A DNA stretch of 64,000 nt from NCBI GenBank assembly GCA_001508155.1, contig LGFI01000009.1, forward strand, positions 1 to 64,000, given 5' to 3'. Of this stretch, positions 1-64,000 are shown one piece after another; position 1 is the first letter of the stretch, and each line of letters opens with the position of its first letter. A program made the position numbers and the translations under genes. Source of the stretch: Acetothermia bacterium 64_32. GTDB taxonomy: Bacteria > Bipolaricaulota > Bipolaricaulia > Bipolaricaulales > Bipolaricaulaceae. Below the pieces are notes generated by a model. It worked only from the letters and a program-made list of their open reading frames with translations, ran no database searches and had not been told where the DNA came from.

Positions 1-50
1 CGATCGTCTCGGTAGGATGGACGCGGTTAACCAGGATAGGCGGGCCGAAA

Positions 51-64
51 GTAATCCGGATTAC
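51..64. repeat. 14-base perfect palindrome
   Basis: The sequence GTAATCCGGATTAC reads identically on both strands. No adjacent intact gene is visible that it could regulate. It may be an operator left behind by a lost gene, part of a mobile-element end, or chance. Confidence 0.35.
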
Positions 65-107
65 ATAGGGTGCCTTTCTAGTGGACTTTGCCCCGGCACT
101 GATCTTG

Positions 108-128
108 AAAAAAGCCCCGCCGGAGGCT
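108..128 (-). terminator. Possible Rho-independent terminator (minus strand)
   Basis: Read on the minus strand, AGCCTCCGGCGGGGCT can form a six-pair stem (one G-T pair) with a four-base loop and runs directly into six T residues. The nearest minus-strand gene upstream of it ends at 618, so it may have served a gene now decayed in 128-617. Confidence 0.4.
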
Positions 129-341
129 CCTCACGCTAAACACGTACCTTTTAGCGAACTAGCCGCTCAAGGTAAGTCCGTCTTCGCAGTTTCCGATTTT
201 GAGAAGCCTGGGGATTGACCGAGCCCAAGCAAAAACCTGACTTCGGCAACTCAGCTGGGCCGATCAGATCACCAAGCAAAAATCCCACGCTGCAGGATCT
301 TAACCACAGAGACCAACGAGCTCACGAAGTTTTTGTTAGTC

Positions 342-488
342 TTGGAAGAATGGATCTACAGAAGCCGGTGGCTGGAGCCGCGCCTCTCCCGGGCCGTGGA
401 GGTCCATCCAGTTGTGGTGATAATTGGGCCCCGCCAGGTGGGGAAATCCACGTCGCTCCGTCATATGCTGGGGGGAAAGGCTCAATAG
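342..488 (+). pseudogene. Fragment of an AAA_14/DUF4143-type ATPase
   Basis: The frame beginning TTG GAA GAA TGG reads as the N-terminal part of the bacterial/archaeal ATPase family with an AAA_14 core: a W-I-Y-R-S-R-W-L stretch, then the P-loop G-P-R-Q-V-G-K-S-T and S-L-R-H-M-L-G-G-K, ending at a TAG at 486-488. The rest of the roughly 400-residue protein is missing and I could not recover it in other frames downstream. Read as a decayed gene. The Walker A match is direct; the family name is inferred from the motif and its spacing. Confidence 0.55.
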
Positions 489-617
489 GAACCCCACCTC
501 GGGTGAGGATCTACCGGGCGGCTTGGTAGTTCGGGGGATTCCGCGCTGAATGTCAAGAATCGGGATTTGCCCTCGGATGCGGTGCGTGATCGCAAGACTT
601 GAACCAACCTTGCCGAA

Positions 618-1499
618 TCATCTCTTCTCCGATAATCCCCTCAACCACCGCGCTATATGCTCGGTGAAGTCCCCTAGCGCCTTCATCCGCAGATACAACC
701 TCGTATAGACGCGCCTGTGGTCTATTTCCCAGTACACATTTACAAGCAAGTTTCGAAGCCGCGCCATATCCATCATCTGCTGGGCTATCTCCGCGGGCAA
801 GACCCCTGCCTCCTGCAGGATCCGGAAGACATCAGCGTAATCCTGTGGCGCCCGCAGTCCCAAGCGGGCGATGATGTGGTTGCCGATGTTGATCGCGCTT
901 TCGATCGCCGTCTGGAGCCTCCTCTCCACTATGCTCTGTAGATCCTGGGAGTTCAAGTACGTCTCGATGGGCACCTGGGCTTTCCCCCGCAATACCAAAA
1001 GATCTTGACTGATCAACCGCAGGAACTCCGTAACGCGTTCTCTGTCCACGATCCGATCGCTCATCTTGAATACCTCCAGAAACTGGGCGTTCCCGGAAGC
1101 CCTGAGCCAACGGACATCCGGGGCTTTACGATAAACACCCTCCGCCAGGCAAGACACAGCCCGATCGTTCCGGCAAAAAAGAAGCACCCCTTCGGCCAGT
1201 ACACGCCAGCTTAAGAACGCCGGAGCCAGGTACACATTGACGAGGGAGATCTCGTCGGTTCCTAAAGTGGAGGAGACCACACGATAAAGACGGTCCTCAA
1301 AACGCTCCAGGGCTTCCGGCGCCAGGGCTTGATTCGGAAGGTAAGCCAGATCCACATCGCTTATGGACGTAGCCTCGCCCCGAGCAAAGGAACCGAAGAG
1401 CCACAGGGCCGAAAGCCCTTTCACCTGGGCAGCCCGTTCCGGCAGCCTCTTCAGGCGTTCTGAGATATCCTCGGGCAACAACTTCAACTTGCTAACCAT
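618..1499 (-). CDS. Fused MNT nucleotidyltransferase - HEPN (HepT-like) protein
   Basis: The 293-residue protein joins the two halves of a MntA/HepT module. The N-terminal third is a minimal nucleotidyltransferase with the G-S-x10-D-x-D signature (G36, S37, D48, D50). The C-terminal half is helical and HEPN-like, with the stretch R249-N-L-L-V-N254-V-Y256 where active HepT RNases have R-x4-6-H-x-Y. The histidine is therefore Asn (codon AAT at 738-740), so RNase activity is doubtful. In known pairs MntA AMPylates HepT at the motif Tyr and blocks it; that Tyr is retained here. An AT-rich stretch with TAAAAT lies about 12 bases before the ATG. It may be an inactivated or repurposed toxin-antitoxin fusion. 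Confidence 0.75.
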   Translation of the reverse strand: MVSKLKLLPEDISERLKRLPERAAQVKGLSALWLFGSFARGEATSISDVDLAYLPNQALAPEALERFEDRLYRVVSSTLGTDEISLVNVYLAPAFLSWRVLAEGVLLFCRNDRAVSCLAEGVYRKAPDVRWLRASGNAQFLEVFKMSDRIVDRERVTEFLRLISQDLLVLRGKAQVPIETYLNSQDLQSIVERRLQTAIESAINIGNHIIARLGLRAPQDYADVFRILQEAGVLPAEIAQQMMDMARLRNLLVNVYWEIDHRRVYTRLYLRMKALGDFTEHIARWLRGLSEKR

Positions 1500-1581
1500 C
1501 TCGTTGTTCTTATTTTAGCAAGAAGAGGCAATAAAAAAATGGCTTTGAAGATGGAGTGTCCGCGGTGAGGACTTGAGGGTC

Positions 1582-1740
1582 TCACGGTTTACGGGCCAAG
1601 CTGGCCGCGAGAAAAGTGCGGGGTCTACCATTGCGGCTGTGAGCTCGGCCTAGAGGGGCACCAGGCCTGAGCTGATCTTGCGCTTCGGGAGCGACCCACA
1701 GCTCCTCAGGCAGGGGCAAATTCACCCCCCGCTTCGTCAT
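1582..1740 (-). CDS. Short ORF with a strong RBS; possible antitoxin-like fragment
   Basis: A 52-residue frame starts at an ATG preceded by AGGAGGGGTGAAG, a very good ribosome-binding site. Its first residues, T-K-R-G-V-N-L-P-L-P-E-E-L-W, resemble the N-terminal strand and helix start of ribbon-helix-helix antitoxins, but the remainder looks like random GC-rich sequence. This is most likely a decayed small gene whose start region survives. It sits between two MNT/HEPN loci. I do not recognise a function. Confidence 0.3.
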   Translation of the reverse strand: MTKRGVNLPLPEELWVAPEAQDQLRPGAPLGRAHSRNGRPRTFLAASLARKP

Positions 1741-1813
1741 CTTCACCCCTCCTTGAGGCGGTATCATGCATCAGCAAAGGGTGGCATCCTCCCCGTGAGC
1801 CTTCCGCTCGGGG

Positions 1814-1819
1814 TACAAT
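1814..1819 (+). promoter_or_regulatory. -10-like TACAAT just upstream of the MNT gene
   Basis: TACAAT matches the sigma-70 -10 consensus at five of six positions and ends eight bases before the ATG at 1828, leaving no room for a Shine-Dalgarno site. I see no good -35. It fits the leaderless pattern seen at several other genes in the window. Confidence 0.4.
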
Positions 1820-1827
1820 GGACTTCG

Positions 1828-2286
1828 ATGCCGAGCTATAAGGAGATCAGGGAGAGGCTCACGCCGCTTTTTGACCGGCGGGGGGAGGTGATCGCCGCTT
1901 ACCTTTTTGGCTCTGCCGCAGGTGGCCACCTCCACACCGAAAGCGATGTCGACATCGCCCTTTTGGTTGATCAGGAGGGGTACGAAAAGCTCGATCGTGC
2001 CGAACCATATGGGTACAAGGCGGGGATGATCGCGGAACTAGTCCGGACGCTGGAGACGGACAAGGTGGACCTGGTGCTCCTCCACCAGGCCCCGCCCCTC
2101 CTCGCCAATGAGGTGATAAGCAAAGGAAAACTTCTCTTTTCTCGGGACGAGAAGGCCAGGCACGAGTTCGAGGTCTCGGCCAAGCTTCGGTACCTGGACA
2201 CCAAACCCCTGCGGGAGATCAAACGCCGTTACCTCTATGAGAGGACGAAAAGGGGGGAGTTCAGCAAGGTGAAGGGAGCATGGTGA
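1828..2286 (+). CDS. MNT-domain nucleotidyltransferase (MntA-like antitoxin)
   Basis: This 152-residue protein has the minimal nucleotidyltransferase signature G-S-A-A-G-G-H-L-H-T-E-S-D-V-D, with both metal-binding Asp residues, and a second acidic strand near K-V-D-L-V. In MntA/HepT toxin-antitoxin pairs this enzyme modifies the HEPN RNase to neutralise it. The stop overlaps the ATG of the next frame (2280), the usual translational coupling with hepT. That partner is cut short by a transposon, so this antitoxin appears orphaned. The start is the second in-frame ATG region, directly behind a TACAAT box. Confidence 0.75.
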   Translation: MPSYKEIRERLTPLFDRRGEVIAAYLFGSAAGGHLHTESDVDIALLVDQEGYEKLDRAEPYGYKAGMIAELVRTLETDKVDLVLLHQAPPLLANEVISKGKLLFSRDEKARHEFEVSAKLRYLDTKPLREIKRRYLYERTKRGEFSKVKGAW

Positions 2287-2384
2287 ACCGCGAGGTCGTG
2301 GAAAAGCACCTGGAGGACCTGGCCACCAGGGTGGCCAGGTTGCGACGTTTTCTCAAGCGAGAGGGGTCAAGTCTTTACTTTTGA
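2280..2384 (+). pseudogene. HepT-like gene truncated by transposon insertion
   Basis: The frame starts with an ATG overlapping the end of the MNT gene and reads M-V-N-R-E-V-V-E-K-H-L-E-D-L-A, typical of the first helix of a DUF86/HepT protein. After 26-29 residues it runs into the left terminal repeat of the transposon at 2363 and stops inside it, so the last residues (S-L-Y-F) are encoded by the repeat. The R-x4-6-H-x-Y active site is absent and no 3' remainder is visible beyond 3269, so the toxin half is lost. Confidence 0.65.
2363..2384. repeat. Left terminal inverted repeat
   Basis: The 22-base left end begins GGGGTCAAGTCTTTAC and ends TTTTGA. It pairs with 3248-3269 with one mismatch. 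It supplies the premature stop of the hepT fragment. Confidence 0.8.
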
Positions 2385-2408
2385 TGTCGGTAATGGTATA
2401 TTGGGCCC

Positions 2409-3266
2409 ATGGCAAGGCCGCTCAGGGTGGAGTTCCCGGGGGCAATTTATCACATCACCTCCCGGGGAAACGCAGGCCAGGCTATCTTCCTAGACGACAA
2501 GGATCGCCTCTCCTTTCTAGACCTCTTGGCCGAGGTGGTAAAGCGCTACCGTTTCCTCTGCTACTCCTACTGCCTTATGAAAAACCACTACCATCTCCTC
2601 ATCGAGACCCAAGAAGGGAACCTCTCCCAAGGGATGCGCCAGCTGAACGGCGTCTATACCCAGGCCTTCAACCGCCGCCACAAGCGCTCCGGACATCTCT
2701 TACAGGGGAGATACAAGGCCATCCTGATGGAGAAGGATGCTTACCTCCTCGAAGTGGCCCGCTACATCGTCCTGAACCCGGTGCGGGCGGGGCTGGTGAA
2801 ACATCCCGGTAAATGGAGGTGGTCGAGCTACCGGGCTACCGCGGGGCTTGGGGATGCCCCGCCGTTCCTTGCGGTAGACTGGCTGCTTGCCCAGTTTGCC
2901 CGCGAGCGTACCAGGGCACAGAACGCATACCGCAGGTTCGTGGCCCAAGGGAAGGGAGTGGAGCTTTGGGATAAGCTCAAGGGCGGCGTGATCCTTGGGG
3001 ACGAGGCGTTCGTTGCCAAGGTGAAACCGCTCCTTGAGGAAAAACGGGACATCCCCGAGATCCCAAGGCGGGAGAAGCTTGCAGACAGATTGCCCTTGGA
3101 GGAGCTCTTCACCGGTGTGAAGACCAAAGATGAAAGGGATGACAAGATCTGCCAAGCGGTGCTGGAATATGGGTATCGACTGGCGGAGGTGGGCGAGTAC
3201 CTTGGGCTTCATTATTCCACCATAAGCCGCATCGTGGGCCGCCGAAATTCAAAAGTAAAGACCTGA
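2409..3266 (+). CDS. REP-associated tyrosine (Y1, HUH-type) transposase
   Basis: The 285-residue protein begins with the TnpA/RAYT signature P-G-A-I-Y-H-I-T-S-R-G-N. The HUH metal site is N-H-Y-H-L-L-I-E-T near residue 60. A conserved G-V-Y-T-Q-A-F-N-R-R-H segment with the candidate catalytic Tyr near residue 80 and a G-R-Y-K-A-I-L motif follow. The last about 45 residues form a helix-turn-helix resembling the DnaA C-terminal DNA-binding domain (L-A-E-V-G-E-Y-L-G-L-H-Y-S-T-I-S-R-I-V). This is the long form of the RAYT family. The gene ends inside the right inverted repeat. It is intact, so the element may still be active. Confidence 0.85.
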   Translation: MARPLRVEFPGAIYHITSRGNAGQAIFLDDKDRLSFLDLLAEVVKRYRFLCYSYCLMKNHYHLLIETQEGNLSQGMRQLNGVYTQAFNRRHKRSGHLLQGRYKAILMEKDAYLLEVARYIVLNPVRAGLVKHPGKWRWSSYRATAGLGDAPPFLAVDWLLAQFARERTRAQNAYRRFVAQGKGVELWDKLKGGVILGDEAFVAKVKPLLEEKRDIPEIPRREKLADRLPLEELFTGVKTKDERDDKICQAVLEYGYRLAEVGEYLGLHYSTISRIVGRRNSKVKT

Positions 3267-3269
3267 CCC
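3248..3269. repeat. Right terminal inverted repeat
   Basis: The right end is complementary to 2363-2384 with one mismatch. It contains the transposase stop (TGA at 3264-3266) and, on the other strand, the coaD stop (3249-3251). Confidence 0.8.
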
Positions 3270-3755
3270 CTTGGTATTGAATTTTTCCTCCAGGGCGCGT
3301 TCCACGCACCTGGGCACGAACTTGGAAACGTCCCCCCCGTAACGCTTCACCTCTTTCACAATGGAGGAGGACAGGAAGGAAAAGCGCCCGGCCGTCATGA
3401 AGAACACCGTCTCGATATCGGAGTCCAGGTCCCTGTTGGTAAGCGCCATCTGAAACTCGTAGTCGAAATCCGAGGTGGCCCTAAGGCCCCGCACGATGGC
3501 CACCACCCCCAGCCGCTTGGCACACTCGATCAAAAGGCCCGAATAGGTGATCACCGGTACATCCCCGATCCCCTCCTCCTGCAAGGCCTGCTCCACCAGC
3601 CCCCGCCGCTCCTCAGGCGAAAAAAGGGCCTCCTTGCGAGGGTTCTCCACCACCGCGATGGTGAGCTTGTCAAACACCTTCCTCGCCCGGCGGACGATGT
3701 CCAAATGCCCATAGGTGATGGGATCAAAACTCCCCGGGTAAAGCGCAGCCCTCAC
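3249..3755 (-). CDS. coaD: Phosphopantetheine adenylyltransferase
   Basis: CoaD makes dephospho-CoA from ATP and 4'-phosphopantetheine, the penultimate step of coenzyme A synthesis, in the cytoplasm. The 168-residue protein has the nucleotidyltransferase signature G-S-F-D-P-I-T-Y-G-H at residues 8-17 and the C-terminal S-S-S-I-V-K-E-V motif near residue 128. Length is normal for the family. It is the last gene of the rpsO-pnp-protease-coaD group, one base after the M16 gene. Its final residues (K-G-S-G-L-Y-F) and stop codon come from the transposon's right terminal repeat, so the native C-terminus was replaced by a few residues; the enzyme core is untouched. Confidence 0.93.
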   Translation of the reverse strand: MRAALYPGSFDPITYGHLDIVRRARKVFDKLTIAVVENPRKEALFSPEERRGLVEQALQEEGIGDVPVITYSGLLIECAKRLGVVAIVRGLRATSDFDYEFQMALTNRDLDSDIETVFFMTAGRFSFLSSSIVKEVKRYGGDVSKFVPRCVERALEEKFNTKGSGLYF

Positions 3756-5039
3756 TCAGCTCACCTCCAGCTGGGGCCTCGCCAGCCGTTCCAGCCGGTC
3801 CGCCGCCGGGCCCACCAGTGCCAGCGCCGCAAGCTCCGGCTTAAGGAACCGGGCTGCCAGCCCCTGTACCTCCTCCGGGGTGACGGAGAGGAGCTTCCTC
3901 TCCACCTCAGGGATGGGGGTGATCTCGCGCCCCAGGGCGGCGTTCGTCCCCAGGCGAAACATCCTGCCGCTTGGATCCTCAAGGCCAAGCAGGAAACCGG
4001 CCCGCAACCGGGCCACCGCCCGGCTTACCTCCTCCCGGCTGGGCGGGACGCAGGCCAAGCCCCGCACTTCCTGCCAGATCAGCTCCAACACCTCGGGTAG
4101 CCGCCTCTCTTCTGCAGCCGCGTAGATCATCAGCACCCCGGCATCGGTGTAATAGGCGGTGCTGGAGGCCACGGTGTATACCAGCCCCCGCTCCTCCCGC
4201 ACCCGCTGGAAGAGCCGCGAGCTCACCCCACCCCCCAGGATGGTGGAGAGCACCTCAAGGCCATAACGCTCCTCAGCCCCGGCCCTGACCGTGGGGAAGC
4301 CGACGGCCAGGTGCACCTGTTGGATCGGGCGCTCCCCCACCATCAGGCCCCCCTGCGGCACAGGGGGCACCCGTCGGGGGAACTCCCCATCCGCCCCGGC
4401 CAGCCAAACCCGCTCCGCCTCCTTAAGGAGCCTCCCCAACTCGAACCTCCCGCTTGCCGCCAGGATCATACGGACGGGACGATAGTGCTGCCGGAAAAAG
4501 CCCCTCACCTCGTCGGCGCCCAGAGAGGAGATCGTCTCGGAAGTCCCCAAAACGGGACGCCCCAGGGGGTGTCCGTCCGCCCATAGCCGCTCAAAAAGGA
4601 GACGGAGGGCTACATCCTGGGGGTCGTCCTCCGCCTCCCGGATCTCCTCCAGGATCACCGTCCGTTCCCGCTCCAGGTCCTCGGGGGCAAGCCGGGGCTG
4701 GGTGAGGATCTCGCCCAATATCTCCAGGGCACAGGCCAGCCCCTCTTCCAGCACGGTGGTGTAAAAGAAGGTGCTCTCCTTTCCGGTGGCACCGTTGAGG
4801 TTCCCCCCCAAAAGGTCGATGGCCTGAGCGATCTCAAGGGCACTGCGACGCACCGTGCCCTTGAAGGCCATGTGCTCCATGAGATGGGCCAACCCCTCCT
4901 TGCCAGGGGGGTCGTCCCGGCTGCCCGCCTGCACCCACACCCCTACGGCCACGGAACGAACCCGGTCCAGGGGCTCGGCGAGCACATACAGGCCAGAGGG
5001 GAGCCTGTGGGCGTAGAGCCCGGGATAAAGCTCCTCCAT
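3756..5039 (-). CDS. M16-family zinc metallopeptidase (processing-peptidase type)
   Basis: The 427-residue protein is a pitrilysin-family peptidase with the inverted zinc motif H-L-M-E-H (H52, E55, H56) followed by the expected downstream Glu in the E-R-x-V-I-L-E-E-I segment. The C-terminal half is the second, inactive M16 domain. Such single-chain about 45-kDa members resemble the B. subtilis YmxG/MlpA peptidase, and that gene also lies next to pnp. The ATG shares one base with the pnp stop, so it is co-transcribed with pnp. The natural substrate is unknown. Confidence 0.88.
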   Translation of the reverse strand: MEELYPGLYAHRLPSGLYVLAEPLDRVRSVAVGVWVQAGSRDDPPGKEGLAHLMEHMAFKGTVRRSALEIAQAIDLLGGNLNGATGKESTFFYTTVLEEGLACALEILGEILTQPRLAPEDLERERTVILEEIREAEDDPQDVALRLLFERLWADGHPLGRPVLGTSETISSLGADEVRGFFRQHYRPVRMILAASGRFELGRLLKEAERVWLAGADGEFPRRVPPVPQGGLMVGERPIQQVHLAVGFPTVRAGAEERYGLEVLSTILGGGVSSRLFQRVREERGLVYTVASSTAYYTDAGVLMIYAAAEERRLPEVLELIWQEVRGLACVPPSREEVSRAVARLRAGFLLGLEDPSGRMFRLGTNAALGREITPIPEVERKLLSVTPEEVQGLAARFLKPELAALALVGPAADRLERLARPQLEVS

Positions 5040-7384
5040 CAGGTGGAGCCTTCGATGCGGACCGGGCCCTTGGGGAGGACGCGCTTCAGCTTGTACCGGC
5101 CCTGTTCGTCGATCTCCACGATCTCCACCAGCATCTTGTCGCCTCGCTTCACGACCCTGCGAGGGTCGGCTCGCTCCCCCAGGCGGGTCTTATGCACCAG
5201 GCCCCGCACCCCCGGGGCGATCTCCACGAACACCCCGTAGTCCACCACGTTGGTCACCTTGCCGGGCAGGATGTCCCCCACCTTCAGGGTGGGCCGCTCC
5301 CGCACCAGCTTGAGGCGCGGCCGGCCGGAGTCGTCGGTGCCGATCACCTCCACGGTGACCTCATCTCCCACCTTGACCACGTCCTCCACCTTCTCCACAT
5401 AGCCGTCGGCCAGGTTGGAGATGTGGATGAGGCCGTCCACGCCGGGCTTAAGCTCCACGAAGGCCCCGAAGGGGGCGATCCTAACCACCTTGCAGCGGAG
5501 GACTTGGCCCACCTCGATCTCCTCGGTGAGCTCCTCCACCATCTTGCGGGCCCGGGCCACCGCCTCGGCGGAATCCCCGGCGATCTTAATCGACCCATCG
5601 TCCTGGATGTCGATCTGGGTCTCGGTGTCCTCCTGGATCTTGCGGATGGTGCGGCCGCCAGGACCGATGACCAAACCGATCTTCTCAGGGCTTATGTGGA
5701 TGACATCCAGGGTGGGGGCGTAAGGGGAGAGGTGCGGCCTGGGGGCGGGCAGGACCTCCTCCATCAGGTCCAGGATCCGCAGGCGGGCTTCCCTGGCCTG
5801 GGCCAATGCCTCCCGCATGAGCTGCGCGGAGATGCCCCCGGTCTTCACGTCCAGTTGGAAGGCGGTGATCCCCTCTCTCGTCCCGGCCACCTTGAAGTCC
5901 ATGTCCCCGAAGTGGTCCTCCAGCCCCAAGATATCGGTCAGGATCACGTACCTTCCGGTGGCCTCATCGGTGACCAGCCCCATGGCCACCCCAGCCACGG
6001 GACGCTTGATGGGCACCCCCGCATCCATCAAGGCCAAGGCCCCCGAGCAAACCGAGGCCATGGAAGAAGACCCGTTGGACTCAAGGATCTCGGAGACCAC
6101 CCTGATGATGTAGGGGAACTCCTCCTCGGGCGGGATCACGGCCTGCAGGGCCCCCTCCGCGAGGTGTCCATGTCCGATCTCCCGCCGAGAGGGGGGGCCC
6201 ATCCGCCCCGCCTCCCCCACCGAGAAGGGGGGGAAGTTGTAATGGAGCATGAACCGCTTCAGCCCTTCCTCCATCATCAGATCCACGATCTGGGCGTCGC
6301 GCCGGGTGGCCCCCAGGGTGCAGGTCCCCAGGGACTGCGTCTCCCCCCGGGTGAACAGGGCCGAACCGTGCACCCGGGGCAGGATCCCCACCTGGATGGT
6401 GATGGGCCGCAGCTCATCGGGCCTGCGGCCGTCCATGCGCTCCCCCCGCTCCAGGATGGACCGGCGGGCGAACTCCCGGTACACCTCCTCGAAGGCTGAC
6501 CTCGCCAGGGAGAGGATGCGCTCCCTTTCCCCTTCCGGGAAGCGCTCGGCCACCTGCTGGGCGGCCTCGGCGGCCATGGCCTCCGCCAGCCGCTCCCGCG
6601 CCTTCTTCCCCGGCGCCGCCTTCAGCTCCGGGAGCCTATCCCACACCAGCTCCTTCACCTGCCCGTAAACCTCCTCTTCCTCCCCGGAAGGGGGGGCAGG
6701 CTGGCGCTTTTCCACCTGGTGCCGGGCGGCGAACCGCTCCTGAAGCTCGATGAGCTTGCGGATCTCATCATGGGCAGCCCCGATGGCCTCGATGACCTTC
6801 TCCTCGGGCACCTCCCGCATGTGCCCCTCCACCATGGTGACGCTGGACTTGGTCCCGGCCACGGTAATATCGAGGTCCCCTTGGTCGAGTACCGCATCGG
6901 GGGGGTTGACCACCACCTCCCCATCCTGTAGCCCCACCTTCACCCCGGCGATGGGCCCCTGAAACGGGGCCGGGGAGATCATCAGGGCCGCCGAGGCCCC
7001 CACCATGGCCGCTATCCCGGGAGGACAGTCCCTCTCGGCCGAAAGCACGGTGGCCACGATGTGCACCTCCTCCCGGTACCCCTTCGGGAAAAGCGGCCGG
7101 ATGGGCCGGTCGATCAGCCGGGCCGCGAGGATGGCGGCATCGGAGGGCTTCCCCTCCCGCTTGAAAAAACCACCGGGGATCTTCCCTCCCGCATAGAACT
7201 TCTCTTCAAAATCAACCCTTAATGGGAAGTACCCGATGTCCTGCTCCAGGGGGCTGGTGACCACCGTCACCAGCACCTTGGTATCGCCCCAGGTTACCAA
7301 AACGGCGCCATCGGCCTGCCTGGCCAGGACGCCGCTTTCCAGCCTGAACTTCTTCCCTGCTACCTCAGTTTCCTCTACGTGCAT
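5039..7384 (-). CDS. pnp: Polyribonucleotide nucleotidyltransferase with a second S1 domain
   Basis: PNPase degrades RNA phosphorolytically from the 3' end and can add tails. The 781-residue protein shows two RNase PH-type domains (about 10-230 and 310-540), a KH domain with I-G-L-V-I-G-P-G-G (about 555-615), an S1 domain (about 625-695, G-A-F-V-E-L-x-P-G-V-D-G-L-I-H-I-S) and a further S1-like domain (about 697-765, Y-G-V-F-V-E-I-x-P-G-V-R-G-L-V-H). The usual bacterial enzyme is about 700 residues with one S1 domain, so the last 80 residues are an addition. It lies just after rpsO, the widespread rpsO-pnp arrangement. Confidence 0.95.
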   Translation of the reverse strand: MHVEETEVAGKKFRLESGVLARQADGAVLVTWGDTKVLVTVVTSPLEQDIGYFPLRVDFEEKFYAGGKIPGGFFKREGKPSDAAILAARLIDRPIRPLFPKGYREEVHIVATVLSAERDCPPGIAAMVGASAALMISPAPFQGPIAGVKVGLQDGEVVVNPPDAVLDQGDLDITVAGTKSSVTMVEGHMREVPEEKVIEAIGAAHDEIRKLIELQERFAARHQVEKRQPAPPSGEEEEVYGQVKELVWDRLPELKAAPGKKARERLAEAMAAEAAQQVAERFPEGERERILSLARSAFEEVYREFARRSILERGERMDGRRPDELRPITIQVGILPRVHGSALFTRGETQSLGTCTLGATRRDAQIVDLMMEEGLKRFMLHYNFPPFSVGEAGRMGPPSRREIGHGHLAEGALQAVIPPEEEFPYIIRVVSEILESNGSSSMASVCSGALALMDAGVPIKRPVAGVAMGLVTDEATGRYVILTDILGLEDHFGDMDFKVAGTREGITAFQLDVKTGGISAQLMREALAQAREARLRILDLMEEVLPAPRPHLSPYAPTLDVIHISPEKIGLVIGPGGRTIRKIQEDTETQIDIQDDGSIKIAGDSAEAVARARKMVEELTEEIEVGQVLRCKVVRIAPFGAFVELKPGVDGLIHISNLADGYVEKVEDVVKVGDEVTVEVIGTDDSGRPRLKLVRERPTLKVGDILPGKVTNVVDYGVFVEIAPGVRGLVHKTRLGERADPRRVVKRGDKMLVEIVEIDEQGRYKLKRVLPKGPVRIEGST

Positions 7385-7387
7385 TCC

Positions 7388-7660
7388 TCATACACCTCGG
7401 ATGCCGAGCTCTTGAACGAGCCGGTTGTACGCTTGTGGGTCCTCCCGCTTCAGGTATCGAAGGAGCCGGCGGCGCTGTCCCACAAGCAGGTACAGCCCCC
7501 GCCGGGAGTGGAAATCCTTTTTGTGCTCCTTCAGATGATCGGTGAGCCGCGCGATGCGCTCTGTGAGGAGCGCGATCTGCACCTCGGGGGAGCCGGTGTC
7601 CCCCTGATGTCGGGCGAATTTCTCAATGATCCGCTGCTTTTCCTCCCTGGTAAGCGCCAT
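7388..7660 (-). CDS. rpsO: 30S ribosomal protein S15 (uS15)
   Basis: The 90-residue protein has the S15 signature: a K-x-R-I-I-E-K-F-A helix, [12 protein letters not shown]-x-R-I near residues 20-35, then [15 protein letters not shown] and R-R-R-L-L-x-Y-L. It binds 16S rRNA in the central domain of the small subunit. A GGAGG sequence lies a few bases before the ATG. pnp starts three bases after its stop, and the mtaD-like gene lies upstream on the same strand. Confidence 0.97.
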
Positions 7661-7712
7661 GTTCCCACCTCCGATCGCCCATCCCCGAGCGGGCGCTCGC
7701 CCGGGAAGGGTT

Positions 7713-8999
7713 CTAGCGGAACCGACGAGCCAGCTCCCGGCACTTGGCCTTCACCGCCTCCTCATCCAGGGTAAGGAGCTCTCCATCCAGGAGGAGGGGC
7801 CTTCCGTCGACGAACACCCCCACCACATCGGACGCATGAGCGGCATACACCAAGTCCGAAATCGGACTATGACCAGGACAGAGGTGCGCCCCCTTCAGGG
7901 ACACCAACACCCCGTCGGCCCGTCGGCCTTCCTCGATTGTACCCCATTCCTTCCCCTGGCCAAGGGCCTGGGCCCCCCTCCAGGTGGCCACCGCCAGGGC
8001 CTGGGGGGCGGGCAGGGCCTCTGGGTCGCCGGCCTTCAGCTTGGCGAAAAGCGCCGCCAGCCTCATCTCCTCCATCATGTCCAGGTCCCCGGCCGAACCG
8101 GCCCCGTCCGTCCCCAGGGCCACGTTCACCCCCAAGGAGAGGAGCTCCGCCACCGGGGCGATCCCGCAGGCCAGCTTGGCGTTTGAACTGGGGCAGTGAA
8201 CCGCGCTGGCGGAATGGGCTGCCAGGATCTCCATGTCCTTCTCCGAGAGGTGGACGCAGTGGGCGGCGATCACCGGGACGGCGAACACCCCCAGCTCCTC
8301 CAGCCACAGGGCCGGGGTTTTCCCGTGCTCGGCCACGAACCGGTCCACCTCCTCCTTGGTCTCAGCAAGATGGGTGTGGATGGGGACCCGGAGCTCCTTG
8401 GCCAGGGCAGCGGCCTCCTTCCACACCTCGGGGCCACAGGTGTAAGGGGCGTGTGGGGAGAGGGCGGCCCGGATGCGCCCCTCCGCCCGGCCATCCCACC
8501 CTCGAACGAACCCCTCTGCCCTCTTCAGCTCCGATTCGGCTTGGGCCGGGGTGGGGGCGATGATCCCATAGGAAAGCAGGGCCCTGAGGCCGGCCTCCTC
8601 CACCGCCGCCGCCACTTCCTCCATGAAGAAGTACATGTCGGCAAAAGCGGTGGTGCCCGAGCGGATCATCTCCCCCAGCCCAAGGAGCGAGAACCAGTAA
8701 ACGTCCTGGGCGGTGAGCTCTTTCTCCGCCGGCCAGATCCGGTCCTCAAGCCAGCTCATGAGGGGAAGGTCGTCGGCAAACCCCCGGAAAAGGGTCATGG
8801 CGAGGTGGGTGTGGGCGTTGACCAAGCCCGGGATGAGGAGCTTCCCTTCCCCGTCTATCACCCGGTCGAAGCCTCCCTCTATCCCCCCTCCCTCCACCAC
8901 CGCGGCGTACCGCCGTCCCTCGATGGCCACGTCCGCCTTGGGGATGACCCCCTCCTCCGGCCTGCGGATCACTGCTGCCCCGCGGATCAGGATGCGCAT
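7713..8999 (-). CDS. mtaD: S-adenosylhomocysteine/5-methylthioadenosine deaminase-type amidohydrolase
   Basis: This 428-residue metal-dependent amidohydrolase has N-A-H-T-H-L-A-M-T near residue 60, H-T-H-L-A-E-T near 205, H-C-V-H-L-S-E near 240 and G-T-D-G-A-G-S near 290, the metal ligands and catalytic Asp of the MTA/SAH deaminase group. It would convert SAH or MTA to inosyl products in methyl-cycle salvage. The ATG at 8997-8999 is chosen because the homologous N-terminus starts there; a TATACT box sits six bases upstream, implying a leaderless transcript. Substrate preference within the deaminase group cannot be decided from sequence. Confidence 0.82.
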
Positions 9000-9005
9000 G
9001 CCTTC

Positions 9006-9011
9006 AGTATA
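9006..9011 (-). promoter_or_regulatory. -10 box TATACT for the mtaD-like gene
   Basis: On the minus strand TATACT (five of six matches to TATAAT) is followed by six bases and then the ATG. No Shine-Dalgarno fits between them. A clear -35 is not visible. Confidence 0.5.
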
Positions 9012-9047
9012 CGCCCTTTTTTCCTTTTTTGGCCAGCCGGGGCTAGT

Positions 9048-9053
9048 TATCAT
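9048..9053 (+). promoter_or_regulatory. -10 box TATCAT for yraN
   Basis: TATCAT is followed by six bases and then the GTG start of yraN at 9060. With the TATACT on the other strand it forms a 60-base divergent promoter region, both sides lacking a leader. Confidence 0.45.
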
Positions 9054-9059
9054 CTTGCC

Positions 9060-9413
9060 GTGCCTGAGGGAAGATGGGCCGAGGACCTTGCCAGCGAGTA
9101 CCTGCGCGGGCTGGGCTATCTGATCGTGGCACGCAACTGGCGCTGGCGCGGGGGGGAGGTGGACATCGTGGCCAAGGACGGGGCCACCCTGGTGTTCGTG
9201 GAGGTGAAGGGGAGGAGGCAAAAGGAATACGGGGCCCCGGAGGAGGCCGTTGACCTGAGGAAGCGCAGGCACCTGTGGCGGGCCGCCCTGGCCTTCCTGG
9301 GAGAGAAGGCGGACCGGGTGCCGGTGAGGTTCGACGTGCTGGCCGTGGGCCCGGAGGGGATCAGGCACATCAAGCACGCCTTCGGCAGGGAAGATGTTCG
9401 CCAGGGTGGTTAG
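9060..9413 (+). CDS. yraN: UPF0102/YraN-family endonuclease-like protein
   Basis: The 117-residue protein has the YraN pattern: an early E-D-L-A-S-E-Y-L helix, then G-G-E-V-D-I-V-A-K-D and L-V-F-V-E-V-K-G-R, the restriction-endonuclease-like E-x-D...E-x-K catalytic arrangement. Its biological role is not firmly known; a Holliday-junction or DNA-processing function is suggested by the fold. The GTG start is placed directly after a TATCAT box. It overlaps comM by 20 bases, and this yraN-comM pairing is common in bacteria. Confidence 0.85.
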   Translation: MPEGRWAEDLASEYLRGLGYLIVARNWRWRGGEVDIVAKDGATLVFVEVKGRRQKEYGAPEEAVDLRKRRHLWRAALAFLGEKADRVPVRFDVLAVGPEGIRHIKHAFGREDVRQGG

Positions 9414-10914
9414 CGGAACCCCCTTCGGGGTGGAGGCACGCCTTGTGGAGGTTCAGTGCGATGTGGGGCCGGGGCTGCCCGGCTTTTCCATCGTGGGGCT
9501 GCCGGAAAAGGAGGTATCCGAGGCAAGGGAACGGGTACGGTCCGCCATCCGCAACCTGGGGCTCCCCTTCCCCGGGACCCGCATCACGGCCAACCTGGCC
9601 CCGGCAGACCTAAAGAAGGAGGGGGCCGGGCTGGATCTCGCCTTGGCGGTGGCCCTGCTTGTGGCCACAGGGGAGATCCCCGAGGAGCGTGTGGCCGGGC
9701 TTGCCTTCTACGGGGAGCTCTCCCTGGACGGGGGGCTACGCCCGGTGAAGGGGGCGTTGGCGGTGGCCCTGGCCGCTCGGGAGGAAGGGCTTTCCGGCAT
9801 GGTGGTCCCTCGCCCCTGCGCCCCGGAGGCGGCCCTGGTTGAGGGTCTTTCCATCTACCCGGTCCGGGACCTGGGGGAGGCGGTGGCGTTCCTCAAGGGG
9901 GAGGCCGAAGTGGCCCCTGCCCCCCGCCGGATCCCGGAGGAGGAGGCCCCGGAGTGGCTGGACCTGCGGCTTGTGCGGGGGCAGGAGCACGCCCGCCGGG
10001 CGTTGGAGATCGCCGCTGCCGGGGGACACAACCTGCTCATGGTAGGCCCCCCTGGGGGCGGGAAGTCCCTCCTGGCCCGGTGCCTCCCGGGCATCCTCCC
10101 CCCGCTCTCCTTCGAGGAAGCACTGGAGGTAACCCGGATCTACTCGGTGGCCGGACTCCTCCCCCCAGGTCGGGCCCTGATGCGCTTCCGCCCCTTCCGC
10201 GCCCCCCACCACACCATCTCTTACGCCGGGATGGTGGGCGGGGGACACGGGGTCCCCACCCCAGGGGAGATCACCCTGGCCCACCATGGGGTGCTCTTTT
10301 TGGACGAGCTCCCGGAGTTCGACCGGAAGGTGCTCGAGGCCTTAAGACAACCCCTGGAGGACCGCAAGATCTCCGTGGTGCGGGCCGGGGTGGCGGTCAC
10401 CTTCCCCGCCTCCTTCATGCTGGTGGGGGCCATGAACCCCTGCCCATGTGGCCATCTGGGGGATCCCTTGCGCCCCTGCCGGTGCCGCCCCCACGAGATA
10501 AGCCAGTACAGAAAACGCATCTCGGGCCCCTTCCTGGACCGGATCGACCTGTTTGTGGAGCTGCCGCGCCTGACCAAAGAGGAGCTTTTGGGGGACGGCT
10601 CGGGGGAGCCCTCCGAGACGGTTAGGAACAGGGTGACCCAGGCCCGGGAGATACAGAAGGAAAGGTTCCAGGGCAAGGCTCGCACCAACGCGGAGCTTGG
10701 GCCCCAGGAGGTGGAACGGGCCTGCAGGCTGAAGCCGGAAGCCAAGCGCCTCCTCGTCCGGGCCATCGATCACTTCGCCCTCACGGCCCGGGGCTACGTG
10801 CGCGTGCTCAAGGTAGCCCGTACCATTGCCGACCTGGCCGCTTCTGATATCATCGAGCCGGAGCACTTGGCAGAGGCCCTGCAGTACAGAGCATTCGAGG
10901 AGGGGGAATCGTGA
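9394..10914 (+). CDS. comM: ComM/YifB-family Mg-chelatase-like AAA+ ATPase
   Basis: The 506-residue protein has an N-terminal Lon-protease-like fold domain (about 1-180) and an AAA+ domain with Walker A G-P-P-G-G-G-K-S near residue 215, followed by an Mg-chelatase-type sensor region. A C-x-C...C-x-C cluster (P-C-P-C-G-H...P-C-R-C) near residue 345 is characteristic of YifB/ComM. ComM is a hexameric helicase that promotes branch migration during uptake of transforming DNA. It overlaps yraN upstream and bamA downstream (4 bases). Confidence 0.92.
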   Translation: MFARVVSGTPFGVEARLVEVQCDVGPGLPGFSIVGLPEKEVSEARERVRSAIRNLGLPFPGTRITANLAPADLKKEGAGLDLALAVALLVATGEIPEERVAGLAFYGELSLDGGLRPVKGALAVALAAREEGLSGMVVPRPCAPEAALVEGLSIYPVRDLGEAVAFLKGEAEVAPAPRRIPEEEAPEWLDLRLVRGQEHARRALEIAAAGGHNLLMVGPPGGGKSLLARCLPGILPPLSFEEALEVTRIYSVAGLLPPGRALMRFRPFRAPHHTISYAGMVGGGHGVPTPGEITLAHHGVLFLDELPEFDRKVLEALRQPLEDRKISVVRAGVAVTFPASFMLVGAMNPCPCGHLGDPLRPCRCRPHEISQYRKRISGPFLDRIDLFVELPRLTKEELLGDGSGEPSETVRNRVTQAREIQKERFQGKARTNAELGPQEVERACRLKPEAKRLLVRAIDHFALTARGYVRVLKVARTIADLAASDIIEPEHLAEALQYRAFEEGES

Positions 10915-13037
10915 AGAAGAACGTTTTGGCCGCAGCGATATCGTTTCTTATCTGCTCTTTGGCAGTTGCCCAGCAACCATTTGTGGTGGAGGGGATAGAG
11001 ATCGTCGGCAACACGAACGTCCCCACCCAGGAGATCCTCAAGGCGGTGGGCTTTAAAACCGGCGACACCGCCGACGCCAGCCAGGTCAAGGCTGCCGCCC
11101 AGGCCATAGAGGCCTTGGGCTACTTCGCCAAGGTCACCCCGGAGCTCTCCGTGGAGGAAGGAAAGGTCGTGGTCCGGTTCAAGGTGGTGGAGTACCCCAA
11201 GATCGAACGGATCACCCTGCTTGGGGTAGAAGGGGGGACGGAAGGGGGGACCCTGTGGGCCGTGCTCAGGGAATGGCTTTCCACCCCCAGGGTGTCAGAA
11301 AGCCGGATCCGCTCCATCCTTAAGGAGCATGACATAAGCCCGGGCCAGGTGCTTAACCGCATTCGCCTTCAAGAGGCTTTAAAGGAGGTGCTTGAGGAGT
11401 ACAGGAAGAAGGATCTTGCCACCGTCCAGATAGGCCAGGTCATCCCGGGGGAGGAGCTGGTCATAGAGATCCAGGAGCTCCCGGTTTTGGGGCACCGCTT
11501 CAGCGGGCTTTCCACCGTGCCCGAGGAGGCCGCGGCGGGGCTCGTCAGCGTCCCCCCTGGGAAGGTGGGGCGCTACTCCCAGATCCAGGCCTCCCTTCGG
11601 CGCCTGGCAAACTCCGTTTACTTCTCCTCCGCCAACGTGGTGCCCGAACTCGAGGGGAAGGGGGTGTGGCTGAGGTGGGAGCTCACCGAGCGGGTGCTCC
11701 TCCCCCAGCCCCAGCCCCTGGCCGGGATAGAACTCGTGGGGGCCGAGGCCATCCCCCCAGAGAGGCTCTCCCCCCATCTTGGCCCCCTCCCCCAGGGCAC
11801 GGCCACCAACTACGACGCCCTCAAGGCCCTCTCTGGGGTGTACGACTACTACCGGAGGGAAGGTTATTTCATGGTGGACTTTCTCCCTGCAGGGCTGGAA
11901 GCCGGGGTCCTGAAGGTGAAGGTGCTGGAGGGGAAGATCGACGAGATAAGGATAGAAGGGGAGCACACCACCCAAGAACGGGTGATCCGCCGGGTGATGG
12001 CCCTCTCGGAGGGGGAGTTCCTCACCGAGGCCCGTTTTGCCGCTGCTAGGCAGCATCTCATGGCCCTGGGCTACTTCAGCGATGTGGCCTTGACCCCACG
12101 CTGGGAGGGGGAGCGGCTCCTGCTTTCCGTTAAGGTCACAGAACTCAAAAAGCTCGGCCAGGTCGGGGGTTCCATGGCCTTCTCCCCAAACGAAGGCTTG
12201 GTGGGCAACCTCCAGTACTCCCAGAAGAACATCCTGGGAACTGGGCAGGACCTCACCCTCACCTTCTCCAAGGGGCTTACCGGGACCGCCTCCACCACCT
12301 GGACGGTTGGCTATCAGGGGCATGCCTTCCCGGTCTATGATCTTGTGGCCCTCGATCTTTATCGCGAAGCCGAGCCGCAGGACGACACCACCAAGGTCAC
12401 CTTCGGGGGGAACCTCAGCCTTGCCTATCCCATCGCCCCGTACCTGGACCTCAGCCTGGGCCTGATAAGCGAGCAGGCCAAGCTCCTGCCGGAGGGGGTG
12501 TCCTTTGAGCCGCGCAATGCCCTGCGGGTGGGGCTCCTTTTCGATTCCCGGGACAGCCCCTTCTTCCCGCGCACCGGAAGCGCAGGCTCCCTCGTCCTGG
12601 AGAAGGCGGGGACGTTCGCCCCCGGGGTGGAGTACCTCTCCCTTGATGCGGAGCTGGCGCGCTTTGTCCCGGTGGACCTCGGGGACGTGAGGGCGGCCTT
12701 CGCCGCCCGGGCCGTGGTCAAGCTGGGCTGGGACCTCCCCCAGGATTACCAGTTCGAGCTGGGAGGGGTTTCCTCGGTCCGGGGGGCGCAGACCTCCTAC
12801 ACGGACCACCTGGCCCTCCTCAACAGCGAGCTCAGGTTCGAGCTGGCGGAGGGTTTTTCCCTGTCGCTGTTCTGGGACCTGGGGACAGACTTTGGGGAAA
12901 AGCTCAAGAGCTCGGCGGGGATAGAGCTCTCCGCCTATATAGCGGGGATGTTCCTGCGGATCGACATGGCCTGGCCCAGCGACCGAGCCTGGAGTTGGGT
13001 GCCCGTTTTCGAGTTCGACATGTCCCCCATGTTTTGA
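10911..13037 (+). CDS. bamA: Outer-membrane protein assembly factor BamA (Omp85)
   Basis: BamA inserts beta-barrel proteins into the outer membrane. The 708-residue precursor has a signal peptide ending near A-V-A-Q (residue 21), a series of POTRA repeats over about residues 23-370 (I-x-I-V-G-N-T motif near 30; Y-R-R-E-G-Y-F near 320), and a 16-strand barrel with the V-R-G signature (G-V-S-S-V-R-G-A) near residue 620 and a terminal Phe. Its presence shows a true outer membrane. It is followed 44 bases later by a Skp-like chaperone with its own strong RBS. Confidence 0.93.
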   Translation: MKKNVLAAAISFLICSLAVAQQPFVVEGIEIVGNTNVPTQEILKAVGFKTGDTADASQVKAAAQAIEALGYFAKVTPELSVEEGKVVVRFKVVEYPKIERITLLGVEGGTEGGTLWAVLREWLSTPRVSESRIRSILKEHDISPGQVLNRIRLQEALKEVLEEYRKKDLATVQIGQVIPGEELVIEIQELPVLGHRFSGLSTVPEEAAAGLVSVPPGKVGRYSQIQASLRRLANSVYFSSANVVPELEGKGVWLRWELTERVLLPQPQPLAGIELVGAEAIPPERLSPHLGPLPQGTATNYDALKALSGVYDYYRREGYFMVDFLPAGLEAGVLKVKVLEGKIDEIRIEGEHTTQERVIRRVMALSEGEFLTEARFAAARQHLMALGYFSDVALTPRWEGERLLLSVKVTELKKLGQVGGSMAFSPNEGLVGNLQYSQKNILGTGQDLTLTFSKGLTGTASTTWTVGYQGHAFPVYDLVALDLYREAEPQDDTTKVTFGGNLSLAYPIAPYLDLSLGLISEQAKLLPEGVSFEPRNALRVGLLFDSRDSPFFPRTGSAGSLVLEKAGTFAPGVEYLSLDAELARFVPVDLGDVRAAFAARAVVKLGWDLPQDYQFELGGVSSVRGAQTSYTDHLALLNSELRFELAEGFSLSLFWDLGTDFGEKLKSSAGIELSAYIAGMFLRIDMAWPSDRAWSWVPVFEFDMSPMF

Positions 13038-13081
13038 GTTATGATGAGCCCTAACTAGCAGGGAAAAGGAGGCAGGATAGC

Positions 13082-13855
13082 ATGAAAGGGAGCACGCTAG
13101 CGTTGGTGATGGTTGGGGCCCTGGCCCTGGGGTTCGGCGGGGGGATCGTAGGAGGGCTCCTCTTCTCCGGTGGGGAGGACACCTCCGCCCTGCAGGCCCG
13201 CATCGACGACCTGGAGTCGGAGGTCTCGTCCCTCGAAGACCAGCTCGCCGCCTTCCCCCAGGAGGGGCCGGGGCTCAAGGTGGCCTACGTGGATGCCGAG
13301 AGCCTGTTCGTCAACGTCTTCTTGCCCCAGGTGGAGGCCCAGCGCCAGGCCATGTCCCAAAAGCAGAACGAGATCAGCAGCCTGCAGGCCAAGTTCCTGC
13401 AAGGGGAGCTTGGCCAAGAGGAGTACCAGCAGCAGGCGGCCAAGCTCCGGGTGGAACTCCTCCAGGCCCAGCTCAACGTGGACCTCACCATGCTCGACAA
13501 GATGATCGCCTCCCCCGGCTTTGTAAATTTCCGCAGCGACCTGGAGCGGATCCGGGAGCAGGCGCGCCCGCTTATGGACGAGGTGGAAAAGCTCCTTCAG
13601 ACGGCCCAGCTTGGGATCGTGGACATGGAGGGGTTCTCGGCCCAGTACTCCCAGCTCTCCTCCGCCTTCCAGCAGCTGGACCAGCTCCTCACCCAAGCGG
13701 CCGCGGCCAAGATCGTGGAGCTCGCCCAGCAGGTGGGGAAGGAACAGGGCTATGATCTGGTGCTCCGCAAGAAGGACGTTTTGATCTACCGGGATGAGTC
13801 AAAGGTGGCGGACATCTCCGGGGAGGTGGAGAAGCGGCTGTGGGGGCTTTTCTGA
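13082..13855 (+). CDS. skp: Skp/OmpH-like periplasmic chaperone
   Basis: The 257-residue protein starts with a hydrophobic signal/anchor (residues 6-30), then a short coiled segment and the OmpH-type start K-V-A-Y-V-D-A-E-S-L-F near residue 66, followed by a long Gln/Glu-rich helical region and a C-terminal strand (V-L-R-K-K-D-V-L-I-Y). Skp trimers hold unfolded outer-membrane proteins in the periplasm. It is longer than the usual 160-180 residues because of the added N-terminal coiled segment. AAAGGAGG precedes the ATG. The position directly after bamA supports the role. Confidence 0.82.
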   Translation: MKGSTLALVMVGALALGFGGGIVGGLLFSGGEDTSALQARIDDLESEVSSLEDQLAAFPQEGPGLKVAYVDAESLFVNVFLPQVEAQRQAMSQKQNEISSLQAKFLQGELGQEEYQQQAAKLRVELLQAQLNVDLTMLDKMIASPGFVNFRSDLERIREQARPLMDEVEKLLQTAQLGIVDMEGFSAQYSQLSSAFQQLDQLLTQAAAAKIVELAQQVGKEQGYDLVLRKKDVLIYRDESKVADISGEVEKRLWGLF

Positions 13856-14292
13856 GGCCGGATTCGGATTTTGAAGGGCTCAAGCAGCTCCTTCCACTTG
13901 GGTACCCGTATCTCCTTGTCGATCGGGTGCTTCAGCGGAGCGAGGGGGAGGTGGTGGCCATGAAATGCGTGACGGCGAACGAGCCGTACTTTCAGGGCCA
14001 CTTTCGCCCCCCTTACCCCTCCCTTATGCCCGGGACGATGATCCTGGAGGGGATGGCCCAGACGGCGGGCCTTCTCCTCCCGGAGGGGGGGCTGGCCGTG
14101 CTTGCTGGGGTGGAACGGGCCAGGTTCCACCGGCCGGTGGTCCCGGGCGACCGGCTCACCTACCGGGCCAGGGCCCTCAGGCGGAGGTTGGGCCTGCTCA
14201 AGGCGGAGGTCCGGGCCCAGGTGGAAGGAGAACCGGTCGCGGAGGCCACTATCCTCCTCATGGAGCTTGAGGATGTGGGAAAGGCTGATTGA
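13840..14292 (+). CDS. fabZ: 3-hydroxyacyl-[ACP] dehydratase, FabZ type
   Basis: The 150-residue hotdog-fold protein has Y-P-Y-L-L-V-D-R-V near residue 22 and the active-site segment G-H-F...M-P-G-T-M-I-L-E-G-M-A-Q, with catalytic His near 48 and Glu near 63. It dehydrates 3-hydroxyacyl-ACP in fatty-acid synthesis. The loop after G-H-F is two residues longer than in E. coli FabZ. GTG start, overlapping skp by 16 bases. In proteobacteria fabZ sits here among lpx genes; none are present. It could also be a FabZ-like hotdog enzyme of slightly different specificity. Confidence 0.82.
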   Translation: MGAFLRPDSDFEGLKQLLPLGYPYLLVDRVLQRSEGEVVAMKCVTANEPYFQGHFRPPYPSLMPGTMILEGMAQTAGLLLPEGGLAVLAGVERARFHRPVVPGDRLTYRARALRRRLGLLKAEVRAQVEGEPVAEATILLMELEDVGKAD

Positions 14293-15184
14293 GTCGGTAC
14301 CCAACGTCTCCGAGGGCCGAAACAAGGAGGCGATTGCGGCCATCGCGGAGGCCATCCGCCAGGTGGACCGGGCAAGGCTCCTTGATGTGGACCCCGACCC
14401 TGACCACAACCGGACCGTCTACACCCTGGTGGGGGAGCCGGAGGGGGTGCTCGCGGCCATCCTGGCCATGTTCGAGGTGGCGATCTCCCGCATCGACCTG
14501 CGGACCCATCGGGGCCAGCACCCCCGCATGGGGGCGGTGGACGTGGTGCCCCTGATCCCGGTGCAGGGGGTGACGATGGAGGACTGTGTGGAGCTATCCC
14601 GCCGCCTCGGCGCCGAAATCTGGAACAGGTTCCGAGTGCCTGTCTACCTGTATGAGGAGTCGGCCACCCGCCCGGAACGGAGGGACCTGGCGCAGATCCG
14701 AAAAGGGGAGTTCGAGGGCTTTCCGGAGAAGATAAAAGATCCTGAGTGGGCACCGGACTTCGGGGAGCCCGAGGTCCATCCCACCGCCGGGGTGACGGCG
14801 GTGGGGGCGCGGGAGTTCCTCATCGCCTTCAACGTGAACCTGGGGACCTCAGACCTCAAGGTCGCCAAGGCCATCGCCCGGGCGGTGCGCGGCTCATCCG
14901 GGGGCCTGCGCTACGTCAAGGCCTTGGGCTTTGAGCTTGGGGGGCGGGGGATTGTCCAGGTGTCCATGAACCTGACCAACTACAAGAAGACCCCCATCCC
15001 CCGGGTGCTGGAGCTGGTGCGCCGGGAGGCTGCCCGGTACGGGGTCCCGGTGGTAGGGACCGAGATCGTGGGCATGGTCCCCCAGGCCGCCCTGGACCAG
15101 GTGGTGGAGTACTACCTTTCGCTCGAGCGGTTCTCCCCAGAGATGGTGCTGGAACGGAGGATCCAGGCCGTCCTGGGAAGCTAA
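14273..15184 (+). CDS. ftcD: Glutamate formimidoyltransferase
   Basis: The 303-residue protein is the stand-alone transferase half of formiminotransferase-cyclodeaminase. It starts with I-E-S-V-P-N-V-S-E-G-R, has H-R-G-Q-H-P-R-M-G-A-V-D near residue 80 and G-F-E-L-G-G-R-G-I-V-Q-V-S-M-N-L near residue 220. It moves the formimino group of N-formimino-glutamate to tetrahydrofolate, linking His breakdown and one-carbon metabolism. No cyclodeaminase domain follows. The ATG overlaps fabZ by 20 bases, so it is in the same operon. Confidence 0.92.
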   Translation: MWERLIESVPNVSEGRNKEAIAAIAEAIRQVDRARLLDVDPDPDHNRTVYTLVGEPEGVLAAILAMFEVAISRIDLRTHRGQHPRMGAVDVVPLIPVQGVTMEDCVELSRRLGAEIWNRFRVPVYLYEESATRPERRDLAQIRKGEFEGFPEKIKDPEWAPDFGEPEVHPTAGVTAVGAREFLIAFNVNLGTSDLKVAKAIARAVRGSSGGLRYVKALGFELGGRGIVQVSMNLTNYKKTPIPRVLELVRREAARYGVPVVGTEIVGMVPQAALDQVVEYYLSLERFSPEMVLERRIQAVLGS

Positions 15185-15189
15185 ATCCC

Positions 15190-16473
15190 TTGCCAAGATG
15201 GGGTTTGCCGTTTAGTAAGGTAACGATCCTGGGCCTGGGGAGGACCGGCCGGGCCCTTATCTCATGCCTATCCCGCTTTGGGCTCTCCTTGTTCCTCTCC
15301 GAGGCCCGCCGGCTTTCCTCTGAGGAACGGGCCTTCCTGGAAGAGCACGGGGTGGCTTGGGAGGAGGGGGGGCACACCGAACGGATCCTCTCTGCGGAGC
15401 TCATCGTCCCCAGCCCCGGGGTCACTCCATACCTTCCGGTCCTGCAAGAGGCCCTGAGCCGCAAGATCCCGATTTGGTCGGAGATCGAGCTTTCCTTCCG
15501 GGTGGCAAGGCCCTCCATTGTCATAGCTGTCACCGGCACCAACGGCAAATCCACCGTCTGCCAGCTCATCGGGGCGATCCTGAGGGCGGCCGGCGAGGAG
15601 CCCGTGGTGGCCGGGAACATCGGCCGGCCGGCCATCTCCACGGTGGACGAGGCACGCGGGCGTCCCTGGGTGCTGGAGGTGAGCTCCTATCAGCTTGAGT
15701 GGACGGAAAACTTCCGGCCCCAGGTGGCGGTGTGGCTCAATTTCGCCCCTGATCACCTGGATCACCACGGGACGCTGGCCCATTACTTTGCCGCCAAGGC
15801 GAGGGTGCTAGCCCGGCAGGGGGAAGGGGACGTGGCCATCCTGCCGGCCGAGCTCATCTCCCGGCTCTCCCCTCGGGGACGGGTGGTGGACTACCCCCAA
15901 GCGGTGCTCCCCCCGGGCTGGGGGGAGGGGGAGCCAAGTCACCTCCTTTTCGACCTCAAGGCAGCATGGTGTGCCGCCCAGGCGGCGCTCCCCGAGCTCA
16001 CCCGGGCTCCGCCCCGTTACGAGGAGGTTGCACCTGCCCTCCACCAACCGCACCGCCTGGAGCTGGTGGGGGAGTTTCTTGGGATACCGTTCATCAACGA
16101 CTCCAAGGCCACCAACCCCCACGCCACGGCGGCCGCCCTCAAGGCCATCCCCGGCCCGATCGTTCTCATACTGGGGGGGCGGCACAAGGGGGTGGGCTAT
16201 GAGGGGCTGTGGGGGCCCCTGAAGGAAAAGGTGAGGTTCTGCATACTGATCGGCGAATCCAAAGAGTTCTTCTCCGGGCTCCTTGGCCGCTTGGGGATAC
16301 CCTGTGAGCCGGCGAGGGACCCCCTGGACGCCCTGAGGCGGGCCTATGCCCGGGCTCGGCCCGGCGACACGGTGCTGCTATCCCCGGCCTGCGCCAGCTT
16401 CGACCAGTTCAGGGATTACTCCCATCGGGGGGAGGAGTTCCGAGCGGCGTTCGGGCAGCTGTCCCGGGCTTGA
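15190..16473 (+). CDS. murD: UDP-N-acetylmuramoylalanine--D-glutamate ligase
   Basis: MurD adds D-Glu to UDP-MurNAc-L-Ala in the cytoplasm. The 427-residue protein has an N-terminal Rossmann start (V-T-I-L-G-L-G-R-T-G), the Mur-ligase P-loop V-T-G-T-N-G-K-S-T near residue 116, F-A-P-D-H-L-D-H-H-G near 182 and F-I-N-D-S-K-A-T-N-P near 298. A TTG start at 15190 is used; an alternative TTG lies 15 bases later. It opens the division/cell-wall cluster, six bases after ftcD. Confidence 0.94.
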   Translation: MPRWGLPFSKVTILGLGRTGRALISCLSRFGLSLFLSEARRLSSEERAFLEEHGVAWEEGGHTERILSAELIVPSPGVTPYLPVLQEALSRKIPIWSEIELSFRVARPSIVIAVTGTNGKSTVCQLIGAILRAAGEEPVVAGNIGRPAISTVDEARGRPWVLEVSSYQLEWTENFRPQVAVWLNFAPDHLDHHGTLAHYFAAKARVLARQGEGDVAILPAELISRLSPRGRVVDYPQAVLPPGWGEGEPSHLLFDLKAAWCAAQAALPELTRAPPRYEEVAPALHQPHRLELVGEFLGIPFINDSKATNPHATAAALKAIPGPIVLILGGRHKGVGYEGLWGPLKEKVRFCILIGESKEFFSGLLGRLGIPCEPARDPLDALRRAYARARPGDTVLLSPACASFDQFRDYSHRGEEFRAAFGQLSRA

Positions 16474-16593
16474 ACCTTAACTGTCCGCCCCTTTAAGGAC
16501 AGCACTCACCGTCGGCGTATACCCATAGACCTCCTTCCCGCCCCGCGGGTCCTTCCTGAGAGGGGACATACGCCCCAAACTCTTCCTCCGGAG

Positions 16594-17712
16594 GTGGCCG
16601 TGGGAAGCCTGGAAGCACGTATCCTCGTCGCGGTGGCCTTTCTGCTTTTCGTTGGCCTCCTTTTCGTTTACTCGGCCAGCTTCCCGTTGGCCCAACGGCT
16701 TTACGGGGACCCTTTCGCTTTCCTGATCCGGCAGCTTTTGGGGGCCGGGCTGGGGCTGCTTTCCCTCCTCATCTTCTGGCGGGTCGACTACCACCTGTGG
16801 CAGCGCATAGACGATCTGCTTTTGCTTGGAGCCTTCTTGGCTTCCGTGCTCACCCTGCTTCCCGGGGTCTCCCAGGGGCAGCGCTGGCTTCAGCTGGGAC
16901 CGTTAAGCTTTCAGCCCACCGAGTTCGGCAAGTTGGCCCTGGTGCTGTATGTGGCCAGCTCCCTAGTCCGACGAGGGGAGAGGATCGGTTCCTTTAAGGA
17001 GGGGGTTTTTCCCTATCTTGCTGTTTTCGGTGCATTTGGGGTTGTGTTTGCCCTGCAGCCGGATTTCGGGATGTTCGTGTTGTACGGGGCCCTTTTGACG
17101 TTCCTGCTTTACGCTGGGGGGGTTCCCTGGCGGCTGCTTTTCGGCACCGCTTTGGCGGTGCTCCCGGTGGGGGGGCTCATGCTCCTTGCCGCCCCCTACC
17201 GGTTGGGCAGGCTGCTTGCCTTCTTCAACCCGGTTGCCTATCGGGAGACCTACGGCTATCAGGTGTACCAGTCCCTGATGGCCATTGGGGCTGGGGGGGT
17301 ATGGGGGAGGGGGTTGGGGGCCTCCCGGGCCAAGCTCTTCTATCTCCCGGCCGCGCACAACGACTTCGCCTTCGCTGTGGTGGCGGAGGAAACCGGGTTC
17401 GTTGGGGCCTTAATACTCATCGGGCTCCTGGCCTGTCTGGTGGTACTGGGGTTTCGGGCGGCGGCCCGGGCCCCCGACCGCCTCGGCGCCCTGTATGCCC
17501 TGGGGAGCTCCTTCATCCTTGGCTTCCAGACCCTCCTCAACCTGGGGGTTGTGGTGGGCGTTGTGCCGGTCACCGGGCTTACCCTCCCGTTTGTGAGCTA
17601 CGGGGGCTCCTCTCTGGCGGTCACGCTGGCCCTCACAGGGCTCCTCCTCGGGGTAGCACGGCAAACCCAGCCCGAGTCCGGCCTCTCCCCCATCCGGGAG
17701 GTGGCCGGATGA
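16594..17712 (+). CDS. ftsW: Septal peptidoglycan polymerase FtsW (SEDS family)
   Basis: FtsW polymerises glycan from lipid II at the septum. The about 370-residue protein has about ten hydrophobic segments and the SEDS signatures: G-Q-R-W-L near residue 90, the Q-P-T-E-F/K-L-A region, a large loop with Y-R-E-T-Y-G-Y-Q, and the C-terminal L-P-F-V-S-Y-G-G-S-S-L. The GTG at 16600 sits at better distance from the GGAGG at 16590-16594 than the GTG at 16594. The 120 bases after murD contain a weak CTGTCC/GGACAG hairpin (16481-16502) but no clear terminator. Confidence 0.92.
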   Translation: MAVGSLEARILVAVAFLLFVGLLFVYSASFPLAQRLYGDPFAFLIRQLLGAGLGLLSLLIFWRVDYHLWQRIDDLLLLGAFLASVLTLLPGVSQGQRWLQLGPLSFQPTEFGKLALVLYVASSLVRRGERIGSFKEGVFPYLAVFGAFGVVFALQPDFGMFVLYGALLTFLLYAGGVPWRLLFGTALAVLPVGGLMLLAAPYRLGRLLAFFNPVAYRETYGYQVYQSLMAIGAGGVWGRGLGASRAKLFYLPAAHNDFAFAVVAEETGFVGALILIGLLACLVVLGFRAAARAPDRLGALYALGSSFILGFQTLLNLGVVVGVVPVTGLTLPFVSYGGSSLAVTLALTGLLLGVARQTQPESGLSPIREVAG

Positions 17713-18785
17713 GGGTGTTGGTGGCCGCCGGGGGCTCGGGGGGGCACGTTTACCCGGCCTTGGCCGTCCTGGAGGAGCTGCGGGGGATGGGGAAGCTCTC
17801 CAAAGCGGTATGGGTGGGCACCGAAAGGGGTATAGAGAGGGACATCCTCCAGGGCTACCCCTGGATCGAGTTCCACGCCCTCCCCTGCCGGGGGTTCCCG
17901 AGGGGGGAACCCTGGGGCTGGCCCGCCTCCCTGTGGTGGAACCTCGCTTCCCTGGTCAAAGCCGTGCGGGTGCTCCGGCAGGTGTGCCCGGACGTGGTCC
18001 TGGGCATGGGGGGCTATCCGGCCTTTGCCCCGGTGGTGGCGGCAGCCCTGCTTGGGGTCCCCACAGCCATCCACGAGCAGAACGCCCACATGGGGCTGGC
18101 CAACCGCCTGCTCTCCCTTCTGGCCGACAAGGTGCTCCTTTCCTTCCCGGACACCAGGGGGGTGCCGGTTAAGAAGGCCGTGGTGACGGGAAACCCGGTG
18201 CGGAGGGAGTTCCTTGGCCCCGGGCCTGGGGGCCAGGCCGGGGAGCTTTTGGTCCTGGGGGGATCGCAGGGCTCGCGGACCCTGGTGGAGGCCACCCTGC
18301 GCGCCGCCCCCACCTTGGCCCGGCTGAAGGGGCTCAGGGTGAGGGTCCAGGTGGGCAGGGCCGCCGATCCCCGGTGGGTCAAAGAGAGGCTTCAAGAGGC
18401 CGGCTTAAGCGGCGTGCAGGTGGAAAGGTACCTGGACCGGATGCCGGAGGCCCTGTCCCGGGCCAGGCTGGTGGTAGCCCGGGCGGGGGCCACCACCCTG
18501 GCGGAGCTGGCGGCCATGGGGCGGCCGGCCGTGCTCATCCCCTGGACCGGGGCCGCCGGGGGTCATCAGGCCGAAAACGCCCAAGCCCTGGCCCGAGAGG
18601 GGGGTTGTATGGTGATAGCGGAAAGGGAGCTTTCCCGGATCGATTTGGGGGCCTTGATCTACAAGCTGTGGCTCGACGAGGAGGGGCTCCGGCGGATGGC
18701 GCAGGCCAGCCGGCGGGCCGCCCAGCCCCGGGCCGCGGAGAAGGTGGCCCACCAGCTCTTGGCGCTGGCCAAGGAGGGGTCGTGA
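17709..18785 (+). CDS. murG: MurG N-acetylglucosaminyltransferase
   Basis: MurG transfers GlcNAc to lipid I to form lipid II on the inner face of the membrane. The 358-residue GT28 protein has A-A-G-G-S-G-G-H near residue 6, M-G-G-Y-P-A-F near 100, H-E-Q-N-A near 120, and the C-terminal donor site V-V-A-R-A-G-A-T-T-L-A-E near 258 followed by G-H-Q-A-E-N-A. The ATG overlaps the ftsW stop (ATGA). Confidence 0.95.
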   Translation: MRVLVAAGGSGGHVYPALAVLEELRGMGKLSKAVWVGTERGIERDILQGYPWIEFHALPCRGFPRGEPWGWPASLWWNLASLVKAVRVLRQVCPDVVLGMGGYPAFAPVVAAALLGVPTAIHEQNAHMGLANRLLSLLADKVLLSFPDTRGVPVKKAVVTGNPVRREFLGPGPGGQAGELLVLGGSQGSRTLVEATLRAAPTLARLKGLRVRVQVGRAADPRWVKERLQEAGLSGVQVERYLDRMPEALSRARLVVARAGATTLAELAAMGRPAVLIPWTGAAGGHQAENAQALAREGGCMVIAERELSRIDLGALIYKLWLDEEGLRRMAQASRRAAQPRAAEKVAHQLLALAKEGS

Positions 18786-20140
18786 GGGAACTGCCCGGCC
18801 AGGTCCACCTGATCGGCGTAGGGGGGGAGGGGATGGCCGCCCTGGCCCAGCTCCTCCTGGAAGCGGGGTTCGAGCTGTCAGGCACGGACATAAGGCCCTC
18901 CCCCAGGCTGGCCATGCTCAGAGCCCAGGGGGGCTACGTCCAGGTGGGGCACCACCAGGACCACCTGCTTGAGAGGACCAAGCTCGTTATCCACTCCTCC
19001 GCGATCCCCCCCGACAACCCGGAGCTGGTGGCGGCAAAAAGGCGGGGGCTTCCGGTGCTCCCCCGGCTGGGGGCGATCAAGGCCCTGCTCCAAGGCCGGC
19101 CTGTAGTGGCCATCGCCGGGACCCACGGGAAGACCACCACCACCACCTGGGTGGCCCACATGGTGCACCGACTCACCGGACAAGGGGGGCACTACATCGG
19201 GGCAGAGGTCCCGGGCTTCCCCTCCGCCCGGCTGGGGAAGGGCCCGTTCGTCCTGGAGGTGGACGAATCGGACGGCCTTTTCACCCACCTTCCCGCCGAC
19301 ATCGCGGTGATCACCAACGTGGATTGCGACCACCTCAACACCTACGGCGACTTCCGGAGCCTTCACCGGGCATTCTCCCACTTCGCCCGACGGGCGGGGA
19401 AGGTGGCCCTGTGCCTAGACGATCCGGGGGCCGCCTCCCTGCTGCCTCAGCGCCCCGACGCCCTCACCTACGGGCTGGGGGGACAGGCCTTGCTCAGGGC
19501 CCAAGGGATCACCTTTCGGCGGAGCAGCTCCACCTTCGAGGTCTGGCTGGGCAAAAGGCGGGTTGAGACCGTCAGCCTCCCAGCCCCGGGGGCGCACAAT
19601 GTGGGCAACGCCCTGGCGGCCCTGGCAGCCGGGATCCTCCTAGGGCTTCCCCCGCGGGAGCTGTGCCGCGCCCTAGGCGGAGTCCCCCGGCCGAGGCGCC
19701 GCCTGGAGGTGCTGGAAGAAAACGGATACTTGGTGGTGGACGACTACGCGCACCATCCCAGGGAGCTGGCCTGTGGCCTTGCCGCCCTGCGGGGCGGTTG
19801 GCCGGATCGGCGCATCGTGGCCATCTTCCAGCCCCACCGTTTCTCCCGCACTGCCCGGCTGGCACGGGCATTCGGCCAGGTGTTGGCCCGGGCGGAGCAG
19901 GCGGTGGTGACCGAGATCTACCCCGCCTGTGAGCCCCCCTTGCCGGGGGTCAGCGGGGCCTGGGTGGCGGAGGCCGCCCGGGCAGCAAAGGGCAAGGTGA
20001 GCTTCAGCCCCACCCTGCCTGAGGCGATGGAAAACGCGGCCTCTGTGATAAGGCCCGGGGACGTGGTGGCCTGTTTCGGGGCCGGGGACATATGGAAGTT
20101 GGCAAGGGAAATGGCCAACGGGCTCTCCTCCGGGGCCTAG
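18782..20140 (+). CDS. murC: UDP-N-acetylmuramate--L-alanine ligase
   Basis: MurC adds L-Ala to UDP-MurNAc. The 452-residue protein has the N-terminal H-L-I-G-V-G-G-E-G-M, the P-loop A-G-T-H-G-K-T-T-T-T near residue 115, E-V-D-E-S-D near 158, and V-D-D-Y-A-H-H-P near 318. The GTG start overlaps the murG stop (GTGA) and fits the homologous N-terminus. murB begins 49 bases before its stop. Confidence 0.95.
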   Translation: MRELPGQVHLIGVGGEGMAALAQLLLEAGFELSGTDIRPSPRLAMLRAQGGYVQVGHHQDHLLERTKLVIHSSAIPPDNPELVAAKRRGLPVLPRLGAIKALLQGRPVVAIAGTHGKTTTTTWVAHMVHRLTGQGGHYIGAEVPGFPSARLGKGPFVLEVDESDGLFTHLPADIAVITNVDCDHLNTYGDFRSLHRAFSHFARRAGKVALCLDDPGAASLLPQRPDALTYGLGGQALLRAQGITFRRSSSTFEVWLGKRRVETVSLPAPGAHNVGNALAALAAGILLGLPPRELCRALGGVPRPRRRLEVLEENGYLVVDDYAHHPRELACGLAALRGGWPDRRIVAIFQPHRFSRTARLARAFGQVLARAEQAVVTEIYPACEPPLPGVSGAWVAEAARAAKGKVSFSPTLPEAMENAASVIRPGDVVACFGAGDIWKLAREMANGLSSGA

Positions 20141-20973
20141 AGGACCTGCCCGGCACCCTCCACCCCAGCGTGCCGCTTGCCCCCCACACCACCTTCCGCA
20201 TCGGGGGGCCAGCCTGGGTGCTCTTTCAACCCCATGACCTTGGGGCCCTGACCGAGGCGGTGGCCCGGGCAGATGCCCTGGGGGTCCCATGGCGGATCCT
20301 GGGTGGGGGCTCCAACGTGCTCTTTTCCGACCGGGGGTTCCCCGGGCTGGTGATCTCCACCGGCCGGCTGGCCTCCTGCTCCCGGGAAGAGGGGCTTCTG
20401 GTGGCCGAAGCCGGCTTCCCATTGGCCAGGCTTGTGGGGTCGGGCTTCTCCTTCCTGGCCGGGATCCCCGGGACGGTGGGGGGAGGGGTGGTGATGAACG
20501 CCGGGACCAGGTTCGGACAGCTGGGGGACCAGGTGGAATGGGTGGAGGTGCTCCTGCCGGATGGGGAGGTGGTGCGATGGGGGAGGCAGGAGTGTGGTTT
20601 TTCCTACCGGGATTCCCGACTTCACCGGCTCGGGCTGCCCGTGCTGCGGGCGGCCCTCCGGCCAAAGACAGGCCCACCGCCTGCGGAGGTCCTGGCCCAC
20701 CGCCGGGCCACCCAGCCCCTGGACCAACCATCGGCCGGATGCGTGTTCCGTAACCCCCCCCAGGCCCCCGCCGGCTGGCTCATCGATCGGGCAGGGCTCA
20801 AAGGGGCCCGCCAGGGGGATGCCATGGTCTCCCCCCGCCACGCCAACTTCATCGTGAACACAGGCCGAGCCCGGGCCAGCGACGTCCTAACCCTGGTTGA
20901 CCGGGTACGGCAGCAGGTGCTAAAAAGGTTCGGGGTGTGGTTGCAACTGGAACTGGACGTGGTCACCACTTGA
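20092..20973 (+). CDS. murB: UDP-N-acetylenolpyruvoylglucosamine reductase
   Basis: MurB reduces UDP-GlcNAc-enolpyruvate to UDP-MurNAc with NADPH and FAD. The 293-residue protein has P-H-T-T-F-R-I-G-G near residue 33, the FAD-binding G-G-G-S-N-V-L near 70, G-I-P-G-T-V-G-G near 123, S-Y-R-D-S near 167, and S-A-G-C-V-F-R-N-P near 215 with the catalytic Ser/Cys region, plus H-A-N-F-I-V-N near 250. It overlaps murC by 49 bases. Confidence 0.95.
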   Translation: MEVGKGNGQRALLRGLEDLPGTLHPSVPLAPHTTFRIGGPAWVLFQPHDLGALTEAVARADALGVPWRILGGGSNVLFSDRGFPGLVISTGRLASCSREEGLLVAEAGFPLARLVGSGFSFLAGIPGTVGGGVVMNAGTRFGQLGDQVEWVEVLLPDGEVVRWGRQECGFSYRDSRLHRLGLPVLRAALRPKTGPPPAEVLAHRRATQPLDQPSAGCVFRNPPQAPAGWLIDRAGLKGARQGDAMVSPRHANFIVNTGRARASDVLTLVDRVRQQVLKRFGVWLQLELDVVTT

Positions 20974-21653
20974 CCCGCTTGCTGCGAGCCCTGGCCCTGG
21001 GCCTGGCCACCGTACTGGTAGCAGTGGCCACCCTCCGCTGGGGGGGATGGTGGCGGGTAACAGAAGTAAGGGTCCTAGGGGCTCACCATCTTCCCTCCGA
21101 ATCCTTGACCGAGTTGACTCAGATTGTTTCAAGTGCTAATATACTCCGGCTAGATTTAAGGGGGATTCGGGACCGATTCGCAGCACACCCCTGGGTCAAG
21201 GACGTGAGTGTTCGCTGTCATCCGTTGTCCCGAAGGGTTGAGATATACATCGACGAAAGGGAGCCGGTGGGACGAGTAGAGCTTGAGGGGGGAGAAGCGG
21301 TCTGGGTGGACGCCGAGGGGGTGGTGTTGGGCCCAGCTGAGGATGCCCTGTTGGTGGGGGTCCGGGGGACGGGGGGACGGGTCTCCCAAAAGGTGGCCGA
21401 GGCAGCTCAAGCCCTTGAGGGGTCCGGGTTCAAGGCGGCTTCGTTCCGATTCGACGGATCGGATCCGGGGTGTGTGATTGCCCAGTTGCCGGGGGGGGCG
21501 ATTGCGCGCTGCGGCCCAATTGGCAAGCTACCCCACGTCCTCGTTATCCTAACCAAGCTATGGGAGCAACATCAGGCAGGGCTGATCGACCTGTCAGCCT
21601 ACTCGGAGGTGGACCTCCGATGGGAAGGCCAGATCATTCTGAAGCCACGGTGA
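20937..21653 (+). CDS. ftsQ: Cell-division protein FtsQ/DivIB
   Basis: The protein has a short basic cytoplasmic tail, one transmembrane segment (about residues 14-33), a POTRA domain starting W-R-V-T-E-V-R-V-L-G and a DivIB/FtsQ domain with A-x-H-P-W-V-K-D-V-S-V and I-x-E-R-E-P-V-G. FtsQ links FtsZ-ring proteins to the septal synthase. Two starts are possible: GTG at 20937, or TTG at 20970, which overlaps the murB stop and leaves only a few residues before the membrane segment. No ftsL or ftsI is next to it. Confidence 0.85.
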   Translation: MVATGTGRGHHLTRLLRALALGLATVLVAVATLRWGGWWRVTEVRVLGAHHLPSESLTELTQIVSSANILRLDLRGIRDRFAAHPWVKDVSVRCHPLSRRVEIYIDEREPVGRVELEGGEAVWVDAEGVVLGPAEDALLVGVRGTGGRVSQKVAEAAQALEGSGFKAASFRFDGSDPGCVIAQLPGGAIARCGPIGKLPHVLVILTKLWEQHQAGLIDLSAYSEVDLRWEGQIILKPR

Positions 21654-21666
21654 AGGTGGTGGTTCG

Positions 21667-22905
21667 ATGAGGCGGGAGCGGCTGGTGGTGGGGCTGGATG
21701 TGGGGACCACTAAGGTGTGTTGTCTCGTCGCCAATGTGGTGGACGGGATAATCGAGATCATTGGCATGGGCATGTCCCCCTCCCGGGGGTTGGAAAAGGG
21801 CGTGGTGGTGGACATCGGCCGTACCATCCAATCCATAAGAAAGGCGGTGGAAGAGGCCGAGAACATGGCCGATGTCCGGGTGGACGACGTATATGTGGGG
21901 ATAGCTGGAAAGCACATCCGTTCCATAAACAACTCCGCCACGGTATCCATCACCCGGCCCGATCGCATAATCACCAAGGATGACGTCCGGCGGGTGGTGG
22001 AGGCCGCCCGGACCATCCCCCTTCCCCCGGACGTGGAGATGATCCACGTGATCCCGCGGCAATACATAGTGGATGGCCAAGAGGGGATCACCGATCCGGT
22101 GGGGATGACCGGGACACGTCTGGAGGTGGACGTCCACCTCGTCATGGGCTCGGTGACTGCGGTACACAACCTGGTGCGGTGTGTGGAGTCCCTGGGGATC
22201 CACATCGCCCAGATCGTGCTGGAGCCCTTGGCCTCGTCCCTGGCCGTGCTTTCCTCGGCGGAGAAGGAGCTGGGGGTGGTGCTCCTGGACGTGGGTGGGG
22301 GCACGACCGACATCTCCGTCTTCCGCGGGGGGGACATCTGGTTTTCCAAGGTCATCCCCATTGCCGGGGAGCACATCACCAACGACATCACCGTGGGCCT
22401 GCAGACCCCCATCGAGGAGGCGGAGAGGATCAAGAAGGAGTACGGCACCTGCCTTGTGGACTCGGTGGCGGACGAGGAGAAGATAGAGGTGGCCACCATC
22501 GGGGGGGACGGGACAAAGAGCGTTTCCCGCAAGAAGCTGGCCAAGATCATCGAGCCGCGGGTGGAGGAGATCCTGGACCTGGCCATGCAGGAGGTGGAGG
22601 ACGCCGGTTACCGGGATCTGATCCCGGCCGGGATGGTAATCACCGGGGGCACCTCGCTCCTGGAGGGGATAACGGAGTTCGCCCAACAGAGGTATGGGAT
22701 CCCGGTGCGGCGGGGGAGGATCCCCCAGGGGATCCACGGGCTGCGGGACATCGTGGAATCCCCCATCTATGCCACCGCCATCGGGCTTCTTAAGTATGCG
22801 GTGGAGGGGAGGGACTTCGCCCGGGCCCGGGTCGGCTCCCGGCCCCGGAGCGGGGGCATGCTCTCCCGGCTTTTGGGCTGGTTCAGGAAGTTCCTGCGGG
22901 GGTGA
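21667..22905 (+). CDS. ftsA: Cell-division protein FtsA
   Basis: FtsA is the actin-like protein that anchors FtsZ filaments to the membrane. The 412-residue protein has the phosphate-binding start V-G-L-D-V-G-T-T-K-V, the SHS2/1C domain (H-I-R-S-I-N-N near residue 80), L-L-D-V-G-G-G-T-T-D near 205 and G-M-V-I-T-G-G-T-S near 323. The C-terminus ends in an amphipathic basic stretch (L-S-R-L-L-G-W-F-R-K-F-L-R-G), the expected membrane-targeting helix. ftsZ follows after six bases. Confidence 0.95.
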   Translation: MRRERLVVGLDVGTTKVCCLVANVVDGIIEIIGMGMSPSRGLEKGVVVDIGRTIQSIRKAVEEAENMADVRVDDVYVGIAGKHIRSINNSATVSITRPDRIITKDDVRRVVEAARTIPLPPDVEMIHVIPRQYIVDGQEGITDPVGMTGTRLEVDVHLVMGSVTAVHNLVRCVESLGIHIAQIVLEPLASSLAVLSSAEKELGVVLLDVGGGTTDISVFRGGDIWFSKVIPIAGEHITNDITVGLQTPIEEAERIKKEYGTCLVDSVADEEKIEVATIGGDGTKSVSRKKLAKIIEPRVEEILDLAMQEVEDAGYRDLIPAGMVITGGTSLLEGITEFAQQRYGIPVRRGRIPQGIHGLRDIVESPIYATAIGLLKYAVEGRDFARARVGSRPRSGGMLSRLLGWFRKFLRG

Positions 22906-22911
22906 GGGGGT

Positions 22912-23976
22912 ATGAACGGCGAGAGCCCGGCTCGGCTGATGGTGGTGGGGGTGGGCGGCGGCGGGGGGAACGCCGTGGACCGGATGATGCGCGCTGGGCT
23001 CCAGGGGGTGGAACTGGTGGCGGTGAACACCGACGCCCAAGTCCTGGCCATCGTGAAGGCACATCAGCACCTGCAGATCGGGCGCAAGCTCACCGGGGGC
23101 CTGGGGGCCGGCGGGGACCCGGAGATCGGCAGGCTCGCCGCCGAGGAGTCGCGGGAGGAGATCGCCGACCTGCTTTCGGGGCTTGACATGGTGTTCGTCA
23201 CCGCCGGGATGGGCGGGGGGACGGGGACCGGGGCGGCCCCGGTGATCGCCGAGGTGGCAAAGGAACTGGGTATCCTAACGGTGGCCATCGTCACCCGGCC
23301 CTTCTCCTTCGAGGGCCTGGCCAGGGCCCAACGGGCGGAGGTGGGCATCCAAAACCTGGCCCAGAACGTGGATGCCATAGTCACCATCTCCAACGACAAG
23401 CTCCTCAAGGTGGCCCCCCCTGACATGCCCCTCACCCGGGCCTTCGAACTGGTGGACGAGGTGCTCCGCCAGGGGGTACAGGGGATAACCGACCTCATCA
23501 CCGTCCCAGGGCTCATAAACCTGGACTTCGCGGACGTGGAGTCGGTGCTGCGGGGGGCGGGCACCGCCATGATGGGGATCGGAGAGGCCGAGGGGGAGAA
23601 CAAAACCCGGGAGGCGGCCCGCCGGGCCATCTCCTCACCCCTCCTCGACGCCACGGTCAAGGGCGCCAAGAAGGCCATCCTCAACATCACGGGCGGGGAA
23701 GATCTCACCTTGGAGGAGGTCACCGAGGCGGCAAGCGTCATCCACGAGGCCCTCTCGGACAAGGCCGACCTCATCTTCGGGGCCACCATCCGCGAGGGGA
23801 TGCAAAGGGCACGGGTCACCGTGATCGCCACCGGCTTCCCACCCACCTCCGGGGGCGAGGTGGCCGAGTCGGAGGAAGAGGCGATCCTGGAGCGGATCGA
23901 GCGCGAGGGGATCTTGGGGGACGATTACGATATCCCTACATTCCTCCGCAAATCCCGCAGGACGGAGCTCCCCTAG
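22912..23976 (+). CDS. ftsZ: Cell-division GTPase FtsZ
   Basis: The 354-residue tubulin homologue forms the Z-ring. It has the nucleotide-binding G-V-G-G-G-G-G-N-A-V near residue 12, the tubulin signature G-G-G-T-G-T-G-A-A-P-V near 102, the catalytic T7 loop N-L-D-F-A-D-V near 203, and a short tail ending in D-I-P-T-F-L-R-K, the conserved peptide for FtsA binding. The C-terminal linker is very short. Its TAG stop overlaps the TAG stop of nadE on the opposite strand within a CTAG palindrome. A second FtsZ-like gene is at 30946. Confidence 0.97.
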   Translation: MNGESPARLMVVGVGGGGGNAVDRMMRAGLQGVELVAVNTDAQVLAIVKAHQHLQIGRKLTGGLGAGGDPEIGRLAAEESREEIADLLSGLDMVFVTAGMGGGTGTGAAPVIAEVAKELGILTVAIVTRPFSFEGLARAQRAEVGIQNLAQNVDAIVTISNDKLLKVAPPDMPLTRAFELVDEVLRQGVQGITDLITVPGLINLDFADVESVLRGAGTAMMGIGEAEGENKTREAARRAISSPLLDATVKGAKKAILNITGGEDLTLEEVTEAASVIHEALSDKADLIFGATIREGMQRARVTVIATGFPPTSGGEVAESEEEAILERIEREGILGDDYDIPTFLRKSRRTELP

Positions 23977-25607
23977 CGCCAGTACTTGCAGGTGATGGGC
24001 CACCTGCGGCCCATGCCAAAGGCCTTCGGAGAGACCTTGATCACCAGGGGTAGCTGCCTGCGCTTGTATTCGGAGCTGGCAAGCCGAAGGAGGGCCTTTT
24101 GGGTCAGCTCCTGGCCGAAGCGGGAGGCGAGCTCGCTCCACGAGGCGTTTTCCACTATCAGGGCGGACAGGAGGGGGTCCAGCTCCCGGTAGGGGGGGAG
24201 GTCCTGATCGTCGCGCTGGTTCTCCCTGAGCTCCGCCGAAGGGGGCCGAGAGAGTATCCCTTTTGGGATCAGCTCCCTTTTGGCCCGCTGGTTTATGTAG
24301 GTTGCCAGCTGGTAGACCTCCGTCTTCAAGAGGTCCCCGATGGGGGCCAGCGCCCCCACCGTGTCCCCGTACAGGGTGTTGTAGCCCATGGCCACCTCGG
24401 ACTTGTTCCCCGGGCAGAGCACCACATGTCCGGTGGCGTTGGACAGGGTCATGAGGAGGAGCCCTCTGATCCGGGCCTGGAGGTTTTCCGCCACCAGCCC
24501 CGCCACGGCCGCGTGGGGGGAGATCGCCTCGGCCAGGGCCTGGTAAGCCCCCTCGATGGGGATCTCCAAGAGGCGGATCCCCAGGGCCGCGGCCAGGGCC
24601 TGGGCCCCCTCCCTCGACTCCGGGGAGGTGTAAGGGCCCGGGAGGAAGGCCCCCAGGACCCGTTCCCTCCCCAGGGCCTGGCAGGCCAGGGCCGCCGTGA
24701 CCGCCGAGTCCACACCCCCGGAGATCCCGATCAACGCACCCTTCAGCCCGTTTTTCTCCACATAGTCCCGGATCCCGGTGGTGAGGGCACGGAAGATGTG
24801 GGCTATCCCGTCCCCCTGTGGGGGGGGGACGGGGGGGCCGGCCAGGTCAACCACGTAAACCCCCTCCTCAAAGGAGGGGGCGGAAAGCAAAAACGCCCCG
24901 TCTGGCCGCACGGCAAATGAACCACCGTCGAAAACCAGCTCATCCTGCCCCCCTGTCAGGTTGACATAGACCAAGGGTGCACCGGCCAGGGCCGCCCACC
25001 TTTTGCCCAGCTCATGGCGCAGGGCGGGCTTTCCCCGAAAGTACGGCGACGCGGAGACGTTGATGAGGAGGTCCACCCCGGCAGCCGCCTGGGCGGCCAA
25101 CACCCCGCCTTCCCGCCAAAGGTCCTCACACACTGAAAGCCCGAGCCGTAACCCCCGCCATTCCAGGACCTTCACCTGCTCTCCGGGGGTGAAGTAGCGC
25201 TCCTCCTCAAACACGTCGAAGGAGGGGAGCCTGTGTTTGGCCTGATACCCCACCACCCCGCCGTCGGCTAACAGGAAGGCCGCGTTGTAAAGCACCATAT
25301 CCCCGCCAAAGGCGGCCGCCGAGGGGTCAACCCGGGCCTCCCCCCGCCCCCCCACCACCACATGCCCCAGCACCACCCCGACCCCCTGCGCGGCCGCTAC
25401 CACCTGGGAGAACTCCCGCTCGGCGGCCTCCAGAAACCCCCGCCGATGCAAAAGGTCACGGGGGGGATACCCAAGCAGCACCAGCTCGGGGAAAACCACC
25501 AGCTCCGCCCCCTCCCGCTTGGCCCGCCGGATGGCAGAAACGATCTTTTCCCTGTTCCCCGAAAGATCCCCTACGGTTGCGTTAAGCTGACCAATCCCAA
25601 TCAGCAC
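23973..25607 (-). CDS. nadE: Glutamine-dependent NAD+ synthetase
   Basis: NadE amidates nicotinic-acid adenine dinucleotide to NAD+. The 544-residue protein has an N-terminal nitrilase-type glutaminase (E40 region F-P-E-L, a Lys in A-K-H-R-L-P, catalytic Cys in S-V-C-E-D-L-W near residue 160) and a C-terminal ammonia-dependent synthetase with the PP-loop S-G-G-V-D-S-A near residue 297. The start is a GTG at 25605-25607; a TATACT lies about 17 bases upstream. It converges on ftsZ with overlapping stops. Confidence 0.94.
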   Translation of the reverse strand: MLIGIGQLNATVGDLSGNREKIVSAIRRAKREGAELVVFPELVLLGYPPRDLLHRRGFLEAAEREFSQVVAAAQGVGVVLGHVVVGGRGEARVDPSAAAFGGDMVLYNAAFLLADGGVVGYQAKHRLPSFDVFEEERYFTPGEQVKVLEWRGLRLGLSVCEDLWREGGVLAAQAAAGVDLLINVSASPYFRGKPALRHELGKRWAALAGAPLVYVNLTGGQDELVFDGGSFAVRPDGAFLLSAPSFEEGVYVVDLAGPPVPPPQGDGIAHIFRALTTGIRDYVEKNGLKGALIGISGGVDSAVTAALACQALGRERVLGAFLPGPYTSPESREGAQALAAALGIRLLEIPIEGAYQALAEAISPHAAVAGLVAENLQARIRGLLLMTLSNATGHVVLCPGNKSEVAMGYNTLYGDTVGALAPIGDLLKTEVYQLATYINQRAKRELIPKGILSRPPSAELRENQRDDQDLPPYRELDPLLSALIVENASWSELASRFGQELTQKALLRLASSEYKRRQLPLVIKVSPKAFGMGRRWPITCKYWR

Positions 25608-25690
25608 TTTTATCCCAGCCGGGAAGTATACCCCAGGGGTGCAGACCGTCTAGCCTAAGGGGTAAGTTTTGCTTAGAATTCAGGGGAGTC

Positions 25691-25930
25691 ATGGATGATG
25701 TAAGCTTTGATGTATGGGGCGTTTTGCGTTGGGTGCTTGTCGTGCTGGTGGCCGGGTTCATCGGGCAATTTGGCCGTCATGCCGCCCAGAGGCTCCTGGA
25801 GAGGAGGACGGCCGGCCGCCCGGCCGAGCCCGATGGGAAACTCGTAAAAAAGCGGCTGAAGGCCCGGCTCAAGGCGGAGAAGAAACGGGCCAAGGCCGAG
25901 GAAAAGCGTTCGAAAGGCCAGCCTGGATAG
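25691..25930 (+). CDS. Small single-pass membrane protein with a basic tail
   Basis: This 79-residue protein is not one I recognise. It has one hydrophobic segment (about residues 10-26, V-L-R-W-V-L-V-V-L-V-A-G-F-I-G) and then a strongly charged tail rich in Lys, Arg, Ala and Glu (residues 35-79), predicted helical and probably cytoplasmic. AGGGGA precedes the ATG, and a TAGAAT box lies 11 bases before the start, so expression is plausible. It is divergent from nadE. A nucleic-acid or membrane-surface role would fit the tail, but that is a guess. Confidence 0.6.
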   Translation: MDDVSFDVWGVLRWVLVVLVAGFIGQFGRHAAQRLLERRTAGRPAEPDGKLVKKRLKARLKAEKKRAKAEEKRSKGQPG

Positions 25931-25950
25931 GGTTAAGCCCCTGAAAAAGG

Positions 25951-26017
25951 CTCCCTTCCGCCCGGGCTGGGAGGTGAGGCGTGCGGCGGGATGGGTGGGC
26001 ACACGGGCGGAAGGGAG
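25951..26017. repeat. 14-bp perfect inverted repeat between convergent genes
   Basis: The arms at 25951-25964 (CTCCCTTCCGCCCG) and 26004-26017 are exact reverse complements separated by 39 bases. They lie between the stop of the small membrane protein and the end of proS, which converge here. There is no T-run after either arm, so a standard terminator is not obvious; a bidirectional RNA stabiliser or terminator-like hairpin is possible. Confidence 0.5.
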
Positions 26018-26067
26018 AAGGCTGGATATTTTAGCCCATAGAGGCGGGGTTGTCGAGGCAAGGCCGG

Positions 26068-27543
<1,476 letters not shown>

Positions 27544-28305
27544 TTAGTCCAGATGGGGCTTGGGGGCCAGGGCATCCTCAGGCTGGGAGGAAAGCCACTG
27601 GCAGAACTCGTTCAGTCGGGCCGCCGCGGCCCGGAGCAGGCGCTCGCCCTTCTCCCGGGTGGCGCCCCTGGGATCCCCGGTGGCGCCGCTTCGGGAGAAG
27701 TCCAGGGTGTCGAGGCCCAGGCTCACCCCATGGACCATCCTGCCCCACTTTGGCGCCCCCTCCCCGACGGCCTCGGCATAGCCCCCCTGATCCACAAGCC
27801 CCCCCTCCACGGCCAGCACCACCGAGGTCTCCACCTCCCCGGCGTGGGAACCCTCGTCCTCCGTCATCTCGGCGATCACCTCCGGGATAGCCCGCCACCA
27901 CACGTACAGGTAGGCGTAGATCCCCTCCCTCCGCAGGACCCTGGCCGCCTCCTCCAGCGCCGGGGTGTTCCCCCCGTGGCCGTTTACGAACACCAACCGG
28001 CTTAGCCCGTGGCTGGCCAGGGCGCGCGCGATGCCCACAACGTAATCCCGCAGCACCCCCGGGGGCACCCATAGCGTCCCCCAGAACTGCCGGTGGTGCT
28101 CCGATACCCCCACCGGGACGGTGGGCAGAAGCAGCCACCCCCCGGCCCGGCTTGCCCGTCGGGCGATCTCCTGGGCAACCAGCCAATCGGTCCCCAGAGG
28201 GAGGTGAGGGCCATGCTGCTCCGTAGAGCCCACCGGAAGGAGCGCCACCTCGGCCTTGGGGATGGCTTCCTTTGCCTTCTTCCACGTCATCCTAGAAAGC
28301 TCCAT
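27544..28305 (-). CDS. Creatininase-family amidohydrolase
   Basis: The 253-residue protein has the metal-binding signature G-S-T-E-Q-H-G-P-H-L-P-L-G-T-D near residues 27-41, N-G-H-G-G-N near 110 and H-A-G-E-V-E-T-S near 155, which places it in the creatininase/MftE/ArfB family. These zinc enzymes hydrolyse cyclic amides or formamides, or mature peptides. No mycofactocin or riboflavin-type genes are adjacent, so the substrate is open. It lies 36 bases upstream of proS on the same strand. Confidence 0.85.
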   Translation of the reverse strand: MELSRMTWKKAKEAIPKAEVALLPVGSTEQHGPHLPLGTDWLVAQEIARRASRAGGWLLLPTVPVGVSEHHRQFWGTLWVPPGVLRDYVVGIARALASHGLSRLVFVNGHGGNTPALEEAARVLRREGIYAYLYVWWRAIPEVIAEMTEDEGSHAGEVETSVVLAVEGGLVDQGGYAEAVGEGAPKWGRMVHGVSLGLDTLDFSRSGATGDPRGATREKGERLLRAAAARLNEFCQWLSSQPEDALAPKPHLD

Positions 28306-28387
28306 AACCCCTCCTTAAAACCTCCACATCCTTGCCCCACCATACCGCCAACGCTAAGCTTTAGCCAGTTATCACAAGGGGGGAAAC

Positions 28388-30253
28388 ATGGCAAGAGGTT
28401 TGCTTGTAGGGAGCATCGCCATCCTGGGGCTCGGAGTACTTATCCTGGGGGCCGAGCGGGGACCGATCGAGATCCTGTCGGACTCCGATTTCACCCCTGA
28501 AAACGGGGTCATCGCCGGGGCCGGCACCCCAGCCGATCCCTACATCATAGCGGGCTGGGACATCCATGTCCCCGAAGGGAGCCCCTATGGGGTGCGGATA
28601 GAGAACACGACCGCCCCGTTCGTGCTGCGGGGGGTGAAGGTGTTGGGGGCCCAGTCCCCGGAGGGGGCCGGGATCTACCTGGCCCGGGTGGAAAACGGGG
28701 CCATCGAGGACTGCTTGGTCCAAGAAAGCCATAACGGCATCCTCCTCCTTTCCTCCCAGGGGATAGCCATCCGCGACACCTACCTCTTCGTCTCCGGGCT
28801 CGGCCTTCAGGTCCAGGGGACGGCCCCGGAGCATTACCGGCACCTGATAGAGCAAACTAACCTGGTGAACGGAAAACCCATCCACTACTACTGGGGCCTG
28901 GAGGGGCAGGTGCTCACGGGGATCGAGGCCGGGAGCTTCTTCCTGGCCGGCTCAAGGGAGGTGACGGTACAGGGGCTCCGGGTGGAAGAGGGGGATGGGG
29001 CAACAGTGGCCTTCTGCGAGGGGATCACCGCGGAGGGGGCGGACCTCTTCCAGAACCGCGGCCACGGCCTGTACGTCCTCTCCTCCCCCCAAACCCAGCT
29101 CTTGAACTGCAGGCGGGTGGCCAACAACGCCCTCTCCGGGGCCCTTTTGTGGCTCTCCCCCCGGAGCCGGGTGGAGGGTTCGGGGTTTTATGGAAACCAG
29201 GTGGGGCTTTACATAAACGCGTCCGACCGGGTGGTGGTGGAGGGGGCTGCCTTCGGAGGCAACGCCCTGGGGCTCCTGGTGGCCGGTGCCGCCCGGGAGG
29301 TGGAGATCAGGGACTCGCTGTTTTATCAGAACAAGACGGCGGTCCAGCTGGAGTCGGCCGTCGGGGCCCTGGTGGAGCGCTGCGCGGTTCAGGATGCCGA
29401 CATCGGGGTGCAGGTGGACGCCCAGTCGACCTACAGCCGGGTGCAGGACTCCACCTTCATCCAGTGCGGCTACGGCCTTGACATCCTGGGCTCGCAGGGG
29501 ACCTTCGAGCGCAACCTGATCGCCTACTCGAACATCGGGATCATCTTCGAGGAGGCCTATGGGGAGGCCCATCCCACCGGCAACTCCCTGAGGCACAACC
29601 TGATCTACCGCTCCCGGGACGGGCTCTATCTGGGCCATGAGACGAAGGACACCTGGCTCCAGGAGAACCTAATCTGGGGCTGCGACCGAGCGGCCCGGGA
29701 CTTCGGGGAGAACAACTGGGCCCCGGCGGGGAGGGGCAACTGGTACTCCGGCTACCGCGGCCCCGATGCCGATGGCGATGGGATCGGGGATGAGCCGGTC
29801 CGGTTCGGCGGCGGGGGGGTGGACCCGGCCCCACTCACCTCCCGGGAATTCTATGCCCGGATCCCCGGGCTCCTGGGCACCCTCAAAAAGCGGGAGATAA
29901 CTCTAGAGGACGGCGAGGGACATCGGGCGGATCTCCAGGTGCTGGTGGCTGACACCCCCCCGGCGAGGCTCCTGGGGTTCCAAGGGGTTCCCAGGGAGAT
30001 CGCCCAGGGGCTTGTCATCCTGTTCGTCTGGGAGGAGGCGGGGAACTACGGGCTTTGGAACCGGGGGGTGACGGTGGACCTGGAGGTAACGTTCTTCTCC
30101 GAGGACGGTGCCTTCGCCGGGGACCTCTCCATGCCCGCCGGCTCCACCGACCGGTACGCCGCAAGGGGGCCGTTCCTCTACGCGCTGGAGACCCCGGCCG
30201 GCATGCTCTCGCAACTCGGGCTCACCCCGCCCATCTTCTTGACCCTCCCCTGA
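28388..30253 (+). CDS. Secreted NosD-like right-handed beta-helix protein with C-terminal DUF192 domain
   Basis: The 621-residue protein starts with a signal peptide or N-terminal anchor (residues 5-21). Residues about 60-440 are parallel beta-helix (PbH1/NosD) repeats with recurrent G-I-x-L and N-x-I-x-x-N turns, ending in G-N-W-Y-S-G-Y-R-G-P-D-A-D-G-D-G-I-G-D, the usual NosD C-terminal motif. Residues about 510-615 match the DUF192 pattern: L-L-G-F-Q-G-V-P, L-V-I-L-F-V-W-E-E-A-G-N-Y-G-L-W-N-R, L-E-V-T-F-F-S-E-D-G, and Y-A-L-E-T-P-A-G. DUF192 usually occurs alone, so the fusion is odd. A carbohydrate-binding or surface role is likely. Good RBS (GGGGGGAAAC) before the ATG. Confidence 0.78.
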   Translation: MARGLLVGSIAILGLGVLILGAERGPIEILSDSDFTPENGVIAGAGTPADPYIIAGWDIHVPEGSPYGVRIENTTAPFVLRGVKVLGAQSPEGAGIYLARVENGAIEDCLVQESHNGILLLSSQGIAIRDTYLFVSGLGLQVQGTAPEHYRHLIEQTNLVNGKPIHYYWGLEGQVLTGIEAGSFFLAGSREVTVQGLRVEEGDGATVAFCEGITAEGADLFQNRGHGLYVLSSPQTQLLNCRRVANNALSGALLWLSPRSRVEGSGFYGNQVGLYINASDRVVVEGAAFGGNALGLLVAGAAREVEIRDSLFYQNKTAVQLESAVGALVERCAVQDADIGVQVDAQSTYSRVQDSTFIQCGYGLDILGSQGTFERNLIAYSNIGIIFEEAYGEAHPTGNSLRHNLIYRSRDGLYLGHETKDTWLQENLIWGCDRAARDFGENNWAPAGRGNWYSGYRGPDADGDGIGDEPVRFGGGGVDPAPLTSREFYARIPGLLGTLKKREITLEDGEGHRADLQVLVADTPPARLLGFQGVPREIAQGLVILFVWEEAGNYGLWNRGVTVDLEVTFFSEDGAFAGDLSMPAGSTDRYAARGPFLYALETPAGMLSQLGLTPPIFLTLP

Positions 30254-30909
30254 TGGCCAAGGGCATCCGGGCCGTGTTCTTCGACCTGGACGGGACCCTT
30301 GTCCGCTACCAAGGGGTGGACTTCGAGTCCAGCTGGGGGGCACTGGGGGTGGCGGCCGGGCTGAAGGAGGAGTGGGACGCACTCCTTGCCAAGTACCTCG
30401 GGAGGCCGGAAGGCTATCCCGACTGGGTAAGCGAAAACGCCTCCCTGCTGCGCGGGGTCCCCCTGTCCCGGGTGGCCCCCAAGCTCCTTCCACCCCCTTA
30501 CCCCCCAGGGGTCAGGGAGGCCATCCGAGCCCTTAAGGAAAAGGGGTTGATCCTCGGCATCGTCTCCTCCGGGGTGGGCTTGGTTGCCCAGTGGGTGAAG
30601 GAGGATCTTGGGCTGGACTTTTTCGTCGCCAATGAGCTTCTTGTGGAGGAGGGGCGCTTTACCGGCCAGGCGGTGATCAAGGTGGACCTGTGGAACAAGC
30701 TGGAGGTGACCGCCGGCCAGGCCGCCCGCTACGGCCTTGACCTCGGCCAGCTGGCCTTTGTGGGGGATCACATAAACGACGTGCCGGTGCTCGAGGCGGT
30801 GGGCTTGGGGATAGCCTACGCCCCTAAACACAGGGCGGTAAGGGAAAAAGCCAGGTTCGTGACCGAGGATTTCCGGGAGATCCCTGGGCTCATCGAGCGG
30901 GCGATTTGA
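30253..30909 (+). CDS. HAD-family phosphatase (phosphoserine-phosphatase-like)
   Basis: The 218-residue HAD hydrolase has motif I D-L-D-G-T-L near residue 11, motif II V-S-S-G near 100, a Lys after the hydrophobic stretch and motif IV G-D-H-I-N-D near 178. The helical cap and the pattern of K-G-L-I-L-G-I-V-S-S-G point to the SerB/phosphoserine phosphatase-like subgroup, although small-molecule substrate specificity cannot be read from sequence. Its ATG overlaps the stop of the beta-helix gene (TGATG). The FtsZ-like gene follows after 36 bases. Confidence 0.78.
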   Translation: MAKGIRAVFFDLDGTLVRYQGVDFESSWGALGVAAGLKEEWDALLAKYLGRPEGYPDWVSENASLLRGVPLSRVAPKLLPPPYPPGVREAIRALKEKGLILGIVSSGVGLVAQWVKEDLGLDFFVANELLVEEGRFTGQAVIKVDLWNKLEVTAGQAARYGLDLGQLAFVGDHINDVPVLEAVGLGIAYAPKHRAVREKARFVTEDFREIPGLIERAI

Positions 30910-30945
30910 CGCCCGCGCCCCTCCCCGTCACAATGCACGCAAGGC

Positions 30946-32283
30946 ATGAACTCCGAGAAAATGGGCGAGGGCCTGGCGCTGAAGTGGCGGCAACTCCTGG
31001 CCGGCATCCAAGATGGGATGCTGCGGGCCTGCCTTCCCACCTCGGCGGAGAAGGTGCACTTGGAGCGGGGGGTGCTGGTGGTGGAGGTGGACTCCACCTT
31101 CAAGAAGCGTTATGCGCAGAGGAAGCTGATCAAGCTCCAGGAGCTTGCCCGCAAGCTCTTCGGGGTGGACGAGGTTCGCATCACCGAGCTCCCCTTGATC
31201 GAGGAGATGGAGCGGGAGGAGGCCCCGGCGCCGGCGGCCAACATCCTGGTGATCGGGGTGGGGGACGGGGGGATCAACGCCCTGGAGAGGATGCGGGAGG
31301 CAGGGCTCGCCGGGGTGAGGCTGGTGGCCTGCGACACCGACAGCCAGGTTCTGTCCATCTCCCGGGCCCATGAAAGGCTCCAGCTGGGGCCGGAGGTGAC
31401 CAAAGGGCGGGGGACCGGGGGGGATGTGGAGAAGGGCCGCCGGGCGGCGGAGGCAGCGGCCTGGGACATCGAGAAGCTGATCAGCGGGGCCCACCTGGTT
31501 TTCCTCACCTGCGGCCTGGGTGGGGGCACCGGCACCGGGGCCGCCCCGGTGATCGCCCGCCTCGCCCGCCAGGCAGGGGCCCTCACCGTGGGGGTGGCCA
31601 CCCTGCCATTCGAGTTCGAAGGCCCGGTGCGGATGCAAAGGGCGGAGCTGGGGCTGGCAAAGCTCAGGGAAGAGGTGGACGTAATCATCGTCATCCAAAA
31701 CCAGAGGCTTATCGAAAAAGCCCGTAGCATCCCAATAGCCAGGGCGTTTGAGCTGGCGGACGAGGTGCTACGCACCGGGGTCCAGGGGATCAGCGACCTC
31801 ATCACCGTCCCCGGGATCGTGAACCTGGACTTCGCCGACGTGGCGGCGGTGCTCCGGGGGGCAGGGACCGCAATGATGGGGATCGGGGAGGGGCAGGGGG
31901 AGGGCCGGGCCGTCCAAGCGGCCAAGATGGCCGCCTCCAACCCCCTGTTCGAAGGCGAATCCCTAAGAGGTGCCCGCAAGGTGCTGCTCAACATCACGGG
32001 GGGGGATGACCTCACCCTGGCGGAGGTGACCCATATCGCCGAGGTGATAAGAAAACAAATCTCGGCGAACGCCGACCTCACCTTCGGCGCCGTGGTCAGG
32101 GAGGAGCTGACCGGCAGGGTCAAGGTGACGGTGATCGCGGCGGACTTCAAGGCCGTTGCCTTCGAGGAGGAGGGGGAAATCCCCCAAGGGCCCAGTCTCC
32201 CCAAGGCCCCGCGCCGGCGGACCAAGCTCGATGAAGATCAAGTGGACGTGCCCGCCTTCTTGCGTAAAAGAAGAGAGGAGTGA
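30946..32283 (+). CDS. Second FtsZ paralogue with an N-terminal DnaA-domain-I/DnaX-like domain
   Basis: The 445-residue protein contains a full FtsZ GTPase (about residues 98-415): glycine-rich loop I-G-V-G-D-G-G-I-N-A-L, G-G-G-T-G-T-G-A-A-P-V, and the T7 catalytic loop N-L-D-F-A-D-V, so GTP binding and hydrolysis seem possible, although one Gly of the first loop is Asp. The tail ends D-V-P-A-F-L-R-K-R, like an FtsA-binding peptide. Residues about 10-82 form an extra domain with the pattern W-R-Q-L-L...V-x-L-E-R-G-V-L-V-V-E-V...F-K-K-R...L-F-G-V-D-E-V-R-I, resembling DnaA domain I or the DnaX tau domain. A linker rich in E, A and P joins them. It is clearly diverged from the ftsZ at 22912. 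Role unknown. Confidence 0.85.
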   Translation: MNSEKMGEGLALKWRQLLAGIQDGMLRACLPTSAEKVHLERGVLVVEVDSTFKKRYAQRKLIKLQELARKLFGVDEVRITELPLIEEMEREEAPAPAANILVIGVGDGGINALERMREAGLAGVRLVACDTDSQVLSISRAHERLQLGPEVTKGRGTGGDVEKGRRAAEAAAWDIEKLISGAHLVFLTCGLGGGTGTGAAPVIARLARQAGALTVGVATLPFEFEGPVRMQRAELGLAKLREEVDVIIVIQNQRLIEKARSIPIARAFELADEVLRTGVQGISDLITVPGIVNLDFADVAAVLRGAGTAMMGIGEGQGEGRAVQAAKMAASNPLFEGESLRGARKVLLNITGGDDLTLAEVTHIAEVIRKQISANADLTFGAVVREELTGRVKVTVIAADFKAVAFEEEGEIPQGPSLPKAPRRRTKLDEDQVDVPAFLRKRREE

Positions 32284-32298
32284 ACCCGTGAGACCTCC

Positions 32299-32475
32299 TT
32301 GGTGGCCCTGGGGGGCTGCCTTTGGGCCCAGGAACCGGAGCTGGTCCAGCCCGAGGGGCTGGCGGCAAGCGGCGCTCTCTTCTTGTGGGACAGTCTATCC
32401 CTCGATCCCAAAGGGTCCATCACCCCTTTCCGGGGGGAGCTGGAGCTAGGGGACGGATGCGGCTGTGGTGGCTGA
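32299..32475 (+). pseudogene. Possible short secreted peptide gene with a frameshifted start
   Basis: One frame reads L-V-A-L-G-G-C-L-W-A-Q-E-P-E, like the end of a signal peptide and cleavage site, then about 45 residues ending G-D-G-C-G-C-G-G before a TGA at 32473-32475. The only well-placed start with an RBS (GTG at 32288, after GAGGAG) is in a different frame and gives a tryptophan-rich, non-protein-like sequence. A one-base shift at CCTCCTTGG would restore a sensible signal peptide. Either a frameshifted small gene or coincidence; it overlaps the start of the M1 peptidase. Confidence 0.25.
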
Positions 32476-33773
32476 TCATCTTTGCCCTGGGAGCCAGGGG
32501 GGCTGAGCTTCACTACGACCTTCTCCTAAAGGTGGAAGCCAACGGGTGGATTCAGGGCAGCGAGAGGGTGTCAGGGGTAGCGGAGGGGAATTGGCAAGAG
32601 GCGGTGTTCCGCCTTTACCCAGCAGCTTTGGGACAGGAGCTTCTCTTCCCGCTCCCGGGCCCGGGTTGGGATCAGGTGCATCCCACGGCGTTCGTGGTCC
32701 CCCTGGGGTGCGAAACAGGGCAGACCTTCTCGGTCTACATCGCCTTCCAGGGGCAGCTCCCTCCGCTTGAAAGGCAAGAGGGCTACGGGCTTTTTGCCAG
32801 GAGCGAGGCGGCGATGGTCCTCGCCCAGTGTTACCCCATGCTCGCCCCTTGGCAGGGGGGGTGGTTGGTGGAACCCATCTTCCCCTGGGGGGATGGGGTC
32901 GTAGCCGAGGTGGCAGACTACAGGGCGGAGGTATGGCTGCCGCCGGGCTGGAAGCTGGTGGCAAGCGGAGAGGAGTCTCCCATGGAGGCAGGGGGGTATC
33001 TGGTAGCCGGGGAAAATCTCCGGGAGCTGGGCATGGTGGCCTTGGATGGATATATAGAGTCCACGGAAACCGTGGCCGGGGTGCGGGTGCGGAGCTTCTG
33101 CCTCCCCGAGCATGCGGAGGCGGGGGAGGCCGCCCTCAAGATCACCTGTGAGGCCCTGGCACTTTACGTCGAGCTTTTCGGCCCCTACCCTTGGGAGGAG
33201 CTTGATGTAGTCCAGGTACCCCTTTCCGGGGCAGCGGGGGTGGAGTTCCCCGGTCTTGTGCTGGCCGGGCAGGATTACTACGCTCGCTACCCCGAGGATC
33301 CCCTCTTCTTCCCCATGATCTTCGCCCATGAAGTGGCCCATCAGTGGTGGTATGCCCAGGTGGGCAGCGACCAGGTGGCCGAGCCCTGGCTGGACGAGGC
33401 CCTGGCCACCTACACCTCCGGCCTTTTCTTCGAATCTCAGGGGAGATTGACGGAGATGCTCTCATATTGGGAGAGTTCATACCTGCAAGGCCGGGGGCGA
33501 AACCCCCAGGCCAGGGTTTCCAGTCCCCTGTGGGACTTCCCGGACGGGGCGGGGTATGGGGGGATAGTGTACTCGGGCGGGGCGCTTTTCCTGCACGAGC
33601 TGCGGGGCCGGATGGGGGACGAGGCCTTCTTCCGGGCGCTGCGGCGGTACCTGGCTGAATACCGGTGGAAGATCGCCCGGGATGAGGACTTCCTGCGTGT
33701 CCTGCGGGCGGAAAGCCCGCTCCCCCTTGAAAATCTGATCCTAAGCTGGCTTGGCCCAACCGACCCCCACTGA
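32457..33773 (+). CDS. Secreted M1-family (gluzincin) metallopeptidase
   Basis: The 438-residue protein has a signal peptide (about residues 1-16) and the M1 zinc site H-E-V-A-H-Q-W-W with the third ligand Glu 18 residues later in L-D-E-A-L-A-T-Y. The exopeptidase motif upstream appears as a degenerate G-V-E-F-P-G (canonical G-A-M-E-N), so aminopeptidase activity is less certain. The C-terminal helical domain is shortened compared with classical 850-residue aminopeptidases. It probably acts in the periplasm or outside the cell. It lies after the FtsZ paralogue. Confidence 0.82.
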   Translation: MRLWWLIIFALGARGAELHYDLLLKVEANGWIQGSERVSGVAEGNWQEAVFRLYPAALGQELLFPLPGPGWDQVHPTAFVVPLGCETGQTFSVYIAFQGQLPPLERQEGYGLFARSEAAMVLAQCYPMLAPWQGGWLVEPIFPWGDGVVAEVADYRAEVWLPPGWKLVASGEESPMEAGGYLVAGENLRELGMVALDGYIESTETVAGVRVRSFCLPEHAEAGEAALKITCEALALYVELFGPYPWEELDVVQVPLSGAAGVEFPGLVLAGQDYYARYPEDPLFFPMIFAHEVAHQWWYAQVGSDQVAEPWLDEALATYTSGLFFESQGRLTEMLSYWESSYLQGRGRNPQARVSSPLWDFPDGAGYGGIVYSGGALFLHELRGRMGDEAFFRALRRYLAEYRWKIARDEDFLRVLRAESPLPLENLILSWLGPTDPH

Positions 33774-33897
33774 ACATCGGGAGAAAGGGATGGGGCTCGT
33801 GCTGCTCTTCCAGACCAAGACGCGCTTGAGACACCTCATCCCTCCCCTTGCCCAACCATTGGGCTTTCGCGGTACACTTCCTGGCAAAGGAGGCACT

Positions 33898-34353
33898 ATG
33901 AGGAAGGCCTTGGTCTTTGCGGTGGTGGCAGTTTCGTCTCTCACCGCCTGGGCGGCCCAAGTGGAGCTCCACTACTTCTGGTCGGCTACTTGCCCGGACT
34001 GCCAGATCATGTGGGAGTTCCTAAGGGAGCTTGAGGAGCAGTACCCGGAGCTTGAGATCGTGGACCACGAGGTCACGTTCGACCCGGAGGGTTGGCGCCT
34101 CATGGTCACGTTGGCCCGGGAGTTCGGCCTGGAGAAGGCGACCACCCCTACCGTGATCGTGGGGGACCTGGCCATAAGCGGGATCGGCCGGGCGGTGGAG
34201 CTAAGGATCCAGGAAGAGGTAGAGCGGTGTCTTGCGGAGGGCTGCCCCTCCCCCATGGACCGCCTCCCTGAGAAGAAGGTCTCCGTCCTATCGCCCTTGG
34301 AGATCTTGATCCTTCTCGCCCTGGGGGTCCTGATCGTCCTTTGCCTTTCATAA
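33898..34353 (+). CDS. Periplasmic thioredoxin-fold protein with a C-terminal membrane anchor
   Basis: The 151-residue protein has a signal peptide ending near W-A-A-Q (residue 21), the redox motif C-P-D-C near residue 34 in F-W-S-A-T-C-P-D-C, a cis-Pro region T-T-P-T-V-I-V-G near residue 80, and a terminal hydrophobic helix (residues 131-150). Two further cysteines flank residue 105. It looks like a membrane-tethered thiol-disulfide protein. AAAGGAGG precedes the ATG, with TACACT about 20 bases upstream. Confidence 0.75.
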   Translation: MRKALVFAVVAVSSLTAWAAQVELHYFWSATCPDCQIMWEFLRELEEQYPELEIVDHEVTFDPEGWRLMVTLAREFGLEKATTPTVIVGDLAISGIGRAVELRIQEEVERCLAEGCPSPMDRLPEKKVSVLSPLEILILLALGVLIVLCLS

Positions 34354-34461
34354 CCCGGTGGATTTCCTGGTAGTGCTCCCGGTGGCGCTGGGCCGGATCC
34401 GTGATCCCGCTCTTGCCCTCACCCAAAAGGCCGCGGACCGGCTCGACCGGCCTTCCCTTAT

Positions 34462-34834
34462 CTATTCAAGGCGCAGGAGGGGGGACTCCGGGTCGTCCCG
34501 CAGCAGCTGAAATCCATGCCGGAAATAAAGCTCCCCGCGGCCGGATGGGTTTTCAGGATTCTCCCGGCGGGCGAAGGTCTCCACCGCTTTTACGCCCCGG
34601 AACCTAAGGACCTCAAGCACGGCGAATAGCAGCGCACCTCCCAGACAACGGTGGGGCAGGATGAGGGATGTAAAGACAAGCGAGCAGGACAGCGTCCCCG
34701 CTCACCGGCCCTGCTGGGCATTCCGCCGCTCCTGGGAGGAAATGCCTTTCTTCGGGCGGGTACTGGTCCCGGGCAATCCCGCGGAATAAAAGGTGGTACC
34801 AGCGCGCCTCCTCTAAAGACCAGCTGAGTTCAAC
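34462..34834 (-). pseudogene. Frameshifted GNAT acetyltransferase remnant
   Basis: Two adjoining frames on the minus strand make one GNAT-like sequence. The first reads W-Y-H-L-L-F-R-G-I-A-R-D-Q-Y through A-C-L-Y-I-P-H. The second continues P-H-R-C-L-G-G-A-L-L-F-A-V-L-E, with R-H-G-F-Q-L-L and ending L-L-R-L-E before a TAG at 34462-34464. The switch near 34660 is a frameshift. The acetyl-CoA loop (R/Q-x-x-G-x-G/A) survives only as H-R-C-L-G-G-A. It lies directly downstream of the MNT gene, overlapping its stop. Confidence 0.6.
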
Positions 34835-35207
34835 GCGCCCGCCTTTCTGTGCCCTTAATATTTAGGCTTTTTCTTTTGAAAAGCTCAACCCCGTGTTCCA
34901 ACGCCTCTTTTATGAAGGGATTGCCGGCGGCCAGCATCTTTTCGATCTCGTCTTCGGTGTAAGGGAAAACATCCACGTCGATCTTGCATCGGGAGGGCAC
35001 ATACCGGGGTATCCTCGACAGGAAATGTTGATCTGAACGGTCGAGGACCAAGAGGAGGTCGGCATCGCTTCCGGGGACCGCCTCGCCGGTGGCAAGCGAT
35101 CCGAACAGGATCACCGCCTCGATCTCCGGATGCTCCTCGGCCAGCTTATGCACTGCCTTCCGCAGTTCCTTGAGGGAGCGCTTGCGGTCAAACCATGTTA
35201 TCTTCAC
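34830..35207 (-). CDS. MNT-domain nucleotidyltransferase (partner of HEPN gene)
   Basis: The 125-residue protein has the minimal nucleotidyltransferase motif F-G-S-L-A-T-G-E-A-V-P-G-S-D-A-D with both Asp residues, and D-V-D-V-F-P-Y downstream. A GTG start at 35205-35207 gives a 20-base overlap with the HEPN gene; an in-frame ATG at 35229-35231 would give a longer overlap. In such pairs the nucleotidyltransferase counters or modifies the HEPN partner. This pair looks intact, unlike the two near the window start. Confidence 0.8.
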   Translation of the reverse strand: MKITWFDRKRSLKELRKAVHKLAEEHPEIEAVILFGSLATGEAVPGSDADLLLVLDRSDQHFLSRIPRYVPSRCKIDVDVFPYTEDEIEKMLAAGNPFIKEALEHGVELFKRKSLNIKGTERRAR

Positions 35208-35577
35208 AGAATCCGATGATCTTTTCAGCATGGGAAATCGCTCGCCTTGCCTCCTCCTCGCTGTAGTATTCAAACGGGGCCCCCTCAGCGTAGGAGTTTG
35301 GGTACCTGGTGGGGATGTAGTGCTTGTCGAGTTCCCTGGCGGCTGCCTCAAGCTCCCGGCCGGGGGAAAGCCGGGGGGGGAGCCTTTCCAAAAGCCCGCG
35401 CACCGAATGGCCCCGGGCCTCCCCTCCCAGGCTTTGATACAGGGCTTTAAGGGCCTTCTCCGCTGCCTGCTGGGCCGCGAAACATGCCCACTCGTAGTCC
35501 CCCAGCTCAAGGGAACGCCTGGCGTGGTCGAGGTCACGCTTTGCCTGCCTCAGCCAATCCAATTTCCGGTTCAGCAT
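35188..35577 (-). CDS. HEPN-domain protein
   Basis: The 129-residue all-helical protein follows the HEPN (PF05168) pattern: A-K-R-D-L-D-H-A...G-D-Y-E-W-A-C-F-A-A-Q-Q-A-A-E-K-A-L-K-A-L near residues 12-45, and the late signature Y-I-P-T-R-Y-P-N-S-Y. This branch usually lacks a perfect R-x4-6-H RNase motif, and I do not see one, so toxin activity is uncertain. It precedes and overlaps the MNT gene. TATACT lies 13 bases before the ATG. Confidence 0.8.
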   Translation of the reverse strand: MLNRKLDWLRQAKRDLDHARRSLELGDYEWACFAAQQAAEKALKALYQSLGGEARGHSVRGLLERLPPRLSPGRELEAAARELDKHYIPTRYPNSYAEGAPFEYYSEEEARRAISHAEKIIGFCEDNMV

Positions 35578-35792
35578 CTTTGCCAAATCGAGTATACCCC
35601 AAGCGCCAAGACTAAAGATCCACCTGGTAGCAGTTACCCGTGTGGTGTTTTCCGCCCCCCGCACCCGCAGGCAAAGCCCCCGGTCTCTCCCCAATCTCCT
35701 CTGCAGACCTCGGTCAAAGGCCACCGCCCGCTCCAGGTCCGCTTCACGTCCCAAACCCTCCTGATCATCTCCTCTCACCTCCCCCAGCATGA

Positions 35793-35798
35793 TATAGT
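35793..35798 (+). promoter_or_regulatory. -10 box TATAGT for the DUF488 gene
   Basis: TATAGT (five of six to consensus) ends six bases before the GTG start at 35805, leaving no space for an RBS. It matches the spacing seen at 8999 and 38899. Confidence 0.45.
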
Positions 35799-35804
35799 GA
35801 CGCC

Positions 35805-36359
35805 GTGGGAACGATCTATACGGTGGGCCACTCTAATCGGTCGCTCATAGAACTCCTAGAACTACTCTCCGAGTTCGGGATCCAGGCGGTGGCCGACGTG
35901 CGCGCCTTCCCCACCTCTAGGAAGTTTCCCTACTTCTCCCGTGAGAACCTGAAAAAGACGCTGGAAAGGGAAGGGATCGCCTACCTATGGCTGGGAAGGG
36001 AACTGGGCGGTTACCGCCGCCAAGGCCTGGGCGAGGGATCGCCGAACACCGCCTGGCGGGCCGGGGGCTTTCGAAACTACGCGGATCACATGCTTACCCC
36101 GGAGTTCCGCCAAGGGATCGAACGACTCCTCTCCCTGGGGGAGGGGAGGAGGACCGCCCTCATGTGCGCGGAGCGGTTTTGGTGGCGCTGCCACCGACGG
36201 CTGATCTCAGATTTCCTGGTAGTCCTGGGCAAAAGGGTGATACACATCCTGGGACCGGGGAAGGCCGTGGAACACCGACTCCCCCCGTTCGCCCGGGTTA
36301 AAGGAGGGAGGCTCGTCTATCCAAACGAGGCAGGTCCACTGGGGCTCGGTGACATTTGA
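35805..36359 (+). CDS. DUF488 family protein
   Basis: The 184-residue protein has the family hallmarks T-V-G-H-S-N-R-S at residue 6, V-A-D-V-R-A-F-P-T-S-R near 30, Y-F-S-R-E-N-L, L-G-R-E-L-G-G near 62 and the Cys segment L-M-C-A-E-R-F-W-W-R-C-H-R-R near 120. DUF488 proteins are widespread but of unknown biochemical role, often in accessory and defence-type neighbourhoods. The GTG start directly follows a TATAGT box. It is divergent from the HEPN-MNT pair. Confidence 0.82.
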   Translation: MGTIYTVGHSNRSLIELLELLSEFGIQAVADVRAFPTSRKFPYFSRENLKKTLEREGIAYLWLGRELGGYRRQGLGEGSPNTAWRAGGFRNYADHMLTPEFRQGIERLLSLGEGRRTALMCAERFWWRCHRRLISDFLVVLGKRVIHILGPGKAVEHRLPPFARVKGGRLVYPNEAGPLGLGDI

Positions 36360-36520
36360 GGCCATGCTCAGTACGTGAAAGGTGCAAAACCCAGGGATGT
36401 CGGTCAGGCAACCGGCACCTTCCTCGCCATCGCGTAGCTCCATCCAGCCGAAATCACACGAAGGGAAGAGGGCCGCCGGCCTTGGGATGAGGTAAAGAGC
36501 ACCAAGGCACCGGTGTGTGC

Positions 36521-37756
36521 TCACGGGGCTTGCTCGCTTATCTGCACCCGCCAGGCGAAAAGGAGGGCGGCCACCGACACCACCTGCACTGCCAGGGAGA
36601 AGGCCACGAGGTACACAGGCGCCCTGTCGTAGAGCAGGCCCATGAGGGCGCTTCCGGCAAACCACGCCCCGCCGAAGACGGTGTGGAACAGGCCGTAGGC
36701 CGTGGCCCTGCGGTCGTGCGGCACGAGGTCGGCGATGACCGCGCGCATGACCGACTCCTGGGTGCCCATGCTGATGCCCCAGAGGGCCATGCCGGCCACT
36801 ACGGCGGCGGGGCCGCCCAGGAAGAGGAGCGGGGCGGTGAAGACTTCCAGGGTCCACATCACGGGGAGCACCGCAAAGCCTATCCTGTCGTAGAGCACGC
36901 CCACCAGGAGGGCGGCGCCAGCGTCCACGGCCATGGCGCCCGCGTAGAGGGCAGGGATGAGGGGCTCGGGGAGGGTGCCGGCCCTACCCAGGTGGAAGGC
37001 CACGAGCGGAAAGTCCGCCACCCCGGCGGCGAGGAGGGCGGCGGAGGCGAGGTACCACCCATAGGCGGGAGAAAAGGTGGTCCGTCCCAGGTGCGGTGCG
37101 TGGGAGGAGGCCTCCAGGTCAGAGGGGCGGGGGAAGAGGAAGCGCGCGGCGAGCACGGCGAGCACGGCGAGTGCGGCGGGGATGCCCAGGAGGGCGAAGC
37201 CGAGTCGGTAGGTGGAGGCGGAGTCGGCACCGCGCGTACCGGCGAGGAGGAAGAGGAGGGAGAGGAGGGCGGGCCCCAGGAAGGCGCCGATCTGATCCAT
37301 GGCCTCGTGCAGGCCAAAGCCGAGGCCGCGGCCGGTGCGCGAGGCGGCGTAGGAGAGGAGGGCGTCGCGGGAGGGGTTGCGGAGGCCCTTGCCCAGACGC
37401 TCGGCGAAGATGAGAAGGACCGCGAGCTCCCAGCGGCCCACCAGGGCGAGGAGGGGGATGGCCCCTAGCTGGATCGCATAGCCGGCGATGGCCACGGCCC
37501 AGTAGCGTCGGGTCCTGTCGGCGAGCTTTCCGGAAAAGAAGCGGATCGCGTACCCCAGGAACTCACCCGCCCCCACGGCAAGGCCCACGGCCGCGGCCGA
37601 GGCCCCGAGTATCTGCATGAACTGGCCCACGAGGCTCCGGGCCCCTTCGTAGGTCATGTCGGCCAACAGACTCACCACACCAAAGAGCACGATGAAGGCA
37701 AAAGCCTTCCGTCTTAGGGCGGCCCCCGTTTTTCCTGATTTGAGTCGATCAGCCAC
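36521..37756 (-). CDS. MFS-family transporter
   Basis: The 411-residue protein has about 12 hydrophobic segments. The loop after helix 2 reads G-K-L-A-D-R-T-R-R-Y-W, the MFS motif-A position, and a similar L-Y-D-R-I/L-Y-D-R-A motif recurs in the second half (internal duplication). The start M-T-Y-E-G-A-R-S is shared with a group of uncharacterised MFS exporters. GTG start with GAGGGG about ten bases upstream. The substrate cannot be inferred. The strand opposite has strongly repetitive GA-rich composition, a by-product of Ala/Leu-rich codons. Confidence 0.85.
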   Translation of the reverse strand: MADRLKSGKTGAALRRKAFAFIVLFGVVSLLADMTYEGARSLVGQFMQILGASAAAVGLAVGAGEFLGYAIRFFSGKLADRTRRYWAVAIAGYAIQLGAIPLLALVGRWELAVLLIFAERLGKGLRNPSRDALLSYAASRTGRGLGFGLHEAMDQIGAFLGPALLSLLFLLAGTRGADSASTYRLGFALLGIPAALAVLAVLAARFLFPRPSDLEASSHAPHLGRTTFSPAYGWYLASAALLAAGVADFPLVAFHLGRAGTLPEPLIPALYAGAMAVDAGAALLVGVLYDRIGFAVLPVMWTLEVFTAPLLFLGGPAAVVAGMALWGISMGTQESVMRAVIADLVPHDRRATAYGLFHTVFGGAWFAGSALMGLLYDRAPVYLVAFSLAVQVVSVAALLFAWRVQISEQAP

Positions 37757-38145
37757 AGTTTTCCCCTCTTTACTCTCCGGAAAGCACTTCCCGGACGAGC
37801 TCTTGAATTTGTTTCCGCGCCATTTCAAAGCTCTTCCTCTGTCAATAGCGAATGCTCGGGGATGGGGGTTCAGGCTCGTCTTTCGAGATCTCACCTCCCA
37901 AGCCAGACCCAAAGGGCGGCACCATCCCGATGGACACTCGCTGGATGAGGCAAGAGGCGGGGCAACATTTAGATCGAGCGGCCGATGCACCAGCCCCCAG
38001 AAAGCTGCACCCCCGCCGCAATCCCATGCTACCACAAAAGCCGATGTTATGAAAGCGCGGCCTCCGGACAGGGTGGTGTACCCTGCCGGCTAGAAACGAC
38101 GCTGTCCGCGAAAGGAGGCGCGCGCGATAAAGTGTACCGCATTTA
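37757..38145. other. Non-coding stretch before the IS relic
   Basis: I see no convincing gene in these roughly 390 bases. The part next to the MFS gene is likely its 5' region; the remainder may be the decayed left side of the IS110-like element at 38146-38740. Confidence 0.4.
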
Positions 38146-38740
38146 ACTCCCGCAAGAAGTACACGTGGGCAAGAGCAAGGAAGGATCCCCCATGTGCGAA
38201 GGGCGCTGCGGGAGTTCCTTGCGGGCTGCGAGCCCCGGTTGGTCCACGCGGCAAGGCCAAGCTGATGTTGGGGATTAAACAAAACGGACAAGCTGGATGC
38301 TCAGGGGCTGAACAGACTCCAGCGTACTGGCCCCTTGCCGGTGGTGCGGATCCCGCCTGGGGAGCTCACCCGGGCCCCGGATGATGCTGGTGAGAGAGAG
38401 GCCCAGCTTTCGAACCGGATCCACGCCACATTTGCCAAGTACGGACTCCGGGTGGAGGTAAGCGATCTGTTTGGCAAGGAGGAGTCACGGAAGGACGCGC
38501 CAGGACGTGAACCGGTACCTCAAGTGGGCGTACAGCGAGGCGGCGGGCGTAGTAGCCCGCACCCGGAAAGGCACGTAGGTATGAGGAGGAAGGGACATCA
38601 AAAGGCGATTGAGGCAGTGGGCAGGCACCTTATGCCGCGCATGCGGCGGAGAGATGCTTCCCACAAGAACGGGCTCAAAGGCTCACCGGAAGGGAGAGAA
38701 AAGGGGCACAGGGGAGTTTACACGGCGCGCGCTTTCAGGG
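38146..38740 (+). pseudogene. Degraded IS110/IS1111-family transposase
   Basis: Several blocks of an IS110-type DEDD recombinase can be read in order. A-L-R-E-F-L-A-G-C-E-P-R-L-V-H and then N-K-T-D-K-L-D-A-Q-G-L (the hallmark K-T-D-x-x-D-A) appear near 38193-38305. P-V-V-R-I-P-P-G-E-L and S-N-R-I-H-A-T-F-A-K-Y-G-L-R with D-L-F-G-K run to 38478. A second frame then gives D-V-N-R-Y-L-K-W-A-Y-S-E-A-A (38504-38545), and G-H-Q-K-A-I-E-A-V-G-R-H-L follows in the first frame. An internal stop (TGA near 38262), at least one frameshift and a missing N-terminal segment show it is dead. Confidence 0.65.
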
Positions 38741-38820
38741 ATGCTAGACCCCGACGGCGGGGAGCCAGCAATGCAGGTCCTCGGCGTTGCATCACATCGC
38801 AACACTTCGTTAGCCAATTT

Positions 38821-38852
38821 TAGTGAACGACCACTATAGTGGTTATTCGCTA
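38821..38852. promoter_or_regulatory. 32-base imperfect palindrome with a perfect 14-base core (probable operator)
   Basis: The core ACCACTATAGTGGT (38830-38843) is a perfect palindrome, and symmetry extends with a few mismatches to TAG...CTA at the ends. A related sequence, CCACTATAGTTGG, recurs at 38872-38884 inside the promoter of the ATPase gene. Two similar sites around one promoter suggest binding by a dimeric regulator; the ATPase itself carries a C-terminal winged helix and could be autoregulatory. Confidence 0.55.
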
Positions 38853-38863
38853 GAAAAATGCTC

Positions 38864-38892
38864 TTGATATGCCACTATAGTTGGATTACACT
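38864..38892 (+). promoter_or_regulatory. Sigma-70-type promoter of the ATPase gene
   Basis: TTGATA (38864-38869), a 17-base spacer, and TACACT (38887-38892) make a near-consensus promoter. The GTG at 38899 starts six bases after the -10, so the transcript would be leaderless. The spacer contains a copy of the CCACTATAG operator-like motif, positioned to block RNA polymerase. Confidence 0.6.
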
Positions 38893-38898
38893 AAGGGC

Positions 38899-40071
38899 GT
38901 GGCTACCCGAAAAGCCGGGCCGGCGTTCAAGGTCGGGGGGAGGATCGAGCCCCCGTACTTCGTGGATCGCGAGGAGGAGCTTGCCCAGCTCGTCCACGAT
39001 GCAACTACGCTTTCTCAGAGCAACGTGGTGATCGCCCCCCGCAGGTTCGGGAAAACAGCGCTTCTGCGGGCGGTGGAGGCCAGGGTTTCCCAAAAGATGC
39101 TGGCTGCCTACGTAAGCTGCCTGGGGATGTTGGGGGCGGCGGAGTTCCACGACCGGTTGGTGGAGGCAGTGCTCTCGGCGTTCGCCGCCAAACACGGCAA
39201 GGCCCGTAGGCTCCTGGCTACCTGGCGGGATGTCTTGCGCAAACCGGTGGTGGGGATGCGGGAGATCCTGGAGGAGATCGGGGGGAGCATCGAGGGGGTG
39301 GGCTCCATTCGGCTTAAGTTCCGCACCCGGGAGGTGGACGAGCTGGCACTCCTTGCCGCGGCACTGGACTTTCCCGAGCGGCTGGCGGAGGAAGGGGGGG
39401 AGCGGATCCTGGTGATCCTGGACGAATTCCAAGCCCTGGCGGGCTTCAACGGCCATCTCTTTTCGCTTTTCAAGGAGCGGATGGAGTCCCAGCGAAGGGT
39501 GGCCTACCTCTTCAGCGGAAGTAGCCTTGGGCTTCTCACCGAGGTGTTCGGCCGGGAAGGGAAGAGCCCCCTCTATCAGATGGCAGGACGGCTGTTCTTG
39601 GGGGAGATCCCGGAGCCTTACGTACACCGCTACTACCGAGAAAGGCTGCGCGAGGTACACGGAGTGGGCATCTCGGAAGGGGCACTGAAGCGGGTGACAG
39701 GGTATGTAGGGGGCATCCCGTATTACTTTCAGAAGCTCGGCCTGGAACTCGAAAGGGACGTCGTTTTGAAAGGTCTTTCACGGATCAACGTGCCACATGT
39801 GGACACCGCGTTCGAGAGGCTCTTGGAAGAGCTATCCGCCGACTTTCAGGAGCGTTGGCAAACGCGGTTCAGCGAGCAGCAACGGGCCATCCTCAAGGTG
39901 CTCGCTCAGGGCCCGGGCACCGTGTCAGAAGTCGCCAAGGAGTTGGGGGTCCCGGCGCCGAACTTGACCTACGGCCTGAACCGGCTCGCGGAGGCGATGA
40001 TCCTCGCCAAAGAGGGGCGAGCCTATCGCATAACCGACCGGGTATTCGCCGCCTGGCTCCGCGCGCTTTAG
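38899..40071 (+). CDS. Archaeal-type ATPase (PF01637-like) with a C-terminal winged helix
   Basis: The 390-residue protein begins with Y-F-V-D-R-E-E-E-L near residue 20, the Walker A variant A-P-R-R-F-G-K-T-A-L-L near 45, Walker B I-L-V-I-L-D-E-F-Q near 170, and an S-G-S-S-L-G sensor near 200. The last 75 residues (Q-R-A-I-L-K-V-L-A...V-A-K-E-L-G-V-P-A-P-N-L-T-Y-G-L-N-R-L) are a winged helix-turn-helix. This STAND-like family is common in archaea and some thermophilic bacteria; function is not established. GTG at 38899 is preferred over TTG at 38881 because it lies directly behind the promoter. Sited next to an IS relic, it is probably acquired. Confidence 0.8.
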   Translation: MATRKAGPAFKVGGRIEPPYFVDREEELAQLVHDATTLSQSNVVIAPRRFGKTALLRAVEARVSQKMLAAYVSCLGMLGAAEFHDRLVEAVLSAFAAKHGKARRLLATWRDVLRKPVVGMREILEEIGGSIEGVGSIRLKFRTREVDELALLAAALDFPERLAEEGGERILVILDEFQALAGFNGHLFSLFKERMESQRRVAYLFSGSSLGLLTEVFGREGKSPLYQMAGRLFLGEIPEPYVHRYYRERLREVHGVGISEGALKRVTGYVGGIPYYFQKLGLELERDVVLKGLSRINVPHVDTAFERLLEELSADFQERWQTRFSEQQRAILKVLAQGPGTVSEVAKELGVPAPNLTYGLNRLAEAMILAKEGRAYRITDRVFAAWLRAL

Positions 40072-40103
40072 CCCTCCGTCCAGTCCCTCCCCGTACCCCA
40101 AGT

Positions 40104-40255
40104 GCTTCATAACTTAGCCACAAAGGCCCTGAGACACAATAAAAACCTGATCTAAAATTTTTAGTGAAAACTCTGTGTTTTTCATGTCCTCGGTGGTCTC
40201 TGTAAGCAAACCATTCTTCCTTCGTGTCTTTGCGTTTTCGTGGTTACCGATTGGA
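40104..40255. repeat. Degenerate dispersed intergenic repeat
   Basis: This AT-richer stretch contains TCCTCGGTGGTCTCTGT and CTTCGTGTCTTTGCG, sequences of a type I remember as recurrent intergenic DNA in many environmental bacterial genomes. Its CTCG-x-TGGTCTCTGT part matches the reverse complement of 306-320 in this window at 14 of 15 bases. No gene is visible in 40072-40290. Confidence 0.4.
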
Positions 40256-40290
40256 CGGGTAGGGGCAACTCCTATATCCTCCTTTGGGAG

Positions 40291-41625
40291 ATGAGCGAAC
40301 TTGTGATCAGAGGGGCGAGGGTGGTCACCCCGCAAGGGGTAAGGGAAGCGGACGTCCTCATCCGGGATGGGAAGATAGCCAGGGTGGGGCGGGTCGAGAG
40401 GCCCGCTGAGGCCTTCCCTGCCCGGGGCCTCCTGCTCCTCCCCGGGGCGATCGACGCCCACGTCCATTTGGCCCTTCCGGTGGCCGGGACACGTTCAGCG
40501 GACGACTTTGAGTCCGGGACCCTCGCGGCGGCCGCGGGCGGGGTGACCACGATCGTGGACTTCACCGTGGGGGCAGCGGAGAAGCCGCTCCCTGTGGCCA
40601 TCGAAGGGCGCCTTGAGGAAGCTAGGAAGGCAGCAGTGGATTTCTCCCTACACGCCGAGATGATCGGTTGGACTCCGGCCAGGAAGGACGAGCTTTTCCA
40701 AGCGGCCCTCCTTGGGGTGCGCTCCTTCAAGTTTTACATGGCCTACGGTGAATCCGGCCGCCGCACCCCCCTGGACGTCCTCAAGGCGGCCATGGAGCGG
40801 ATCGCGAGGCTCGGTGGGGTGGCGATGGTCCACGCCGAGGCGGAGGAGCTGGTGGACCCAAGGGAAGGCCCCACTCCGGAGGGCCGGCCGGCCATCGCCG
40901 AGGAGGTTGCCATCGCCGAGCTCGGGATACTAGCCCTGCGCACGGGTTGCCTTACCTACGTAGCACACATATCGAGCACGCAGGGACTTTCCACGTTCCT
41001 TACGGCCAAGGAGCGGGGGGCTCCTCTCATGGGCGAAACTTGTCCACATTACCTTGTACTTGATGAAAGCGTGTACACCCGCCCTGATGGTTATCTTTAC
41101 TCGGTAACCCCACCGCTTAGGGGATCCCAGGACCAAGAAGCGTTGTGGCTTGCGCTCTCCCGCCGCCAGCTGCATGCGGTATCCACCGACCACTGCCCCT
41201 TCACCCGCGCCCAGAAAGAGCCGGGCCGGGACGACCCTACCCGGCTCCCCTCCGGCCTTCCCGGGGTGGAAACCCTTTTGCCCCTCCTTTACTCAGAGGG
41301 TGTGGCCAAGGGGCGAATCTCGCTTTCCGATCTCGTTTGGTATTTGGCGGAAGGGCCGGCACGGGCGTTCGGCCTGTGGCCGAAGAAGGGCGGGATCCAG
41401 GAAGGGGCGGATGCCGACCTCGTCCTCCTCGATCCTAAAGCCACCTGGACCGTAACCGCAAAGGACCTCCACATGGCCACCGACTTCTCCCCCTACGAGG
41501 GGCTCGAGGTCCAGGGGCGGATCGTGGGGGTGCTCTCCCGGGGGGAGTGGTTGGTGCGGGATGGGGAGCTCCTTGCCCAGCCAGGATGGGGGGAATTCGT
41601 CCCCTGGCGGGGAGGAGGGGGATGA
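40291..41625 (+). CDS. hydA: Dihydropyrimidinase/hydantoinase-type cyclic amidohydrolase
   Basis: The 444-residue protein has the cyclic-amidohydrolase metal motif D-A-H-V-H-L near residue 60, the carbamylated-Lys segment S-F-K-F-Y-M-A-Y near 148, V-H-A-E-A near 185, Y-V-A-H-I-S-S near 230 and S-T-D-H-C-P-F near 310. It would hydrolyse hydantoins or dihydropyrimidines. It is followed by yqeB with an ATGA overlap; in E. coli the hydantoinase hyuA lies near yqeB in a purine-catabolism locus, so a purine/hydantoin role is reasonable. The ATG at 40291 gives the homologous N-terminus, although the GGGAG lies very close. Confidence 0.88.
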   Translation: MSELVIRGARVVTPQGVREADVLIRDGKIARVGRVERPAEAFPARGLLLLPGAIDAHVHLALPVAGTRSADDFESGTLAAAAGGVTTIVDFTVGAAEKPLPVAIEGRLEEARKAAVDFSLHAEMIGWTPARKDELFQAALLGVRSFKFYMAYGESGRRTPLDVLKAAMERIARLGGVAMVHAEAEELVDPREGPTPEGRPAIAEEVAIAELGILALRTGCLTYVAHISSTQGLSTFLTAKERGAPLMGETCPHYLVLDESVYTRPDGYLYSVTPPLRGSQDQEALWLALSRRQLHAVSTDHCPFTRAQKEPGRDDPTRLPSGLPGVETLLPLLYSEGVAKGRISLSDLVWYLAEGPARAFGLWPKKGGIQEGADADLVLLDPKATWTVTAKDLHMATDFSPYEGLEVQGRIVGVLSRGEWLVRDGELLAQPGWGEFVPWRGGGG

Positions 41626-42413
41626 AACTCGCGCTCGTGCGTGGGGCCGGGGATGTGGCTACCGGGGTCGCACTACGCCTCAGGAAGGAAGGCTATGCGG
41701 TCGTCTGTACCGAACTTCTCAGGCCCACCTGTCTTAGGCGCGCGGTCTCCTTTGCCGAGGCGGTGTACGAAGGGACATGGCAGGTGGAGGGGGTGGAGGC
41801 CCGCCTCGCCAGGGGCCCGGAGGAGGCCCTGCGCCTTGTGGAGCGCGAAAAGGTCGCGGTCCTCGCCCCGGAGGGTAATGCCTTGGCGCAACTTTCGCCC
41901 AAGGTACTGGTGGATGCCCGCATGGCCAAGCGCAACCTGGGGACCCACATCGACGAGGCCCCGGTTGTAATTGGTTTGGGGCCGGGCTTTGTCGCCGGAG
42001 TGGATTGCCATGCCGCTATCGAAACCCTAAATGGCCCTGATCTCGGACGGGTATACCTCTCCGGCTCCCCCATCCCCCCCACCCACGAGCCGTGCGAAAT
42101 CGGTGGGCTTTCTCAAGGAAGGGTGGTGCGGGCCCCCTGCGCTGGCGTCTTCTATGGCTTCGGGCGCATCGGGGAGCTTGTGGAGGCAGGGGAGCCCATC
42201 GCCCGCTGTGGCAAGGAGCCGCTCTTTGCCCCCTGCTCCGGGGTGGTGAGGGGCATCGTGAGGGGTGGGATCGAGGTCCGTCCGGGGATGAAGGTGGTGG
42301 AGCTCGACCCCCGGGGGGATCCGGCGATCCCATTCCGGGTGGCGCCCCGGGCCGAAAGGATAGCAAGCGGGGTGGCCTCCGCCCTGCAGCTCATCCCCCT
42401 TGGGGCGCCCTAG
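41622..42413 (+). CDS. yqeB: YqeB/EF2563-family selenium-dependent molybdenum hydroxylase accessory protein
   Basis: The 263-residue protein starts with L-V-R-G-A-G-D-V-A-T-G-V-A-L-R-L, followed by C-T-E-L-L-R-P-T-C-L-R-R-A-V-S-F-A-E-A and G-L-G-P-G-F-V-A-G-V-D-C-H-A near residue 125, the pattern of the YqeB family. These proteins accompany selenium-dependent molybdenum hydroxylases such as xanthine dehydrogenases and are thought to help mature the cofactor. No hydroxylase lies in the window. The ATG overlaps the hydA stop. Confidence 0.82.
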   Translation: MKLALVRGAGDVATGVALRLRKEGYAVVCTELLRPTCLRRAVSFAEAVYEGTWQVEGVEARLARGPEEALRLVEREKVAVLAPEGNALAQLSPKVLVDARMAKRNLGTHIDEAPVVIGLGPGFVAGVDCHAAIETLNGPDLGRVYLSGSPIPPTHEPCEIGGLSQGRVVRAPCAGVFYGFGRIGELVEAGEPIARCGKEPLFAPCSGVVRGIVRGGIEVRPGMKVVELDPRGDPAIPFRVAPRAERIASGVASALQLIPLGAP

Positions 42414-42419
42414 CGGGGG

Positions 42420-42425
42420 TAGAAT
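42420..42425 (+). promoter_or_regulatory. -10 box TAGAAT upstream of nnr
   Basis: TAGAAT (five of six to consensus) begins seven bases after the yqeB stop and ends seven bases before the nnr ATG at 42433. A good -35 is not obvious. The spacing suggests a leaderless start. Confidence 0.4.
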
Positions 42426-42432
42426 TGGGGCC

Positions 42433-43995
42433 ATGAGGCCGGTTTTGTCCGGGCAAGGGATAATGGAGCTGGACCGAAAGGCGGAAGGGCTGGGGATGCC
42501 CTCGCTTCTCCTCATGGAATCGGCTGGCCGTGGGGCGGCGGAGATTATCAGCCAGGTTTTCCCAAAAGAGGTGTGGGGCAGGGTGGTGGTCCTGGCCGGG
42601 AAGGGGGGGAACGGGGGGGATGCCCTGTGTGCAGCCCGCTGGCTCGGCCTGTGGGGGGCGGAGCCCCTGGTCATCGTGCTCGGCGAGCCCGCCGGGGCGG
42701 CCGCGGAGCAAGCCCGGGCCTTCTCCGCCTGTTTTCCAGAGCGGCTGGTGAGGGTCGAAACGGAGGGGGAGCTCGCCGGGTGGCAGGGGGAGGTCTCCCG
42801 GGCGGGCCTGGTGATCGATGGGATCCTGGGGGTAGGGGTAGAGGGGCCGGCCCGGGGCCTGGCCCGGGCGGCCATCGAGCTTCTTGGGGACACGTCAGCC
42901 CCGATCGTGGCCATGGACCTTCCATCCGGACTCTTCGCCGACTCCGGGGAGGTCCCCGGGCCGGCGGTGCGGGCGGAGTTGACGCTCGCCATGGGGGCCC
43001 TGAAGCCCTGCCACCTCCTCCCCCCGGCGGCGGAACACTCAGGCCGGGTGGAGGTTGTCCCGGTGGCCTATCCCCCTTCCATCTGGGAGGAGATCGGGCC
43101 CTGTGCCTGGGTCCTTTCGGACGAAGACTGTGCCCGGGCGCTCCCCCCCCGGCCCCGGTTCGGCCACAAAGGCACCTTCGGCCGGGTGCTCGTGGTCGGG
43201 GGCGCGGTGGGGATGGCCGGGGCGGTTTCCCTGGCCGCCCGGGCTGCCATGCAGGCCGGGGCAGGCCTGGTTCACGTGGTGGTGCCCGAGCCCATCTACC
43301 CGGTGGTGGAGGCCGAAGTCATCGAGGCCCTGGTTCACCCGGCCCCGGCCCAGCAAGGGATGTTCTCCCCCCAGGCCGCCGAGCTGGTCCTGAGCTGGCT
43401 TCCGATGGCAGACGTGGTGCTGGTGGGGCCAGGACTTGGCCGCGGCCCCGGCCCGGCCGAGGTGGTACACGCCATCCTCACCTCAGGACACCAAAAGCTG
43501 GTGCTGGACGCCGATGCCCTGTTTCACCTGGCCCAGTCACCAAAAGCCCTCACCCGCAAGCACGCAGAGCTCATCCTCACCCCCCACCCGGGGGAGTTCG
43601 CCCGGCTGGTGGGGAGGCCGGCCGCCGAGGTGGTTTCCCACAAGATCGAGCAGGCCAGGGCCAGGGCGGTGGAGTGGCGGGCGGTGATAGCCCTGAAAGG
43701 ACCGCCCACCGCCATCGCCTCCCCACAAGGGGAGGTCTGCCTCAGCACCACCGGCAACACCGCCTTGGCCCATGGGGGCTCGGGAGACGTGCTCGCTGGG
43801 CTGATCGCAGGGCTTTGGGCCAGCGGCGCCCAGGCGTTTCCAGCCGCCTGGCTGGGGGCCTTCGTGCACGGCCGGGCGGCCGAGCTCCTCACCCGCCGGG
43901 CGGCCGAACGCGCTATCCTCCCCGGGGAACTGTCCTCAGCCATCCCCCGGGCGCTGGCGGAGTTGGAAGGGCGGACCGAGGATGAGCCTGTTTGA
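42433..43995 (+). CDS. nnr: Bifunctional NAD(P)H-hydrate epimerase / ADP-dependent dehydratase
   Basis: Nnr repairs hydrated NAD(P)H. The 520-residue protein joins a YjeF N-terminal epimerase (M-E-S-A-G-R-G near residue 30, G-K-G-G-N-G-G-D near 58, M-D-L-P-S-G near 165) to a ribokinase-like dehydratase (G-H-K-G-T-F-G-R-V-L-V-V-G-G near 245, D-A-D-A-L near 358, L-T-P-H-P-G-E-F near 380, G-S-G-D-V-L-A-G near 450). tatD overlaps its end by 14 bases. Confidence 0.95.
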   Translation: MRPVLSGQGIMELDRKAEGLGMPSLLLMESAGRGAAEIISQVFPKEVWGRVVVLAGKGGNGGDALCAARWLGLWGAEPLVIVLGEPAGAAAEQARAFSACFPERLVRVETEGELAGWQGEVSRAGLVIDGILGVGVEGPARGLARAAIELLGDTSAPIVAMDLPSGLFADSGEVPGPAVRAELTLAMGALKPCHLLPPAAEHSGRVEVVPVAYPPSIWEEIGPCAWVLSDEDCARALPPRPRFGHKGTFGRVLVVGGAVGMAGAVSLAARAAMQAGAGLVHVVVPEPIYPVVEAEVIEALVHPAPAQQGMFSPQAAELVLSWLPMADVVLVGPGLGRGPGPAEVVHAILTSGHQKLVLDADALFHLAQSPKALTRKHAELILTPHPGEFARLVGRPAAEVVSHKIEQARARAVEWRAVIALKGPPTAIASPQGEVCLSTTGNTALAHGGSGDVLAGLIAGLWASGAQAFPAAWLGAFVHGRAAELLTRRAAERAILPGELSSAIPRALAELEGRTEDEPV

Positions 43996-44752
43996 CACCC
44001 ACGCCCACCTTGACTTCCCCCAGTTCGCCGAGGATCGCGCCGCCCTCCTTGCCGAGCTTAAGGCCCGCCAGGTGGCGGTGATCAATGTGGGGGTGGATCT
44101 GGCAAGCTCCCGGGCTTCCCTGGAGCTGGCCAGGGGCCGGCCGTATCTTTTCGCCGCCTGCGGGGTCCATCCCCATAGCGCGGGGGATTACTGCCCGGAG
44201 GCTGAGCAGGAGCTCGAGGGGCTTCTGAGGATGGGGGCGGTGGCAGTGGGGGAGATCGGGCTCGATTTCTACCGGGGGCTTTCACCGAAAGAGGCGCAAG
44301 AGGCGGCGTTCAGGGCACAGCTCAGGTTGGCAAGGAGGCTGGACCTCCCGGTGATCCTGCACCAGCGGGCGGCGGAGGAGGCCTTCCTCAAGGTGTTGGC
44401 CGAGGAGGGGCCGGTCCGGGGGGTGGCCCACGCCTTCTCCGGGGACGCGGCCTATGCCCACCGGCTGGTGGGGATGGGCCTTTACCTCGGGATCGGAGGG
44501 CCCCTTACCTACCGCAGGAACGAGGGGCTGCGCCGGGCGGTGCGACAGGTCCCCCAGGAACGGCTGCTTCTGGAAACCGATTCCCCCTTCCTCCCCCCGG
44601 AACCGCTGCGGGGAAAGCGAAACGACCCCACGAAGGTGGGCCTTGTAGCCCTCAGATTGGCCGAGCTCTTGGGGATGAAGCCGGATGAGCTTGCGGAGGC
44701 CACCTTCCAGAACGCCTGCCGCCTGTTTGGGGTCCGACTCTGCTTTCTCTAA
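43982..44752 (+). CDS. tatD: TatD-family metal-dependent deoxyribonuclease
   Basis: The 256-residue TIM-barrel hydrolase has F-D-T-H-A-H-L-D at the start, the metal Glu in G-E-I-G-L-D-F-Y near residue 92, I-L-H-Q-R near 125, H-A-F-S-G near 152 and L-E-T-D-S-P-F-L near 200. TatD enzymes act as 3'-5' exonucleases or D-aminoacyl-tRNA-type hydrolases. It is co-transcribed with nnr (overlap) and probably the transaldolase downstream. Confidence 0.93.
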
Positions 44753-44772
44753 AAGAAGTAAAAGGAGGCAAT

Positions 44773-45414
44773 ATGAATATATTTCTGGACACGGCGAGCT
44801 TGGAGGAGATCAGGGAATTCGCGGACTTGATCGATGGAGTGACCACCAACCCCACCCTGGTGGCGCGGGAGGGCCGGCCGTTCCGGGAGCTGGTGGCGGA
44901 GATCTGCCGCCTGGTCCGGGGGCCGGTCTCGGCCGAGGTCACCGCCCTCGATGTGGAGGGGATGGTGGCCCAGGCCAGGGACCTGGCCAAGATCGCCGAC
45001 AACGTGGTCATCAAGATCCCCATGGGCAGGGCCGGGGTGCGGGCGGTGAGGAAGCTCTCCGCCGAGGGGATCGCCACCAACGTCACGCTCGTCTTCTCCC
45101 CCGTCCAGGCACTCTGGGCGGCCAAGGCGGGCGCCACCTATGTGTCCCCGTTCGTGGGCCGGATAGACGACCGGGCGGGCGATGGCATGGAGATTGTGGC
45201 CCAGATCCTCCGGATCTACGAGAACTACCGGTACGACACCCAGCTGATCGTGGCCAGCATCAGGCATGTCCGACACGTGGTGGAGGCGGCGCTCCTGGGG
45301 GCCCCCATCGCCACCATGCCCTACAAGGTGGTGCGGGAACTGTTCGATCACCCATTGACCGATCTAGGGATCGAGCGCTTCCTTTCCGATTGGAAGGGGG
45401 TCCCCCAGGGCTGA
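44773..45414 (+). CDS. tal: Transaldolase, TalC/fructose-6-phosphate aldolase subfamily
   Basis: The 213-residue short transaldolase has F-L-D-T-A-S-L near residue 4, V-T-T-N-P-T-L near 24, the Schiff-base Lys in V-V-I-K-I-P-M near 80, T-L-V-F-S near 106 and S-P-F-V-G-R near 127. It interconverts sugar phosphates of the pentose phosphate pathway. Transaldolase versus F6P aldolase activity is not separable here. AAAGGAGG precedes the ATG. It converges on the M50 gene. Confidence 0.92.
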
Positions 45415-45416
45415 GG

Positions 45417-46079
45417 CTAGATCAGCCCGGAGAGGAGGATCCACCTCGTCCCCACCAGCTCAAGCCAAAGGGAGTACGCCGCCTGAAATACCAGCTCCAG
45501 CGCCCCCACGGCCAGGAGCACCACCACGACCACGATCCCCACCTGCTCCAGGCGCACAAGCTGAAACCGCAGCCGCGGCGGAAGGAAATAGGCCAGCACC
45601 CGGGAGCCGTCCAACGGGGGCACGGGGATGAGGTTGAACAGCGCAAGAACAAGCGAAAGAAGTACGATAAGCCCCAAAAAGTAAAGCAGCCACCGAGCGG
45701 TGAGCCCCAGGGCGATCAGCCCCCGACCTATCCCGGCGGCGACCAGGGCCATGAGCAGGTTGGTGGCAGGGCCGGCCAGCCCCACCCACAGCATCCCCCG
45801 CCAGGGGTTGCGGAAGTGGTTGGGGTTGATGGGCACCGGCTTGGCCCAGCCGAACACCACCGGGAACCCGGCGAACCGCCGCAAAAGGAGCAAGGCCACC
45901 GGGAGCAGCACCGAGCCGATGGGATCGAGATGGCGGATGGGATTGAGGGAAAGGCGCCCGGAAAGCTTGGCGGTGGGATCTCCTAATCTCCAAGCCACAT
46001 AACCGTGGGCCACCTCGTGAGGGATGACGCAAAAAAGCAGCGCCACCACGGCCACCAGGCCCTCCCAGAGCTCGTTCAC
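45417..46079 (-). CDS. M50-family (site-2-protease-like) membrane metalloprotease
   Basis: The 220-residue membrane protein has H-E-V-A-H-G near residue 21 in the first helix and N-L-I-P-V-P-P-L-D-G-S-R near residue 150, the zinc ligands of the M50 family, plus the G-L-A-G-P-A-T-N loop. About five to six hydrophobic segments are present. It is the minimal type lacking PDZ or CBS domains, so a regulatory intramembrane protease with unknown substrate. GTG start overlapping the RqcH stop by four bases. Confidence 0.88.
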   Translation of the reverse strand: MNELWEGLVAVVALLFCVIPHEVAHGYVAWRLGDPTAKLSGRLSLNPIRHLDPIGSVLLPVALLLLRRFAGFPVVFGWAKPVPINPNHFRNPWRGMLWVGLAGPATNLLMALVAAGIGRGLIALGLTARWLLYFLGLIVLLSLVLALFNLIPVPPLDGSRVLAYFLPPRLRFQLVRLEQVGIVVVVVLLAVGALELVFQAAYSLWLELVGTRWILLSGLI

Positions 46080-47539
46080 GGGCCTTCCTCCCCCGATACC
46101 ACAATCACCGACTCCTCCTTTAGGATCACCGTCCCGGCAGGGGCCCCTTTGGGTTTTCGCACATGCCGGGCCTCAGTGTAGCTGACCGCGACCTTTCGTT
46201 CACCCCGGGCTTGGGAGTGCCAGGCGGCCAGCTGAGCCGCCTTGTACAGCACCTCCTCCGGGACCCTCCTGCCCCCGGTGCGCAAAAGGACGTGGGCGCC
46301 AGGCACCCCACGGGCATGGAGCCACAGGTCGTTGGGGCTCGCCTGGCGCACCAGGCGGTCGTTCTCCTCTGCCGAGCGGCCGACGAGCACGGTGAAGTCC
46401 CCGATGCGAAGCTGCCGTGGCCGCGCAGGGAGGGTGGCCTTGCCGTGCCGCTCTTGGGTTAAAGCCCCAAGGAGGGAAAGCTCCCCGGCGAGGTAGGGGG
46501 CAAGTTCCGGCCTCTCCGTGAGCGTTTTTTCGAGCTCTTTTAGCTTGGCAAGCTCTTCTCGCAAGACTTCCTCCCTCTTTGGCAAAGCCGACAGCCTGCG
46601 TCGCAACTTCCCCGCCCGGCGGTACAAGGCCTGGGCGTAAGCCACAGGCGTAAGCGTGGGATCCAGCTTGAGCCGCACCTGCTTTCCCTCAAACCCCTCT
46701 ACTTCCACCTCGGCCCTCCCTCGGGGGATGTCGGAAAGGCGGGCCAGGATCAGGTCTGCCTTCTCCTTGAGTTCGGCCCAGCGAGCCGCCTCTTTTCGCT
46801 CGGCAAAAAGGGCCTTGAGGGCGCGGCGTCGCCTGAGGATGGCCTGCTTGACCCCTTGCAGGTAGCGGCGGGCCATAGAGAGCGAAAGGCGCACCTCCAG
46901 GGCCCGGTCCAGGGCCTGCCAAAAGGAGGGGAACTCTTGAATGGCCTCCCCCAAGTCCGGCCGGGGGAAGAAGCTCGCCACGAGCCCCTGGTCAGTCTCG
47001 TAGAGAAACCCTCGGGGCACTTGGGCAAGGAGTTTGGCGAAAAAGGCGCGCAGGGCTTCCTCCCCTTCCGGCTGTCCGTAGTAGGAGGCCGCCCTTTTTA
47101 GGCTTGGGCCCACCCCGGCGAGAACATCGCCAGCCTGGCCGAACTCCACTGGCGGGTATGTGCCTTCCCTGAGGGAGGCGACCGCTCGCCCGTCCTGTAT
47201 CAAAAAGAGGTTTCCCAGTCGGGGACGAAGGTCGAGGATCAGGGCCCCCCCTTGCAAGCGCAGGCGGACTATCCGGTCATAGCCCGCCTGGTCAATTGCA
47301 AGCAGTTTTTGACCCTCAAGGCGGCGGAGGATGCGGCAGAGGGGAGGGGGTTCCGGTGGGGTGGGGGGGCGCAGGGCAGTACGGTGAAAGGCCTTCCCAC
47401 TTACATCCAAGACCAACGCCCCAGTTGGTGAAAAAAACCTGAGAAAGAACACCTCGCCCACCTGGTGCACCTTCGCCAGGCGGGCCCCCATGAGCCCCCG
47501 CGCCTCCTCGATCGCCACCCTGAGCTCGATCCCCTCCAT
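46076..47539 (-). CDS. rqcH: RqcH/NFACT-family ribosome quality-control factor
   Basis: RqcH binds stalled 50S-peptidyl-tRNA complexes and adds Ala tails to nascent chains. The 487-residue protein has an N-terminal NFACT-N domain (E-G-I-E-L-R-V-A-I-E-E), a central helix-hairpin-helix and coiled-coil region (about 220-360), and a C-terminal NFACT-R domain with N-D-L-W-L-H-A-R-G-V-P-G-A-H-V near residue 400. The ATG at 47537-47539 gives the homologous start. It follows the coiled-coil gene by four bases and overlaps the M50 gene. Confidence 0.9.
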   Translation of the reverse strand: MEGIELRVAIEEARGLMGARLAKVHQVGEVFFLRFFSPTGALVLDVSGKAFHRTALRPPTPPEPPPLCRILRRLEGQKLLAIDQAGYDRIVRLRLQGGALILDLRPRLGNLFLIQDGRAVASLREGTYPPVEFGQAGDVLAGVGPSLKRAASYYGQPEGEEALRAFFAKLLAQVPRGFLYETDQGLVASFFPRPDLGEAIQEFPSFWQALDRALEVRLSLSMARRYLQGVKQAILRRRRALKALFAERKEAARWAELKEKADLILARLSDIPRGRAEVEVEGFEGKQVRLKLDPTLTPVAYAQALYRRAGKLRRRLSALPKREEVLREELAKLKELEKTLTERPELAPYLAGELSLLGALTQERHGKATLPARPRQLRIGDFTVLVGRSAEENDRLVRQASPNDLWLHARGVPGAHVLLRTGGRRVPEEVLYKAAQLAAWHSQARGERKVAVSYTEARHVRKPKGAPAGTVILKEESVIVVSGEEGP

Positions 47540-47543
47540 CCTG

Positions 47544-48608
47544 CTAGGCCTTGGGCTCCACCTCCAAGGGGCGGTAGGGCTTGCTCCCCCCTTCCATGGC
47601 CCTCTCCGCAAGCGCGGTCAGCTGCCGGCGGGTCTCCTGCAGCTCAACATGAAGGCCTTTGAGTTCCTCCTCGAGCGATTTGTTGACCTCTTTAAGATGA
47701 GCTATCGATTGCTCCAACATCTTCTTCTCCCACTCCCGCTCAAGTTGGGCGAGCTTGAGCCTTTGCTCCATCTCCTTTTCCACCTCGGCCCTGGCTTCCG
47801 TTCGTGCCTGCTCCACGGCGGCGGCGAGCCTCTCCGGGAATGACTCGATCTCCTGTCGCATGCGCTCCAGCTCCTCTTCCCTTTTGCGCAGGGCCTCCTC
47901 ACGCTCCTTAAGCTCCCGCTCCGTCTCCTCCCTCAGCCTGGCCAGCTCCCGCTCCAAGGCGGCTTTTCTGTCGGCATGCTCTTCCTCCAACAGCCGCCTG
48001 TCCCTGTCTAGCTGCCAGCGGTACTCCGCCTCTTCCCTTTCCCTGGCCCGGAGCGTCTCCTCACGCTCTCGCTCCCACTTGGCCCGCTCCTCGGCGATCT
48101 CCTGTTCCAATGCCGCCCGCCTTTCGGCATAAGCTTTTTCGAGCTCTTCCTGCTTTTTAGCGTAGCTTTCTTCAAGTTCGGCAAGGCGCGCTTTGAACTC
48201 GGCCTCCAGGCGGCTCCTTTCCTCATCGTAGGCGGAGGCGAGCTTTTTCATCGTGTCGGCGGCGTATTCGATGTCGTGCAATTCCTTCAGCCGGGCTTTC
48301 TGGAGCTCTATCGCCCTGTTTAGCTGCTCCAGCTGCTCGGCTTGCTGGGCCATCTTGTCAGAAAGCTCGTTTAAAGTGGCCCCGATGAGCTGTTTGAGCT
48401 TGGCTATCCCTTCCTGGACCGAGCTTGCCGTGATTTCCCGGGCCAGATCCTGGGCCTGGCGGTCCTTTCGCTTTTGCAGCTCGGTAAGTTTTCTTTCGGC
48501 CTCCTCCCTGGCCGCCATCTCCTCCTTGAGGGCGTCGAGCAGTCGGTTGTACTCCTCGATGATCTCTTTTTTGGTCATCGCCTGGGAGACCTTCTCTTTA
48601 TACTTCAT
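47544..48608 (-). CDS. Long coiled-coil protein of unknown function
   Basis: The 354-residue protein is almost wholly charged and helical (E, K, R, A, L and Q rich), with clear heptad character from about residue 10 to 335 and no signal peptide or hydrophobic segment. A short Pro-containing tail ends it. I recognise no family. It is encoded four bases before rqcH in the same direction, so it may be coupled to ribosome rescue or to the membrane protease downstream. TATACT occurs about 28 bases before the ATG on the minus strand. A structural or scaffold role is the modest inference. Confidence 0.7.
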   Translation of the reverse strand: MKYKEKVSQAMTKKEIIEEYNRLLDALKEEMAAREEAERKLTELQKRKDRQAQDLAREITASSVQEGIAKLKQLIGATLNELSDKMAQQAEQLEQLNRAIELQKARLKELHDIEYAADTMKKLASAYDEERSRLEAEFKARLAELEESYAKKQEELEKAYAERRAALEQEIAEERAKWEREREETLRAREREEAEYRWQLDRDRRLLEEEHADRKAALERELARLREETERELKEREEALRKREEELERMRQEIESFPERLAAAVEQARTEARAEVEKEMEQRLKLAQLEREWEKKMLEQSIAHLKEVNKSLEEELKGLHVELQETRRQLTALAERAMEGGSKPYRPLEVEPKA

Positions 48609-48911
48609 GGCCTCACCCCTGCCTTTGTTTGCTAGGAGTATACCCCGCCGGCACGTGGGGGGACGTGGATGTTCACATCTTGGTTCTGTAGGGATTAAAA
48701 CGGGGGCCGAAAAAAGATGAGGTGTCTCGAGCGCCTCTTGGTCACAAAGACCGGAGTAAAGCCCTACATTGCTTTGCTTTTGACATCCGTCGGCCTGCGT
48801 TGGGGCCAAGGCGTTGGCCACAAAACCTTCCACGAAGGCCCCCGAAAGCCGAAAACCACCCCCACGGATATCGAAAGTAAAGACCTGACCCGAGGGTCCA
48901 CTGTCTATTTA
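48609..48911. other. Intergenic region with a solo transposon repeat
   Basis: The region separates the coiled-coil gene's start from the end of the superoxide reductase gene. I see no convincing gene. Its only notable content is the solo copy of the transposon terminal repeat at 48871-48891, about 20 bases past the superoxide reductase stop. Confidence 0.5.
48871..48891. repeat. Solo copy of the Y1-element terminal repeat
   Basis: AAAGTAAAGACCTGACCC with flanking bases matches the right end of the 2363-3269 element with two mismatches over 22 positions. No transposase accompanies it. It could be a REP-type sequence mobilised in trans or the scar of a lost element. Confidence 0.65.
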
Positions 48912-49304
48912 TCACTCGAGCTCTACACGCTTCTGTGCCTCCCAGAGCCCGTGAATGTTGCAGTAAGCGAGGGCGTGGAGGATGCCAGGTTTGCTGGTCT
49001 TAAAGGAAAAGGTCACCTCGTGGTGGGTATAGACCGGACCCTGGTTGGGGCCGGCTACCGCCTCCCCATGTGCGTTGAACTCGAACTTTCCAAGGTCATA
49101 AGTGAATTTCCCATCATCAGGGGAAAAGTAGGCAGCAATCCAGCGGATGTGATGCTCCGTGGTGTTGGGGTGTGCAATGGCCTTCCCCAGGGAGACCTTC
49201 ACCTGGACCCACTTGTCCGGCTCCACCCGATCCGGGCACTCGATGACCGGAACATGCTTTTCCTTCTGCCAATCCGCCTCTTGGATCCTCTCACAGATCC
49301 TCAT
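48912..49304 (-). CDS. Superoxide reductase (class II, neelaredoxin type)
   Basis: The 130-residue protein reduces superoxide to peroxide at a mononuclear Fe site. It has E15-K-H-V-P near the start, H-P-N-T-T-E-H-H-I-R-W near residues 45-55 and the C-terminal C-N-I-H-G-L-W-E, giving the four His and one Cys ligands. It lacks the N-terminal desulforedoxin domain of two-iron forms. Last gene of the nine-gene oxidative-stress operon; electrons would come from the rubredoxin at 53441. Confidence 0.92.
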   Translation of the reverse strand: MRICERIQEADWQKEKHVPVIECPDRVEPDKWVQVKVSLGKAIAHPNTTEHHIRWIAAYFSPDDGKFTYDLGKFEFNAHGEAVAGPNQGPVYTHHEVTFSFKTSKPGILHALAYCNIHGLWEAQKRVELE

Positions 49305-49801
49305 TTTTCCTCCTTTTTGCGCTTGCCAAGCTCTTTGTCAAGCCAAAGCAGCCCGCGGCCCGATTCACCGATTCTTTCAAGCATCTCCACGACCTTCCGC
49401 GTCTGATCCTCCTCCTCAACCTGCTCGGCCACGAACCACTGGAGCATCACCAGGGCCGCGTTGTCCTTCTCCTCTTGAGCCAGGGCAACGAGCTCGTCGA
49501 TCCTCCCGGTGATATGGCGCTCGTGTTCGTAGGCGGCCTTCCAGGCCTCCAGGGGTGAGCCCCACTCGAACCTGGGCTCCGGGAGGGCCTCAAGCCTCAC
49601 CCTCCCGCCCCGCTCCACCAGGTGGTCGAAGATCTTGAGGGCGTGCTCCAGTTCCTCCTTGGCCTGAAGCCGCATCCAGCCGGCCATCCCATCCAGGCCT
49701 TCCCCGTGGAAGTAGGCGGCCATGGAAAGGTAGAGGTAGGCGGAGGAAAGCTCCTCCCGGATCTGCTCGTTCAGGGCCCCTTCCATCCTCTTTCCGATCA
49801 T
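49301..49801 (-). CDS. Ferritin (non-heme iron-storage protein)
   Basis: The 166-residue four-helix protein has the ferroxidase ligands in E-E-L-S-S-A-Y-L-Y-L-S-M near residue 17, E-E-L-E-H-A near 50 and E-Q-V-E-E-E near 127, as in bacterial FtnA. It stores iron as Fe(III), limiting Fenton chemistry. The ATG follows a GGGGGAGGAG site. It overlaps the superoxide reductase by four bases and comes after the peroxiredoxin. Confidence 0.93.
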   Translation of the reverse strand: MIGKRMEGALNEQIREELSSAYLYLSMAAYFHGEGLDGMAGWMRLQAKEELEHALKIFDHLVERGGRVRLEALPEPRFEWGSPLEAWKAAYEHERHITGRIDELVALAQEEKDNAALVMLQWFVAEQVEEEDQTRKVVEMLERIGESGRGLLWLDKELGKRKKEEK

Positions 49802-49814
49802 CTCCTCCCCCCTC

Positions 49815-50480
49815 CTAGATCTTACGGTGGCAGAGCCACCAGTCGTAGCACTCCATCTTCCCCTCTTCGGCCTCAGCAAGGCGCCTTTGGGCCCCTTTGA
49901 TATCGCTTGGAGGCGGAACGATCACTCGATCGCCGATTAGCTCGTTCTGAGGCCAGTTGGCGGGGATGGCCACCCCCTCCTTCATCGCCGTCTGGAAGGC
50001 CTTGAGGATGCGCAGGATCTCGTCCATGTTGCGCCCGATGTTGAGGGGATAGTAGAGGATCGCCCTCACTATCCCCTGAGGACAGATGATGAACACGGCC
50101 CTCACCGTGGCCGCCTCCGAAGCCCCAGGATGGATCATCCCATAGAGCTCGGCGATCCTTCCAGTGGTGTCAGCGATGATCGGAAATGGGACCTCCACCC
50201 CCAGCTTCTCCTTTATCCACTCCACCCATTTGATGTGGGAGTAAACGTGGTCCACGGAAAGACCGAGAAGTTGGGCGTTCAACGCTTGAAACTCCTGGTA
50301 GCGTTTGGCAAAGGCCACGAACTCGGTGGTGCAAACCGGGGTGAAGTCCGCCGGATGAGAGAAGAACACAACCCATTTCCCCTTGAAATCCTTGGGGAAC
50401 TCGATGGGGCCGTGGGTGGTCTGGGCGGTGAACTCCGGCGCCGGGTCTCCAATCAGCGGTAGGCTCCTCTCCTGCATCAT
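49815..50480 (-). CDS. Peroxiredoxin, Prx6/archaeal AhpC type
   Basis: The 221-residue protein reduces peroxides with the peroxidatic Cys50 in [11 protein letters not shown]. Two C-terminal cysteines (C211 and C217 in E-C-Y-D-W-W-L-C) match the archaeal ApTPx-type arrangement, where they take part in disulfide exchange. The conserved Arg (T-V-R-A-V-F-I) is present. It sits between rubrerythrin and ferritin, consistent with clearing the peroxide made by superoxide reductase. Confidence 0.93.
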
Positions 50481-50489
50481 TCCTCCTTT

Positions 50490-51002
50490 CTAAAATCCCT
50501 TGAAGTTCTCGCGGGGGGCGCCGCACACCGGGCAGTACTCCGGCGCCTCGCCCTCCACGGTGTAGCCGCACACCGGGCAGATGTATACCGTCTCAAGCTC
50601 GACGTCCTGCCCTCCCTCGGCGGCCTCCTTGGCCATGTTGTACATCTGGGCGTGGATCCTCTCGGCCTCCAGGGCGTAGTGGGTGGAGCGCTCGGCTCCC
50701 CTTTCGCCCTGGAACCTGGCCACCTCGTTATAGACGGGGTACATCTCCTCCACCTCGAAGGTTTCCCCGGCGACGGCCACATCCAGGTTCTGTGGAGTCC
50801 CTTTTATCATCCCCAGCTCGCGCAGGTGGTTGGTGGCATGGACCTGCTCTGCGTAGGCGATGGCACGGAACAGGCGGGCGATGTTGGGTTTCCTTTCGCG
50901 CTCCGCGACCTCGGCGAAGATGAGGTAGCGCATGTGGGCTTGGGATTCCCCGGCGAACGCGCCCTCTAGGTTTTTCTCCGTCATCTTGTGCATCCCTTTC
51001 AC
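50490..51002 (-). CDS. Rubrerythrin
   Basis: The 170-residue protein has an N-terminal diiron four-helix domain (E-K-N-L-E-G-A-F-A-G-E-S-Q-A-H and the later E-A-E-R-I-H) and a C-terminal rubredoxin domain with C-P-V-C-G-Y...C-P-V-C-G-A-P near residues 143-162. It reduces hydrogen peroxide to water. The start could be residue 1 or the internal M-T-E-K-N six residues on, the common N-terminus. The gene is between the cytochrome-b5-like gene and the peroxiredoxin. Confidence 0.95.
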   Translation of the reverse strand: MKGMHKMTEKNLEGAFAGESQAHMRYLIFAEVAERERKPNIARLFRAIAYAEQVHATNHLRELGMIKGTPQNLDVAVAGETFEVEEMYPVYNEVARFQGERGAERSTHYALEAERIHAQMYNMAKEAAEGGQDVELETVYICPVCGYTVEGEAPEYCPVCGAPRENFKGF

Positions 51003-51006
51003 CTCC

Positions 51007-51243
51007 TCATTCGCCTTTCAGGGTCCCCACCACCGGGAACCTTTCTAATAGCTCCGGCCCGTGGGGAGCCTTATCAAGTGCTGCGGTGAGGTCCCTACCC
51101 GCCGTATGGAGGGCCTGGTGACGGCCGCTCTGCCAGAGAAAGCTTTCTGTGACATCGTATACCCTCCCCCCGTAGGCAATGTAAGCTGGGCGGCCGTCCC
51201 GGCCATCGAAGCGGGCCAGCTCCTCCAAGGAAAACTCCCTCAC
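51007..51243 (-). CDS. Cytochrome b5-like heme-binding protein (small, soluble)
   Basis: The 78-residue protein follows the cyt b5 pattern seen in short bacterial forms: F-S-L-E-E-L-A-R-F-D-G near the start, A-Y-I-A-Y-G-G-R-V-Y-D-V-T, then two His-containing segments, Q-S-G-R-H-Q-A-L-H-T-A-G-R-D-L-T and D-K-A-P-H-G, that supply candidate heme ligands. No membrane segment is present. Its place in a stress operon suggests an electron carrier or heme sensor. The start overlaps the upstream gene's stop by four bases. Confidence 0.82.
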   Translation of the reverse strand: MREFSLEELARFDGRDGRPAYIAYGGRVYDVTESFLWQSGRHQALHTAGRDLTAALDKAPHGPELLERFPVVGTLKGE

Positions 51244-51791
51244 TTGAGGAACTTGGAGACGAATGGTGAGGGCTCCCCCCGGCGCATGAAGTGGCCCGAG
51301 GGCCCCTCTCCCAGGAACTCCGAGAACCAGGATTCGTGCTCGATCTCCTCGTGGAGGATGGAAAGGGCAAGGTCGTAGGTGCGGTGGTCCTTCCCGGCGG
51401 TCATGTTGCAGATCTGGGTGTAGCCGCGGACGGCGCAGCGCTCGGCCTCCACAAGCACCTTGAGGATCGCCATGACCTCCCTTGGGTCCTCGGGGAGCCG
51501 GGCGGGCCGACAGGCCGAGAGGTTGTGGAACTCCACCATGTCCTCGGGGAGCCTTCCCCCGAGCTCGTAGATCCTGGGGACCAGGGCCTCGAAGTGGTTC
51601 CGGTCCTCGATCCTGGCCACCTCGGCGATCTCCTTTATGGTCTCGCCCTCGAGGCCGATGAGGTTGGCCCGGAGGATGGTGTAGTAGTAGTAGGTGGTGA
51701 GCTCGGCAGCGGCGTTTTTCACCAGAAGCTCCAGGAGCTCATCGACGTTCACCCCTGCCCGTTCCACCATTTCCCGTGCTACTTTGGCCAT
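51240..51791 (-). CDS. DPS-like ferritin (thioferritin/DPSL family)
   Basis: The 183-residue protein is a ferritin-like four-helix protein with E-L-T-T-Y-Y-Y-Y near residue 30, E-D-R-N-H-F-E-A near 62 and H-E-E-I-E-H-E near 155. Cysteines in E-R-C-A-V-R-G-Y and the nearby I-C-N-M-T region match my memory of archaeal DPSL proteins with a thiol pair by the diiron site. These oxidise iron with peroxide and protect DNA. The ATG at 51789-51791 has a GGAGG upstream and overlaps perR by 13 bases. Confidence 0.8.
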   Translation of the reverse strand: MAKVAREMVERAGVNVDELLELLVKNAAAELTTYYYYTILRANLIGLEGETIKEIAEVARIEDRNHFEALVPRIYELGGRLPEDMVEFHNLSACRPARLPEDPREVMAILKVLVEAERCAVRGYTQICNMTAGKDHRTYDLALSILHEEIEHESWFSEFLGEGPSGHFMRRGEPSPFVSKFLK

Positions 51792-52204
51792 GCTTCCTCC
51801 TTTTTTCCTTGGCAGTTTGGGCACAGGCCAAGGAAGATGAGTTGGTGTCCCAGCACCCTGAACCCCTGGCCCAGGTCCAGGCCGTCCAGTTCCCGGCGGT
51901 AGGGGAGCTCGAGGTCGAAGGCCCGGCCACAGGCGGTGCAGCGAAAGTGGTAGTGGGGATGGGTGTTGGGGTCGAAGCGGTCCGGGCCGTTTCCCTGGAG
52001 CTCCTTCAGCTTCCCCTCCCGGGCCAGGGCCCGCAGGTTCCGGTAGACGGTGGCCAGGCTGATCTGCGCCCCCTTTTCCCGGAGCTCCTGGTAGAGCTCC
52101 TCTGCGGTGGGGTGGTCAGTGCGGCCCTGGAGGGCCTCCACGATGAGCCGCCTCTGCCTGGTCCACCGCCAACCGGTCCCCCCCTCTCTTTTCATGATCA
52201 TCAT
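51779..52204 (-). CDS. perR: Fur-family metalloregulator, PerR-like
   Basis: The 141-residue protein has a winged helix (T-R-Q-R-R-L-I-V-E-A-L...A-T-V-Y-R-N-L) and the Fur dimer domain. Metal-site residues match PerR: D-H-P-T-A-E-E-L-Y (His), R-F-D, H-Y-H, and an Asp in G-R-A-F-D where Fur has Glu. Two C-x-x-C pairs bind structural zinc. PerR senses peroxide by oxidation of its His ligands. Located inside the stress operon, it likely regulates it. Several close Met codons (52195-52204) leave the exact start uncertain; there is no clear RBS. Confidence 0.82.
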   Translation of the reverse strand: MMIMKREGGTGWRWTRQRRLIVEALQGRTDHPTAEELYQELREKGAQISLATVYRNLRALAREGKLKELQGNGPDRFDPNTHPHYHFRCTACGRAFDLELPYRRELDGLDLGQGFRVLGHQLIFLGLCPNCQGKKEEAWPK

Positions 52205-52253
52205 TTGCATTTTAACCCGGATCGATCCCCGGGTCAAGGGTGGTGTAGAACCC

Positions 52254-53444
52254 CTAGTCCCGGGGGGAGAGCAGGGCCGGAAGAAGGCCCCCGACGGGCT
52301 TCCCTGAGGCGATGAGCTCCCGGATGGCCCCTTCCCCAGAAAGGTCCCCCAGGAGGATCGCCCCCACCAGGCTCCCCTGCCGCACCACCAGCTTCCTGTA
52401 GCTCCCCCCCTTTGGATCGACCAGCCGGTGCTCCTCCCCAGGCCCCCCTTGGGCTTGGGTTTCCCCCAGGCACAGAAGGTCCACCCCCGCCACCTTGAGC
52501 CGGTTCTGGACCACCGTCCCGGCATAGACGGCGCTGCCCGGCTCGACCATGTTGGCCGCCGCCACCTCCGCTTGCTCCCGGGCCGCCGGGATGATCCCGT
52601 ACACCCTCCCCTGCCACTCGGCGGCGTCCCCGCAGGCGTAGACGCCCGGGGCGGAGGTGGCCATGCGCTCGTCCACCACGATCCCCCGGTCCACGGCAAG
52701 GTCCGCCTCGGCCGCCAGGGCGGTGCGGGGGCGGATCCCAGCCGCCATCACCACCAGCCCCGCCTCGATCTTCTCCCCGGACTCAAGGACGGCCCGCTCC
52801 ACCTGCCCCCTTCCCTCCAGGGCACGGCAGCTTGTGCCGACGATCACCCGGATCCCCAGCCCTTCAAGCCTCCCTTTCAAGACCTCCCCTCCCTCCCGGT
52901 CCAGCTGGCGAAAGAGGGGCCACAGGGAGCGCTCCAGCACCACCACGGAAAGGCCACAAGCCCGCAGTGCCCGAGCCGCCTCCAAGCCCAGCCACCCCCC
53001 GCCGATCACCAGGGCGGCGTGGGCGACTTCGGCTCGGGCCCTGATCCGCTCCACATCGGCCGCGGTCCGCAGGGTGAAGACCCCAGGGAGGTCCGCCCCG
53101 GGGATGGGCGGGCGGAAGGCCTCGGCCCCGGTGGCGAGGAGCACCCGGTCATAAGAAAGCTCCTCCCCACTGGACAAAAACACCCGGCGCAGGGCCGGCT
53201 GCAGCCCCACCGCCGCGCTCCCGGGGCGGTACTCGATCCCCTGGCCCTCGTACCAGGACAGGGGATAAGGGGAGATATCGTCCAGGGACTTATCCCCGGA
53301 CAGGACGTCTATAAGCCCCGGCCGCAAGTAGTAGGGGCGGGGTTCGGCCTCCACCAGGGTCACCTGGGCCTTGGGGGCCAGGTTCCTGAGCCTGCGGGCG
53401 GTGGTGACCCCGGCGATCCCGCCGCCCACTATCAGGTACCTCAA
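52254..53444 (-). CDS. FAD/NAD(P)-dependent oxidoreductase, NADH:rubredoxin-reductase type
   Basis: The 396-residue pyridine nucleotide-disulfide-type enzyme has an N-terminal FAD loop G-G-G-I-A-G near residue 7, A-T-G-A near 105, a second Rossmann loop G-G-G-W-L-G near 148 and the FAD motif Y-A-C-G-D near 280. It lacks the redox-active CxxxxC of disulfide reductases, as in NAD(P)H:rubredoxin reductases. The TTG start overlaps the rubredoxin stop (TTGA), and the pairing supports electron transfer to rubredoxin. Confidence 0.85.
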
Positions 53445-53602
53445 GACAGCTTCTCGAACATGGACTTGGGCGCCCCGCACTCCGGACAGACCCAGGACTC
53501 CGGCAGGTCCTCAAACGGGGTGCCGGGGGCCACGCCCTGGGAGGGGTCCCCTTCCTTGGGGTCGTAAACCCAACCACACACGGTGCACTCCCACTTCTCC
53601 AT
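53441..53602 (-). CDS. Rubredoxin
   Basis: The 53-residue iron-sulfur-type protein has [12 protein letters not shown] at the start and [11 protein letters not shown] near residue 38, the four Cys iron ligands. It carries single electrons to superoxide reductase, rubrerythrin or peroxiredoxin systems. It is the first gene of the stress operon. AAGGAGG lies just before the ATG. Confidence 0.95.
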
Positions 53603-53683
53603 CGTCTACCTCCTTAAAAGTCATGGTAAGGTGCCGGGGCCCAAGGGGGCAAACCTGGACCCGGCGGGGGATCGAGGCCCTCC

Positions 53684-54829
53684 TCACCGAGTGATGGCCC
53701 GGCGGACGTATCTCCCCACCATCTGGTGCAGGTAATGGAGGGCGTGGTCGTAACCCCGCAGGGCCTCGCTCATGGTGTACTGGAGCGTGCGGGCAAGCCA
53801 CAGCCGGAACAGGAGCTCCCGCCAGTCCTCATCCTGGGAGGAGAAGTGTTCGAGGAGCGCCTGGTAGGTCAAATACCAGACCTCCTCGTCCATGAAGCCG
53901 AACCGGGGGAAGCTTCGGCAGGCCAGCATGCCCTCCCAGACCTTGCGCGGGAGACACGCAAGCAGCTCCTCCTGTCTTGGGGTCCAGCCCTCCGAGAGCA
54001 GGGCAAGCGACCCCTCGATGTCGTAGCCGATCTTCTCCCGCACCTCCTGAGGTACGGGGCCGGGATACTCTATCCGGTGCGCCCCGCCCTCCGGCACCTG
54101 TTCTTCCTTGAGCGATTGGACGGCGGCGAAGCACTCGATTAGCATGGTTTTCAGGTCTGTGAGCTTGCCGTAGAGCTTGTGTAGCTTCCCCACCCCGATG
54201 TATGTCTCGTAGATGCTCGCGCCATGTTGAACCATGGCGAACGTGTACAGGGTGTCTATGCCCCAGTCGCTCTGGCGTCGTACCCGCTCGTCGGCGAGCA
54301 ACCGCTCGGCAAGCGATCTGGTAAGCAAAAGCTCCCCTCCCAGGGGTTGCTCGATCCAGGGAAGCACGCTCTTTGGCCACAGGAGGGCGAACCCGGTCCG
54401 GGTGATGAACCAGGTGATCATGGCGTCCGTGCTGGCCCGGGGGAAGTAGTGGCGTACCACCTGGTAGCCCTGATCCGCCCCCTCCTCGGCCTTGGTTATC
54501 CATTCCTCCGAGAAGGAAAGGATGTCGGCGTCGTAAAAGTGGATCCGTTCAAGATCCGTTTCCTCAAGGAAATACTTGAGGGCGGTGTTCATCCCGTCCC
54601 CTTTTCCGGGGCGCCTGTCGCCCAGCCTCTCCTGGAGCAGCACCACCACCCTGACCCCGGCCTTGCGCTGTATGGCTGGGGCCTCCCTCCGCACGGCCTT
54701 GAAGCACTCGTCCTCGGCAAAGCCCACGCAAAGCACCTCGCGCACGCGGGGATGGGAGGCCGCAATGCGCACGTTCTTTAACAGGACCTCAGGGTCTTCA
54801 TCCTTGAACGGGAACGCTACCAGGCTCAT
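53684..54829 (-). CDS. mgs: Mannosylglycerate synthase (GT78)
   Basis: The 381-residue protein matches, from memory, the Rhodothermus marinus enzyme almost motif for motif: the start M-S-L-V-A-F-P-F-K, L-Q-E-R-L-G...R-P-G-K-G-D-G-M-N-T-A-L near residue 70, D-A-D near 100, H-Y-F-P-R-A-S-T-D-A-M-I-T-W near 127 and E-Q-P-L-G-G-E-L-L. It forms alpha-D-mannosyl-D-glycerate from GDP-mannose and glycerate in one step, a solute of thermophiles. It ends the ABC-transporter operon. GGGAGGG precedes the ATG. Confidence 0.93.
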   Translation of the reverse strand: MSLVAFPFKDEDPEVLLKNVRIAASHPRVREVLCVGFAEDECFKAVRREAPAIQRKAGVRVVVLLQERLGDRRPGKGDGMNTALKYFLEETDLERIHFYDADILSFSEEWITKAEEGADQGYQVVRHYFPRASTDAMITWFITRTGFALLWPKSVLPWIEQPLGGELLLTRSLAERLLADERVRRQSDWGIDTLYTFAMVQHGASIYETYIGVGKLHKLYGKLTDLKTMLIECFAAVQSLKEEQVPEGGAHRIEYPGPVPQEVREKIGYDIEGSLALLSEGWTPRQEELLACLPRKVWEGMLACRSFPRFGFMDEEVWYLTYQALLEHFSSQDEDWRELLFRLWLARTLQYTMSEALRGYDHALHYLHQMVGRYVRRAITR

Positions 54830-54844
54830 GTTCCCTCCCTGGCT

Positions 54845-55942
54845 TCAAGGAAGCGGGATCGCCTCCCCCGTTTGGCCATCAAACAGGCGGATCTTATCCT
54901 GCACCAAGGTCAGGCCCACGTCCTGTCCTGGCTGCAGCGGGATGTCCGGGCTAGTGGCCACCTTCAGCACGTCGCCGCCCACCTGGACCGTGAGGAGTTG
55001 CTGGGCGCCCAGGGGTTCGGCCACCACCACCCTGGCGGGGAGCTGGCCGGGACCAACCTGGGGCTGGACCTCGATGTTCTCCGCCCGGATCCCCAGGAGC
55101 ACTGTCCCTCCTGACAGCCCCGCCAGGGCTGCCCACCATCCCTCCGGCACGGGGAGCTTGAACTGATCTACCCTCAGCTTCACCCCCCCGTCGCCCTTTT
55201 CCACCGCTGCTTGCAGGAAGTTCATGGGCGGGGTGCCGATGAACCCGCCTACGAACACGGTGGCCGGGTGGTCGTAGACCTGGGTTGGGGTATCGAGCTG
55301 CACTATCTCCCCTTCCCGCATCACCGCGATCCTGTCCCCCAAGGAGAGGGCCTCTATCTGGTCGTGGGTGACGTACACGGTGGTGGTGCCGATCTCCCGG
55401 TGCAGGCGCTTGAGCTCCGCCCTCATCTGGAGCCTAAGCAAGGCATCCAGATTCGACAGGGGCTCGTCCATGAGCAGCACCTCCGGCCTCATCACAAGAG
55501 CCCGGGCCACCGCCACCCTTTGCCTTTGCCCACCGGAGAGCTGCGAGGGATAGCGATCCAGGAGCTCGTCTATCTGGAGGAGCCCGGCCACCTTCTGCAC
55601 TGCCTTTTTTATCTCCTCTTTGGGCAGGCGTCGCATCCTGAGGCCGAAGCCGATGTTCCTCTCCACGGTCATGTGGGGGAACACGGCGTAGCTCTGGAAC
55701 ACCATGGCGATCCCCCGTTTGGCCGGGGGGAGCTCGGTCACATCCCTCCCGGCGATGTACACCCTGCCCCTGTCCACCCGTTCAAGCCCCGCGATGCAGC
55801 GCAGGGTAGTGGTCTTGCCGCAACCGGAGGGACCGAGGAGAACCAGAAATTCCCCTTGCTCCACCGAAAGGTCCAGGTTCTTGACCGCCTCCACCTTTCC
55901 GAACGTCTTCCGTATCCCCTGGAGCTCGATCTTCCCAGCCAT
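54845..55942 (-). CDS. Sugar ABC transporter ATP-binding protein (MalK/UgpC type)
   Basis: The 365-residue ATPase has Walker A G-P-S-G-C-G-K-T-T near residue 36, the Q-loop, the signature L-S-G-G-Q-R-Q-R-V near 134, Walker B V-L-L-M-D-E-P near 154 and the switch His (V-T-H-D). The C-terminal TOBE/regulatory domain is of the MalK type. It would drive the two permeases encoded upstream. The gene lies 15 bases from mgs and four from the MalG-type permease. Confidence 0.93.
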   Translation of the reverse strand: MAGKIELQGIRKTFGKVEAVKNLDLSVEQGEFLVLLGPSGCGKTTTLRCIAGLERVDRGRVYIAGRDVTELPPAKRGIAMVFQSYAVFPHMTVERNIGFGLRMRRLPKEEIKKAVQKVAGLLQIDELLDRYPSQLSGGQRQRVAVARALVMRPEVLLMDEPLSNLDALLRLQMRAELKRLHREIGTTTVYVTHDQIEALSLGDRIAVMREGEIVQLDTPTQVYDHPATVFVGGFIGTPPMNFLQAAVEKGDGGVKLRVDQFKLPVPEGWWAALAGLSGGTVLLGIRAENIEVQPQVGPGQLPARVVVAEPLGAQQLLTVQVGGDVLKVATSPDIPLQPGQDVGLTLVQDKIRLFDGQTGEAIPLP

Positions 55943-55945
55943 GGT

Positions 55946-56767
55946 TCACCTCTCGGCCGTGGCCCCTCCCCACATATGGAAGAGGTACCTCCGGATTAGG
56001 AACATGAAAAGCAGCGCGGGGAGGATCATGAAGAACCCCCCGGCGAACCGGAAATCCAGCGGCGAGGCCTGGATGGTGGTGATGATGTGGGCCGGCAGGG
56101 TCCGGTTGCGCACCGTGAGGATGGCCGCGGCGAACACCTCGTTCCAGGAGATGACGAAGGTGAACATGGCCGCCGCGGCAAGCCCCGGAAGAGCAAGCGG
56201 CAAGGCCACCTGGACAAACGCCCTCAACCGGCTGCACCCCAGGGTCATGGCCGCCTCCTCCAGGTCCTTGGGCACCCCCATGAAGATCCCAGTGGTGATT
56301 ATCACGGCAAAGGGCAGGGCCATGGCGGTATGGACCAAAGCCACCCCCACCAGGGTGTCGTAAAGCCCCCACCTGATGAAGGTGGTGGCCAAGGGGACGG
56401 CGAGGAGTGCGGTGGGGAACATCCGGGTGATGAGGATCCCCAGCCGGAACGCCTCCCTCCCCCGGAAGAAGAAGCGGGCAACGGCATACCCTGCCGGTGC
56501 CCCCACCGCCAGGGTGAAAACAAGCGTCAAAAGCGCTACCTGTACGCTGTTTAAAAGGGACCTCACCACCCCATGGGCCCCCAGGAAGAACCGCATCGTC
56601 TCCAGAGAGAAATGACTAGGAATGATGGTTTTTGGCCAAAGATAAAGCTCTTGCCGGGGGGTGAAGGCGGAGATGCCGATCAGGAATATGGGGATGAGCA
56701 CCCATAGGGCCAGCGCGAGGATGGCCATGTAGATCAGGGTTTTTCGCAAGAGATAGCGGTAGCTCAT
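55946..56767 (-). CDS. Sugar ABC transporter permease (MalG type)
   Basis: The 273-residue membrane protein has six hydrophobic segments and the EAA loop E-E-A-A-M-T-L-G-C-S-R-L-R-A-F near residue 175, the contact site for the ATPase. Its ATG overlaps the MalF-type gene by four bases. It is the second permease of a CUT1-type importer. Confidence 0.92.
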   Translation of the reverse strand: MSYRYLLRKTLIYMAILALALWVLIPIFLIGISAFTPRQELYLWPKTIIPSHFSLETMRFFLGAHGVVRSLLNSVQVALLTLVFTLAVGAPAGYAVARFFFRGREAFRLGILITRMFPTALLAVPLATTFIRWGLYDTLVGVALVHTAMALPFAVIITTGIFMGVPKDLEEAAMTLGCSRLRAFVQVALPLALPGLAAAAMFTFVISWNEVFAAAILTVRNRTLPAHIITTIQASPLDFRFAGGFFMILPALLFMFLIRRYLFHMWGGATAER

Positions 56768-57648
56768 CCGCGGATCGCCTCCCTCCTGGGCCTCAGGTAT
56801 CTCAGGTAAACCCAGGTCATGGCGATGGAGATGGCCATGAGCAACACCGCATAGGCGGAGGCGACGTGGGAGTTGCGGTACAGGAACTGCCAGAAGTACG
56901 CCTCCCCGGCCAGGACAGGGGTGATCTGGCCGGCCAGGGCAAGCACCACGGCAAAGGTCTGTAGGGCGAAGATGGTCCGGATGATCAGGGCCGACTGCAA
57001 AGAAGGCTTAAGCAAGGGGAGGATCACATACCAGATCTTCTTCCACCCCCTCGCCCCCAGGACCTCGGCGGCTTCCAGGTAATCCTTTGAGATCATCTGC
57101 AGGCCCGCCACCAGGATCACCATCACGATGGCGGTGGCCCGCCAGTGCTCCGCCGCCACTACGGAAAGGAAGGTGAAGCCCACATTTTGATAAGATAGAT
57201 AGTGGATCGGCTTTTCGATTACCCCCAGGGCGTAAAGGATCGAGTTCAAAAAACCGCGGTGGGTGAAAATCGAAAGCCAAATGAGGCCGGCAGCCAGGTC
57301 CGATATACCAAGCGGAATGGCAAAGAGGTACAAGAAGAACCTGGACCCCCTCACCCCGGTGTTGAGGAGGAGGGCCATGGCAAGCGCAGTTATCACCTGC
57401 AACGGGACGATGGTGATGGCAAACAGGAATGTGAACTTAAGGGCATCAATAAAGCGCACATCAGAAATCATCTGTTTAAAGTAATCTAAAGTGAATCCGC
57501 TATCCCCATAGAAGGCGAGCCCGATCGCCCGGAAAAGCGGCATCAGGAAGAAGACCCCGATGAAGGCGAGGGTGGGAAGGAGAAGCCAATAAGGGAGCAA
57601 AGTGTCCGTCCCCAGCAGCTTGCGCAGCCTTTCGATCATGGAGGACAA
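56764..57648 (-). CDS. Sugar ABC transporter permease (MalF type)
   Basis: The 294-residue membrane protein has six hydrophobic segments and an EAA loop L-E-A-A-E-V-L-G-A-R-G-W near residue 195. It pairs with the MalG-type permease. It begins 40 bases after the binding-protein gene stop. Confidence 0.92.
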   Translation of the reverse strand: MSSMIERLRKLLGTDTLLPYWLLLPTLAFIGVFFLMPLFRAIGLAFYGDSGFTLDYFKQMISDVRFIDALKFTFLFAITIVPLQVITALAMALLLNTGVRGSRFFLYLFAIPLGISDLAAGLIWLSIFTHRGFLNSILYALGVIEKPIHYLSYQNVGFTFLSVVAAEHWRATAIVMVILVAGLQMISKDYLEAAEVLGARGWKKIWYVILPLLKPSLQSALIIRTIFALQTFAVVLALAGQITPVLAGEAYFWQFLYRNSHVASAYAVLLMAISIAMTWVYLRYLRPRREAIRG

Positions 57649-57688
57649 AGGGGACGGGGAGGCGCAATGCCCCCCGCCCCCTTTCCCG

Positions 57689-58918
57689 CTACTTGCCGTC
57701 GGGGGCCGGATACGGGGCCCCAGCCTCTAGGTACAGCTCCCGCATGCGGGTAGCCTGCTGGCGCAGGTACTCTGCGTCCACCGGCTGCCCCTGGATGACG
57801 AACTTAAAGAAGGTGTCCGTATAGATCTTCTTGTACTCGTCGGAGATGCCCCCCGGGATAAAGCAGACGATGCCGTCCGGGGAGGCCGCCTGGGCGGACA
57901 CCCCTTTGGCCAGGATCTGCAGGGCCCCGGCCGGTACCGCCCCCGCCGCCTCCTCCGCCACCGGGAAGAACCCCACCCCCTCCAGGATCTTCACCTGCAC
58001 CTCGGGGGTGGTGAGGTAGGTAATGAGCCGGGCGGCCGCCTCGGGATCCGGCGAGGTCCCCGGGATGGCTAGACCAGCGAGCACCGAGATGAACCCGCGG
58101 CCGGCAGGACCGGCCGGAGAGGGGACGGCTATGAAGTCGTTGGGCCGCTGGACGATGGCCTCCTTGACCCGGGCGGTGTGGTCCCAGGCGATCCAAACCT
58201 CCTCCGACAAAAGCGGCGTGTCCATGGCGTCCCAGGTGGGGGCGGCGGGGTTCACGTACTGCCAGAGCTCCTGCATGTAGCTCCACATGTCCACCGCGGC
58301 GGCGGAGTCGAAGGCCAGCACCTGGTAGCCGGTGAAGGAGGGGTAGAGGTAGCCGTGGATGAAACGATGGATCAGGCTCTTGGGCCCGGCCGGGATGCCG
58401 AGCTTCTGCTCCCCGGTGGCCTCATAGACGTTCTTGGCCCAGGCAAGGAGATCATCATAGGTCAGGGCCCAGATGTTGACCCCTACCGGAAGATAGGCCA
58501 GGGCCTTGACGTTCACCACCACGAGGTAGGTGGCCTGCATGAGGGGGATGTACACCTGCTTTCCAGCCATCTGGCCCTTGGCCATCAAGGTGGGGCTGAT
58601 GGTGCCACCCGGGATCACCCCACTCACATCCGCCAGGGCATAGGAGAAGGGCGCAAGGTCCCCATGAAGGCCACAGAGCACCGCGATCTCGCCTGCCCCG
58701 GCCCTGTATTCGGCCTCGATTCGAGAGGAGAACTCCGCGTACTCAACGTTTAAGAGCTCCACAGAGATGCCCGTCTCCTCAGCGAAGGGGGCGAGGATCT
58801 GGCTGCGCACGAACTCCCCTTCTGCAATAGGTGTAAATTGAGTAGACATCCAGGTAATGTCTGCCGCCGACACCAGAAGCCCACAGGCTAGCACACCTAA
58901 CAGGATCAACCGCTTCAC
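57689..58918 (-). CDS. ABC transporter extracellular substrate-binding protein (family 1)
   Basis: The 409-residue protein has a signal peptide ending near V-S-A-A (residue 18) and a family-1 solute-binding fold: I-T-W-M-S-T-Q-F-T near the start, hinge regions and a C-terminal helix. There is no good lipobox, so it may be free in the periplasm. GTG start with AAAGGAGG ten bases upstream. It is first in the transporter operon with mgs at the end; import of a mannosylglycerate-type or other sugar solute is a reasonable inference. Confidence 0.9.
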   Translation of the reverse strand: MKRLILLGVLACGLLVSAADITWMSTQFTPIAEGEFVRSQILAPFAEETGISVELLNVEYAEFSSRIEAEYRAGAGEIAVLCGLHGDLAPFSYALADVSGVIPGGTISPTLMAKGQMAGKQVYIPLMQATYLVVVNVKALAYLPVGVNIWALTYDDLLAWAKNVYEATGEQKLGIPAGPKSLIHRFIHGYLYPSFTGYQVLAFDSAAAVDMWSYMQELWQYVNPAAPTWDAMDTPLLSEEVWIAWDHTARVKEAIVQRPNDFIAVPSPAGPAGRGFISVLAGLAIPGTSPDPEAAARLITYLTTPEVQVKILEGVGFFPVAEEAAGAVPAGALQILAKGVSAQAASPDGIVCFIPGGISDEYKKIYTDTFFKFVIQGQPVDAEYLRQQATRMRELYLEAGAPYPAPDGK

Positions 58919-59176
58919 TTGTACCTCCTTTTCCTTATGTAACCTAGAAACCTCTCCTCAAGGCGAGCTTCCTTCGGCCTATCACCCCCCGGAAAGATTG
59001 ATCCAAACCATTCTACCGGCCCAGCAAGGGGGCGTCAAGAGAGGACGGTATTTAAAGTGCTGTTGCCTTGCGGGCAGGGTGGCCGGGCGATGGGGGACAA
59101 CGGTCGCTTTGGGAGGGGGTAGCGGTCGTTGAACTCCCCGGCCCCGTGTATACAATGCGGGCCAAGGTCACCGACC
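58919..59176. other. Divergent intergenic region
   Basis: This 258-base gap separates the divergent transporter and glycosyltransferase operons. It holds the RBS of the binding-protein gene and the promoter for the plus-strand operon (59129-59156). I found no clear promoter for the transporter side and no gene. Confidence 0.5.
59129..59156 (+). promoter_or_regulatory. Sigma-70-like promoter TTGAAC - 16 bases - TACAAT
   Basis: TTGAAC at 59129-59134 and TACAAT at 59151-59156 match the consensus hexamers at four and five positions. The ATG of the glycosyltransferase is 21 bases downstream, leaving a short leader with a weak AAGG. Confidence 0.5.
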
Positions 59177-60559
59177 ATGTCGCGGATCGGTATATGTCAT
59201 TTTCGGGTGGGGGAAACGGACGGGGTGTCCCTGGAGATCGATAAATGGCGGGGGGCCCTGGAGGCACTGGGACATGAGGTCTTCCTCTGCGCAGGGAGGT
59301 CCGGCGGGGAGGAGGCCTTCCTCATCCCGGAACTGTCCCTGGACCACCCGGAGGTGGAAAAGATAAGACGCAACGCCTTCCAGGCCTTCTCCGATTACCC
59401 CTCCGAAGGCGAGCTGCACGACCACATCGAGGCCGTGGCCTCCCGCATCGAGCGGGGGCTGCGGCATTTCGTGGAGGTCTACGATATAAACCTGTTGATC
59501 GTAGAAAACATCTGGTCCCTTTCCCCCCATCTCCCCGCCACCCTGGCCCTGTGGCGCACGGTGAGGGGCCTGCGCCTACCGGCCATCGCCCACCACCACG
59601 ACTTCTACTGGGAAAAGGACGACTACCGGGGCCCCACCTGCGGGCTTGTGCGGAGGCTCCTTTCCCAGTACTTCCCCCCCAAGGACCCCAGGATCCTGCA
59701 CGTGGTGATAAACCGCCTGGCGCAGGGGGAGCTGCGCCGACGGGGGATCGAGTCCATCGTGGTCCCCAACGTGCTTGATTTCGAACAGGGGCCAAGGGTG
59801 GATGAGTTCAACCAGGATTTCCGGGACCGGTGCGGGCTTGCCCCAGGGGATGTGGTGCTGCTCCAGTCCACCAGGATCGTGCGGAGAAAGGGGATCGAGC
59901 TGGCGGTGGATCTGGCCGCCCTCCTTTCCCACCCCAGGTTCGCCGAGGCCCTGCGCCGCCGCATCCGGGCCCGCGGCGCCTGCGGGGAGCCGCACCCGGT
60001 GCTCCTTCTGCCAAACGTGGTGGAGGATCCCCCCTATTTAGAACAGCTCCAGGACAGGATCTCCCGTCGGGGGGTGGACGCCAGGTTCGTCTCCGGGCAC
60101 GTGGCCTTCAAAAGGGCCCAGTACGACGACAGGAAGATCTACTCCCTTTGGGATACCTACCTATTTGCCGACGTCATGACCTACCCCTCCCTGCAAGAGG
60201 GATGGGGGAACCAGTTCCTGGAGGGGGTATGGGCGAAGCTCCCCCCGGTTGTGTTCGAGTACCCGGTCTTCAGGACCGACATCGCCCCGCTTGGCTTCAG
60301 GTGCGTGTCCCTGGGGAAGTCCCTAAAGCGGGATGCCGACGGCCTGTGGCGGGTCCCCGAGCCGGCCCTCCGCCGGGCGGCCGAGGAGACGGCCAAGCTC
60401 CTTTCCTCCCCCGGCCAGTATCAGCGGGTGGTGGAGCACAACTTCTTCCAGCTCGCCCGGAGGAACCTTTCGGTGGCGCGCCTCCGGGAGCTCTTGGGGG
60501 ACATGGTGACAAGGAGCCTGGCGGGCAGCCAAGGAGGCCTTTTTGTCCGGCCGCATTGA
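59177..60559 (+). CDS. GT4-like glycosyltransferase
   Basis: The 460-residue protein has a GT-B fold: N-terminal R-I-G-I-C-H-F-R-V-G-E-T-D-G-V-S-L-E-I and a C-terminal donor domain with R-I-V-R-R-K-G-I-E-L-A-V-D-L-A near residue 250 and a Y-P-S-L-Q-E-G-W-G-N-Q-F-L-E-G motif near 340, typical of GT4. Acceptor and donor are not identifiable. With the next two genes it may make a mannosyl- or glucosyl-glycerate-type solute or glycolipid. The ATG at 59177 fits the homologous start better than the upstream TTG at 59129. Confidence 0.8.
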   Translation: MSRIGICHFRVGETDGVSLEIDKWRGALEALGHEVFLCAGRSGGEEAFLIPELSLDHPEVEKIRRNAFQAFSDYPSEGELHDHIEAVASRIERGLRHFVEVYDINLLIVENIWSLSPHLPATLALWRTVRGLRLPAIAHHHDFYWEKDDYRGPTCGLVRRLLSQYFPPKDPRILHVVINRLAQGELRRRGIESIVVPNVLDFEQGPRVDEFNQDFRDRCGLAPGDVVLLQSTRIVRRKGIELAVDLAALLSHPRFAEALRRRIRARGACGEPHPVLLLPNVVEDPPYLEQLQDRISRRGVDARFVSGHVAFKRAQYDDRKIYSLWDTYLFADVMTYPSLQEGWGNQFLEGVWAKLPPVVFEYPVFRTDIAPLGFRCVSLGKSLKRDADGLWRVPEPALRRAAEETAKLLSSPGQYQRVVEHNFFQLARRNLSVARLRELLGDMVTRSLAGSQGGLFVRPH

Positions 60560-61700
60560 GCTCGTGGTGGGGGTGTGCACGAAGGACTGCGCCTCCACGA
60601 TCCGGGGGGTGCTGGAGGCCGTGGACCAGGGCCTGGCCAGGTTCTTCACCGGGCGCCGCGCCCTGATCGTGGTGTCCGACGGCTTTTCCTCGGACGGGAC
60701 CAGGGAGGTGGCGGCAGGGGTCCCCACCCGGGCAGAGCTCGCCGTGCTCCCCCAGCGGGGCGGGCCGGGGAAGGGCATGGGGGTGCGCACCATCCTGGAG
60801 GAGGCCGCCTCCCGCCGGGCCCAGGCCATCGCCCTGGTGGATGGCGACCTCACCAGCATCCGCCCGGAGTGGATGGAGCTCCTCCTCTCCCCAGTCCTTG
60901 CCGGGGCAAGCCTGGTGGTCCCCATCTACCTGCGCCACCCCCACGACGGGGTGATCACCAACCACCTGGCATATCCGGTGGTGAACGCGCTCCTGGGACT
61001 TGGGGTAAGGCAGCCCATCGGGGGGGAGTTCGCCCTGTCCGGCAAGTTGGCGGAGGCCCTCCTCGCAAGCCCCGTCTTTCCAAGCCGATTCGGGATCGAC
61101 ATCTTCATCACCGTGACCGGGGCGGTGCTCGGGGGAGGGGTGGTCCAGGCCGCCCTGGGGGTGAAGGAACACGAGTCCACCAAACGATACGCCGACCCGG
61201 AGGCGCTGCTTGTCCCGATGTTTCATCAGGTTGCGGGGACCCTGTTCCGTTTGCTGCATCACTTCCGGGATCACGTGAAAAAGGTAAAAGGGGTGCGGGA
61301 CGTGCCGCAGGTGGGGGAGCTTCCCCCGGTTGAGCCCGCCCCGGTGCCGGTGGACGAGGGGCGTTTGCTTGCTCGTTTCCGAAGGCTCGTGGGGGAGAGG
61401 ATAGAGGGGAAGAACACCTTCCTGGGCCCCCTGGCGGAGGAGGTGGTGGGGCTTTCTGGGCTCCCCTTGGACGGGTTCCGCTTCCCCGTCCCCCTGTGGG
61501 CGGAGGCGGTCTACCGGGCGATCTGCGCCTTCCCGAGCTCTTGTGATGTGCTGGGGGTGCTGGAACCCCTATGGCAGGGAAGGTACCTGGCCTTCGTGCG
61601 CCAGACAAAGGGCCTTCCCGTGGCGGAGGCAGAACAGGTGATCCGCGACCAGCTCGCCGACTTCAGCAGGCTGCGGGGGATAGTGGAGGGGTGTCTGTGA
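60543..61700 (+). CDS. GT-A glycosyltransferase (GpgS/GT81-like)
   Basis: The 385-residue protein starts L-V-V-G-V-C-T-K-D-C-A-S-T-I, has V-S-D-G-F-S-S-D-G-T near residue 41, the DxD-type D-G-D-L near 100 and Q-P-I-G-G-E-F-A-L-S near 157, a motif like the Q-P-L-G-G-E of mannosylglycerate synthase. That resembles glucosyl-3-phosphoglycerate synthases. AAGGAGG sits six bases before the TTG start, which supports this start. It overlaps the preceding gene by 17 bases. Confidence 0.7.
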   Translation: MSGRIELVVGVCTKDCASTIRGVLEAVDQGLARFFTGRRALIVVSDGFSSDGTREVAAGVPTRAELAVLPQRGGPGKGMGVRTILEEAASRRAQAIALVDGDLTSIRPEWMELLLSPVLAGASLVVPIYLRHPHDGVITNHLAYPVVNALLGLGVRQPIGGEFALSGKLAEALLASPVFPSRFGIDIFITVTGAVLGGGVVQAALGVKEHESTKRYADPEALLVPMFHQVAGTLFRLLHHFRDHVKKVKGVRDVPQVGELPPVEPAPVPVDEGRLLARFRRLVGERIEGKNTFLGPLAEEVVGLSGLPLDGFRFPVPLWAEAVYRAICAFPSSCDVLGVLEPLWQGRYLAFVRQTKGLPVAEAEQVIRDQLADFSRLRGIVEGCL

Positions 61701-62602
61701 AGACGGTCATCCTCGCCGGGGGGTATGCACGGCGCCTGTGGCCCATCACCCTGGATCGGCCAAAGCCCCTCCTCCCGGTGGCGGGAAAACCCATCTTGGA
61801 CTACCTTATGGAGCGCTACCCGTTCCCTGAGCCGCCCATCCTTTCCACCAACAGGAGGTTCGCCGCCGATTTCTCGGCCTGGGCAAAAGAGCGCGGCTAT
61901 AGCATCCAGCTCGCGGTGGAGGACACCGCTGCCGAGGAGGAAAAACTGGGCTCGGTGGGGGCCCTGGCCCGTTTGGTAGAGGTGCTGGACCTCAAGGACG
62001 ACCTCCTTGTTATCGGCGGCGACAACCTCTTCTCCTTCGAGTTGGGCGAGCTGGTGGCCTCCTTCCACGGGGAGGTGCTGGTGGCCCTCTACGAGCTGGG
62101 GGACCCGCAGGTGGCCCGCCGGCGGTACGGGGTGGCGGTGGTGGAGGGCGACCTTGTGGTGGGGTTTCAGGAAAAGCCCGAGGACCCAAGGTCCTCCCTG
62201 GCCAGCACCGCCTGCTACGTCTTCCCCCGAAGGGTGCTCCCCCTCTTCCGCGATTTCCTTAACCAGGCCCCGGCCGGCCAGGATGCCCCCGGCTACTTCC
62301 TCTCCTGGCTCCTTTCCCGGGAGAGGATCCGGGCGTTCGTGTTTCGGGAGGGGTGGTTTGACATCGGCGGCCGGGAGGCCTATATCGCTGCCAACCTCCA
62401 CTTCAACGGGGGCAAAAGCTGGATCCACCCGGAGGCGGAGGTGCGGGGCTCCCGGATCGAGCGCTCGGTGGTGCTCGGCCCCTCCTTGATAGAAAACAGC
62501 CGGCTTTCTGGGTGCGTGGTGGACGAGGGGGCAGAGCTTTCCGGGGTGGAGCTCGAGGACACCCTGATCGGCCGGGGCAGCCGGCTTAGGGCTGCCGATT
62601 GA
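61697..62602 (+). CDS. Sugar-phosphate nucleotidyltransferase
   Basis: The 301-residue protein has the NDP-sugar pyrophosphorylase start V-I-L-A-G-G-Y-A-R-R-L and P-K-P-L-L-P-V-A-G-K-P-I near residue 20, G-G-D-N-L near 110 and a C-terminal left-handed beta-helix tail with V-R-G-S-R-I-E-R-S-V-V-L-G. GTG start overlapping the GT stop (GTGA). It would make GDP- or UDP/dTDP-sugar for the two transferases; GDP-mannose would also feed mgs. The base specificity is not clear. Confidence 0.82.
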   Translation: MKTVILAGGYARRLWPITLDRPKPLLPVAGKPILDYLMERYPFPEPPILSTNRRFAADFSAWAKERGYSIQLAVEDTAAEEEKLGSVGALARLVEVLDLKDDLLVIGGDNLFSFELGELVASFHGEVLVALYELGDPQVARRRYGVAVVEGDLVVGFQEKPEDPRSSLASTACYVFPRRVLPLFRDFLNQAPAGQDAPGYFLSWLLSRERIRAFVFREGWFDIGGREAYIAANLHFNGGKSWIHPEAEVRGSRIERSVVLGPSLIENSRLSGCVVDEGAELSGVELEDTLIGRGSRLRAAD

Positions 62603-62656
62603 CATCCGCCCCCGCCGGCCGGAGAATGCCGTATTCCAAAATCTGGGGTGATTTGA

Positions 62657-63358
62657 GTGCGCAGGTTGTGGCTTGTGCCGATAGCAGTGGTACTCGGACT
62701 TAGCGCCCTTGGACAGGAGCCGGTGGCGTTGGTGAACGGGCAGGAGATCTCCCGCCAGGAGCTGGAGCAGGCCACCGGGCTCACCTCCCTGATCTACACC
62801 ATCTACCAACAATTCCCCCGTTTTGCCCAGACGTTGCTTACCACCGAAGAGGGATCCGCCCTCATCCGCCGCTATCAGCGGGATGTCCTGGAGCAGCTCA
62901 TCCTAAGGGAGCTGGAGGTTCAAGAGGCCGAGGCCCGAGGCCTTGAGCCGGATGCGGCCACCCTGGAAGCCAAGGTACAGGAGACAATGGATCAGATCCT
63001 GATGCAGAACGACCTCACCGAGGAGGAGCTTTCTGACATCCTTGCGCAGCAGGGACGCACCCTGGAGGGCTTCCGGGAGGAGGTGACCGTTCAGGTCAGG
63101 GAGCAGCTTATGATCCAGGCCCTTCAGGAGGCGGTGACGGCCCCTGCCTCGGTGAGCGAGGAGGAGATCGAGGCCTATTACCAGGAACATCCCGACAGGT
63201 TCACGGATGAGGCGGGGGAGATAAGGCCCCTGGCCGAGGTACACGACGACATAGAGGCCCTCCTCCTTGACCAGAAGCGGGGGGAGCTTTGGAGGAGTTG
63301 GCTAGAGGAGACCCGAGCCGCGGCCGACGTCCAGATAATGCTTGAGGGGGGAAGCTAG
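62657..63358 (+). CDS. SurA-N-type periplasmic chaperone without a PPIase domain
   Basis: The 233-residue protein has a signal peptide (residues 1-20) and a SurA/PrsA N-terminal domain (V-A-L-V-N-G-Q-E-I-S-R-Q-E-L, then long helices). The peptidyl-prolyl isomerase (parvulin) domain is absent; after Y-Y-Q-E-H-P-D-R-F-T a short tail follows directly. It likely assists folding of secreted or outer-membrane proteins. GTG start; galT begins a few bases after its stop. Confidence 0.78.
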   Translation: MRRLWLVPIAVVLGLSALGQEPVALVNGQEISRQELEQATGLTSLIYTIYQQFPRFAQTLLTTEEGSALIRRYQRDVLEQLILRELEVQEAEARGLEPDAATLEAKVQETMDQILMQNDLTEEELSDILAQQGRTLEGFREEVTVQVREQLMIQALQEAVTAPASVSEEEIEAYYQEHPDRFTDEAGEIRPLAEVHDDIEALLLDQKRGELWRSWLEETRAAADVQIMLEGGS

Positions 63359-63364
63359 GGGTAG

Positions 63365-64000
63365 ATGCCGGAGCTCAGGAAGGGCCCGCTTGTGGGGCGA
63401 TGGGTGATCGTGGCCCCGGAGCGGGGGAGGCGTCCCTCCGACTTCCGGGTCGAGGCCGCCCCCGAAGTACAGCCGAAGGAAGGCTGCCCCTTTTGCCCGG
63501 GAAACGAGCACCTGACCCCGCCTGAGGTCTACAGGGTCCCCGGGCCAGGGGGCGGCTGGCGGGTGCGGGTGGTGCCGAACAAGTTCCCGGCCCTCTCCGA
63601 CTATCCGGCCCTGGACCCGGCCCCGCAGGGGCCCTTCCTGCGGCTGAACGGGGTGGGGGCACACGAGGTGGTGATCGACTCACCCGATCACGCCCATGAT
63701 CTGGATGGGCTCTCCCAGGAGCAGGTGGAGCTGGTGGTGGAGGCCTGGGTACACCGGCTCCGGGCCTTGGGCGAGCGGTTTCATTATGTGCAGCTTTTCC
63801 GGAACCACGGAGGGGGCAGCGGGGCTTCCCTCTCCCACCCCCATTCCCAGATCATCGCCACCCCCCTGGTCCCCCCCGAGGTGGAAGGCCGGCTGAAGGC
63901 GGCCCTGGAACACTGGCGGCGCCACGGCACATGCGTGGTCTGCACCCTCATCGAAAAGGAACTTTCAAGCGGGGTCCGGGTTGTGGAGGCCTCCGAAAGG
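63365..64000 (+). CDS. galT: Galactose-1-phosphate uridylyltransferase (5' part, cut by window end)
   Basis: The first 212 residues are visible. They include C-P-F-C-P-G-N-E (zinc site, near residue 41), N-K-F-P-A-L near 72, and the active-site H-P-H (S-H-P-H-S-Q-I-I-A) near residue 157 with the N-H-G-G-G-S-G-A-S-L region before it. GalT exchanges UMP between UDP-glucose and galactose-1-phosphate. The ATG at 63365 fits the family start. Broader UDP-sugar transferase activity cannot be excluded. Confidence 0.9.
   Translation, partial: MPELRKGPLVGRWVIVAPERGRRPSDFRVEAAPEVQPKEGCPFCPGNEHLTPPEVYRVPGPGGGWRVRVVPNKFPALSDYPALDPAPQGPFLRLNGVGAHEVVIDSPDHAHDLDGLSQEQVELVVEAWVHRLRALGERFHYVQLFRNHGGGSGASLSHPHSQIIATPLVPPEVEGRLKAALEHWRRHGTCVVCTLIEKELSSGVRVVEASER

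Follow-up and report, generated by a model that had tools for sequence, protein, structure and literature searches.

How is bacterial cell division timed against chromosome replication, and could a division protein itself carry part of the answer? The timing has long been an open problem, and the known links between the two processes mostly act via adaptors (SlmA, Noc, SulA, Min). The question is raised here by a 64,000-nucleotide stretch of contig LGFI01000009.1 from Acetothermia bacterium 64_32 of the phylum Bipolaricaulota (the window), in which a second ftsZ gene, ftsZ2, encodes an FtsZ with a front domain of replication type, a hint of a physical tie between chromosome copying and cell division.

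A second ftsZ gene with an extended N-terminus

The ftsZ2 open reading frame comprises 445 codons with an ATG start and zero internal stops (Table 1), and its start codon is backed by homologues, as 37/37 aligned relatives start at about the same position. The ordinary gene of the division cluster, ftsZ1, lies directly after ftsA and 7.0 kb upstream of ftsZ2, and apart from this pair the 1.8-Mb assembly has no Tubulin-family gene. FtsZ2 scored 355.3 bits against the NCBIfam FtsZ equivalog TIGR00065, above the cut-off of 295.2, and 156 and 99.9 bits against PF00091 and PF12327, respectively (cut-offs 33 and 27). Furthermore, a model of full-length FtsZ2 matched FtsZ crystal structures in the PDB; for nearly all best matches the TM score on the target was 0.87-0.97 and the identity 40-52%.

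Table 1. Features of ftsZ2 and of surrounding genes, in positions of the window.
Feature	Coordinates	Strand	Basis
ftsZ2, 445-aa fusion: DnaA-I/DnaX-C-like domain, linker and FtsZ	30946..32283	+	ORF, Pfam, NCBIfam, homologues
N-terminal domain of the DnaA-I/DnaX-C/DciA superfamily, residues 1-82, predicted order a-a-b-b-a-a-b	30946..31191	+	Profiles, Pfam, AlphaFold2, Foldseek
Conserved residues S50-Y56 (STFKKRY), start of helix 3	31093..31113	+	Alignment with E. coli DnaA; PMC5448010
Linker, residues 83-98, variable, low-confidence; longer in some relatives	31192..31239	+	Alignment, AlphaFold2
Tubulin/FtsZ GTPase domain (PF00091), residues 99-257	31240..31716	+	Pfam
T4 (tubulin signature) loop GGGTGTG, residues 192-198	31519..31539	+	Alignment
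T7 catalytic loop NLDFAD, residues 293-298	31822..31839	+	Alignment; invariant across fusion homologues
FtsZ C-terminal domain (PF12327), residues 307-402	31864..32151	+	Pfam
C-terminal peptide DVPAFLRK, residues 434-441, FtsA-binding type	32245..32268	+	Alignment; FtsZ1 counterpart DIPTFLRK
ftsZ1, ordinary ftsZ of the division cluster	22912..23976	+	Tubulin match, NCBIfam, tree
ftsA, likely membrane tether for both FtsZs	21667..22905	+	Product named from sequence
HAD-family phosphatase gene, directly upstream of ftsZ2, f1-conserved neighbour	30253..30909	+	
M1-aminopeptidase-like gene, downstream of ftsZ2, f1-conserved neighbour	32457..33773	+	

The T7 motif was invariant in 32 FtsZ2 homologues, and the T4 motif GGGTGTG was present in most of them, a few members showing small changes. 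In genus g5 (L025, L026, L028, L029, L031) the alignment has GKGTGxG at T4 instead of GGGTGTG, and GTP binding or hydrolysis by FtsZ2 may be altered in that lineage. FtsZ1 and FtsZ2 share a tail peptide that follows the pattern D-[IVLY]-P-[AT]-F-L-R, and the fixed differences that set FtsZ2 apart from FtsZ1 include N39 to D130, L64 to R155 and S242 to N332. In front of its GTPase domain FtsZ2 has about 98 extra residues, made up of the 82-residue domain (hereafter the N-domain) and the linker, in which we found W14, a strand pair of the form VxLERGVLVVEV, FKKR and a terminal LFGVDEV. These results uphold an earlier note, made from the letters of this DNA, which had described a diverged second FtsZ 7 kb from the ordinary ftsZ (here confirmed by Pfam, TIGR00065 and the coordinates), intact tubulin motifs, and some 95 additional N-terminal residues with the pattern just given; the putative FtsA-binding peptide that it had seen in the tail also stands as a sequence feature, being of FtsZ1-like type. 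FtsZ2 is very likely to form GTP-dependent polymers, and it probably joins the FtsA-tethered ring.

The fusion is shared by three families of Bipolaricaulota

We searched 100 genomes across the phylum with a profile of the N-domain. It was detected in 36/40 genomes of family f1, 30/33 of f2 and 2/2 of f7 (68/75 altogether), and none of the 25 genomes from other families had the fusion; the single match of the profile outside FtsZ2 in the 100 genomes was the C-terminus of a DnaX in family f6 (E = 0.008). At the fusion loci the N-domain and FtsZ always lay in one frame of ~430-510 aa, one of which ends at a contig end, and the f1 and f2 genomes lacking a match were mostly incomplete or had an FtsZ fragment stopping at a contig edge. 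Two FtsZs, one of them with an extra N-terminus, were found in nearly every f1 and f2 genome among 60 relatives. A scan of 84,980 species with patterns taken from FtsZ2, which reaches close relatives only, returned full-fusion matches from Bipolaricaulota loci only. Because the fusion recurs in 68 of the 75 genomes of three families, chance, a frame error and mis-assembly are ruled out as its source, and we regard the fusion, first proposed from the one genome, as virtually certain to be real. Searches of open-licence papers found none on FtsZ in Bipolaricaulota and none on an FtsZ with such an N-domain fusion. The sole FtsZ of family f5 (L179, L184) has a charged N-terminal extension of its own, of ~50 residues and unlike the N-domain of FtsZ2.

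Ten residues of the N-domain were invariant in 37 homologues (M1, W14, D23, L26, C29, L30, P31, Y56, K60 and P83). The dN/dS ratio was 0.06-0.39 for the N-domain and 0.03-0.15 for the GTPase, indicating purifying selection that is somewhat relaxed in the N-domain.

In an FtsZ tree built without the N-domain, the fused FtsZs formed one clade (support 100/100, stem 0.78), and the ordinary FtsZs encoded by these genomes fell outside it; the second FtsZ of the earlier note is thus a member of a separate paralogue clade. Within this clade the split of f2 and f7 from f1 mirrors that in the tree of ordinary FtsZs, and vertical descent of ftsZ2 therefore fits. Neither a duplication in the ancestor of f1, f2 and f7 (p-AU 0.15) nor one before the radiation of the class (p-AU 0.34) was rejected. 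A changed role is indicated by the long stem and by paralogue-specific changes (N39 to D130, L64 to R155); it might be that of a shape or polar-growth factor whose N-domain docks to a polar protein, for instance in bipolar prosthecae such as those published for one Bipolaricaulota member (PMC6092417). However, prosthecae are reported from one lineage only and the tail peptide of FtsZ2 is still of the Z-ring type, and we consider such a role highly improbable.

The order of genes around ftsZ2 is conserved in f1, where a NosD-like gene and the HAD gene precede it and the M1 peptidase gene follows. In several f1 genomes ftsZ2 is separated from the M1 peptidase gene by a gene for a PKD-domain-like protein (L189:10560-11340, L191:6385-7230, L200:3100-3925); this protein has a GGCGCG-type tail and is probably secreted, and its gene is absent from the window. 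As the f1 neighbourhood is not retained in f2 or f7, the genomic context names no function for ftsZ2. With regard to other division genes, no SepF was detected in this genome and no MinC_C (PF03775) in any of the 60 class genomes searched, whether or not these have ftsZ2. The absence of MinC is ruled out as the reason for ftsZ2, since families without ftsZ2 likewise lack it.

Identity of the N-terminal domain

The N-domains of 37 homologues were compared by hmmscan with 24,736 Pfam families. Ranked by the number of members matched, the leading families were DnaX_C (14/37), DciA (10/37) and DnaA_N (8/37), with STICHEL DnaA_N-like (5/37) and PolC-NII (3/37) in ranks four and five. All five are replication domains or their kin, and they belong to one KH-like fold group. 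The individual matches were all weak, the best being 1.5e-4. FtsZ2 itself scored 17.9 bits against DnaX_C (PF20964), below the gathering cut-off of 26.2, and gave no match to DnaA_N (PF11638), for which the weak matches in homologues reached E 0.008 at best; those to DciA (PF05258) reached E 0.0046, and the fusion loci lay under its cut-off.

Next to these scans, profiles built from the same genomes were aligned with hhalign, as single pairwise comparisons and not as a database search, with 100 column shuffles as controls. The N-domain matched the DnaX C-domain with a probability of 94 (score 44.5; best shuffle 20.4), DnaA domain I with a probability of 64 (score 31.4; best shuffle 18.4) and DciA with a probability of 18 (score 22.6; best shuffle 20.1), while the accepted relatives that served as a yardstick gave 71 (DnaX-DnaA) and 85 (DciA-DnaA). 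DciA, a candidate for closest relative through a shared strand-helix pattern and the weak PF05258 matches, is ruled out in that position by its hhalign probability.

The AlphaFold2 model of residues 1-98 had a pLDDT of 79.5 (about 87-91 over residues 11-80) and the order of helices and strands listed in Table 1. When the N-domain model was compared with 350,542 PDB chains by Foldseek, ranks 1 and 3 were DnaA domain I in complex with SirA (4tps; probability 1.00, TM 0.61/0.70), ranks 2 and 5 were DciA in complex with DnaB (8a3v, 7ykm) and rank 4 was DnaA-N of M. genitalium; these five had E-values of 0.006-0.025, and no match fell below 0.001. E. coli tau came 31st, and other KH-like folds came after the top matches. 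Sequence searches of the PDB with the N-domain or its profile gave nothing meaningful. The nearest relative accordingly varied with the method, being DnaX by profile-profile comparison, DnaA, slightly, by profile-sequence comparison and DnaA domain I by fold search.

Together, hhalign, the Pfam scan and Foldseek bear out the DnaA-I/DnaX-like N-terminus that had been proposed. We are highly confident that the N-domain belongs to the DnaA-I/DnaX-C/DciA superfamily; since it lies below the curated cut-offs of PF20964, PF11638 and PF05258, it represents a new branch there rather than a true DnaA-I or DnaX-C domain. DnaX, DnaA and DciA of this genome each retain their domains, and the possibility that a donor protein lost its domain to FtsZ2 is ruled out by DnaX and DnaA. 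Within the phylum, DnaA domain I (PF11638) was detected in most f1, f2, f5 and f7 genomes and was undetected in G038, G040, G043, G046, G049, G052, G055 and G058, which belong to f3, f4, f6 and f8, families that are also without ftsZ2.

A candidate partner-binding surface

The FtsZ2 segment VDSTFKKRY aligned through VPSVFAKGG of the genome's own DnaA with APNRFVLDW of E. coli DnaA, which places S50, F52 and Y56 of FtsZ2 at N44, F46 and W50 of the E. coli protein. These three residues were conserved in 34/37, 36/37 and 37/37 homologues, respectively. In E. coli DnaA, N44, F46 and W50 bind DiaA and F46 is linked to DnaB, and the B. subtilis equivalents N47 and F49 bind SirA (PMC5448010). The correspondence suggests that the N-domain may use a surface equivalent to the partner-binding one of DnaA, and we give an even chance to its binding a replication protein. 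The fold alone does not name the partner: proteins of the same fold also self-dimerise and bind nucleic acid.

DnaA domain I dimerises through a W6-type contact, and W14 of FtsZ2, present in 37/37 homologues, occupies the helix 1 position of the conserved tryptophan of DnaA. The N-domain might then be a self-association module only, which pairs, bundles or cross-links FtsZ2 filaments in a manner unrelated to replication; a dimerising domain gives a filament former avidity, and ftsZ2 has no replication genes as neighbours. However, helix 3 (S50, F52, K53, Y56, R59, K60) is as fixed as helix 1, and W14 is also common to DnaX C-domains, where it is maybe a core residue, and we consider self-association as the sole function unlikely.

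The N-domain also has a conserved basic set (K53, K54, R59, K60, K63), which, with the KH-like fold, would suit a nucleic-acid binder that tethers FtsZ2 to DNA, as a nucleoid-occlusion-like or chromosome-sensing FtsZ, and has no protein partner in the replisome. Single-stranded DNA is bound weakly by DnaA-I (PMC5448010) and, as reported in PMC12547741, by the DUF721 domain of DciA. The basic residues equally suit an acidic protein partner, though, and we judge a nucleic-acid binder of this kind rather improbable.

A possible ring-borne receptor for a replication protein

The reading that we prefer, with a probability of roughly 0.45 for the explanation as a whole, is that the product of ftsZ2 is a diverged but working FtsZ paralogue, which most likely enters the Z-ring and has as its partner a replication protein, to which the ring responds. 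Co-assembly with FtsZ1, the geometry, the partner and the regulatory outcome are parts that we infer, as is the link between replication and division through FtsZ2. The GTPase part would polymerise with or alongside FtsZ1 and would be held at the membrane through the C-terminal peptide on FtsA. The curvature and chirality of FtsZ filaments are reversed between an N-terminal and a C-terminal membrane anchor, which implies attachment at opposite faces (PMC5979038). With its tail on FtsA, FtsZ2 would thus expose the N-domain on the opposite face of the filament, pointing to the cytoplasm and nucleoid, and on these grounds we propose a ring-borne receptor. The helix-3 surface (S50, F52, Y56, R59, K60) would bind the replication protein, candidate partners being DnaB, the DnaB loader DciA, the polymerase or a regulator of DnaA. 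In this phylum, without detected MinC, Z-ring assembly or position would thereby become responsive to the replication machinery.

Regulation of the ring by FtsZ2 in response to replication is, taken by itself, doubtful. Equally tentative is the form in which FtsZ2 by itself couples replication to division: its DnaA-I/tau-like domain would bind an active component of the replisome or initiator, and this would gate the assembly or position of the Z-ring that its own FtsZ domain builds; this would be a checkpoint inside a ring protein, fixed in the ancestor of three Bipolaricaulota families. The f1 neighbours of ftsZ2 (HAD, NosD-like, M1 peptidase) are non-replication genes, which counts against a link to replication.

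Comparison with known systems

An FtsZ with a replication-type interaction domain in its own chain, kept clade-wide, would allow the tie between the two processes to be tested directly on a single protein. If the proposal is true, the DnaA-I/tau/DciA module has spread beyond the proteins of the replisome.

Members of the FtsZl-1 family resemble FtsZ2 in belonging to the FtsZ superfamily and having extra domains, among them a kinase at the N-terminus in some Planctomycetes, but these extra domains are different ones, there is a C-terminal coiled coil, and the proteins are not orthodox FtsZ (PMC2875224); a replication-type domain in FtsZl-1 proteins was not found in the text of that paper. With bacterial FtsZ (TIGR00065), FtsZ2 shares the GTPase and C-terminal domains, the T4 and T7 loops, the FtsA-type peptide and a score above the equivalog cut-off, and it differs in its 82-residue N-domain, its long-stemmed separate clade and fixed changes such as DTD for NTD.

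For the N-domain, DciA/DUF721 (PF05258) offers the same fold in the PDB (8a3v, 7ykm) and weak Pfam matches in 10/37 homologues; the profile-profile match, however, is weak (probability 18), and a separate DciA is encoded in the genome. DnaA domain I (PF11638) is the best structural match (4tps), and the xSxF of helix 3 corresponds to PNRF of E. coli, whereas the N-domain lies under the Pfam cut-off and the DnaA of the same genome has a domain I of its own. The C-domain of DnaX (tau; PF20964) is the best profile-profile match and has the tryptophan and strand pattern in common with the N-domain, but in DnaX this domain stands C-terminal to an AAA+ ATPase, whereas in FtsZ2 it stands N-terminal to a GTPase.
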